Virus record (IMG/VR): IMGVR_UViG_3300025009_000287
Location: 1-34,478 of that record
Source: a virus
Length of the DNA: 34,478 nucleotides
Direction: 5' to 3' (one strand)
Numbering within the stretch: position 1 is the stretch's first letter; each line of letters starts with the position of its first letter. Of this stretch, positions 1-34,478 are shown one piece after another. The notes below the pieces were generated by a model, which ran no database searches, was not told the origin of the DNA, and worked only from the letters and a program-made list of their open reading frames with translations. A program made the translations under genes and the position numbers.

Positions 1-720
1 GGCCATATGTATGTGCCCTAAAAGGCAGGCATCTGCCTGAGCCATAGAAAGAGTCTCGGTATCAATAGCGATGTCGGTACCCGGCAAAGTCTGTGTCTCT
101 GAAATTTTGGAACCCTTCATCGAGAAATGACCGTTGAGGATGTGCGGTACCCATGGAAATCGTTTTGCGGCTTGCCCGAACCCGGCAAAGATTGCACCCA
201 TGGCCTGGGCAATATTCTGATTATCAGTTTCGGCTCCCTGCCGGAGCTTCCAGTGCTCTTTGGTCGGGGCCGGGATCTGGGTCACACACAGGGCAATTTT
301 ATCCGAAAGAATTGTTGTGTCAGATGATTCATGCCATACATAAAATGCTTTGGAAATTCCATTAACCATGTGATCAACTCGGCAAAGATAAATTTGCTCA
401 GGCTTTGTGGAAACATGGATAGGGTTTTTCCCGGCAACAAACTTTAGAAGCTCTGGGGTCTGGCCATCATGTGACGGAGTGCCAACGACCACTGCAACCG
501 GGGCGATATTAGAAAGATTTCTGAACTGTGCGGCAATCGTTTTAGCGGACTTGGTATCAACGCCAAGATACTGAGAGTTAGTAACGTCACCGCTGCATAT
601 GATCACATCTGGGCGTTTCGAACCGGCCACGTCAATCATGAATTCCATACACTTCTTGATTTCATCATGGTCTTTTTCGCTGTAATGAATATCTGCTATA
701 TGTAATATTCTTATTCCCAT
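1..720 (-). CDS. SbcD/Mre11-type metallophosphoesterase nuclease (3'-truncated by window edge)
   Basis: The frame is open from the ATG at 718-720 to the left edge, giving 240 N-terminal residues. The calcineurin-like phosphoesterase metal motifs appear in order: D10-x-H12 in HIADIH, G44-D45, a GTPSHD variant of GNHD at 80-85, G197-H198, and G235-H-I-H238. This set is typical of SbcD, Mre11 and phage T4 gp47, the nuclease subunit that trims DNA ends with an SbcC/gp46 ATPase partner, which would lie to the left of the window. The start overlaps the stop of the upstream gene (ATGA). AAGGAG lies 7 nt before this ATG; an in-frame ATG at 723 is possible. Its place in one operon with a probable annealing protein suggests phage recombination or replication-restart work. 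Family call strong; precise role inferred. Confidence 0.88.
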   Translation of the reverse strand, partial: MGIRILHIADIHYSEKDHDEIKKCMEFMIDVAGSKRPDVIICSGDVTNSQYLGVDTKSAKTIAAQFRNLSNIAPVAVVVGTPSHDGQTPELLKFVAGKNPIHVSTKPEQIYLCRVDHMVNGISKAFYVWHESSDTTILSDKIALCVTQIPAPTKEHWKLRQGAETDNQNIAQAMGAIFAGFGQAAKRFPWVPHILNGHFSMKGSKISETQTLPGTDIAIDTETLSMAQADACLLGHIHMA

Positions 721-1802
721 CATGCAGCTCCTTTCTTTGCAGTCAAAATATGTTTGAAATAATCCGTCCGCCCTTCCTGACTCCACAGGTGGAGCGGTGG
801 ATTATTTTTCATATCGTGGTCATAGTGCCGGTAATTATTCCGCTTGATCATGGACAGGATGGTTTTTTCCTGATCTTCTGGACTTTGATTTTCAAAATCT
901 ATGATCATCCCTTCTTCTTTGGATAAACAATTATCCGGCTCCGGCTCTTCTAAATTTTCTGGGTCTTCCGGTTCTTCCTCCTCTTCCTTTACTTCTATCC
1001 GTTGAATTTGCTTGACCTGGGGAACTGTAAGGCAAGAGGCAGGGGCAGGGATTCCATAAATCGCCTGGTAGGCGGCTTGCTGATATTGGGCAAGCTGCGC
1101 CTGTTGAACCATTGGATTCAACCCGTCCAGGATATAGCGCACGATGTAAAAGGATTTTGATATTCCATCGTGCAGAGTCTTGTTATTCTTTGCAGGCGCA
1201 AAGGCAACCGGCAAATGCAGAACATGCCGTACCACTCTTGTCTGTGCTCCTGAAGCACAACGCTCTTCGATGGTTTCCCTAATTTGGTTAATGTCTCTAT
1301 CGGTATAATGTTTAACGTATTCCGCCTTTTGTGCCGGCCATGGCTTTTTTATGTCCCACCCTTTTGGGTCTTTTCCTCCACCATATTTGTTTTTATGCTC
1401 CCAATCCTCAGAGTATTTGGATTCCATAGCACCTTTCTTTGCATTCAAATCTATGTGTTTTTGGGAGCATATTTCAGCTTGTAAGCCGTCTTGAGTCCGG
1501 ATTCGGCCAACCGCCATAAACGAACAATCTGCCGGGTTGGATCGGGTATCCGTTCGCCTTGAATGTTCTGCTGACCACTGGATTCCTGCAGCATCGCCCA
1601 ATTTAAGGGCGGCGGCGTGGTGCATGCCAAATTTGCCGGATGTGGGATAGAAGTCGCTTGCAGAAAGCTTGACTATGGAAAGTACAGGGATAAAGAGGCC
1701 ATTTGTTTCTGGCAATGGTGGAGACGGAAGATAGACGAAATGTCCGTCCTTTTCGGCCTGGGTGAGTTTTTCCCGGAGATCTTTATTTTGATCAGTCATC
1801 AT
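720..1802 (-). CDS. Probable phage single-strand annealing/recombination protein (RecT/Rad52-like group)
   Basis: 360 residues, start overlapping the KilA-N gene stop (ATGA) with GGGAGG upstream; the second ATG at 1799 is equally possible. No catalytic motif is visible. The N-terminal 120 residues (SGKFGMHHAAALKLGDAAGI, then a RRTDTR segment and a GRIRTQDG strand) and the later basic segment around TRVVRHVLHLP resemble phage proteins of the RecT/Rad52-type annealing group, where a DAAGI-like helix and an RxxRxxL helix recur. Residues about 270-300 are a strongly acidic, proline-rich tail like the SSB- or partner-binding tails of recombination proteins. It sits directly upstream of an SbcD-type nuclease, the usual nuclease plus annealer pairing. 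The assignment rests on this resemblance and context, not on a decisive motif. Confidence 0.5.
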   Translation of the reverse strand: MMTDQNKDLREKLTQAEKDGHFVYLPSPPLPETNGLFIPVLSIVKLSASDFYPTSGKFGMHHAAALKLGDAAGIQWSAEHSRRTDTRSNPADCSFMAVGRIRTQDGLQAEICSQKHIDLNAKKGAMESKYSEDWEHKNKYGGGKDPKGWDIKKPWPAQKAEYVKHYTDRDINQIRETIEERCASGAQTRVVRHVLHLPVAFAPAKNNKTLHDGISKSFYIVRYILDGLNPMVQQAQLAQYQQAAYQAIYGIPAPASCLTVPQVKQIQRIEVKEEEEEPEDPENLEEPEPDNCLSKEEGMIIDFENQSPEDQEKTILSMIKRNNYRHYDHDMKNNPPLHLWSQEGRTDYFKHILTAKKGAA

Positions 1803-2485
1803 CCCACCTCCCCGAGCAGCACAAGCTCATTCTTGTGGCACCTGATCAAGTTCTCTTTTCGGTCTTCAAAGCTCATGCCTATTTCAATCAGACCTGTATT
1901 AATCCTCTGAAGTCTTTCGAGTTCTGATAGTTCAGCGGCGGTGACAGCATCCCGGACGTTATCAACTCCTTGCTTTTCCCGATATTCTTTGGCTGACATA
2001 CCAAGAACGATCCTGTTTATAAGGTCGGCCTCATTTGAAAAGTGGTAATGCATGGCGGGGTCATGATGTTTTAAAATGGCTTCCGTCATCGGGAGGAAAC
2101 CGGTTTTTGCTTCCAGGCGTTTTCTCTTCCATTCGGCGGCATCTTTTAATTTATTGGCTATCCACCTGTCTAATTTTACTGCGAAAAGAGGGCTTAACCA
2201 CCTTGCAAATTGGAGGGCAAGTTCTTTGTGAAAATATGTTCCACCATATTTCCCCTTTTTGGTTTGGATAAAATCTTCACGAGTCTTATTACCCTCCCCA
2301 AGGGTAATTAACGCGTCAAGATAATCTTCATTTTGTGGTTGTTTCCAAAAATCGTTTGGTCTCTTCGAAAAGAGTTTCGCCATTTCGGTGGCATTGAAAA
2401 ACATTTCCTCAGTTTTAAATAACAGGGAAACATCAACCGTGATTTCCGTTTGATCAATTTCTATGATTTCGTATTTAATTTTCAT
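1799..2485 (-). CDS. KilA-N domain DNA-binding protein
   Basis: Starting at the ATG at 2483-2485 gives about 228 residues. This start is preferred over an upstream one at 2518 because GGGGGTGG precedes it and it overlaps the stop of the small ORF before it (ATGA). The N-terminal half has the KilA-N signature: a FNATEMAKLF helix, a DFWKQ segment, then a GGTYFHKELALQFARWLSP block and a D-R-W-I helix. KilA-N proteins are phage DNA-binding regulators or anti-repressors; the C-terminal half (about 120-228) is helical and charged with no recognised domain. It precedes the annealing and nuclease genes, so it may regulate or assist this early operon. Domain certain; function unknown. Confidence 0.85.
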   Translation of the reverse strand: MKIKYEIIEIDQTEITVDVSLLFKTEEMFFNATEMAKLFSKRPNDFWKQPQNEDYLDALITLGEGNKTREDFIQTKKGKYGGTYFHKELALQFARWLSPLFAVKLDRWIANKLKDAAEWKRKRLEAKTGFLPMTEAILKHHDPAMHYHFSNEADLINRIVLGMSAKEYREKQGVDNVRDAVTAAELSELERLQRINTGLIEIGMSFEDRKENLIRCHKNELVLLGEVG

Positions 2486-2673
2486 CTGACCACCCCCATG
2501 CGGAAACCACGGATCCAACCCTGGACGTTGAATTGTTGGAGATATATTGTCTTTTTTGAAAATGAATTGATGTAGGTTTCGGCCTGGTCTGGCCGGTTGG
2601 AATTCGTACGGAAATGAAAAACCGGTTTTGAGATGGGAATCCCTTCCGGTTTTTCTTGAAGCTGTTTTTTCAT
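2482..2673 (-). CDS. Small hypothetical protein heading the recombination operon
   Basis: 63 residues, basic, no recognisable domain. The stop overlaps the ATG of the KilA-N gene, so the two are probably translationally coupled. The start lies just after a GGGGG run that forms one arm of a hairpin (2679-2696), so the ribosome-binding site could be partly sequestered. It is the first ORF after the leftward promoter at 2723-2752. It may be a genuine small protein or mainly a coupling leader. Confidence 0.55.
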   Translation of the reverse strand: MKKQLQEKPEGIPISKPVFHFRTNSNRPDQAETYINSFSKKTIYLQQFNVQGWIRGFRMGVVR

Positions 2674-2678
2674 CGTGT

Positions 2679-2696
2679 CCCCCTTTTCAGGGGGGC
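2679..2696 (-). promoter_or_regulatory. G/C hairpin overlapping the ribosome-binding region of the leftward recombination operon
   Basis: On the minus strand, CCCCCTGAAAAGGGGG forms a short strong hairpin whose 3' arm is the only Shine-Dalgarno-like sequence ahead of the ATG at 2673. It could control access to the start of the operon. Seen directly; effect inferred. Confidence 0.45.
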
Positions 2697-2716
2697 GATC
2701 GGTGGCGGATCGATCA
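2697..2716. repeat. Copy 1 of a shared motif (CGATCCGCCACCGAT core)
   Basis: The 15-base core CGATCCGCCACCGAT (minus strand) recurs at about 6240-6262 in the same orientation with extended similarity. Within it ATCGGT and ATCGAT are direct repeats 11 bp apart, about one helical turn, which suits a protein-binding site. This copy lies in the 5' leader of the leftward operon. Confidence 0.55.
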
Positions 2717-2722
2717 GTTCAG

Positions 2723-2752
2723 ATTATTTCATGATGCGGATTAAAATGTCAA
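2723..2752 (-). promoter_or_regulatory. Leftward sigma70-type promoter for the recombination operon
   Basis: Minus strand: TTGACA (2747-2752) and AATAAT (2723-2728) separated by 18 bp. The transcript would carry the 15-base shared motif and the G/C hairpin before the first ATG at 2673. A perfect -35 box in the expected place makes this convincing. Confidence 0.65.
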
Positions 2753-2781
2753 ATGGTTTTTTTTTGTGATATTCTTATGGC

Positions 2782-3141
2782 ATGAAAAAGGCGATTCTTT
2801 TAATTTTGATATTTCCGGGGTTGATTTGGGCCGGGCATCTTCACCCGGAAAAATGGTATCAGGATAAATGGTGTGCCGAACAGAGCGGCCAGGCTGAGGT
2901 GATTTTACCGGATCAAACCCGGTGTGATTGCATCACGGTAGCGAATGCCGTTGAGGTGGATTTCGCCCGAAAATGGTATGAGGCGGTAGGGCAGGCCCTT
3001 TATTATTCGATGCTGACCGGGAAGCGGGCTGGAATTCTTCTTATAATTGAAGACCCTGGCGATCTGAAATATTGGGACCGGATGAACGAGACTATCCGAC
3101 ATTTCGGGCTTCCGGTGGATTGCTGGAAAACTGAACCCTAA
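2782..3141 (+). CDS. Secreted small protein with PD-(D/E)XK nuclease-like features
   Basis: 119 residues. Residues 1-17 are a Sec signal peptide (MKK, then a hydrophobic run ending LIWA), so the mature protein would be periplasmic or secreted. The core (E39, D49, E58, D60, then ARKWYEAVGQALYYS and a TGKRAGILLIIE strand) matches a family of small phage and bacterial proteins with a reduced PD-(D/E)XK-like fold. The usual E-x-K reads E-V-D here, with K64 nearby, so catalysis is uncertain. It is a lone plus-strand gene between two leftward operons. No Shine-Dalgarno precedes the ATG. An extended -10-like TGTGATATT ends 8 bases before the ATG, so the message may be leaderless. A cargo (moron) gene is likely. 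Confidence 0.65.
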   Translation: MKKAILLILIFPGLIWAGHLHPEKWYQDKWCAEQSGQAEVILPDQTRCDCITVANAVEVDFARKWYEAVGQALYYSMLTGKRAGILLIIEDPGDLKYWDRMNETIRHFGLPVDCWKTEP

Positions 3142-3206
3142 TTAATCACACCCACATGAAGGGCTCAGCGAACCGTCACAGCATTTTGCTCGGCCATTTT
3201 CACATC

Positions 3207-3533
3207 CTAAAGAGAAGGAGATTTGTTCTCCACCATCGCCCCCAATGTCCTGGGTTGGCCACCTCCCCACTCAAGAGGGGAATGGGAAGTCTGAGGAAAC
3301 AATTCTAAATGAGTACCATCAGGTACGGGCAGCACAAAAGCTTGCAGATTATCGCGCACGCAGGCATTGGATAGCGCAGCAAAGAATGCAAGAGACGTAC
3401 GGGCGTCTATTAAAAACGAGTTATCTGATAATCGCCGCACGCCTTTTGGAAGGTTTTGACTTCCTATGGCGCTGTTCAGCAAGTTGTATCCGCTTTGTTT
3501 CCCGAGATCGACGATGATCAATAGGTTGTCCAT
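3207..3533 (-). CDS. Hypothetical small protein, last gene of the repressor/cargo operon
   Basis: 108 residues starting MDNLLIIVDLG, with AGGGAC upstream of the ATG at 3531-3533. It starts 11 bases after the Sel1 gene stop, so it is probably in the same transcript. The central part (LLNSAIGSQNL, RRLSDNSFLIDARTSLAFFAAL, LQAFVLPVPDG) reads like a compact alpha/beta phage protein; the last 30 residues are proline- and glycine-rich and probably unstructured. I do not recognise a family. The opposing ORF at 3245-3517 is taken as its shadow because this frame has the ribosome-binding site and operon context. Confidence 0.65.
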   Translation of the reverse strand: MDNLLIIVDLGKQSGYNLLNSAIGSQNLPKGVRRLSDNSFLIDARTSLAFFAALSNACVRDNLQAFVLPVPDGTHLELFPQTSHSPLEWGGGQPRTLGAMVENKSPSL

Positions 3534-3544
3534 AGCTGGTCCCT

Positions 3545-4453
3545 TTAATTATTAAATTTTGCCCACCACTCTTCGGCTTCTTTTTGTGCTGCATCTATTT
3601 CCACGGACGTCATTCTTGCTGATATTTCCTTGAGAAACTCTCCGGCTTTATCAGAAATGGTTTTGTCATTCCCTGCAATTGCGATACTTAACCACTTATA
3701 GCCTGCTACGGTGTTTATCGGCTCTCCGCCGACCCCATAGGAATAAAAAAGCCCGGTCATCATCTGCGCTTTGGTATTTTTTCTTTCTGCTGCCTTCTTG
3801 TACCACTGGAAGGCAAGGGTTTCGTTTTTGTCCACCCCTTGCCCATCGAAAAACATCTCTCCAATTCTGCACTGAGAAAAAGACTCCCCTTGTGCGGCGG
3901 CTTTTTCGTGCCAATAAAAAGAAAGCTTATAATTAACGGGAATCCCCTGCCCATGATAATACATGTCTCCTAATGCCGCTTGAGCATGGATTGTTCCGGC
4001 CTCAGCAGCCTTTTTAAACCACCTGAATGCCTCCTTATAGTTCTCCGGCATATCGGATTTTCCGACCGAATATATCAACCCTATTTCATACGAGGAGAAC
4101 GCATCTCCCTGGTTCGCAGCCTTCTCAAACCATTTTATTGCTTTTTTATTATCCGCCTGAACTCCAACACCCCTGGTGTAGAGAGATCCAATAGAATATT
4201 GGCAACATACGTCGCCTTCTTTGGCGCATCTTTCAAAAACCTTAAAAACTCTCGCCTTATCTTCGGAAAGGATCACTCCATATTCCTTATAATCGTCACA
4301 AAGCTCTTTCAGTGCTTCGAGATCACCCTTTTCAGACTTAAGAAGTTTTTCGTCATAAAACCTCACCATTTTTTGAGAGATGGTTTCGTCTGCGTGAGCC
4401 AAAAAAACGACGCCTATAAAAACAGCGATGATGATCAATATTGTTTTTTTCAT
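3545..4453 (-). CDS. Secreted Sel1-repeat (SLR) protein
   Basis: 302 residues. Residues 1-21 form a signal peptide (MKKT, hydrophobic run, AHA before D22). From about residue 55 to 275 there are roughly six tandem 36-residue Sel1/HcpA-type repeats with the A-x-x-W-F/Y-x-K-A-A and G-x-x-Y-x-x-G-x-G consensus (KAIKWFEKAANQG, EAFRWFKKAAEAG, LAFQWYKKAAE). Such solenoids mediate protein-protein contacts and in bacteria are often envelope or host-interaction proteins. The start overlaps the stop of the upstream gene (ATGA), so it is coupled to the repressor operon and probably expressed in the lysogen. It is a candidate lysogenic-conversion or exclusion factor; the target is unknown. Confidence 0.88.
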   Translation of the reverse strand: MKKTILIIIAVFIGVVFLAHADETISQKMVRFYDEKLLKSEKGDLEALKELCDDYKEYGVILSEDKARVFKVFERCAKEGDVCCQYSIGSLYTRGVGVQADNKKAIKWFEKAANQGDAFSSYEIGLIYSVGKSDMPENYKEAFRWFKKAAEAGTIHAQAALGDMYYHGQGIPVNYKLSFYWHEKAAAQGESFSQCRIGEMFFDGQGVDKNETLAFQWYKKAAERKNTKAQMMTGLFYSYGVGGEPINTVAGYKWLSIAIAGNDKTISDKAGEFLKEISARMTSVEIDAAQKEAEEWWAKFNN

Positions 4454-4779
4454 CCCACATAATCCTTTCTATACAGTTTTCGGTGGAAGTTGCCCGAGGC
4501 GACCAATAAAAATTTTTTAAGCATGGGGCGATCATCTATGTTATCCAATATTTCATGCATGACCACCGTGTCTTTGTTAATTTTTTCGATTAAACATATG
4601 AACGAATACTCTGCCAGGGAGTATGAGTGCCATAAGGGCAAACCGGTTTTGAAAACCTTATCAATTGCCGCCATGGCGGGTACCGCAGTTGCTGGAGGGA
4701 AAAACCGATACAGGGGAAGGCACATGATGTCATCCCTGTTAAAGTTCAACATGTCGGTTTGGTTTGAATCTATCAGCAT
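4450..4779 (-). CDS. Small protein resembling a single PAS-type domain
   Basis: 109 residues with AGGGA upstream of the ATG at 4777-4779; the stop overlaps the Sel1 gene start. The order of segments (IDSNQTDMLNFNRDDIMC, LPLYRFFPP, AAIDKVFKTGLPLWHSYSL, then strands ending TVVMHEILDN) looks like a PAS fold of the kind ending in E-I-x-D-N, with no output domain attached. If correct it would be a stand-alone sensor or interaction module. It lies between the phage repressor and the secreted Sel1 protein in one apparent transcript, so it is probably lysogen-expressed cargo. The PAS call is by eye and tentative; the gene itself is well supported by coupling. Confidence 0.6.
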   Translation of the reverse strand: MLIDSNQTDMLNFNRDDIMCLPLYRFFPPATAVPAMAAIDKVFKTGLPLWHSYSLAEYSFICLIEKINKDTVVMHEILDNIDDRPMLKKFLLVASGNFHRKLYRKDYVG

Positions 4780-4811
4780 ATGGTCCCTGTTAAAGAAATG
4801 AATGTAATAGT

Positions 4812-4845
4812 CCGGGCGTAGCGGTATTCTTGACGATACGCCCGG
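4812..4845 (-). terminator. Strong hairpin just downstream of the repressor gene
   Basis: CCGGGCGTA and TACGCCCGG form a perfect 9-bp stem with a 16-nt loop, directly after the repressor stop on the minus strand. No U-run follows, so it may be a leaky terminator or an mRNA processing or stabilising element between the repressor and cargo genes rather than a full stop. Confidence 0.5.
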
Positions 4846-4847
4846 TG

Positions 4848-5534
4848 CTATTCCCCCAATGTGCCATTGGCCTGATTTGTTCCCTGGTTCTTTCGTCTTT
4901 CGTCCAACCTGAATTTTATAAAATTTATTACTGCATCAATTTCCTTGGGATCTATCTTGTCAAGCTCAACTGCTAATGAATTTAAAGCAAGGGCTTGTTC
5001 CGGGTTCGAAAACTCATTGACCTTTTGATAATGCTTTACTTTTATAGGGTTTTGATAATCGATAATGTTGGATTGTTGGCTATGTCCCGTCTCTTTCCCC
5101 TGATCAAAAAAAACGGGTTGCCCCTTTATTTCCATTGCCGTCGAGTAGGCGACAGAGGATAAGAGGTCACGAAGCTCCTGTTTTGTCATAGAAACGATAT
5201 TAATCTTGGATGCCTTAAGTGCCTCTCGGTCTTTCTTTGTGAAAGGCCTCTCGTCTTCCATTTTTTCAAGCTCGCCTTCTTCTATAAAAGCCTCTAATTT
5301 TTCATATCCACAAGCTTTGGCTATCTTTGACTGTGTCTCAAAAGTGGCTTTGGTTTTCTCGTTTAGGATTTTGCTTAAATGTCCTTGAGTTATACCCGCC
5401 TTTTTGGCGAGACTGGCCGCCTTCTTGTACCAATTAGCCCTCACTTCTCCCCTGAGGGTGATTAAAAAATAATCATATCGTTCATCTTCAGACATAGATG
5501 ATTTTATAACCACGATGAATAATTCTTGCAACAT
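4848..5534 (-). CDS. CI-like phage repressor (XRE-type helix-turn-helix)
   Basis: 228 residues. A helix-turn-helix spans about 38-70 (SLAKKAGITQGHLSKIL); its recognition segment GITQGHLSK nearly equals GVTQGFLSK of the divergent cro-like protein, so both should read the same operators. The rest is charged and helical, probably oligomerisation; I see no S24 LexA-type peptidase Ser-Lys dyad, so it is not an obvious RecA-cleavable repressor. The start at 5532-5534 has AAGGA upstream; the internal Met near 5495 lacks a ribosome-binding site. One operator-like palindrome overlaps its own start region. It heads an operon with the PAS-like and Sel1 cargo genes. Confidence 0.82.
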   Translation of the reverse strand: MLQELFIVVIKSSMSEDERYDYFLITLRGEVRANWYKKAASLAKKAGITQGHLSKILNEKTKATFETQSKIAKACGYEKLEAFIEEGELEKMEDERPFTKKDREALKASKINIVSMTKQELRDLLSSVAYSTAMEIKGQPVFFDQGKETGHSQQSNIIDYQNPIKVKHYQKVNEFSNPEQALALNSLAVELDKIDPKEIDAVINFIKFRLDERRKNQGTNQANGTLGE

Positions 5535-5589
5535 GAATAAAATATTCCTTTAATGAATTTTAATATTGACATATGAATTTAATATTCAT
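5533..5589. promoter_or_regulatory. Three operator-like palindromes between repressor and cro-like genes
   Basis: Three related sites of the form ATGAAT-N5/6-ATTC: 5533-5549 (ATGAATAAAATATTCCT), 5553-5570 (imperfect, 6-base spacer), and 5573-5589, where ATGAAT and ATTCAT are perfect inverted arms around TTAAT. The third lies between the -35 and -10 of the rightward promoter, the first over the repressor start codon. This is the arrangement expected for a CI/Cro switch. Confidence 0.75.
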
Positions 5590-5594
5590 ATGAT
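5566..5594 (+). promoter_or_regulatory. Rightward early promoter (PR-like)
   Basis: TTGACA at 5566-5571 and TATGAT at 5589-5594 with exactly 17 bp between them. Transcription should begin near 5600-5602, at the cro-like ATG, implying a leaderless message. An operator palindrome fills the spacer. Confidence 0.85.
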
Positions 5595-5601
5595 GCATTC
5601 C

Positions 5602-5823
5602 ATGAAAAACACAAGAATCACACAAGCACAAATAGCAAAGCGAAGCGGGGTAACCCAGGGCTTTTTGAGTAAGTACCTGTCCGGGAAGGCTGACCCTTCC
5701 GTGAAAACCTTAAAAAGGATTTCGAAAGCGACCGGGATAAAAATTTCGGATCTTATCGAGTTATCCCCTGACGAACTTAAAAAAGCATTCAAATTTTTAG
5801 AAATCGAGAAGGAAGTCGCATAG
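5602..5823 (+). CDS. Cro-like helix-turn-helix regulator
   Basis: 73 residues from the ATG at 5602. A longer reading from a TTG at 5566 is rejected because that TTG is part of the promoter -35 box. The helix-turn-helix is at about residues 8-45 (ITQAQIAKRSGVTQGFLSKY), followed by a SVKTLKRISKATGIKISDLI segment typical of XRE/Cro proteins. It is divergent from the repressor with operators between, so it should be the lytic antagonist. No Shine-Dalgarno is present; the ATG lies 7 bases after the -10 box, so translation is probably from a leaderless mRNA, as known for lambda cI from PRM. It is the first gene of the rightward early operon. Confidence 0.82.
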   Translation: MKNTRITQAQIAKRSGVTQGFLSKYLSGKADPSVKTLKRISKATGIKISDLIELSPDELKKAFKFLEIEKEVA

Positions 5824-5895
5824 TGATTTGCGCTGGATACGATAATAGCAACCCCCCAAAAAAAATCATAACAAAACGAATTGCAAGGGATTGTT

Positions 5896-6144
5896 ATGCT
5901 TGATCGTGTCCTTGAGGTGGCGCTTGAAAAGTGCGGGAGTTCAAAGGCTTTGGCCGCTGACTTGGATATATCGCCTCCTGAATTGACGAGATTTCGATCA
6001 GGCGAAATAGGGTTGAAGGTAAAAACATTGAATAGATTGTTTGAAATTTCCGGGCTCAAAATTGGCCCGGCAGATTCTGAAAAAAAGTTAAAAACCGCCC
6101 TCAAGATTATGAGCGAATTATATCTTGAGGCGGATAAAAAATAG
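5896..6144 (+). CDS. CII-like transcriptional regulator
   Basis: 82 residues from the ATG at 5896, which has AAGGGA 7 nt upstream; an upstream TTG at 5881 lacks such a site. A helix-turn-helix runs from about residue 12 to 45 (SSKALAADLDISPPELTRF then SGEIGLKVKTL), followed by a C-terminal helix (KKLKTALKIMSELYLEADKK) that could oligomerise. Size, position after cro and the S-x-x-x-L-A...S-x-x-T-R-F layout resemble lambda CII-type activators, which bind direct repeats. A direct-repeat motif shared by two leader regions (2697-2716 and 6240-6262) is a possible target. The regulator call is firm; CII equivalence is inferred. Confidence 0.7.
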   Translation: MLDRVLEVALEKCGSSKALAADLDISPPELTRFRSGEIGLKVKTLNRLFEISGLKIGPADSEKKLKTALKIMSELYLEADKK

Positions 6145-6230
6145 ACTCCCCTGTTCCGGGAAACAATGCCGAGCGCAGCAACAAGGGCAGGGTGGTTATA
6201 AGGCAAGGTAGAAGTTAAAAATTAATTTAA

Positions 6231-6262
6231 AGAAGGGGTGTATCGGTGGCGGATCGGTCACC
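6231..6262. repeat. Copy 2 of the shared motif inside a G/C inverted repeat
   Basis: The core ATCGGTGGCGGATCG (plus strand, 6242-6256) repeats copy 1 at 2697-2716. Here it is flanked by inverted arms GGGGTG and CACCCC, and it contains ATCGGT twice, 11 bp apart. It lies in the 190-base leader between the cII-like gene and 6337. The rest of that leader (6145-6336) has no recognised element. Confidence 0.55.
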
Positions 6263-6328
6263 CCAAAAGGATGGGAAAAAACGACCTCACAAGGGGATAT
6301 AGCCGCCTCACGAAACGAGGGTAACGGT

Positions 6329-6337
6329 ATGAGTTAA
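6329..6337 (+). other. Two-codon minigene ATG-AGT-TAA overlapping the next start
   Basis: GAGGG lies about 6 nt before this ATG. The ORF is Met-Ser-stop, and its TAA overlaps the ATG of the next gene (TAATG). It could act as a start-stop coupling device. Seen directly; activity inferred. Confidence 0.4.
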
Positions 6338-6636
6338 TGGATGAGAAGGTTGTCATTCAGGGGCTCCTGACATCGAACCGGGACAAGATGCCATTATGCC
6401 CGGCGGAAACTTCCCCGCTTATATATGGAGTTCGGCGAGGACAAATATGGGTACCCGGGATGATAGGCCAAAGGGTGCCCATACCTCTACAAAAACAGGA
6501 GGCTGAAATGATTGAAGAATACCAGAAGGCTGAAAAATTTTCAGAAAGGATTGTAAAGATTCTACCCTGGTGCTTGTTGTTTTTTTGCTCCGGGCTGTTT
6601 GCCGGGTATGCCTGGGCAATGAGGCAGTTTGCATGA
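6337..6636 (+). CDS. Small membrane protein with a possible internal start
   Basis: 99 residues; residues about 75-95 (ILPWCLLFFCSGLFAGYAW) form one transmembrane helix. The ATG at 6337 has no ribosome-binding site of its own but overlaps the stop of the minigene at 6329. A perfect AGGAGG precedes an in-frame ATG at 6508, which would make a 42-residue protein that is mostly the membrane helix. Either one long protein, or two nested products, is possible. The stop overlaps the next gene start (ATGA). No family recognised; a small early membrane or holin-like role cannot be excluded. Confidence 0.55.
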   Translation: MDEKVVIQGLLTSNRDKMPLCPAETSPLIYGVRRGQIWVPGMIGQRVPIPLQKQEAEMIEEYQKAEKFSERIVKILPWCLLFFCSGLFAGYAWAMRQFA

Positions 6637-7034
6637 TGCTAACCGAATACCTCGGAAAATGGCCATTAAAAAAACTCGTTTATAGCCGTTCCGATGTTGA
6701 AAAAATCAGAAAGCATGCTTTCATGGTCGGGCAGCCTGAAACCAAAGACACCCGGTCAGACCGGCAAAGAAAGTATCAGTGGGGGGTCGTCTACAAGCTC
6801 ATGGCTACCCATACCGGGTATGAATCAGAAGAGATCCACCAGCTAATGGCAAAAATGTTCCTGTCTTATGAAAACAAAGGTGAGGTTTTTGTCAGATCCA
6901 CGGCTGAATTAAACACAAAAGAAATGGAAATCTATCTTGAAAATGTCAGGCGGTTTGCATCAATGGAATTGAGCGTGAATATTCCCCTGCCGAACGAGAC
7001 GGAATTCCCTTACGAGATGGAGGCTGAAAAGTGA
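6633..7034 (+). CDS. NinB-like phage recombination-associated protein (putative)
   Basis: 133 residues from the ATG at 6633 overlapping the preceding stop; an upstream start at 6570 would bury it in the membrane-protein gene. The middle and end (RSDRQRKYQWGVVYKLMATH, the SEEIHQLMAKMFL helix, then the RSTAELNTKEMEIYLENVRR block and a final SVNIPLPNETEF) match a common phage early-gene pattern found in NinB/Orf-type proteins. NinB of lambda helps load recombination proteins on SSB-coated DNA. It lies directly before the RuvC-like resolvase with a stop/start overlap, consistent with recombination. The exact family is uncertain. Confidence 0.55.
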   Translation: MMLTEYLGKWPLKKLVYSRSDVEKIRKHAFMVGQPETKDTRSDRQRKYQWGVVYKLMATHTGYESEEIHQLMAKMFLSYENKGEVFVRSTAELNTKEMEIYLENVRRFASMELSVNIPLPNETEFPYEMEAEK

Positions 7035-7507
7035 CAGAAAAACCAATAGCAGCCCTTGGAATTGACCCAGGTCAAAAAGGTGCCCTGGTGATTATTTCAG
7101 GGGATATCCTAGGTGTCCACAATTTCCGGGATGTTGAATCTTCGGAAGCGGCATTCCTCAGCTTAACGAAAGAATATGACGTTAGGTTTGCAATCCTGGA
7201 ACGAGTTTGGTTCAGGCCAAACGAACGGGACGTTAAATCAGTTGAAGTTCTGATCCGTAATCATGAGATGTGGCATACCCTCCTGCATGTTTTCAAGATC
7301 CCTCACGAGAATTATTCCCCTGGTCAGTGGCGGGATGGGTTGATTCAAAAAAAAGATCAGGGCAATAAGAAAATTTACATCGAGAAGGCGAAACAGCTTA
7401 TGCCGGGTCATGCTGATAGGTTCACGCGGCATGATATCGCTGAGGCAGCGCTGATGGCTTGGAGGGCTTGGATGCATGTGTCGGCTGGGTGGAAGGTGGC
7501 TGTGTGA
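7031..7507 (+). CDS. RuvC-like Holliday junction resolvase
   Basis: 158 residues, GTG start overlapping the previous stop (GTGA). The RNase H/RuvC fold signature is present: ALGIDPGQKGAL with D12 on strand 1, AILERVWF with E57 on strand 4, and TRHDIAEAALMAW with H134, D135 and E138 in the last helix. Length fits compact phage resolvases. The enzyme should cut four-way junctions before packaging or during recombination. It is coupled to the NinB-like gene and upstream of the replication pair. The catalytic acidic residues are intact, so it is expected to be active. Confidence 0.85.
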   Translation: MTEKPIAALGIDPGQKGALVIISGDILGVHNFRDVESSEAAFLSLTKEYDVRFAILERVWFRPNERDVKSVEVLIRNHEMWHTLLHVFKIPHENYSPGQWRDGLIQKKDQGNKKIYIEKAKQLMPGHADRFTRHDIAEAALMAWRAWMHVSAGWKVAV

Positions 7508-7547
7508 TTTTTCTCTATATTCTTTTCATTTGCAGGGTCAGTAATAT

Positions 7548-8402
7548 ATGAACCGTGGTTATGTAAAGCTCTGGCGCAAGTCCATAGATGATCCTTTTTT
7601 CAAAAACTCATCTATCTGGCATTTTTGGGGTTATTGCCTTTTAAAAGCATCCCATAAAACATCTGACTGCTTTATTAATGGCTCATTCATTAAAATCGGA
7701 AAAGGGCAGTTTGTTTTTGGAAGGAAAATCGCATCAGTTGAAACCGGCCTATCGGAACAGCAAATCAGGACATGTTTAAAACATTTAGAAAAAAGCAAAA
7801 ATCTAACCATCCATACAACCAACAGATTTTCAATCATATCTATAATAAATTGGGACAGTTATCAAGATGAAGAGTGTGATATCAACCAACCATCTAACCA
7901 GCAATCAACCAGCAATCAACCAGCAATCAACCACATACAAACACTTATAAACACTTATAAGAATAAAGAAGATGTTATTAACATAACATCTTTGTCAAGT
8001 TGCGGTGAAAATCCATCCGAATTAAAACTCAATAATTCTTCAGAAATTAAAGAGATTTTCCAATATTGGAAAACCACCCTTGATCATCCGAAAGCCAGAA
8101 TAGACGAAAAGAGAAAGATTAAAATAAGATCAGCCCTAAAAAGTGGCTATTCCGTTGATGATATTAAGCTGGCAATCGATGGTTGCCTTGCATCCCCATA
8201 TCACCAAGGAGAGAACACACAGAGTGTAATTTATGACAGCCTTGAATTAATCTGCCGTGATTCTGAGCATATCGACCGGTTTATAAAACTTTCCAAAGAA
8301 CCGAATGCAAAACTTTTATCTGCAAAGGGCAGGCAGGCAAGACAAAACGGTCAAACATGGCTGCAAATGAGACAACAAAAAAGAGAGGCCCAAAATGGAT
8401 GA
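7548..8402 (+). CDS. Replication initiator, lambda O-like (winged-helix N-terminus)
   Basis: 284 residues; AGGG lies about 10 nt before the ATG. The N-terminal 110 residues (RGYVKLWRKSIDDPFF, IWHFWGYCLLKASHK, a GRKIASVETGLSEQQIRTCL helix-turn-helix) are the winged-helix domain of phage O/DnaD-type initiators. A glutamine/asparagine/serine-rich linker at about 113-130 is encoded by tandem repeats that probably are the origin iterons. The C-terminal part (KSGYSVDDIKLAIDGCLASPYHQ) is the helical segment seen in DnaD/replisome-organiser proteins. It overlaps the next gene by 8 bases, which should supply the helicase-loader partner. Confidence 0.82.
   Translation: MNRGYVKLWRKSIDDPFFKNSSIWHFWGYCLLKASHKTSDCFINGSFIKIGKGQFVFGRKIASVETGLSEQQIRTCLKHLEKSKNLTIHTTNRFSIISIINWDSYQDEECDINQPSNQQSTSNQPAINHIQTLINTYKNKEDVINITSLSSCGENPSELKLNNSSEIKEIFQYWKTTLDHPKARIDEKRKIKIRSALKSGYSVDDIKLAIDGCLASPYHQGENTQSVIYDSLELICRDSEHIDRFIKLSKEPNAKLLSAKGRQARQNGQTWLQMRQQKREAQNG
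7897..7992. other. Candidate replication origin: iterons, AT-rich repeats and palindrome
   Basis: Three tandem 11-bp iterons ACCAGCAATCA (7897-7907, 7908-7918, 7919-7929) are followed by two 10-bp AAACACTTAT repeats (7939-7948, 7949-7958), an AT-rich stretch, and a perfect 10-bp-arm palindrome AAGATGTTAT/ATAACATCTT with a TAAC loop (7969-7992). All lie inside the initiator gene, as lambda ori lies inside O. Confidence 0.75.
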
Positions 8403-9051
8403 AAAAAACGAACTAAAATTTCAGAATCTTTTTTCAACAATAGCTGAAATGTATGACAAAACTCCTTCTTCTTTCCTTTTTGAGCTTTGGTTTACCGCTC
8501 TAAACAGATTCGATATTGAAGCGATTGACCGAGCTTTTTCTATCCATGTCCAAGATCCGGATAATGGAAAATTTATGCCGAAGCCGGCCGATATCATCCG
8601 GATTATTGAGGGCACTACAAAAGACAGCGCCTATAATGCCTGGGCGATGGTAGATAAAGCGATCGGCCGGGTTGGGTCTTATGAGTCGGTTGTTTTTGAC
8701 AATCCAATTATCCATCGGGTTATACAGGATATGGGCGGATGGATAAAGATATGTGGAACAGAAGAGAAAGAAAAACCTTTTATCTCTGCCGAATTTATCA
8801 ACAGGTACAAAGGGTTTAAATCTTCCGGGGAAATCCCTGAATATCCTAAAAAACTCATCGGGCTTATTGAGGGTGAAAATAGTTCGAAAGGATTTTATGA
8901 CCATATTCCTGAACCTGTTTTGATTGGGGATATCGGGAAAGCAAGAGAGGTTTTAAGGCTTGGAACGAACAGGCCATCTTTGATGATATCGAGAGATTCA
9001 GAATCAAAACAGATAGAAATAAAGCCGTTTTTAAAAGTTATAAAAGGATAA
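8395..9051 (+). CDS. Helicase-loader / lambda P-like replication partner
   Basis: 218 residues, overlapping the initiator gene by 8 bases. The N-terminal 75 residues form helices ending in KFMPKPADIIRIIEG, typical of phage proteins found next to O-like initiators. The centre (AWAMVDKAIGRVG, then SVVFDNPIIHRVIQDMGGW and later FINRYKGF) is a conserved phage block. No Walker A motif is present, so it is not a DnaC-type ATPase but could recruit the host DnaB helicase as lambda P does. Position is the strongest evidence for function; family recognition is moderate. Confidence 0.65.
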   Translation: MDEKNELKFQNLFSTIAEMYDKTPSSFLFELWFTALNRFDIEAIDRAFSIHVQDPDNGKFMPKPADIIRIIEGTTKDSAYNAWAMVDKAIGRVGSYESVVFDNPIIHRVIQDMGGWIKICGTEEKEKPFISAEFINRYKGFKSSGEIPEYPKKLIGLIEGENSSKGFYDHIPEPVLIGDIGKAREVLRLGTNRPSLMISRDSESKQIEIKPFLKVIKG

Positions 9052-9056
9052 ATTAA

Positions 9057-9284
9057 ATGATTTTTCCAGCACCACAGGGACCTCCGCAGGTTGAGGCATG
9101 GCAACCTTTCAAGACACTCTCCCTGACAGATTTCCCCACGGGCATATTCGAATGTCATTTTTCCAAAAAAAATAAGGGTGTCTCCATGTCCTGGGAAACC
9201 AGGTTTATTAATTTTTATGATGTGAAAAGGAGAAGTGATGAAAACAAAAGTGCAAATATTTATGCTTTTAGAAGACATGAATGA
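9057..9284 (+). CDS. Small hypothetical protein
   Basis: 75 residues starting 5 bases after the preceding stop with AAGGA upstream. Proline-rich N-terminus (MIFPAPQGPPQ), no recognised domain, basic C-terminus. Its end overlaps the next small gene by 47 bases, and the opposite strand is also open, so it may not be expressed. Confidence 0.4.
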   Translation: MIFPAPQGPPQVEAWQPFKTLSLTDFPTGIFECHFSKKNKGVSMSWETRFINFYDVKRRSDENKSANIYAFRRHE

Positions 9285-9396
9285 CGCTGAATATAATAGG
9301 TTCCTTGCAAACATAGAGCAAAAATTAAGAGAAAAAAACGGGATTCTTGATGTGCAGATTCTATTTTATAACATATTTACCGGATTTAAAAAATAA
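9238..9396 (+). CDS. Small hypothetical protein (52 residues)
   Basis: Starts MKTKVQIFMLLEDMNDAEYN with AAGGAG about 7 nt upstream, one of the best ribosome-binding sites in the region. Two helices and a terminal strand are plausible (NRFLANIEQKLREKNGILDV, then ILFYNIFTGFKK). The TAA overlaps the start of the zinc-finger gene (TAATG), supporting coupled translation. No family recognised. Confidence 0.6.
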   Translation: MKTKVQIFMLLEDMNDAEYNRFLANIEQKLREKNGILDVQILFYNIFTGFKK

Positions 9397-10172
9397 TGAC
9401 AATGATAATCTGTCCCAGCACCATGGATAAACCCATGATCATCTGCAAGAAACTGAATGCGACCATACCGGAATCAACATGCCAAGCCAGGCAAAGAGCG
9501 GTGTCAAAACAAATGGCGGAGAGGTTGAAATCTAAAAAAAATGGCAATGGCCCAGCGTGGGGTTATCGGGGTGGAGATGGGGCAGCGTTGCAATACGTTT
9601 CTTGTATCGGTTGCCAGGACTTTTTGCCCGAAAATAAAAGAAAACAGCCTGAGAAAAAAAAGGAGGGAGAAAACTTGGAAGAAAAAACATGCACAAAATG
9701 CGGTATCAAGAAAAATATCGATTTGTTTTACAAGCAGGCTTCAATGAAAGACGGGCATCAGGCCCAATGTAAAAAATGTTTTGACCTGGCCGTGGCTTTT
9801 AAAAAAGGCATAAAACCTGCAATCAAATCGGCCGAGCCTAAAACAGAATCCGTAGAAATCCCGATTATCACCGAACCTGTTATCGTGCCTGTTTCAAACA
9901 CACGAAAAAAGAGGGTTTGCAGTAGGTGTAAAAATGAGTTCCCCCTTACTCCTGAATTTTTTCATCGATGTGCCACCCATGTTTCCGGATACCGTGAAAT
10001 TTGTAAAACCTGCCGATCCGCATCAAGGCCGGATACAAAAAGTGAGATCCGGATTGTATTGAATTTTGAAAAAGACCGGGAGCTTTTTGAAAAAGTTTCT
10101 GAGATGGCAAAAAAAGAACGCCGGGCAATAGATCAGCAGATTTTGTGTGTTTTGGAAATGGTGGCGATTTGA
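9396..10172 (+). CDS. Multi-zinc-ribbon protein with a ribbon-helix-helix-like C-terminus
   Basis: 258 residues. Several cysteine pairs are visible: C17/C29 with C70/C73, C99/C102 with C125/C128, and C175/C178 with C203/C206, suggesting three zinc-binding units. Units two and three share a pattern of CxxC, a short F-Y/F-x-x strand and a second CxxC (TCTKCGIKKNIDLFY; VCSRCKNEFPLTPEFF), so they look duplicated. The last 40 residues (IRIVLNFEKDRELFEKVSEMAKKERRAIDQQI) fit an Arc/CopG-like ribbon-helix-helix DNA-binding domain. The N-terminus could begin at any of three nearby Met codons. Probably a DNA-binding early or middle regulator; target unknown. The start overlaps the previous stop. Confidence 0.7.
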   Translation: MTMIICPSTMDKPMIICKKLNATIPESTCQARQRAVSKQMAERLKSKKNGNGPAWGYRGGDGAALQYVSCIGCQDFLPENKRKQPEKKKEGENLEEKTCTKCGIKKNIDLFYKQASMKDGHQAQCKKCFDLAVAFKKGIKPAIKSAEPKTESVEIPIITEPVIVPVSNTRKKRVCSRCKNEFPLTPEFFHRCATHVSGYREICKTCRSASRPDTKSEIRIVLNFEKDRELFEKVSEMAKKERRAIDQQILCVLEMVAI

Positions 10173-10318
10173 AGTTTTTCCCGGTTTTGATCATGGTTGA
10201 ATCGTTTGCAGCATCGGTAATTTATCTGTTTTGTGGGGAATTCGGTAGCTCTGTCTATTGGTTTGCGGCTGGGCTGCTTAATTTAGCTGTGATTTTTTTA
10301 ATACCTGGAGGCAAATAA
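10169..10318 (+). CDS. Small membrane protein (about 49 residues)
   Basis: From a TTG overlapping the previous stop (TTGA) the product begins M-K-F-F-P-V-L-I-M-V-E and carries two hydrophobic segments (SFAASVIYLFCG; VYWFAAGLLNLAVIFLI). A later ATG at 10193 would give 41 residues. Short two-helix proteins of this pattern (an E then A-A, a G, then Y-W-x-A-A-x-L-N) are common in phage early regions, which favours the TTG start. Function unknown. Its 3' end carries the GGAGG of the next gene. Confidence 0.5.
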   Translation: MKFFPVLIMVESFAASVIYLFCGEFGSSVYWFAAGLLNLAVIFLIPGGK

Positions 10319-10320
10319 TT

Positions 10321-10593
10321 ATGATGGATAGAAGTTGCGGGGGGTGTGGTAAATTAAGAACTCCACTATGTTCAAAGCCCGATATATGTGTACAAAACGG
10401 ATATTCTAACTTCGACAGACTAAGGCCATGGAAAAAATGTGAAAAGTGTGGTGGGGATATGCGAAGAATACGCACAGCAAACCCTTCCAAGGCACTAGTA
10501 ATCACCGATATCGTATGCTCAGACTGTGGCCTTCAGGCAGAAGAATGGCGTGAATATAGAAAAAAACAAACCGCTCAGGAGGGCACAAAATGA
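10321..10593 (+). CDS. Double zinc-ribbon small protein
   Basis: 90 residues with GGAGG 9 nt upstream. Cysteine clusters CGGCGK...C...C and KKCEKCGGDMRR...VCSDCG suggest two zinc ribbons; the second resembles the ribbon of Com- or transcription-factor-like phage proteins. The C-terminus is charged and helical. The stop overlaps the O-antigen-ligase-like gene start, so they are coupled. Probable nucleic-acid binding; target unknown. Confidence 0.65.
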   Translation: MMDRSCGGCGKLRTPLCSKPDICVQNGYSNFDRLRPWKKCEKCGGDMRRIRTANPSKALVITDIVCSDCGLQAEEWREYRKKQTAQEGTK

Positions 10594-11702
10594 AAAAGAT
10601 AACAAAACTGATCCCCGTGGCAATACTCCTTATGGCTACCCTCAGATGTCCTCCTATGGATTTTTTGATAACAAAACTCGGGATGGACGATATCCTCAGG
10701 GTCATGGCAATTTTAGGCGCTTCGGCTATCATAGGAATCCATGTTGTTCAAATCAATGTGTGGGTAGGGCTTTTAGTTTTCACCGCCGCTATTAGTCATA
10801 TTTACCCGATTTATAGCCTGTATAGCACCTTGTCTCTGTTTATGTTTATGCTGTGTGTCATGGTTTATTATATGCTCGTAAAGGATAAAATAAAGGCCGA
10901 GTACATCCTGACCCCGATGGCCATCTTTGCTATGTTTCATAGTGGTTTTTTGATTTTACACTTTCAGAGTATCTTTCCTCCCATATATGGCAATCTCAAG
11001 CCAGCGGACGGGGATATGATGGTAGTTGGGCTTATGTCCAATCCAAACGATGCAGCCGCAGCACTCGCCATATGTTTGCCAGCATTGTTCAGAAAAAAAT
11101 GGTGTTGGGCGATTCCGTTGATTCTGGCTGGCCTTTATTGTGCCAAATCAACAGGCGGGATTCTTGGTTGTTTCGTGGCCGGTGGCCTCTTCTTGATGAT
11201 GGCAGAAATCAGGTTTAAGAAAGAAATCTTTGCCGTCCTTGTGTTGTCCCTGGCCGCATCATCTCTTTTGTTTATTGATCAGCCTTCCGCATCGGTTCGT
11301 TCGGAAGCCTGGCGGGAATTTATCTATAATCATTTCAATCAAACAATTACCCCAGGAATAAAAAACCAAACATTTTTCGGTATTGGTTTGGGAAATTGGG
11401 AATTTGTCCGGCAAACTATTGGCACAGTTGATGGAAATGGTTTATGGACAAACGCTCATAATACCTTTGTCCATGGATTCGTCGAGATGGGGTTCCCGTT
11501 TCTTGTTGTCTTGGCCGGGTATTCATACAGCATTTTGTCCAGGATAAAAAAGGCAATGGTTATTGAGGCGGCAGCACTTGGAGCCATAGTCACTGTCTGT
11601 AATACAAACTCGGTGTTTCAAATGAATGCCGTGAATGGGATGTTTATTGTCTTTTGGCTGGCCTTGGTGGAGATAGAATTGAAGGTCGGAATACAAGAAT
11701 AA
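10590..11702 (+). CDS. O-antigen ligase/polymerase (WaaL/Wzy_C)-like integral membrane protein
   Basis: 370 residues, about ten transmembrane segments from residue 5 onward. The conserved periplasmic region of the Wzy_C superfamily is recognisable: R-S-E-A-W-R-E-F near 237, FFGIGLGNWEFVRQ near 262, then WTNAHNTFVHGFVEMGFPFL near 284-303, where the H-N-x-F and E-x-G motifs of WaaL/Wzy enzymes lie. These enzymes join undecaprenyl-linked glycans to acceptors at the inner membrane. In a phage it would alter host surface glycans, giving seroconversion or exclusion of competitors. It is coupled to the zinc-ribbon gene (ATGA). The family is considerably longer in host enzymes but motifs are intact. 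Confidence 0.78.
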   Translation: MKKITKLIPVAILLMATLRCPPMDFLITKLGMDDILRVMAILGASAIIGIHVVQINVWVGLLVFTAAISHIYPIYSLYSTLSLFMFMLCVMVYYMLVKDKIKAEYILTPMAIFAMFHSGFLILHFQSIFPPIYGNLKPADGDMMVVGLMSNPNDAAAALAICLPALFRKKWCWAIPLILAGLYCAKSTGGILGCFVAGGLFLMMAEIRFKKEIFAVLVLSLAASSLLFIDQPSASVRSEAWREFIYNHFNQTITPGIKNQTFFGIGLGNWEFVRQTIGTVDGNGLWTNAHNTFVHGFVEMGFPFLVVLAGYSYSILSRIKKAMVIEAAALGAIVTVCNTNSVFQMNAVNGMFIVFWLALVEIELKVGIQE

Positions 11703-11730
11703 AAAAGCCCCGGTTTGATCTGCCGGGGCT
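11698..11730 (-). terminator. Rho-independent terminator for the small leftward cassette
   Basis: AGCCCCGG (11706-11713) and CCGGGGCT (11723-11730) form a perfect 8-bp stem; on the minus strand it is followed by TTTTTTATT. On the plus strand no U-run follows, so it serves mainly the leftward genes, though it may slow transcription leaving 11702. Confidence 0.8.
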
Positions 11731-11752
11731 CGGGGGTGGGGCTATTCTGTTT

Positions 11753-11938
11753 TTATGTTTCTATTCCGTTTGTTCCAGCAATTCGTAAGCTCTGTTGTTT
11801 TAGTTTTTCTATAAATGGTTTTTCAAAATGATTGAAACAGCCAGCATCTATTTCTGCGATGCGTGATTGGTGGAACAGCGCCATGTATCTTTGATATTCT
11901 CGGTAATTGTCAAATTCGTCATACCCTTTCCAATCCAT
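11753..11938 (-). CDS. Small hypothetical protein
   Basis: 61 residues beginning MDWKGYDEFDNYREYQRY, aromatic and charged, with GGAGG about 8 nt before the ATG. No family recognised. It is the last gene of a leftward three-gene cassette closed by the terminator at 11698-11730. Confidence 0.6.
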   Translation of the reverse strand: MDWKGYDEFDNYREYQRYMALFHQSRIAEIDAGCFNHFEKPFIEKLKQQSLRIAGTNGIET

Positions 11939-12009
11939 TTCTAAGCCTCCAAAAGATTTTGCATTAACATCAGGGCCAATTCGTTTGGTGTCCGTCGGCC
12001 CTGATCCCT

Positions 12010-12315
12010 TTATCTTAAATAATCAGTCAGCGCGGCCAAAACAACGTCACGCTGGTTACAGCTATCTTTCAAGGCCCGTTGTTTCCAGGATATTTCCAGA
12101 TCTTTTGGAATTTCCCGGAGGATGTAATTCCCTCCGGCAAAATTTTCCTTGAAATGTTTCCGGGCGATTTGTAAAACGTTCACCGGGCGGTTGTCTGCCC
12201 GAAGAGCGTCTATTCCTGGCCGGATGTCCACATCACAGGTCCGGCAGAGCAAAGCGCCGCCGATTCCAATCATTGCCGGTGATGCGCTTCCGCATCTGTC
12301 ACATAGTTTTTTCAT
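12010..12315 (-). CDS. Zinc-ribbon plus ribbon-helix-helix small regulator
   Basis: 101 residues with a perfect AGGAGG before the ATG. N-terminal C5-x-x-C8 and the C-R-T-C pair near residue 24 make a zinc ribbon; the C-terminal 40 residues (NYILREIPKDLEISWKQRAL, then RDVVLAALTDYLR) fit a ribbon-helix-helix DNA-binding fold. The same fusion type occurs in the protein at 9396-10172. Likely a small transcription regulator, perhaps acting on the palindrome in the cassette promoter at 12647-12667. Confidence 0.7.
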   Translation of the reverse strand: MKKLCDRCGSASPAMIGIGGALLCRTCDVDIRPGIDALRADNRPVNVLQIARKHFKENFAGGNYILREIPKDLEISWKQRALKDSCNQRDVVLAALTDYLR

Positions 12316-12344
12316 TTTTTAATCCTCCTGCGATTGTTTTTTTT

Positions 12345-12381
12345 AAAAGCCTCATCAGGTCGCATCCGGTGGGGCTTTTTT
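12345..12381 (+). terminator. Rho-independent-type hairpin with U-run on the plus strand
   Basis: AAAAGCCTCATC (12345-12356) pairs with GGTGGGGCTTTT (12368-12379) as a 12-bp stem using two G-U pairs on the plus-strand RNA, followed by TT. It would stop rightward transcription running antisense through the leftward cassette; as a leftward terminator it is weaker because of C-A mismatches. Confidence 0.6.
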
Positions 12382-12400
12382 GTTGTTCCCACTCATGATT

Positions 12401-12592
12401 TCAGATCAGAATATCTTCCATGAGTTCCCCTCCGATCAGCTCGGCGGAGATTTTTCCTGTTGTTCCCTCTATAGATACACCGTAAACATCACCGGCATTA
12501 TATTTTTCGACAAATTCACGGGTGAATTTGTCTATCGGCACGAATTTCAAAACCATCTCTGTTTTTCCTTCATGTACTGCTATTTTTTCCAT
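12401..12592 (-). CDS. Small hypothetical protein, first gene of the leftward cassette
   Basis: 63 residues starting MEKIAVHEGKTEMVLKFVPI, with AAGGAG about 7 nt upstream of the ATG. Mostly beta-strand pattern ending acidic. No family recognised. A consensus promoter with an embedded palindrome lies 50 bases upstream, so expression is probably regulated independently of the lytic operons. Confidence 0.62.
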   Translation of the reverse strand: MEKIAVHEGKTEMVLKFVPIDKFTREFVEKYNAGDVYGVSIEGTTGKISAELIGGELMEDILI

Positions 12593-12641
12593 TTTATTTC
12601 TCCTTTTGTTTCAGGTGCGTGCTTCTTTCACTCATGGTTAT

Positions 12642-12670
12642 AATATACATCATGATAATTATGATGTCAA
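12642..12670 (-). promoter_or_regulatory. Leftward sigma70 promoter with overlapping operator palindrome
   Basis: Minus strand TTGACA (12665-12670) and TATATT (12642-12647) are 17 bp apart. The spacer holds an inverted repeat ACATCAT-N7-ATGATGT (12647-12667), as expected for a repressor site. The remaining AT-rich bases up to 12767 show no clear rightward promoter, although late transcription must enter here or read through. Confidence 0.75.
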
Positions 12671-12767
12671 ACAAAAAGATTAAAATAATTTAAAAAAGAT
12701 ATTGAACAATTTTAGTAAGTTAGAAAATAAATCAAAAAAAGTTGAAATAATTTTAAAATAATTTTGC

Positions 12768-13037
12768 GTGGAAATGGAAAATCCACGGACAAATAATTTG
12801 CCTCTTAAATGCAATCCTCGCAATAATATCAGCATGATATGTCCACTATGTGAGCACCCAAAATCGGTTGTCCATAATACGAGAGGGTGGATTAACGATC
12901 GCAGCATCATGAGGGTCAGGGAGTGTACGGCGTGTGGGTATTCTTTCACAACAACGGAAACTATTGACCGGGATGAGAATTTTTTAAAAAGGAAAAAGTG
13001 GTTTGACGACCAGAGATCTAACTGCCAAACAGCTTAG
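12768..13037 (+). CDS. NrdR-type zinc-ribbon protein preceding terminase
   Basis: Up to 89 residues; the start is unclear (GTG 12768, ATG 12774 or ATG 12834) as none has a good ribosome-binding site. From residue 23, MICPLCEHPKSVVHNTR then MRVRECTACGYSFTTTETID is very close to the N-terminal zinc ribbon of NrdR repressors (CPxC, VxDxR, RRRxCxxCxxRFTTxE). The ATP-cone domain of NrdR is absent. Such ribbons bind DNA; small Ogr/Com-like zinc proteins control phage late genes, so a late activator is possible given its position at the head of the late operon. Its 3' end overlaps the terminase small gene by 35 bases. Confidence 0.65.
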   Translation: MEMENPRTNNLPLKCNPRNNISMICPLCEHPKSVVHNTRGWINDRSIMRVRECTACGYSFTTTETIDRDENFLKRKKWFDDQRSNCQTA

Positions 13038-13611
13038 TTTTTGCCAGGAATACCTAGTTGACCTCAATGCAACACAGGCGGCAATTCGGTCTGGATATTC
13101 AAAAAAAACAGCCGAAGTAATCGGGCATGAAAACTTAAGAAAACCTAAGTTACAAGAATATATTCAAAAAAAACGGGCAGATAGAGCGAACAGGCTTGAA
13201 GTTTCCGCAGACAAAACCATCCTCGAATTGGCTAGAATGGCCTATCTTGATCCAAGAAAATTCTTTAATGCAGACGGGACCCTAAAACCCGTAATTGATT
13301 TAGATGATGATACAGCCAGGTCGCTGGCCGGGATGGAAACGAGCTTCAAATATTCAAAAAATTCAGACGGAGACATCGAGCGGGAAACAATTAAAAAAAT
13401 AAAAATAGCGGATAAGTTATCAGCTCTCAAGGAATTAGGAAAACATCAAGGCATCTTTAAAGCAGATAACGAGCAGAGGGGGGAAGCTGATCAGGCGGCC
13501 AGGGATCTGTTTATGTCAGAACTGTTTACCGCAATTTCAGCAGCCAATGGGCGTGGCCTCCCCGAACCGAGGCAGAAAATGATCGAAAGTGATGGCGGTG
13601 TGGAAAAATGA
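13003..13611 (+). CDS. terS: Terminase small subunit
   Basis: 202 residues from a TTG with AAGGA upstream. The opening LTAKQLSFCQEYLVDLNATQ, then AAIRSGYSKKTAEVIGHENL is the classic N-terminal helix-turn-helix of Terminase_2-type small subunits that bind the packaging site. The middle holds oligomerisation helices and the C-terminus should contact the large subunit. It overlaps the large subunit gene by 4 bases (ATGA). Confident family call; the TTG start is the only one that keeps the conserved beginning. Confidence 0.88.
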   Translation: MTTRDLTAKQLSFCQEYLVDLNATQAAIRSGYSKKTAEVIGHENLRKPKLQEYIQKKRADRANRLEVSADKTILELARMAYLDPRKFFNADGTLKPVIDLDDDTARSLAGMETSFKYSKNSDGDIERETIKKIKIADKLSALKELGKHQGIFKADNEQRGEADQAARDLFMSELFTAISAANGRGLPEPRQKMIESDGGVEK

Positions 13612-15299
13612 CGCCCAAAAACATACCAAATTTTGACTTTCGGGATCAGGTTGGGGCCTGTTCACAAGTGACTACCGTTCTTAAAAATTTCGACCCCTGG
13701 GCAGACGATCCAAAAGAAATCCCCCTTGACGATTTTGATCCTGTCCTGGACCGGACAGAAAAAGAAAGCAGGCATCACCTTGAGTCCGGAAAGAAGTCTT
13801 TATCATACGATGAGATGTTTTCAAAACTGGTGGATCGATGGTGGCGGCTCAACAACTTATATTACATCATCGACAGATACGGCAAGAGGGTTTTATTCAA
13901 ACCCAACACAGAACAAACCCGGCTATACGATACCATGTGGTTCCAAAATTTAATTCTTAAGGCCCGTCAACGTGGGTTCACGACTTTCATAGATTTGTTC
14001 TTCCTGGATGCATGTCTGTTCGTATCCGACACAGAGGCCGGGATCATCGCCCATAACCGGGAAGACGTAAGTAAAATTTTCCGAAGAAAGATACTTTATC
14101 CGTATGAGAATCTTCCGGATGCTATCAAGGCTTTCCGGACAACGATATCAAAGTCAAAAACAGAGATCCATTTCAATAATAATTCTATCATTTCTGTTGG
14201 GACATCGATGCGCTCTGGGACTTTGAATTTATTGCACGTTTCTGAGTTCGGGAAGGTTTGCGCCAGGTACCCGGAAAAAGCCCGTGAAATAGTCACAGGA
14301 TCGTTCGAGGCGATCCATACACAGACCGGGGAGGCCCTTGTCTTTGTTGAATCCACAGCGGAGGGTAAGGCCGGATATTTTTTTAATTTCTGCAAAGAAG
14401 CCCAAGACCGGGACAAGCTGGGCCGGAAACCAACCAAGACAGAATTTAAGTTTCATTTTTTCCCATGGTGGGACAATACGGACAACGAGCAAGAAGAAGC
14501 GGTCCCAATTCCGACAGAGATGATAAAATATTTTGAAGAGATCGAGGTCAAGATCGGCCGGCCGCTATCACCAGCCAAGCGCTATTGGTATATCAGCAAA
14601 TGGCGCAATCTCGGGGAGGATATGAAGCGTGAGAATCCTTCAACGCCTGAAGAGGCTTTCAATCAGGCCATTATCGGAGCTTACTTCACAAATCAATTTA
14701 ATTTGATCAGGAAAGAGCGAAGGATATGTAAGGTCCCACACAATTCGTCATTTTCCGTTTTCACATGGTGGGATCTGGGGATGGACGATATCATGGCAAT
14801 ATGGTTCACGCAGGATGTGGGCCGAGAGGTTCATGTCATAAATTATCTGGAGGGATCTGGAGAGGGGTTTGAATTTTATAAAGCAGAACTCGACAAGCTC
14901 GGTTATTCATATGGAATGCACACTGCACCACACGATATCAAGGTGCGAGAAATAGGGCCAGGAATTAGTCGGTGGGCATCTGCAAAAGCGATCGGAATAT
15001 CTTTCAACCTAGTCCCCAGGCCAGCATCAAAAATAGATTCGGTTAATGCGGCCAGGAGATTTATGAATATATGCTGGTTCGATGAAGAAAATTGCGAGAA
15101 GGGCCTTACCAGGCTCGAAAATTATAGGAAAAAATGGAATGAGCATACCGAGTCTTTTATGGACACTCCCTTGCACGACATAAACAGCAATGGCGCTGAT
15201 GCCTTTCAAACATTATCGGCAGGGCATCATTTTAAGCCATCGATGGGAGCTGTTATCCACGTTGAGCAAGCGAATATAAACCAGAGAGGCTGGACATAG
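13608..15299 (+). CDS. terL: Terminase large subunit (ATPase-nuclease)
   Basis: 563 residues. The ATPase domain carries a Walker A variant K-A-R-Q-R-G-F-T-T at 118-126, common in phage large terminases, and a Walker B segment LLHVSEF near 207-213 with the catalytic Glu, followed by the coupling motif VESTAEG. The nuclease domain shows acidic clusters in TWWDLGMDD near 388, HDIK near 442 and HDINSNGADAF near 523, matching the RNase H-like headful nuclease. It should pump DNA into proheads and cut the concatemer. It overlaps the small subunit and is followed 15 bases later by the portal. Confidence 0.92.
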   Translation: MTPKNIPNFDFRDQVGACSQVTTVLKNFDPWADDPKEIPLDDFDPVLDRTEKESRHHLESGKKSLSYDEMFSKLVDRWWRLNNLYYIIDRYGKRVLFKPNTEQTRLYDTMWFQNLILKARQRGFTTFIDLFFLDACLFVSDTEAGIIAHNREDVSKIFRRKILYPYENLPDAIKAFRTTISKSKTEIHFNNNSIISVGTSMRSGTLNLLHVSEFGKVCARYPEKAREIVTGSFEAIHTQTGEALVFVESTAEGKAGYFFNFCKEAQDRDKLGRKPTKTEFKFHFFPWWDNTDNEQEEAVPIPTEMIKYFEEIEVKIGRPLSPAKRYWYISKWRNLGEDMKRENPSTPEEAFNQAIIGAYFTNQFNLIRKERRICKVPHNSSFSVFTWWDLGMDDIMAIWFTQDVGREVHVINYLEGSGEGFEFYKAELDKLGYSYGMHTAPHDIKVREIGPGISRWASAKAIGISFNLVPRPASKIDSVNAARRFMNICWFDEENCEKGLTRLENYRKKWNEHTESFMDTPLHDINSNGADAFQTLSAGHHFKPSMGAVIHVEQANINQRGWT

Positions 15300-15314
15300 G
15301 GAAAAAATAAAACA

Positions 15315-16805
15315 ATGGCAATGATCGAATTTAAAAACAATGCACAGCTTGACACAGAAGAGGCCGCAAGGCTTGCTGTGGAGAAAGAAGCCCGTGACCG
15401 CCAGACAAGACCTGTTATAACGGGCTTATCATCATACTTGATGGGATTGTGGGAAGCTGCAAAAGATGCGAAAGACCCTATCGAAACAATTTTGATTGAA
15501 TCTCTCCGGCAACTCAGGGGGGAATACGATCCTGATAAACAGGCAGAGATAACGGCATCCGGCGCACCGGAGACTTTTATGATGCTGACGGACGAAAAAT
15601 GCAGCGCAGTTTCATCCTGGATAAACGATATTCTGTTCCCGGGGGGGGACAAACCTTGGGGAATAAAACCAACACCTGTACCCGACCTGAATCCAGCCCA
15701 GGCTGAACAAATAAAAGGGTCAGTCCTCATGGAAATGCAGAACACGGTCAGGTATGAGCTGCTTGTATCAATGCAGTCCGGTCAAATTACTGATCAGGCC
15801 CAGGCACAACAGTTTGTCCTTCAGGCTCTTGAGTCCAGGGCGCAAGAGGTTGCCCATGAAATCAGAGAAGGAATGGAGGCCGCAGCAAAAGAAGCCCGTG
15901 ACCGGATAGAAATTAAACTCCACGATGTCGTTCTTGAAGCAGGATGGGAAGATGCAGTTTCAGAAGCGATTGATGATATTGTCACATTCAAGGCCGGGAT
16001 TGTAAAAGGTCCGGTTCTGAGAAAAAAGAAGCGGCTGAAATGGAATACAGTAGCACCAGACTCTGAAACAGACCAGGGCTATCAACCCAACAGACCAGCG
16101 GCAATCGTTTCGGACGAAGTGAGCATAGATTTCAATCGTGTTTCCCCTTTCGATGTTTATCCATTACCGAATTCTAAAACTCCTCAAGATGGGATGATAG
16201 AGCGGCACCGGTTATCCAGGAAATATTTGACATCCCTGATCGGAGTTAAAGGGTTTGATGATGAGGCTATCCGTCTTGTGTTGCAAGATTATGGCAGTGG
16301 CGGTGGAGGGTCATGGCTGTTGGTATCAATTGATACTCTCAGACAGAAACTTGAGGATCGCCCGGACGAGTGGCGGTCGCCTGAACAAAATATAGACGCC
16401 CTACAATTTTGGGTGAATGTCCAGGGTTTACTATTGCTCCATTACGGCATGAGCCCGGAGGATATCCAAGACCCGTTCGCTGATTATCCCGTGGAGGCAT
16501 GGCTTATCGGTCGGTATGTGATAAAAGCTGAGGTCAACGGTGATCCGCTTGGTCGAGTTCCATACAATTTTGCCAGTTTCAGGAAAAGGCCTGGGTCAAT
16601 ATGGGGGTCAGGAGTGCCGGAAATTATCCGGGATTCCCAGTCTGCCTGCAATGCGTCCGCAAGAGCGATTATCGCAAACATGGGTATTTCTTCAGGCCCG
16701 CAGGTGATGGTTGATCAATCACAGTTACCCCCAGGCGCAAGGGTGACGTCCCTCTATCCCTGGAAAGTACCGGAATCTTGCATTCGGTGGATCTTCTTCA
16801 AATAG
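15315..16805 (+). pseudogene. Portal protein, N-terminal part (split by a frameshift)
   Basis: 496 residues before a premature TAG. Sequence features (LMGLWEAAKDAK, ASGAPETFMMLTDEKCSAV, RVSPFDVYPLPNS, LGRVPYNFASFRKRPGSIWG, ANMGISSGPQVMVD) are those of P22-like podovirus portals, the dodecameric DNA gate between head and tail. The protein should continue into the +1 frame: joined to the next ORF it would be about 714 residues, close to P22 gp1 (725). The frame must change between 16747 and 16803; the best match is just after TSLYPWK (near 16764). A run of eight G at about 15640 is in frame. Either a real inactivating mutation, a sequence error or a recoding site. Confidence 0.82.
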
Positions 16806-16833
16806 GCCAGTTGATTTCTTTGTCCCGCCGTCT

Positions 16834-17457
16834 GTGGCTGGTGAGCTGATCCAGGTATATCAGTTTTTCTCAAATGAGGCTGATAACAAAACAGGCGTCC
16901 CAAAGTATTCATATGGTGGGGAGGCCAAAGGCGGTGCGCTTGACACGGCAACCGGGTTCACGACAATGATGAGCAATGCTACCCGTGGGATCAAACGGGT
17001 AATCAAAAATATAGACAAAGGGATTATCGAGCCCAGTATTGTTCGGACCCATGAGTTTCAACTCCTTATGTTCAACGATCCGGAATATTCTCAAGGAGAC
17101 ATCAAGATTATCGCCAAGGGCTCAACGGCTATGGTTGCAAAAGAGCAGTCAGCGTTAAGGCGCAATGAGTTACTTGGTATCGTGACAAACAGACCGGCCA
17201 TTCTGGATATTATCGGAAAGACCGGGCTGGCGTCTATGTTAAGAGAGATTTTTGCGCTAGCTGATTTTAAAGATGATGATATTGTTCCTGATAAAAAAAC
17301 GATGGCCATGCGTGCGCAGCAAGAGCAGCAAATGCTTCTTGATCAACAGGCCATGGGAGCAAAAGAAGATAGACCCGATACCGGGAAAAAGAAACTCGAT
17401 CAGAAAACCGACGCTGCCGGGAATAAGGCTGGTGGTGCGGATGTGAGGGTGGCGTAA
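16834..17457 (+). pseudogene. Portal protein, C-terminal part
   Basis: The frame is open back to 16747, and residues before the nominal GTG start (S-S-S-N-R-P-V-D-F-F-V-P-P) are clearly still portal sequence, so this is not an independent gene start. It continues with VAGELIQVYQFFSNEADNKT, then TGFTTMMSNATRGIKRVIKN (helices of the portal stem/wing) and ends with a charged Gln-rich tail like other podovirus portals. No ribosome-binding site precedes 16834. It needs a +1 shift from the preceding ORF to be expressed as a functional portal. Confidence 0.8.
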
Positions 17458-17459
17458 CG

Positions 17460-17924
17460 ATGACAACCATAGCCTATAAAGACGGAATAATCGCTTATGA
17501 CAGCCGGATTGTCCAGGGAATAACAATTTGCGATGATGATTTTGAGAAGTGCATTTTTAAAGACGGATTCTTTTTCTTCTTGTCCGGGCCCACCTGTGAT
17601 TATGAAAAATTCATGAATCATTTTATAAACAACCGTGATGAATCTAATCTGCCGGTTGAAGGGGTCGGGGCTTTTGTTTATGATAAAAAATTAGGGGCAC
17701 TATACCAAGTCCAGAACAGTGAAAACAGCTTTTGGTATGTCAGAATGGAAACGGCAAAGATCTGTTCCATCGGTTCAGGATCAGACCATGCCATCACTGC
17801 AATGGATATGGGCGCTTCCGCAGAGGCCGCTATTAAAATGGCTATGAAACGGGACACATGCACGGGGGGAAGGATTAGAACCTTTAAAATTTTTGGGTAT
17901 GGCCTTCAAGAAAATCCGCAATAA
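17460..17924 (+). CDS. HslV-like Ntn-hydrolase (threonine protease), candidate prohead protease
   Basis: 154 residues starting M-T-T-I-A-Y, so removal of Met would expose an N-terminal Thr nucleophile. Relative to HslV (T1, D17, K33) the residues T2, D14 in AYDSR and K30 in DFEKCIFKDG line up, and IGSGSDHAITAMDMGASAEA followed by A-I-K-M-A matches the HslV/proteasome GSG motif and following helix. Such hydrolases form ring-shaped compartments. It sits between portal and scaffold, where prohead maturation proteases usually lie, and no S14, S49 or U35 protease gene is seen in the head module. Removal of scaffold or trimming of coat is therefore the likely job. It starts 2 bases after the portal stop. 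Confidence 0.8.
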   Translation: MTTIAYKDGIIAYDSRIVQGITICDDDFEKCIFKDGFFFFLSGPTCDYEKFMNHFINNRDESNLPVEGVGAFVYDKKLGALYQVQNSENSFWYVRMETAKICSIGSGSDHAITAMDMGASAEAAIKMAMKRDTCTGGRIRTFKIFGYGLQENPQ

Positions 17925-17951
17925 TGAATAAAAAAAGGGGGATGCATAAAA

Positions 17952-18071
17952 ATGCCTGAATACAAATGCCATATAGATAAAGAGCAGTTCCCATGGGAAA
18001 CCAGGGTGTTTATTACGAAACCATCCAGTAACAGATATTACGAGAGGATGAAAAGTTATGCTCATAGATAA
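17952..18071 (+). CDS. Small hypothetical protein (39 residues)
   Basis: Starts M-P-E-Y-K-C-H-I-D-K and ends with KPSSNRYYERMKSYAHR; a GGGGG run lies 12 nt upstream. It overlaps the next gene by 14 bases. Basic, no family recognised; plausible because it fills the gap between two head-region genes in operon spacing. Confidence 0.45.
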   Translation: MPEYKCHIDKEQFPWETRVFITKPSSNRYYERMKSYAHR

Positions 18072-18471
18072 AGAAACCACGCTCGGAGATCTGAACCGGA
18101 TCGACCGTGACAATTTCAATCACATCGACAGCCACCACGGGAAGATTTATAGTTTTACGACGATTGAGTCTGCTTTAAAATTTGTGGGGCATTGTGTCGA
18201 TACCGCTATGCGTAAAAGCGGTATCAAGATCAGACCCGGCATGACCCCTGAAAGAATTGAGCGGATGTGCAGGTCAAGAGAGGTCAGGGTTGAAGAGCGG
18301 GATTACGGTCCAGATGAAGAACTTTATCTTTCCGGATTGTTCATCTATGACAAAAAAGAAATATCAGCTTTCGCATCACGGCCTTTTTACAGAAAGTCAG
18401 AGCTGTCTATGATCCCTCAATTCTATGTACGGACAACTGTTAAATGGAGTACCTCAGATGAAACAAATTGA
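18058..18471 (+). CDS. Hypothetical head-region protein
   Basis: 137 residues starting MLIDKETTLGDLNRIDRDNF; GAGG lies upstream. Mixed alpha/beta with an RPGMTPERIERMCRSREV helix and a LYLSGLFIYDKKEISAF strand pair; no signal, membrane segment or known motif. Located in the late operon between protease and scaffold genes. I do not recognise a family. Confidence 0.65.
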   Translation: MLIDKETTLGDLNRIDRDNFNHIDSHHGKIYSFTTIESALKFVGHCVDTAMRKSGIKIRPGMTPERIERMCRSREVRVEERDYGPDEELYLSGLFIYDKKEISAFASRPFYRKSELSMIPQFYVRTTVKWSTSDETN

Positions 18472-18745
18472 TTCAAACAATCAAAAAGACAAGATGGCAT
18501 TGAGCTCTATTCTGGCCTTACGAATCAACAAAGATTTTGAAAGTTATATGGAGTTCATCGGCAGGCAATTGTCCGATATAAGAGAGACCAATGATCACGC
18601 TACCGGCCAGCAGCGTGACTGGAATCAGGGTTGGTGTCAGGCATTCCAGTATATCCTTAACCTTCCAGGGTTGGCCGAAACCTTGCGTAGACAAGAAATC
18701 GACGCCCAAAGAGCCCCGGAATTTATCAGTCAAAAGCGTTTTTAA
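18458..18745 (+). CDS. Hypothetical head-region protein
   Basis: 95 residues from the ATG at 18458, preferred over an upstream ATG at 18425 because GGAG lies 9 nt before it. Helical throughout (ILALRINKDFESYMEFIGRQ; WNQGWCQAFQYILNLPGL). Phage small proteins of this helical type with a W-x-x-G-W/x-x-x-A pattern occur in podovirus head modules, function unknown. It overlaps the previous gene by 14 bases. Confidence 0.6.
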   Translation: MKQIDSNNQKDKMALSSILALRINKDFESYMEFIGRQLSDIRETNDHATGQQRDWNQGWCQAFQYILNLPGLAETLRRQEIDAQRAPEFISQKRF

Positions 18746-18776
18746 AAATTAAAGAAGCAATAGATTCACCACTATG

Positions 18777-18802
18777 TTTTACAGATATCTTTATCTGTAA
18801 AA
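18777..18802. promoter_or_regulatory. Perfect 11-bp-arm inverted repeat upstream of scaffold
   Basis: TTTTACAGATA and TATCTGTAAAA flank TCTT. It lies in the 179-base gap 18746-18924 before the scaffold gene. No U-run follows on the plus strand beyond the arm; could be an attenuator, RNA-processing site or protein-binding site. The rest of this gap holds nothing else recognisable. Confidence 0.5.
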
Positions 18803-18924
18803 CCTTCCTTGATTATCAGGGCATAATCCCACAAGCTTATCCCATATACGCAGGATACTGTATCAACAGCCCTGTATAAACCAAAACGAGACCGTCAAGG
18901 CCGTTTTAAATTTAAGGAAAACGT

Positions 18925-19875
18925 ATGAACGATTTTATCCCGGTAGCAGTCCAGAGGGCCGGAGAATTATCCGACACCCTCCAAAAAGAATTAACCGACC
19001 CAAAGCCCAAGGATATTCCCCAAACGGAACCCAAGGACACTTTGCCGCCAAATTTTCCTGGTGATCTACCATCATCCCCACCCACAGAGACAGACACTTC
19101 TGATTACAAGGCTAAATACTTATCGCTTCAGGGCAAATACAATGCTGAGGTGCCAAAGCTGACCATGGAAATCAGGAACCTAAAATCGCAGGTGGTTTCA
19201 CTTGAAGAGCAAGTTTCCACATTATTAATCAATAAAAATCAAAATGCGGAAAAAGGTGAGGTCTTAAACAAAGAGCAGTTCGAACAGTACGGCAAGGAAT
19301 TCGGGTCCCTGGTAGATGAAATCCAGCAGCTTAAAAAACAGAATGCTGATTTTTCCGCTCAGATTGATTCACTTCAATCGGCACCGAAAGGGACAAATAA
19401 TCACGAAGCATATATGAACGGAGTAATTGACGCCATTGCAAGACTCGGCGCAAACTTCGATATTATGAACATCGATCCGGTTTTTATCGGATGGCTGAAA
19501 CAGGTTCCCCCAGGTGATTATGAAGACAGGCATGCCAAACTTAAAAGAGCTGAAGCAGCAATGGACCTCCCCGCTACCGTTGAGATTTTTAAAACATATT
19601 TAGGCCAGATTCAACCGCCAGCACAGGACAGTGGTGGTCCAACTCTTGGAAAGAAGCCAGCGGCCAACATACCAAATATTCAGCCGCCCCATACATTGAC
19701 TGGTTCGGATGTCAATCCAAATGCGTCAGGGGACAAGAAGGTTTGGAGCCGGGCCGAGATTCTGAAGTTTCACACAGATCAAACGGCAGGCGTATACAGA
19801 GGTCGGGAAGCTGAGGTCGCAGAAATAGACGCTAAAATTTTTGCAGCAGCGAGAGAAGGAAGAGTCAGTGCCTGA
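18925..19875 (+). CDS. Scaffolding protein
   Basis: 316 residues with AAGGA upstream. A proline-rich acidic N-terminus (about 25-60) is followed by a long coiled coil (about 70-155, heptads in KLTMEIRNLKSQVVSLEEQV and EIQQLKKQNADFSAQIDSL), a helical middle and a C-terminal basic/helical tail (WSRAEILKFHTDQTAGVYRG) likely to bind coat. Layout and position directly before the coat gene are typical of podovirus scaffolds, which template prohead assembly and leave or are degraded. The HslV-like protease upstream is a candidate degrader. Confidence 0.82.
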   Translation: MNDFIPVAVQRAGELSDTLQKELTDPKPKDIPQTEPKDTLPPNFPGDLPSSPPTETDTSDYKAKYLSLQGKYNAEVPKLTMEIRNLKSQVVSLEEQVSTLLINKNQNAEKGEVLNKEQFEQYGKEFGSLVDEIQQLKKQNADFSAQIDSLQSAPKGTNNHEAYMNGVIDAIARLGANFDIMNIDPVFIGWLKQVPPGDYEDRHAKLKRAEAAMDLPATVEIFKTYLGQIQPPAQDSGGPTLGKKPAANIPNIQPPHTLTGSDVNPNASGDKKVWSRAEILKFHTDQTAGVYRGREAEVAEIDAKIFAAAREGRVSA

Positions 19876-19893
19876 TAGCCACAGGAGGCTATT

Positions 19894-20844
19894 ATGGCTT
19901 ATCCAATTGACGCCGGGTTAGGCGATTATAAATTAGCAAATGGACTTTCCGGGACATATATCCCGGAAATATGGAGCGGAAAGCTCCTTGTAAAATTTTA
20001 CGCAGCAACCGTGTTCGGGGCAATAGCAAACACCGATTATGAGGGTGAAATCACAGCCCACGGAGATAAAGTCATTATCCGGACCATTCCTGATATGACA
20101 ATCAGGGATTATGAAATCGGTGCTGGCTTACAGTACGAAAGACCAACCGCCAGCAAAGTTGAACTCTTAATTGATAAGGGTAAATATTTTGGTGTGTCCA
20201 TCAATGATGTCGAGAAAAAACAATCCGATATCAATTATGTCAACAGATGGGCTGAAGACGGATCAGAGCAGATGAAAATCTCGATTGATACCGGTATCCT
20301 CGCCGCCATCCCTGCTTCAGCAGGGACATACAACTATGGAACCACAGCCGGTAAAATTTCGGGTAATATCAGCCTCGGTACCACTGCGGCCGATGGGTCA
20401 GCCGCTATCGCTTTATCAAAAACAACCATCGTGGATAAGATGATTGAATGTGGTCAGGTCCTGACAGAGCAGAATATTCCGGAAACCAATCGATGGTTTG
20501 TTGTTCCGGCCTGGGCGTCTACAAGAATCAAGATCTCTGAATTGTCCGAAGTCAGTTTCTCTGGGGATGGCGTGTCCATGAAGCGGAATGGTAGGATCGG
20601 TGTCATTGACAATTTCGAAATCTATGTTTCCAACAACGTCCTGAGCACGACCGAGGGAGCCGTTAAATGTTTCAGCCTTCTGTTCGGGCACAAATCTGCC
20701 CTGACCTTTGCAAGCCAGTTGGTTGAGAACGAAACCATCCCGAACCCGAATGACTTCGGCAAGCTGATGCGTGGCCTTCAGGTGTATGGATACAAAGTGA
20801 TCAAAGATACTGCGATGGGCCACTTGTACGGGAAAGCAGCATAG
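19894..20844 (+). CDS. Major capsid (coat) protein, HK97 fold
   Basis: 316 residues with a strong AGGAGG. The start MAYPIDAGLGDYKLANGLSG, the RTIPDMTIRDYEIGAGLQYE strand block, the spine-helix region, NRWFVVPAWASTRIKI and the C-terminal FGHKSALTFASQLVENE match tailed-phage coat proteins of the HK97 fold common in podoviruses. It directly follows scaffold and is followed by a strong hairpin at 20861-20893. Expected to be the most abundant virion protein. No obvious N-terminal delta domain, consistent with use of a separate scaffold. Confidence 0.9.
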   Translation: MAYPIDAGLGDYKLANGLSGTYIPEIWSGKLLVKFYAATVFGAIANTDYEGEITAHGDKVIIRTIPDMTIRDYEIGAGLQYERPTASKVELLIDKGKYFGVSINDVEKKQSDINYVNRWAEDGSEQMKISIDTGILAAIPASAGTYNYGTTAGKISGNISLGTTAADGSAAIALSKTTIVDKMIECGQVLTEQNIPETNRWFVVPAWASTRIKISELSEVSFSGDGVSMKRNGRIGVIDNFEIYVSNNVLSTTEGAVKCFSLLFGHKSALTFASQLVENETIPNPNDFGKLMRGLQVYGYKVIKDTAMGHLYGKAA

Positions 20845-20860
20845 TTTTTAAACCACAAAC

Positions 20861-20893
20861 TTAACCCCCTGGGCGACTTACCCGGGGGGTTAA
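20861..20893 (+). terminator. Strong hairpin after the coat gene
   Basis: TTAACCCCCTGGG and CCCGGGGGGTTAA make a 13-bp stem (one G-U) with a 7-nt loop, directly downstream of the coat stop. No U-run follows, so it may be a partial terminator or a 3' stabiliser that keeps coat mRNA abundant. Confidence 0.6.
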
Positions 20894-20931
20894 GAGGTGA
20901 TTATTTAAATAGGAATAGGAGAAAAAAACAC

Positions 20932-21429
20932 ATGAAAAAGAAATTCTTTAGCACCATCGTGATGATAACCTTGGCCTTGCTTTTCGCTTTTCAGAATGCT
21001 TATGCCTTCGAAGAAAAGACCCAATATGTCAGAAAACTTACGTCACAGCTTCTTGAGGTCACTGCCTTTACGGATAACACAAATACTACCGGGTATATCG
21101 ATTTTACCTTTGCCTTGCCAAAAGAAGCGATGGTCCTCGGCTGGAAAGCCCGTGTTACTGCCGGTTTCACCGGAGATACAACCGCTGTGGTTATGGTTGG
21201 TATTTCAGGTGACACAGACAAGTTCTCTGCGAGTACGGCTCAAAGTGTATTGGCCGTCGCTGAGGTAGGGTCCCTGGCTATTGCCGCAGATGCTGCCACC
21301 GGTGCTTTTACTTCCACGGCTCTTACGCCGAGGGTAACTGTTACTGGCAGTTCTGATTTTACCTTCATTAAAACTGCGGCTGCCGGAAAGATGTATATTG
21401 ATATATTCTACATAGATACCAAGGAGTAG
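20932..21429 (+). CDS. Capsid decoration-like protein with a Sec signal peptide
   Basis: 165 residues with AGGAG upstream. Residues 1-25 are a textbook signal peptide (MKKKFF, hydrophobic run, AYA before F26). The remainder (DNTNTTGYIDFTFALPKEAM, then GWKARVTAGFTGDTTAVVMV, FSASTAQSVLAVAEVG, and RVTVTGSSDFTFI) is a beta-sandwich pattern found in phage head-decoration or minor head proteins encoded just after coat. In my knowledge those lack signal peptides. Either this protein is exported, or the N-terminus is removed or retained in the virion. The call as decoration is by position and pattern; the signal peptide is seen directly. Confidence 0.65.
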   Translation: MKKKFFSTIVMITLALLFAFQNAYAFEEKTQYVRKLTSQLLEVTAFTDNTNTTGYIDFTFALPKEAMVLGWKARVTAGFTGDTTAVVMVGISGDTDKFSASTAQSVLAVAEVGSLAIAADAATGAFTSTALTPRVTVTGSSDFTFIKTAAAGKMYIDIFYIDTKE

Positions 21430-21465
21430 AATAGAGACCCAATCCCACTGTTTAATCATTATCCG

Positions 21466-21500
21466 CTATGGGGGTTCGATAACCGATTCCCCATAGTTTT
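21466..21500 (+). terminator. Rho-independent-type terminator/attenuator after the decoration gene
   Basis: CTATGGGG (21466-21473) and CCCCATAG (21489-21496) form an 8-bp stem with an inner GTT/AAC pairing, followed by TTTT. It separates the coat/decoration genes from the connector genes and may lower downstream expression. Confidence 0.6.
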
Positions 21501-21520
21501 AACTCGAATGGAGAACCTAT

Positions 21521-21883
21521 ATGGACACATTCTTAAAAAACAAAACTACCGGACAGATCGTAAGATCCAATTCGTATAACGCCAAAGATCCTGATCTTAT
21601 CCCGTGTATTGCGCCCTGGGACAAACCTGCCCTTGGGGGTGGCCCTGTAAGTGAACCAACCGGACCAGGAGATGCCTTTCCCCCATCCGGACTCTTAGAC
21701 AAAGATGTCGCGGGAGCTCTTGTCGTTGAACTGTTCGGTTCCAAAGTTGAAGCCGTAAAAAAAGATGACATACTACAGTATGCTTTGGAACTCGGTGCAT
21801 CTGCGACCGACAAGAACACTAAGCTTGAGATCGTCACGATGATTCACAATATCAAAAATAGTCATGGCCCTGATCAGGAATAG
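21521..21883 (+). CDS. Hypothetical protein with a small LEM/HeH-like C-terminal helical domain
   Basis: 120 residues with GGAG upstream. The first half is proline/glycine-rich and probably extended; residues about 63-112 (GSKVEAVKKDDILQYALELG then KNTKLEIVTMIHNIK) form a helix-loop-helix pattern with spacing like HeH/LEM modules in phage head or tail-joining proteins. Precedes the gp4-like adaptor. Function uncertain, perhaps a minor capsid or head-completion factor. Confidence 0.55.
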   Translation: MDTFLKNKTTGQIVRSNSYNAKDPDLIPCIAPWDKPALGGGPVSEPTGPGDAFPPSGLLDKDVAGALVVELFGSKVEAVKKDDILQYALELGASATDKNTKLEIVTMIHNIKNSHGPDQE

Positions 21884-21886
21884 CAG

Positions 21887-22519
21887 ATGACAATCACAGG
21901 GAGCCAACTTTTATATGATATAGGAGATCTGCTATTGGACCCGGCAGAAGCGACTTGGGATGTATCAAAAAAAGAAAGTGTTGTAAACGAGGCTATACTG
22001 GCTATTTGTTTGGTCCGGCCTGACGCCGTTGCAACACCTATCGAAATTACACTTTCCGCGGATAGTGTTAGACAGTCCGTACCGTCAGGGAATTCAAGAC
22101 TACTTGATATTGTCATGAACAAAACCGGAAAACCAGTCCGGAAGATATTAAGAGAGGTTATGAACAATTCTCTCCCGGATTGGACAACCGAGACCACAGC
22201 CACGGCCATAGAGCACTTTATGGTTGATGAAGAAACGCCCATGGTTTTTTATGTTTACCCGGTTCCTACGTCAGGCCTTATTCTGAATGCTATTGTTGCC
22301 GCGAATCCGGTTACATTTTCATCGGCGTCAGCCAGTATTGGGATATCGGAAATTTTTATTCCTTCGGTTATAGAATATGCGCTGTACCGATGTCTTTCCA
22401 TGGAAGGGCAGGGCCAGGACATGGCTAAAGCAGCATCTCACCTGAGCGCATTTTTCAATCTTTTGGGCGAGAAGGCTCGGAGCGATGCCGTCTTAAAACA
22501 AATTCAGGATGCTAAATAA
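21887..22519 (+). CDS. Head-tail adaptor protein (podovirus gp4-like)
   Basis: 210 residues, AGGA about 8 nt upstream, 3 bases after the preceding stop. Motifs ESVVNEAILAICLVRPDAVA, SVRQSVPSGNSRLLDIV, and then NSLPDWTTETTATAIEHFMV with FYVYPVP are typical of the phage adaptor family annotated as DUF6682, helical ends with a central beta domain. P22 gp4-type adaptors close the portal and bridge to the tail hub. The stop overlaps the next gene (TAATG). Family recognition good; structural role by analogy. Confidence 0.78.
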   Translation: MTITGSQLLYDIGDLLLDPAEATWDVSKKESVVNEAILAICLVRPDAVATPIEITLSADSVRQSVPSGNSRLLDIVMNKTGKPVRKILREVMNNSLPDWTTETTATAIEHFMVDEETPMVFYVYPVPTSGLILNAIVAANPVTFSSASASIGISEIFIPSVIEYALYRCLSMEGQGQDMAKAASHLSAFFNLLGEKARSDAVLKQIQDAK

Positions 22520-23064
22520 TGGACAGATTTATCAATTCTATTATGCCACAGGTACCCGGCTGTCCCGGGCCGCTTGTCAAAAGTGAGGTTCTGAGAGCAG
22601 CTATTAATTTCTGCCAGGATTCGTTGATTTGGCAGCAAGACGAGGACAAGACCGTTGCGCTCGGAGGATCGACATTCACCCTTGTCGTGACAAGTGGTGC
22701 GGCCTGCACTGGGGTTCAGATATCCATCGACGGAATAGAGGTCCACGATTACAAACGGTCAGACTTGACCATAACCCTTGATGATGCCGTCACAGCTTCA
22801 ACCACGTACCAGGTGACTACATTTATCAAGCCAACCAGATCCGCCACAAGTCTCCCCACGTTTTTATATAATGACTGGTTTGAGGCCATCGAATCAAAGG
22901 CAAAAGCAGAGCTAATGATAATGCCAGGTAAGGAGTGGTTTAACCCGCAGTTGGCCAGCATAAACCAGACAAAATATCTTCATGATCTTGGGAATGCCAA
23001 GGCAAAATCACTCAACGTAAACGATCAGACCGATATCAAAGTGATGCCGAGAAGGTTTGTGTAA
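22519..23064 (+). CDS. Head-tail connector / tail protein
   Basis: 181 residues; start overlaps previous stop (TAATG). N-terminal helix (SEVLRAAINFCQDSLIWQQD), a central beta domain (STFTLVVTSGAACTGVQISI) and a C-terminal helix (YNDWFEAIESKAKAELMIMP, then GKEWFNPQLASI) form the same helix-beta-helix plan as the preceding adaptor, so the two may be paralogous connector rings. Encoded directly before the propeller-type tail hub. Exact position in the tail machine unknown. Confidence 0.65.
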   Translation: MDRFINSIMPQVPGCPGPLVKSEVLRAAINFCQDSLIWQQDEDKTVALGGSTFTLVVTSGAACTGVQISIDGIEVHDYKRSDLTITLDDAVTASTTYQVTTFIKPTRSATSLPTFLYNDWFEAIESKAKAELMIMPGKEWFNPQLASINQTKYLHDLGNAKAKSLNVNDQTDIKVMPRRFV

Positions 23065-24779
23065 TGATTGATATCAGCATATTCAAGGGAGAAGTCCCAG
23101 CAGTGTCAGCAAAGTCGCTGCCGGATGGGTATGCAACCATGGCGGTCAATTGTGATCTTCAGGAGGGCAAACTGAAGCCGATTAAGGGCTCTGTATCTGT
23201 TCAGGATATCCTGGCAGGCGCACAGACTATTTACCGGCTCGGTGAGCAATGGTTGCAATGGGGCAGGGAAATAAATATCATTGAATCTCTCGTTTATGAC
23301 AGCGGGGGCCGCATCATTTTTACGGGTGAACATTACCCTAAAGAAACAAACATTTTTCAGGCGTTGGTTTCCTCTCCTTTTCCGACTAATACGAGAAGGT
23401 TGGGGATTGCGGCTCCTGCTTCTGCCTTGTCTACGAGTATTCTTGTTGTGGGGACCGGGACGGACCGGGACATCTCTTATTGCTATACCCGTATCGGGCT
23501 ATGGGAAGATGGAACCGTGGTTGAATCGGCACCATCTCCGCCGACCGCTGTTTTTGTTGCCAAAACCGATGCCACGGTCAGACTGACAGGGTTTGTGGAT
23601 GCCACGGAAACCGGAGTTTTCACAACCCATTACCGGATCTACCGGATCAACACCGGAAATACCGGGGCAGAATATCAATTTGTTGCTGATCTTATCAAGA
23701 CAGCTGCTCCATTGCAGTATGACGATTCCATTTTGGATGCCAATCTTGGGGAGGTGTTGCCGACTGACGGCTGGACGGTTCCTATTGATGATCTGAAAGG
23801 CATTATCCCGGGTTCAAATGGTCTAGTTTATGGGTTTTATGATAATACGGTTTATGTCTCTGAAACATTTATATCCTATGCTTTCCCTACAGAGTATACC
23901 ATTCCGGTAGCCTCTGAGATTGTTGGTCTCGGATTCAATGGTTCCGCTATCGTTGTGCTTACAAAGACGGTTCCTTTTTTAATTTACGGATCGGCGCCTG
24001 AATCTTTATCGGTTGATAGGCGTCCTTTTGTTCTGCCATGCAAATCTGCCAGGTCAATTGTCAGTGTCCCGGGCGGGGTTATTTTCTCATCCGTTGCCGG
24101 TCTTTTTATGATCGACAGCGGTGGGAATGCAATTTTTTTGACAAAAGACCTGCTCACCAAAGAGCAGTGGGAAGCCCTTGGACCGGACAAGATATTCGCT
24201 TTCTATTATAATGACGCATATGTCGCATTTTTCGACGGAACGACTCAAGGGATTGAATTCAGGCCAGGCATCAATGAAATACGGCGGTTTGAGACCGAAG
24301 AGCCTGTTTACGGCGGTCAGTATGTGTCAACTGTCAGTATTGATACCTATGATTTTATTGATAGCGATAGTAAAAAATTTCTGACATCAGATGGGTATCA
24401 ACTGAGCGCATCTGGGTCTCCGTATTCGGTAACTTATGACACCCTGTATTTGATCACTCAAAAAGATTTAATCAGAGAGATCATCGCATTTGAAAGCGGA
24501 AGTCTTGTCGATTATGAATGGAAATCGAAAGAGTATTGGACTGCGTCCAAAATTGCATTAACGGCAGGGATGATTGTTGGAAGCTTTTCGGCAGGAAGCG
24601 TTACCATGAAATTATATATCGATGATGTCCTTTCCTTTACCAAGACGGTATCAGCAGATACGCCGTTCAGGATATCGAGCCCTAAAAGAGGCAATAAGTT
24701 TCAGATCTCCCTGACCGGAAAAGCAACGGTTGAAAGAATTTTAATTGGGGCGTCAATGTCAGATGTGGTGAGTAGATAA
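23064..24779 (+). CDS. Tail hub / plug protein (P22 gp10-like, beta-propeller type)
   Basis: 571 residues, start overlapping previous stop. All-beta protein: repeated blades can be seen in the regularly spaced strands (LPDGYATMAVNCDLQEGKLK, LVYDSGGRIIFTGEHY, VPGGVIFSSVAGLFMIDSGG, FAFYYNDAYVAFFDGTTQGI). Phage hub proteins in T7 (gp12/TTPB) and P22 (gp10) show this mix of lid strands and propeller. Opening ISIFKGEVPAVSAKSLPDGY is characteristic of the podovirus hub group. Forms the stub through which DNA exits. Confidence 0.75.
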   Translation: MIDISIFKGEVPAVSAKSLPDGYATMAVNCDLQEGKLKPIKGSVSVQDILAGAQTIYRLGEQWLQWGREINIIESLVYDSGGRIIFTGEHYPKETNIFQALVSSPFPTNTRRLGIAAPASALSTSILVVGTGTDRDISYCYTRIGLWEDGTVVESAPSPPTAVFVAKTDATVRLTGFVDATETGVFTTHYRIYRINTGNTGAEYQFVADLIKTAAPLQYDDSILDANLGEVLPTDGWTVPIDDLKGIIPGSNGLVYGFYDNTVYVSETFISYAFPTEYTIPVASEIVGLGFNGSAIVVLTKTVPFLIYGSAPESLSVDRRPFVLPCKSARSIVSVPGGVIFSSVAGLFMIDSGGNAIFLTKDLLTKEQWEALGPDKIFAFYYNDAYVAFFDGTTQGIEFRPGINEIRRFETEEPVYGGQYVSTVSIDTYDFIDSDSKKFLTSDGYQLSASGSPYSVTYDTLYLITQKDLIREIIAFESGSLVDYEWKSKEYWTASKIALTAGMIVGSFSAGSVTMKLYIDDVLSFTKTVSADTPFRISSPKRGNKFQISLTGKATVERILIGASMSDVVSR

Positions 24780-24780
24780 A

Positions 24781-24984
24781 ATGGCTGAAAATATTCCAAG
24801 AGTGACAAACGATAGGGATTATCAAAAGTTTTTTGATGCCGTGAAAGATATCGTTGACACACTGACAGGTAAAAAAAAGAACACGGACCTTGACCGAGCA
24901 TTGACCGTCAGGGATCTGGAAAAGCTCGGGATAGATCCTGAGAAATTTTTAAACTGCACAAAGCAAAACCCTTATCCATTGTAG
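24781..24984 (+). CDS. Small helical tail-region protein
   Basis: 67 residues beginning 1 base after the hub stop. Starts MAENIPRVTNDRDYQKFFDA, an all-helical, charged protein with an R-D-L-E-K-L-G motif, possibly an adaptor between tail hub and fibre. No family recognised. Close operon spacing supports reality though GTGAG upstream is a weak ribosome-binding site. Confidence 0.6.
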   Translation: MAENIPRVTNDRDYQKFFDAVKDIVDTLTGKKKNTDLDRALTVRDLEKLGIDPEKFLNCTKQNPYPL

Positions 24985-24996
24985 GAGATAAAATAT

Positions 24997-25599
24997 ATGG
25001 TAGATTACATTTCATCATATTCAGGGGCTGAGATAGACGAAGCGGTGGGGAAAGGCATTCTTTTACCATCCATTGTTGTCGGTGACGCTTTAAAATGGAT
25101 TAGGGTCAATTCGGATGGGAATGGCTTTGAGGCCGTTGACCCTGTAATCCCAGCCGGAACAAGGATGCTTTTTTATCAAGCGGCAGCCCCTACGGGATGG
25201 GTCACAAAGTCTGATTTTGCGGACAATTATAGTCTAATCTTGGGGAATAACTACGGTAGCGGTGGGTCTGATAACCCAGTATCCTGGCAGACAGATATTT
25301 CAGTCGCAAATCATGCGGCGCATACTCACGCAGGTCCGAGCCATACGCATACCTATACTGATGTTATTGCACATACTCATACTGCTTATTGTCAATCTGG
25401 TGATATAAATTATGGGCCATATGGCGGGTCAATGCCACCAGGCGCAGGAGTTACAGGATCAACTGGCGTATCGACTGGAACGACGGCAGCCAGCGGAACC
25501 GCCAATACTGGAAATCCTTCTGCCACATTAACACATTCGGTTACTCAGGACACCTATACCCCAGTTTACGCAATTTGCGTACTCGGAACAAAATCATAA
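24997..25599 (+). CDS. Tail fibre/collar-type protein with HxH metal-binding repeats
   Basis: 200 residues, AGGAG upstream. N-terminus (YISSYSGAEIDEAVGKG) is a common phage fibre attachment module. IPAGTRMLFYQAAAPTGWVT is the phage tail-collar signature. The centre is rich in H-x-H motifs (H106/H109/H111, H116/H118, H126/H128), like the metal-coordinating trimeric needle tips of T4 gp12 and related fibres, followed by a Gly/Ser/Thr-rich segment and a terminal TYTPVYAICVLGTKS strand. Likely a short receptor-binding fibre. Upstream residues are too short for a long shaft, so it may attach to another tail protein. Confidence 0.78.
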   Translation: MVDYISSYSGAEIDEAVGKGILLPSIVVGDALKWIRVNSDGNGFEAVDPVIPAGTRMLFYQAAAPTGWVTKSDFADNYSLILGNNYGSGGSDNPVSWQTDISVANHAAHTHAGPSHTHTYTDVIAHTHTAYCQSGDINYGPYGGSMPPGAGVTGSTGVSTGTTAASGTANTGNPSATLTHSVTQDTYTPVYAICVLGTKS

Positions 25600-25608
25600 G
25601 GAGATCAT

Positions 25609-26124
25609 ATGGCATTCAAAAATTTTATAAAACAAGGATCGTACTCCAAGATCAGCCGCATCTGGATGGATTGTGACAAAGAGATCATCTGTTTTTCTAT
25701 GTCTGTGCTGGAGAAAAAAGATGGGGATTTGTTGTTCCCGAGTTCGTTTGAATACTCGCTATCTCAAAATGAAAAGATTCAGCAGAGCAAGGGGGAAAAG
25801 ATGTCTTTGCCGGTTCCTCCGGAATATCCTCAGATATGCAAGGACCGGGAAGCCCTGGTTCCCATGTGGGATGCCGAAAGTACCAAAACAGAACAGGACG
25901 AATACAAGGCGGCGAAGCAAAAATACACAACAGATGATATGAAGAAATATCAAACGGATTATGAATCAGCCGTAGAATCAGCCGAGCTTCAGGCAAAGGC
26001 TGATAACGAATACGATAACTTCTTTTCCAGGAAGAAAATTTTTGAAGATAGCAACCTTGTGGCACAAGCATACAACTATTTAAAAACTCTCCCTGCCTTT
26101 GAAGGAGTTGAAGATGACATATAA
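25609..26124 (+). CDS. Hypothetical tail-region protein, possible fibre-assembly factor
   Basis: 171 residues, AAGGAG upstream. A short beta N-terminus is followed by a long helical, charged region (DEYKAAKQKYTTDDMKKYQT, ESAVESAELQAKADNEYDNF). Position immediately behind the fibre is where tail-fibre assembly chaperones usually lie, but no motif decides it. Ends overlapping the next gene by 11 bases. Confidence 0.55.
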   Translation: MAFKNFIKQGSYSKISRIWMDCDKEIICFSMSVLEKKDGDLLFPSSFEYSLSQNEKIQQSKGEKMSLPVPPEYPQICKDREALVPMWDAESTKTEQDEYKAAKQKYTTDDMKKYQTDYESAVESAELQAKADNEYDNFFSRKKIFEDSNLVAQAYNYLKTLPAFEGVEDDI

Positions 26125-26488
26125 GAAACCAACTCGACCTTGTATCAGAGGGCTTGAATGTTTTAAAAAAACCGGATGTCCTCAATCTTATTGGACTCCA
26201 GTAACGCCTGAAGGATGCCCGGCGTGGAAGGAATATACCGTACCTTCTGACGGGAAACCGATCATTATCAAAGACTGTATTGATATGCTGTGTGAGCATT
26301 GGAAGTTTGAGTCATTGAAGCTGCTTGAGGGTAATCGCCAGGCCATAGAGACTTTTAGAAATGGCATGTGTGAGGTCGGTCCTGATAATAAAGTTTATCC
26401 CAAAACTGATATCGGGACAATTTCACTGATTAACGTCTTCCACAAAATAAGCGATAAACTGGGGCAACATCCAAAGGAGATCGCTTAA
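26114..26488 (+). CDS. Cysteine-containing hypothetical protein
   Basis: 124 residues from the ATG at 26114, chosen over 26099 because AAGGAG lies 7 nt upstream. Several Cys (PCIRGLECFKKTGC, GCPAWKEY, DCIDMLCEHWKFE) could bind zinc or a cluster. The C-terminal half is helical. No family recognised; sits between the fibre-linked gene and the GNAT-like gene. Confidence 0.55.
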   Translation: MTYKKPTRPCIRGLECFKKTGCPQSYWTPVTPEGCPAWKEYTVPSDGKPIIIKDCIDMLCEHWKFESLKLLEGNRQAIETFRNGMCEVGPDNKVYPKTDIGTISLINVFHKISDKLGQHPKEIA

Positions 26489-27007
26489 ATGGGGTTCATG
26501 CTTTTAGCATACGCCGAGAATGACGGCATACCAACAGCAGCGGATTCTGACGTTAAAAAATTATGGGATAGGACCGTGGCAGATGGCTTGGATGTCATCG
26601 TTTTTTACGAAGTAACCATCCAGAATGCCTGTGATTTCTTAAAGATGGCCAAGCACCCAGGAACCGCGTTTTATTTCATTTTCGACGGCGCCGACAATAT
26701 CGGGTACACATGGCTCAATCGATTTGAGAACCGAACCGCACGTCAGCATTTTTGCGTCTTTAAAGAATATTGGGGTAGGTCCCTTGATGTTGGCCGGTTT
26801 GTTCTCGATAAGCTGATACACATGAAGACTCCGGATGGTGAATTTTTGCTTGATCTTCTGACCGGACTTGTTCCAGCCTGGAATGAAAAAGCAATTAAGT
26901 TTTCATTGAAATGCGGTGGCAAGACATACGGAAAGATACCGAATGCAATTTTTAACGGTAAGGCCAGCGAGGATGCAGTCTTTATTTATTATACGAGGGG
27001 TGAATGA
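26489..27007 (+). CDS. GNAT-fold protein, P22 gp14-like
   Basis: 172 residues with AAAGGAG upstream, directly abutting the previous stop. Pattern FYFIFDGADNIGYTWLNRFE (strand pair with the GNAT beta-bulge look), ARQHFCVFKEYWG, then the late strand DAVFIYYTRGE fits an acetyltransferase fold that in P22-like phages is found in the head/ejection cluster (gp14, DUF2824 type). The Q/RxxGxG/A acetyl-CoA loop is not obvious, so catalytic activity is doubtful; it may be a structural chaperone for ejection proteins. Start of the next gene overlaps its stop. Confidence 0.6.
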   Translation: MGFMLLAYAENDGIPTAADSDVKKLWDRTVADGLDVIVFYEVTIQNACDFLKMAKHPGTAFYFIFDGADNIGYTWLNRFENRTARQHFCVFKEYWGRSLDVGRFVLDKLIHMKTPDGEFLLDLLTGLVPAWNEKAIKFSLKCGGKTYGKIPNAIFNGKASEDAVFIYYTRGE

Positions 27008-27723
27008 TGATAACTCCGGCAATCCATTTGATGTCCAATAAAATAGGCCGTAAAAGGCAAAAAAGACTTTTAGGCAGGTTGTATTTTATGGGGGGAGGTA
27101 GCAGTGGCGATAATTTTGACGCTGCATATAACGCAAGGATGGCCACGGTTGCAGAGAAAACGCAAGGGATGGCCGATGAATATTTTAAGTTCTGGCAGTC
27201 TGATTATAAGCCTATGGAGCAGGCTCAAATTGCAGCCAACAAAGAGTTGATCCCCGGCGAAACGGCATTGTCCAAAGCGCAGACAGGCTCTGCCCTTGAA
27301 TTGCTCCCGGGACAAACAGAGTTTGCAAAAGCACAGACAAGCTCTGCATTGTCTTTATTACCGGGGCAAACTAAATTGATGGGTGCCCAGACCAATGATG
27401 CATTAACCGCTATAGGCGAACGAGCCCCTATCAGAACGGAGTTCTATAAAGAGGCGCTTGACGGAGTGAACGTCGAAGACAGAGCGAATAAAGCCGCAGC
27501 CGATGCCACGCAAGCCTTCATGAATTCGACAGATATCACAAAAAGGAATTCAGCGAGGATGGGTATCAATCCGAATTCTGGGCGATTTGCCAGCATGATG
27601 AACACTGATGCGCTGAATAGGACAAAGGCAGTGGCCGGAGCAAAGACTCAGGCAAGAACCCAGGCCGAACAAGAAAACTTTGCAAGGTTGAATACTGCTA
27701 TGGGATATGGAGGGGCAGCATAA
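27004..27723 (+). CDS. Ejection/internal virion protein (P22 gp7-like position) with tandem repeats
   Basis: 239 residues; an alternative start at 27088 would begin MGGGSSGDNFDAAYNARM, a frequent opening for this protein class, so the true start is uncertain. Residues about 80-135 hold three 19-residue repeats centred on LIPGETALSKAQTGSALEL, LLPGQTEFAKAQTSSALSL and LLPGQTKLMGAQT. The rest is helical with a RMGINPNSGRFASMM block and a Q-rich end. Podovirus proteins of this kind are carried in the capsid and delivered into the host envelope at infection. The start overlaps the GNAT-like gene stop, and the stop overlaps the next start (TAATG). Confidence 0.68.
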   Translation: MMITPAIHLMSNKIGRKRQKRLLGRLYFMGGGSSGDNFDAAYNARMATVAEKTQGMADEYFKFWQSDYKPMEQAQIAANKELIPGETALSKAQTGSALELLPGQTEFAKAQTSSALSLLPGQTKLMGAQTNDALTAIGERAPIRTEFYKEALDGVNVEDRANKAAADATQAFMNSTDITKRNSARMGINPNSGRFASMMNTDALNRTKAVAGAKTQARTQAEQENFARLNTAMGYGGAA

Positions 27724-28034
27724 TGTATAAAATTGAGAATCCATATGAAAAAGCAATGGGAGGGATGAATCAGGCTTCAGGGGCTTATGGTTCAATGATG
27801 AAGGATGTCCCGGCGAACAGGCAACCAGGTAAAACCGCAGGCGGTGCTTTGATGAGCGGTGTTGGCGGAGCCGCTATGGTGGCACAAGCGGGCTCTTTGA
27901 TGGGAGCTACAGCGGGGACGGTTGCCGTAGGTGGTGCGGAAGCTGTTGCTGGCGTCACGGCTCTCGGCATGGGGCCGATTGGTTGGGCTGGCCTTGGTTT
28001 GGCCGCTGGTATAGGAGCTTATTTATTTTCATAG
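27723..28034 (+). CDS. Small glycine/alanine-rich membrane-active protein (probable ejection protein)
   Basis: 103 residues. Residues about 43-103 are a long Gly/Ala-rich hydrophobic stretch (GGAMMVAQ-type runs, AGTVAVGGAEAVAGVTALG, then GWAGLGLAAGIGAYLF) able to insert in a membrane, with a polar N-terminus. In podoviruses such proteins join others to form the transient DNA channel through the cell envelope. Position between two ejection proteins supports this. Strong GGAGGGG upstream. Confidence 0.6.
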   Translation: MYKIENPYEKAMGGMNQASGAYGSMMKDVPANRQPGKTAGGALMSGVGGAAMVAQAGSLMGATAGTVAVGGAEAVAGVTALGMGPIGWAGLGLAAGIGAYLFS

Positions 28035-28046
28035 GAGGATTTTATC

Positions 28047-29978
28047 ATGCCTGATCGATGGGGTAGAGTAGGATACGAAGATTTTGCAGAGATTGCCAAT
28101 ACGATAAATACGATACAGGCCATGGGGCAGAGGAACACTTCGTTCCAACAGCAACAGGATGAATATAAGAAAAAGATACAGGACGAGGCTGACACCAATA
28201 CCAATGCCAGCAATATCATAAACCCGCCAATGCAGTCCATTGGCGGTGAACCCTATGCTGTTGCTGTGGACCCGATGCCACCAAAGATGATAGGGACACC
28301 ACGGGCTCAGGTTGCAGGAAAGAATCTTGCTGTTATGGGTATGCAGGCGGATAGATACATAGCTGAAAATAAAGACACCGATGCCATTAAAGAACGGACG
28401 GAAAAAATTTATTCATATTTACAACAGAACGGCCCCGAATCAATGAATAGTGTTCCTCCCGATTGGACTGCTGGCATTGTAGGTCATAAAGCCTTTGTCA
28501 ATGCTGTGACGGCGGCCACAAGTACAGAAGAAGCTCAAAGCAAATTGACAGCGACCAGAATGGCACGGTTTGATAAAACCTACCCGATATTTGAACTTCA
28601 GAAAGAGGCGGTCAATAAAGCACTCCTTGAGGGTAGGGAACATGACATGATAATTGGCCTGAAACAGATGTCAAAAGATTTGCCTATCCCTTATCAGTTG
28701 GGAGAATACAACCCGGAAGATCGAACCTATGACGTTCAATACTTTGACAGACGAACTGGAAAACTTCAAAGTGTTGAAAAAAAACCGGTGACCCAACTCA
28801 TTGGAGAGATGAACAAAGTAGGCAAGGAACAATATTATGCTCAGGGGCTGATACATGCTGAAGCGAAAAGGCTCGAAAATTTAAAAACCGAAGCGAACCC
28901 ATTGAGGGGTAAGACTTCCGGGGGGACATCTGTCTTAATCACTCCGCAGATACCTCCTGAAAAGTCAGACGGGAATCTTAACATCCGTGTCAAGAACGAA
29001 AAAACAGGGGAACTTATTGCAGAGTATAAAACATGGGAAGCTCTTTATGATTCAGGGACGGATGTTGAAGACTTGAAGAGGGAAAAAGCCATGGTCGATA
29101 TCAAAAATGTTGAAACCAACATCGACCAGAGCAAACAGGCCATAATCACTTCAAAAGAAGCGGCACTCGCTCACAAGGCAACAGCGGCAGGCCAGGGCGT
29201 GGAGAACCTGTCAAAGACATCCGAGCTTTACAAGAAAAATTTTGCGCTTCTCTCTCAACCGTTTGCACAGCCTGGGACAAGTATTGAAGCCTTGCTGAAT
29301 AGTGATGCTCCGGAAAGCAAGAATGCCGTAGATAAAGCCTTTAAATTTTGGGAAGCCAATAAGGAGAAGGCTGATTCTTTGAATAAAACCGATAAGCTCA
29401 AACTTGATTCAGCGTCGAAAATAATTCAACTCTCTGAACAGTCGAATGCAAGGATTGGCGCTTTGCATAAACTGCCGACAGAAATGCAACCTTCTGATGA
29501 GGCCGATTTTTATAAAGGGGCCACGGCTCCGGTAGAGGGTGCCAAGAAAGCTAAGGATGGCCTATGGTATGTCCAGCAAGGCAAGGATTGGTTCCCTGTG
29601 AAGGAGACGAGAGGAAAGGCCAAAACGGAATCATCCGAAGATCCTCAAGAGACACGGGCTATGGGCAGGACAGAAACAAACGGCCAATCCGTTTCTAATG
29701 ATCCATTGCCGGAAGCTCAATCTATAAGTGAAACCTTGCCACCTGATCCAAAAGAGTGGAGGATCAGGCCAGTTAAAGTAGGGTTGAATAATTTTGAATA
29801 CATAGCCACGGATATCAATGGCGAAGATCATAAATTAAATGATGCAGAATTGCAGAAATATATGGAAGTCACAACCCCAAAGCAAGGACCAATATTTAAT
29901 CCCGCAAAAGAAATAGGATCTGCAATGAGCGGCTTTTATCAGTATCAAAAAAGTAATCCGTTGTTTAAACAAAAATAA
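28047..29978 (+). CDS. Large ejection/internal virion protein (P22 gp20-like position)
   Basis: 643 residues with AGGAGG. Mostly helical and charged with coiled-coil stretches (about 20-45 and 370-400; NVETNIDQSKQAIITSKEAA) and a less ordered acidic, Ser/Thr-rich region at about 525-565. A strand-rich WYVQQGKDWFPVK segment near 507-520 and GLNNFEYIATDINGEDHKLN near 575-595 resemble small beta repeats. No enzymatic motif seen. Size and place between the small ejection proteins and the polyvalent protein fit the gp20/gp16-type ejection set. Confidence 0.65.
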   Translation: MPDRWGRVGYEDFAEIANTINTIQAMGQRNTSFQQQQDEYKKKIQDEADTNTNASNIINPPMQSIGGEPYAVAVDPMPPKMIGTPRAQVAGKNLAVMGMQADRYIAENKDTDAIKERTEKIYSYLQQNGPESMNSVPPDWTAGIVGHKAFVNAVTAATSTEEAQSKLTATRMARFDKTYPIFELQKEAVNKALLEGREHDMIIGLKQMSKDLPIPYQLGEYNPEDRTYDVQYFDRRTGKLQSVEKKPVTQLIGEMNKVGKEQYYAQGLIHAEAKRLENLKTEANPLRGKTSGGTSVLITPQIPPEKSDGNLNIRVKNEKTGELIAEYKTWEALYDSGTDVEDLKREKAMVDIKNVETNIDQSKQAIITSKEAALAHKATAAGQGVENLSKTSELYKKNFALLSQPFAQPGTSIEALLNSDAPESKNAVDKAFKFWEANKEKADSLNKTDKLKLDSASKIIQLSEQSNARIGALHKLPTEMQPSDEADFYKGATAPVEGAKKAKDGLWYVQQGKDWFPVKETRGKAKTESSEDPQETRAMGRTETNGQSVSNDPLPEAQSISETLPPDPKEWRIRPVKVGLNNFEYIATDINGEDHKLNDAELQKYMEVTTPKQGPIFNPAKEIGSAMSGFYQYQKSNPLFKQK

Positions 29979-30034
29979 AGAAACAGGGTCTTAGTCGGTG
30001 AATATATCCAACAGGTAATGATTAAAGGAACATT

Positions 30035-33000
30035 ATGAGTTTTTTTCTTGGTAATCCCATTTCCGGTACGCCTGATTTTGAAGATGCTCCAGATATCGCT
30101 TCTGAGCAGACAGGGCTAAGTAATAATTTTATCCTTGGCAAACCTATTAATGGAACTCCAGACTTTGAAGAAGAGAAAGGGGATTTTATCCCAGGAATAA
30201 AGAGAGGGATTGATCAAACTCAGGCCAGTCTATACGGTGCAACAGCTCTTGTCGGGTCAGCGGTTGGTTCTGAATCTGTGAAAAAATGGGGTATGGAAGG
30301 ATATAAAAGGAACATGGCAGAGGCACAAGAGAACCCTGCCGAACATTCCTTTAAAGACGTTTATACCGGTAATGCCGGAATAGGCGGTTCGATAATAGGC
30401 GGTTCGATAGATTGGGCTCAAGGGATGTTTGGCGAACTTATCCCGTCTATGGTTGAGGCCGCAATCGGTACGATAATTGGAACCATTGTTGCCCCAGGAC
30501 CAGGCTCAGTAGCCGGAGGGTTCGCAAGCCGGACTATTTTGAAAAAATCGATTGAGAATATCACGAAAGAGGCCGTTGAGTCTCAGATTTCTAAGGGCAT
30601 CATAAAGGAAGCCGCTCGATCAGTGGCAGAAGAAGAGATCAAAAAACAAGTTACCAAACAGGCTTTACTGAAACTCGGAGGGAAGGTTGGTATGGGTGCT
30701 GCCGTACTGCCATTAGAATCGGGTGGTAATTATGCCCAACTGCTTGATGAAAAGGGGATAGATGCCCCCGGAACGGCCTTGTTCTTTGGAGCCCTATCGA
30801 CATCCCTTGAATACGCAGGAGGAAACAGCAAACTCGTCGATAAATTCATTGATGCCATTGGAAGCGGTGGGTCGGCTGTAAAATCAGCAGCAAAAGAGTT
30901 AATCACGAATATACCTGAAGAAGCATTGCAAGAGGGAGGGCAGGAAGTATTCAGTATTTTAAATACGGTCGTGAACACAGACGAGAAATTACTGACGGCC
31001 AAGAATCTTGAACAGATAATTGAATCAATGGGAGCGGGTGCGATTGGTGGCCTTGGTGGTGCAAGCTTGTCAATAGGGATGGATGCGATATCTAAAGACA
31101 AACCCACCAATCTCCTTGACAAAACAAAAGGCTTTTCCGGGGAAACCGTGACTGATCAGCCCGAACCATCTGAAAAAGCAATGGATGATTTCCAATCAGG
31201 GATTGCAACATCGCCTGTGGATCAATATTCCGACACCATACCGTTTGCAGGTGTTCCGAATGAAGAAGAACTCGGATGGATGGATGAAATCAACCGGCAG
31301 AGGAATCCGTCTCAGCAGGCACCGCCGCCGTCATCACCTCCACCGGATATGGTTCAAGACCGGTATGCAGAGAATCAGCAGGCCATGGCCGGAATCGAAT
31401 CAGAACCGGATTATTCCATTACAAAATCCGGGATCAATGAAAGCAAAAACCTTCTTGAAAAAAACATTGATACCCTGAAAAGAGTACAGAGTCGGGAAAG
31501 AAGTGTTTCCGCTCTTGGAGAACGTCAGCAGGCGATGGGTCAATCCGGAATGTATGAATTCCAGCGGGGGCTTGAAGCACAACCGGAAGAACCAACCGGG
31601 AAATATTTACCTTTTGCCAGGCTCGGTGACATGCTCGGAAAGAACGAATATCCGCAGGCTATTAATCCTGTTAGGAATCCTGCCACTGTCAATATGGAGC
31701 AAGGGACACCTGAATATATTGATCCACAGGTCAGGCGACCACAAACAAACCGGGTCACTGTCAATATGGAGCAAGCCCCTGTGACTGTTCAGCCGGAAGA
31801 AACTGCAATGCAGGGAGTCAATCCGGTATTTGAGCATGAGGTTGAGCCTGATAAAATAAATACCAATCCGAGTGAAGCCCAGAAAGAGGCCGGAAATTAT
31901 CAAAAAGATCATATCAAAATCGATGGACTGAATATCACCATTGAAAATCCTCACGGGTCCACAAGAAAAGGGACTGATAAATCCGGCAAGCAATGGGAAT
32001 CAACCATGTCCGGTCATTATGGTTATTTCAAAAGGACCGAAGGAAAGGATGGGGACCAGGTTGATGTTATCGTGAACCCAGGTACAGAGACAAGCCCGAA
32101 GGTTTTTGTTGTTGACCAGGTAGATCCGAAATCCGGAAAGTTTGATGAACATAAAGTTATCATGGGCACCAGCTCAGAACGGGAAGCCCGAGATCTTTAT
32201 TTGTCCAATTATGAAGAAGGTTGGCAGGGCCTTGGTGCGATCACTGAAATGAATCAGCCTGTATTTAAGGAATGGCTGAAGGATGGGGAACGGACGAAGA
32301 AACCGCTTGCCGTGTCGCTTCAAGGAAGCGTGCCTGTTGTCGATAAGTCAGCAGATCTTTCCCCAGGCCAGGCCGTAACCTGGAAGACCAAAAAAGGCGA
32401 GGAATTAAAAGGCGAACTGATCATAAAGACAAAGAATATGTGGCAGGTTAAAAAGCCGGATGGGGAAAAGACCTTTGTTTTGGATAAGGATTTGTCCCTG
32501 AATGTCTCTGAAAATGTCCCTGTCGAAACCACTCAAAAAGAAGACCAGGCCATAAAGAAATTCGTTGATTCTTTCCTTGAATCAGAAATTGCAGCCGGTA
32601 AAAAACGAGGATATGCCGAAGCCACCCAGGAACAGATTGACAAATTCAGGGCATACCAGACCGAACGAACCAAGGCTTTTGCAGAATCAATCCGCAATAA
32701 AGATTTCCAGGTATTGCAAGACAGGCTTCACCGAGGGAATCCAAGCTCCTTAAAGCTTTTTTCCGAGATCACTGGCCTGTCAACCAAGACGCAAAAAGAG
32801 ACTGATGAAAGTATCAGGTCCCTTGATTCGGTCAAATATGACCAATGGGTAAAAGACAAAAAGCAAAAATTTGATGATACCGTCAAAGAGAAGGAAGCCG
32901 CCAGGAAAGAAAAGGCAGAAAAAGACATGCTTTCCCGTGAAGTCGTTTATCTTGGGGGAAGGATGACCTGGGAGAAGTATATCAATGCCCTTCTGGAAGG

Positions 33001-34478
33001 TGGTTATACCGATGTTGATAAAAAAGAGAACGGTCCTTTTCAGTCATTGAAGCTTTTGAAAAATAGTCCGGATGGTCGGACGTTCAGCAGCGAGACATTC
33101 AAGAAGAAGGCCGAGATCGAATATATTGAAAGGCTGGCGGATCAGTATTCTGAGAAAGCGATTGCCGAGGATATTGCCAAAGAAGAAAAGGACATGGCCG
33201 AGAATCCGGACAAGTATACTTCCAAAGAAGACCTTGATCATCTTTTCGGTAAGAATGGCAAAAGTGATACTTTGCCGAAAGAAGACAAAAAAAGCATAAC
33301 AGATTTTTTTCTTACCGCATTCCGGTCCGGGAAAGGTTTCGCCAATATCCTTCAGGCCAGAAAAGCCCTTGCGGATGAAACCGGATTTATCATCAAGGCC
33401 GGTACCCAGGATGCCAAGATGGTGGATGAAGCCATCGAGACAGCCGGGGTCCGTGCAGCCAGGGCAATCATAGACGACGGCAGAAAACACAATGGGTCAT
33501 CTGAACAGATATTTGATAAGCTCGTTGACCTGCAAAACCGGATGCCGAATCTTTCTGTCAGAACTTCAACATCCGTCAGGGATCAGGCATATTCTACTCC
33601 TTTACCTTTGGCATGGGTGGCGTCTGAACTGGCCGGGATCACGTCAGACAAAACTGTTTATGAACCGTCTGCCGGGAACGGAGCTTTGCTCATCGGGTCA
33701 AATCCCGAGAAGGTAACGGCCAATGAATTGAATCCGGATAGGCATAATACCTTGCTTGAAATGGGATTCGATACATATAATGCAGATGGGACTCAAATAT
33801 CAGCCGGTGGAAAGGTAGATGCCGTCATCGGCAATCCTCCCTTCGGTGTTGTCAAAGACGATGCCGGAGTCTCAAAAACCTGGAAAATAAACGATCAATA
33901 TTCCACGACTCAGATTGACCATGCCATTGTTTTTAAGGCCCTGGAATCAATGAAAGATAATGGCCGTGCGGTCTTCATCGTCGGCAGCGTGAATGATAAA
34001 AACATTACTCCGGAAGCCAGAAAGCTTTTATACCGAGCAAAAGACAAGGTTTTGTTTTACAAAACCCTATTTGACAATTATAATGTAGTTGACCACTTTT
34101 CATTGTCAGGCGATCTTTATGCAAAGCAGGGGGCGGCCTGGCCGGTTGATTTCATAGCGATTGATGGGAAGGGGAAATCAAAGCTTGCACTTCCCGGAGC
34201 GGTTCCCCCACCCTATTTTAAAACACTGGAAGAACTGAAAGGAAAACTTGATGGAAAGACCACAGAAAGACCTGATAGCCTGGGCACCTCCCGAGGAGAG
34301 CTCGGCGCAATGGATAGCGGCGGTATGGCTCCCGAAGGGGGAGACCCTGACGCCAAGTTACCACAGGCACCTGATGATAGACCTGGTTCAGAACCTGATA
34401 AACAAAGCGGAAGATCCCCAGGAAGCGGCAAAGATGCTGGAAAAGGCCCTGGGGAACGCCGACCTGTTACCGGACGGG
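30035..34478 (+). CDS. Giant polyvalent protein: hydrophobic N-terminus, InPase-like domain and N6-adenine methyltransferase (cut by right edge)
   Basis: The frame is open from the ATG at 30035 (AAAGGA upstream) to the window end, at least 1481 residues. Residues 1-50 hold a duplicated FLGNPISGTPDFE motif; 90-370 are Gly/Ala-rich hydrophobic helices, probably for envelope passage. Residues about 615-750 (HIKIDGLNITIENPHGSTRK, YGYFKRTEGKDGDQVDVIVN, VFVVDQVDPKSGKFDEHKVI) are the pyrophosphatase-like domain of phage polyvalent proteins. Residues about 1174-1360 are an N6-adenine methyltransferase: motif I EPSAGNGALL at 1210-1219 and catalytic NPPFG at 1267-1271. A Gly/Pro linker follows; a helicase usually comes next. 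Such proteins are packaged and injected to protect phage DNA, as in P1 DarB. Confidence 0.85.
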   Translation, partial: MSFFLGNPISGTPDFEDAPDIASEQTGLSNNFILGKPINGTPDFEEEKGDFIPGIKRGIDQTQASLYGATALVGSAVGSESVKKWGMEGYKRNMAEAQENPAEHSFKDVYTGNAGIGGSIIGGSIDWAQGMFGELIPSMVEAAIGTIIGTIVAPGPGSVAGGFASRTILKKSIENITKEAVESQISKGIIKEAARSVAEEEIKKQVTKQALLKLGGKVGMGAAVLPLESGGNYAQLLDEKGIDAPGTALFFGALSTSLEYAGGNSKLVDKFIDAIGSGGSAVKSAAKELITNIPEEALQEGGQEVFSILNTVVNTDEKLLTAKNLEQIIESMGAGAIGGLGGASLSIGMDAISKDKPTNLLDKTKGFSGETVTDQPEPSEKAMDDFQSGIATSPVDQYSDTIPFAGVPNEEELGWMDEINRQRNPSQQAPPPSSPPPDMVQDRYAENQQAMAGIESEPDYSITKSGINESKNLLEKNIDTLKRVQSRERSVSALGERQQAMGQSGMYEFQRGLEAQPEEPTGKYLPFARLGDMLGKNEYPQAINPVRNPATVNMEQGTPEYIDPQVRRPQTNRVTVNMEQAPVTVQPEETAMQGVNPVFEHEVEPDKINTNPSEAQKEAGNYQKDHIKIDGLNITIENPHGSTRKGTDKSGKQWESTMSGHYGYFKRTEGKDGDQVDVIVNPGTETSPKVFVVDQVDPKSGKFDEHKVIMGTSSEREARDLYLSNYEEGWQGLGAITEMNQPVFKEWLKDGERTKKPLAVSLQGSVPVVDKSADLSPGQAVTWKTKKGEELKGELIIKTKNMWQVKKPDGEKTFVLDKDLSLNVSENVPVETTQKEDQAIKKFVDSFLESEIAAGKKRGYAEATQEQIDKFRAYQTERTKAFAESIRNKDFQVLQDRLHRGNPSSLKLFSEITGLSTKTQKETDESIRSLDSVKYDQWVKDKKQKFDDTVKEKEAARKEKAEKDMLSREVVYLGGRMTWEKYINALLEGGYTDVDKKENGPFQSLKLLKNSPDGRTFSSETFKKKAEIEYIERLADQYSEKAIAEDIAKEEKDMAENPDKYTSKEDLDHLFGKNGKSDTLPKEDKKSITDFFLTAFRSGKGFANILQARKALADETGFIIKAGTQDAKMVDEAIETAGVRAARAIIDDGRKHNGSSEQIFDKLVDLQNRMPNLSVRTSTSVRDQAYSTPLPLAWVASELAGITSDKTVYEPSAGNGALLIGSNPEKVTANELNPDRHNTLLEMGFDTYNADGTQISAGGKVDAVIGNPPFGVVKDDAGVSKTWKINDQYSTTQIDHAIVFKALESMKDNGRAVFIVGSVNDKNITPEARKLLYRAKDKVLFYKTLFDNYNVVDHFSLSGDLYAKQGAAWPVDFIAIDGKGKSKLALPGAVPPPYFKTLEELKGKLDGKTTERPDSLGTSRGELGAMDSGGMAPEGGDPDAKLPQAPDDRPGSEPDKQSGRSPGSGKDAGKGPGERRPVTGR
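30380..30409 (+). repeat. Perfect 15-bp tandem duplication in the polyvalent gene
   Basis: ATAGGCGGTTCGATA occurs twice back to back (30380-30394, 30395-30409), in frame, encoding G-I-G-G-S-I-I-G-G-S-I. A recent slippage duplication in the hydrophobic N-terminal region. Confidence 0.8.
31684..31775 (+). repeat. 20-bp direct repeat in the polyvalent gene linker
   Basis: CACTGTCAATATGGAGCAAG is present at 31684-31703 and 31756-31775, 72 bp apart and in the same frame (encoding T-V-N-M-E-Q). It marks two copies of a short linear motif in the disordered linker before the InPase-like domain. Confidence 0.75.

Follow-up and report, generated by a model that had tools for sequence, protein, structure and literature searches.

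A small gene in a phage head operon raises the question of what a proteasome-like threonine peptidase does for a virus. The gene lies at positions 17460-17924 (+) of IMG/VR virus record IMGVR_UViG_3300025009_000287, which we analysed as one whole stretch of 34,478 nucleotides (hereafter, the window). An initial annotation, made from the sequence alone, read the product as an HslV/proteasome-type threonine protease and suggested that it may process the capsid. Here we ask what the product is, whether the capsid is likely to be its substrate and which role fits it best.

The window encodes a member of the PPH family

The ORF at 17460-17924 (+) encodes a protein of 154 residues with the N-terminus MTTIAYKDG (MTTIAYKDGIIAYDSR). 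This product matches PHROG 1040 ('peptidase HslV family') with an E-value of 4.8e-36. Its match to the Pfam Proteasome model (E = 0.0017) is under the cut-off; 25 of 36 PPH homologs match the same model at E ≤0.01. Using the window protein as a tblastn query, we identified homologs in 268 phage records. Relatives are present in at least 295 IMG/VR contigs, and bacterial genomes, mostly of Pseudomonas, also carry homologs. The median dN/dS across 401 pairs of homologs is 0.10, indicating strong purifying selection; together with the PHROG match, this value rules out a chance ORF. We also rejected a dead enzyme, since the catalytic residues are complete in the window protein and the Asp is clearly missing from only one of the 36 aligned homologs (L005). 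A PADLOC scan for known defence-system proteins returned nothing.

The PPH family was described in 2021 and published with its function unknown (PMC8665760). The window protein has the features of the family, namely a length of 154 aa, residues T2, D14, K30 and G43, and the match to PHROG 1040. In this gene and in 19 phage homologs the start codon immediately precedes Thr-Thr, with no propeptide. Searching the window with a PPH query, we detected no second proteasome-like gene. Our analyses confirm that the window ORF is a real, intact-looking member of an already known family.

Active site and predicted fold are of the proteasome type

The predicted nucleophile is Thr2 (codon 17463-17465; all codons given here are on the + strand), which would become Thr1 once Met is removed, and which is invariant in the 36 homologs and in the 19 phage homologs found by tblastn. 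Asp14 (17499-17501), the equivalent of proteasome Asp17, is conserved in at least 90% of homologs, being replaced by Glu in Vibrio phage 1.085.O and by Tyr in L005. Lys30 (17547-17549) is invariant and aligns to the Lys of proteasome beta5, where it corresponds to Lys33, and the invariant Gly43 (17586-17588) corresponds to the oxyanion Gly47. The IGSGSDHA motif spans residues 104-111; within it, Ser106 (17775-17777), the equivalent of proteasome Ser129, is nearly invariant, and its GSGS sequence aligns to the GSGS of beta5. Residues Asp132 to Thr135 (17853-17864), in the motif RDTCTGG, correspond to proteasome Asp166 and Ser169 and align to RDAYSGG of beta5. Ten residues are invariant among the 36 aligned homologs (Thr2, Thr3, Lys30, Gly43, Gly105, Gly107, Asp132, Thr135, Gly136 and Gly137), a set that is biased at the N-terminus because MTTIAYKD was among its search patterns. 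All 19 phage PPHs from the unbiased tblastn search start with M/V/L-T-T. The L005 gene (8001-8432), which has AYYGR at the catalytic Asp position, may encode an inactive protein or reflect a sequencing variant.

An AlphaFold2 model of the window protein, built with the 36 homologs as input, has a mean pLDDT of 89 and a pTM of 0.84. Among the PDB matches listed by Foldseek for this model, 20S proteasome beta subunits rank best (E about 2e-9, query-normalised TM about 0.69); the list also includes the bacterial homolog BPH. A profile of the PPH family finds proteasome beta5 chains with an E-value of 1.4e-8, aligning Thr2 with Thr1, Asp14 with Asp17, Lys30 with Lys33, GSGS with GSGS, and RDxxTGG with RDAYSGG. 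By DSSP, the model has a single helix (48-57) between strands 37-42 and 70-75, at the place of proteasome helices H1 and H2, and its final element is a strand (139-143). Relative to proteasome beta subunits, H2 is missing and H3 is shortened, with part of it missing. Absence of H2 has been described for PPH, and absence of H1-H2 for connectase (PMC8665760).

The residues singled out in the initial annotation (Met-Thr-Thr at the N-terminus, an Asp, a Lys and IGSGSDHA) are thus those recovered here, and the predicted fold, the profile and the Foldseek matches agree with its assignment to the Ntn hydrolases. Sequence comparison and model together show the window PPH to be a predicted Ntn hydrolase whose active site has the full set of proteasome-type residues.

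PPH occupies a variable slot in the head operon

All genes of the head operon described here are on the + strand. An 11-bp gap, located after about position 16768, divides the portal gene (15315-17457) into two frames; both halves match phrog_332/phrog_1216, and the gene aligns to the intact 717-aa portal of the closest relative, L090. The gap relative to L090 is either an assembly error or a real defect. PPH starts 2 bp past the portal stop, within a 600-bp slot (17458-18057). Two ORFs of unknown function that are conserved in close relatives (18058-18471 and 18425-18745) separate it from a gene for a scaffold-like coiled-coil protein (18925-19875; phrog_13678), which precedes the coat gene and is colinear with the L090 scaffold. 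The coat gene itself, encoding the major capsid protein, lies at 19894-20844 (phrog_267, E = 2.8e-53). The placement of PPH between portal and scaffold is therefore as originally described. So is the lack of a further protease in the head module: we found none among the 20 window ORFs scanned. A gene at the far end of the window (30035-34477), truncated where the record stops, encodes 1481 aa or more and gives antirestriction (DarB-like) and methyltransferase matches.

Related phages build the same head without PPH

We searched related IMG/VR contigs by tblastn with the head genes of the window. The order TerL, portal, ORF 18058, ORF 18425, scaffold, coat is the same in relatives without PPH, with coat identity of up to 87%. 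All 11 relatives that share the portal-scaffold-coat module lack PPH in the slot between portal and ORF 18058. The slot is closed in seven of these relatives (-4 to 69 bp from the portal stop to the next gene) and is filled by other small ORFs in the remaining four (609-877 bp; ORFs read in L090, L174 and L179). A profile search of whole records identified PPH in 3 of 26, never in a slot of the window type, although most of the records are fragments and PPH could lie elsewhere in those genomes. Of the three positive relatives, L097 and L169 have PPH close to where TerL begins. For the closest relative, the profile search covered a 57-kb record and found no PPH anywhere in it.

Coat and scaffold of the window are colinear from residue 1 with those of PPH-lacking relatives, the N-terminus of the major capsid protein included, and these alignments revealed no extra propeptide in either protein; therefore, no propeptide awaits a protease. 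We detected no S78 protease in 21 relatives and no S77 protease in the relatives searched, which suggests that a head of the window type simply needs no protease of the S78 or S77 kind. We infer from the sister phages that PPH would likewise be needless for building this head.

The head genes of the relatives also carry insertions. In L090, a group I intron (8095-8447; Rfam RF00028, 88 bits) lies within the major capsid gene. In L179, an intein-like insert (2770-5709) is present in the portal ORF, and the coat gene is interrupted by a LAGLIDADG-like ORF (8163-9050), whose insertion site is that of the L090 intron or close to it.

PPH is mobile and is often found upstream of terminase

The authors who defined the family considered the genomic context of PPH not informative (PMC8665760). 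Among 20 annotated phages, we placed PPH in the head/neck module in four, near lysis/terminase genes in seven and in replication/metabolism regions in seven, with two unplaced; the regions that hold it in other phages include those for lysis, replication, and nucleotide or NAD metabolism. In VpV262, PPH and the structural genes are on opposite strands. Of the 80 IMG/VR loci nearest to the window PPH, a sample in which close relatives are over-represented and few lineages are covered, 72 have a terminase large subunit gene within 2.5 kb downstream. This arrangement occurs in at least four terminase lineages. Within one lineage, L064 and L069 have PPH upstream of TerL, whereas L009 has it between the portal gene and scaffold-like genes; PPH moves yet remains in the late region.

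Several PPH carriers have a separate head-protease gene. KPP10 gp001, which adjoins the coat gene, matches three head-maturation-protease PHROGs; gp277 of phapecoctavirus Schickermooser, which adjoins the portal gene, carries a Peptidase_S78_2 note; and Rhizobium phage TM21B has a Peptidase_S77. The label 'DNA methyltransferase' looks wrong for the first two of these genes (L264 2-418 for KPP10 gp001, near coat; L267 8492-8971 for Schickermooser, near portal). Jumbo phage JN03 (genus Seoulvirus) encodes PPH, and SPN3US presumably belongs to the same genus. For SPN3US, two reports describe a dedicated essential protease, gp245 (PMC7411985, PMC10052503).

Alternative explanations

Could PPH be the capsid maturation protease, cleaving scaffold or coat as the prohead matures? 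Its place between portal and scaffold, the lack of a second protease in the head module and its presence among head genes in several unrelated phages all speak for this reading. However, sister phages that share portal, scaffold and coat with the window are without PPH, so the enzyme does not accompany this scaffold and coat everywhere; carriers and non-carriers have colinear coats and scaffolds, with no removable propeptide in the window; PPH often lies far from head genes; and three other phages carry a separate head-protease gene as well as PPH. AH14a, in which PPH lies upstream of terminase, was the only PPH phage for which we found virion proteomics in the literature: sequence coverage of the virion coat protein reached 92%, and the virion proteins named did not include PPH, the particles being tail-less heads (PMC4936722). 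The lack of another head-module protease proves nothing, because relatives without PPH also lack S78 and S77. For S78 and S14, we found no match at Pfam thresholds in 35 PPH-bearing records, a search that missed the KPP10 and Schickermooser candidates. We set aside a mutual exclusion of S78/S14 with PPH, both because the Pfam models overlooked these two candidates and because relatives without PPH are also without S78. Processing of the window capsid by PPH, as suggested in the initial annotation, is not supported, and we regard a maturation role as decidedly improbable. A late packaging or prohead quality-control factor that is not the maturation protease, clearing for example stray scaffold, portal or terminase, is unlikely, though we retain it as an alternative. 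The location of 72 of 80 PPH genes just upstream of terminase, in at least four lineages, hints at such a role and is the best argument for it, and the positions in L064, L069 and L009, all in the late region, are in keeping with it. Against this, accessory genes commonly sit at the boundary between lysis and terminase genes, KPP10, phapecoctaviruses, VpV262 and others have PPH far from the head genes, and the 80 loci are skewed to close relatives and few lineages. A more specific version is slightly less likely again: PPH would be a recurrent packaging-linked late peptidase of phages with scaffold-type heads and no conventional prohead protease, recruited repeatedly to the site just before terminase or to that between portal and scaffold, where it would remove scaffold or failed proheads and thereby let packaging begin.

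Two further readings concern the chemistry and partners of the enzyme. PPH might use its Ntn active site as a specific ligase, transpeptidase or amidohydrolase, like the monomeric homolog connectase. The missing H2 of PPH resembles the absence of H1-H2 in connectase (PMC8665760), a single helix stands at the H1/H2 place in the model, and an H3 shorter than that of proteasome beta makes ring assembly uncertain. Yet the set of active-site residues, including RDxxTGG, is that of the proteasome proteases, and the connectase-type insertion is absent, leaving this reading improbable. The other reading makes PPH a genuine HslV, one that would bind the HslU ATPase of the host and divert the host's proteolysis. 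This reading draws on the PHROG label 'HslV family' and on the fact that hosts commonly encode HslU. It is contradicted by the lack of any HslV model match, with proteasome beta and BPH among the matches listed instead, by the missing H2 and, on the phage side, by the absence of full hslU from 31 records, although the host could supply HslU. We consider it very improbable indeed.

A probable role for PPH as an accessory peptidase

We propose that PPH is probably an accessory, stand-alone threonine peptidase, expressed late and acting on soluble host or phage proteins, and that its gene sits in a variable slot of the head operon as optional cargo. Optional cargo is the most likely status because close relatives make the same head type without PPH. 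Given the 2-bp spacing, PPH would be translated with the late head genes, right behind portal. Host methionine aminopeptidase would then take off Met1, Met-Thr-Thr being a standard N-terminus for removal, and expose the Thr nucleophile. The predicted Ntn fold would carry Thr/Asp/Lys together with Ser/Asp/Thr as a proteasome-type active site. Without an encoded unfoldase, PPH may cut exposed segments of soluble host proteins or surplus phage proteins late in infection, which could give a growth advantage in some hosts. The position of 72 of 80 genes upstream of terminase and of several others among head genes weighs against the cargo reading, as does the lack of S78/S14 from the 35 PPH-bearing records noted above. 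Our analysis adds to the known context of PPH its variable slots, the coexisting head-protease genes, the sister heads without PPH and the strong tendency to precede terminase, and it narrows the question to the substrate in the infected cell.

Comparison with known enzymes

Prohead proteases of the S78, S77, S14 and S49 classes share with the window PPH a gene position in the head module. Their folds are unrelated to it, and they coexist with PPH in other phages.

HslV, the first of the two types named in the initial annotation, is an Ntn threonine protease with a Met-Thr-Thr start, features that it has in common with the window PPH. The two differ in that PPH has no HslV model match, no encoded HslU and no H2. 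An NCBIfam scan to E 10 matched no HslV model and returned only a weak match to archaeal proteasome beta and a match to a podovirus capsid model, and HslV was absent from the 60 chains listed for the profile search and from the 50 matches listed for the fold search that the annotation had called for. A full HslU (TIGR00390 over its cut-off) was found in none of 31 records, the window included, and HslV-like genes without HslU have also been reported in Salmonella jumbo phages (PMC7823757). In JN03 (MT799840.1), the HslU model aligns over its first 65 positions with an 82-aa ORF at 105697-105891 (E = 4.5e-15). Because no record has a full HslU and the best relatives are of the proteasome type, 'HslV' is a loose label for PPH as judged by profile and model comparisons; with no HslV model match and no full HslU in the 31 records, we rejected a true HslV. 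The Ntn-hydrolase part of the original assignment is right, given the model and the matches to 20S beta subunits and BPH.

With the 20S proteasome beta subunits, beta5 in particular, the window PPH shares the Ntn fold, the equivalents of Thr1, Asp17, Lys33, Gly47, Ser129 and Asp166, and the RDxxS/TGG motif. Proteasome Ser169 is replaced by Thr135 in the window PPH, as it is by Thr in close homologs. The beta subunits are about 200 aa long, against 154 aa for PPH, which has no propeptide, no H2 and a shortened H3 in place of the full-length H1-H4. The 20S proteasome also has partner alpha subunits and an AAA+ cap, neither of which was found with the window PPH. The closest likeness is to the PPH family itself, with which the window protein agrees in size, in its Met-Thr start without a propeptide, in the catalytic Thr, Asp and Lys, in the missing H2 and in its distribution among phages, and from which the window gene differs by its place in a podovirus-type head module, after portal and before scaffold.
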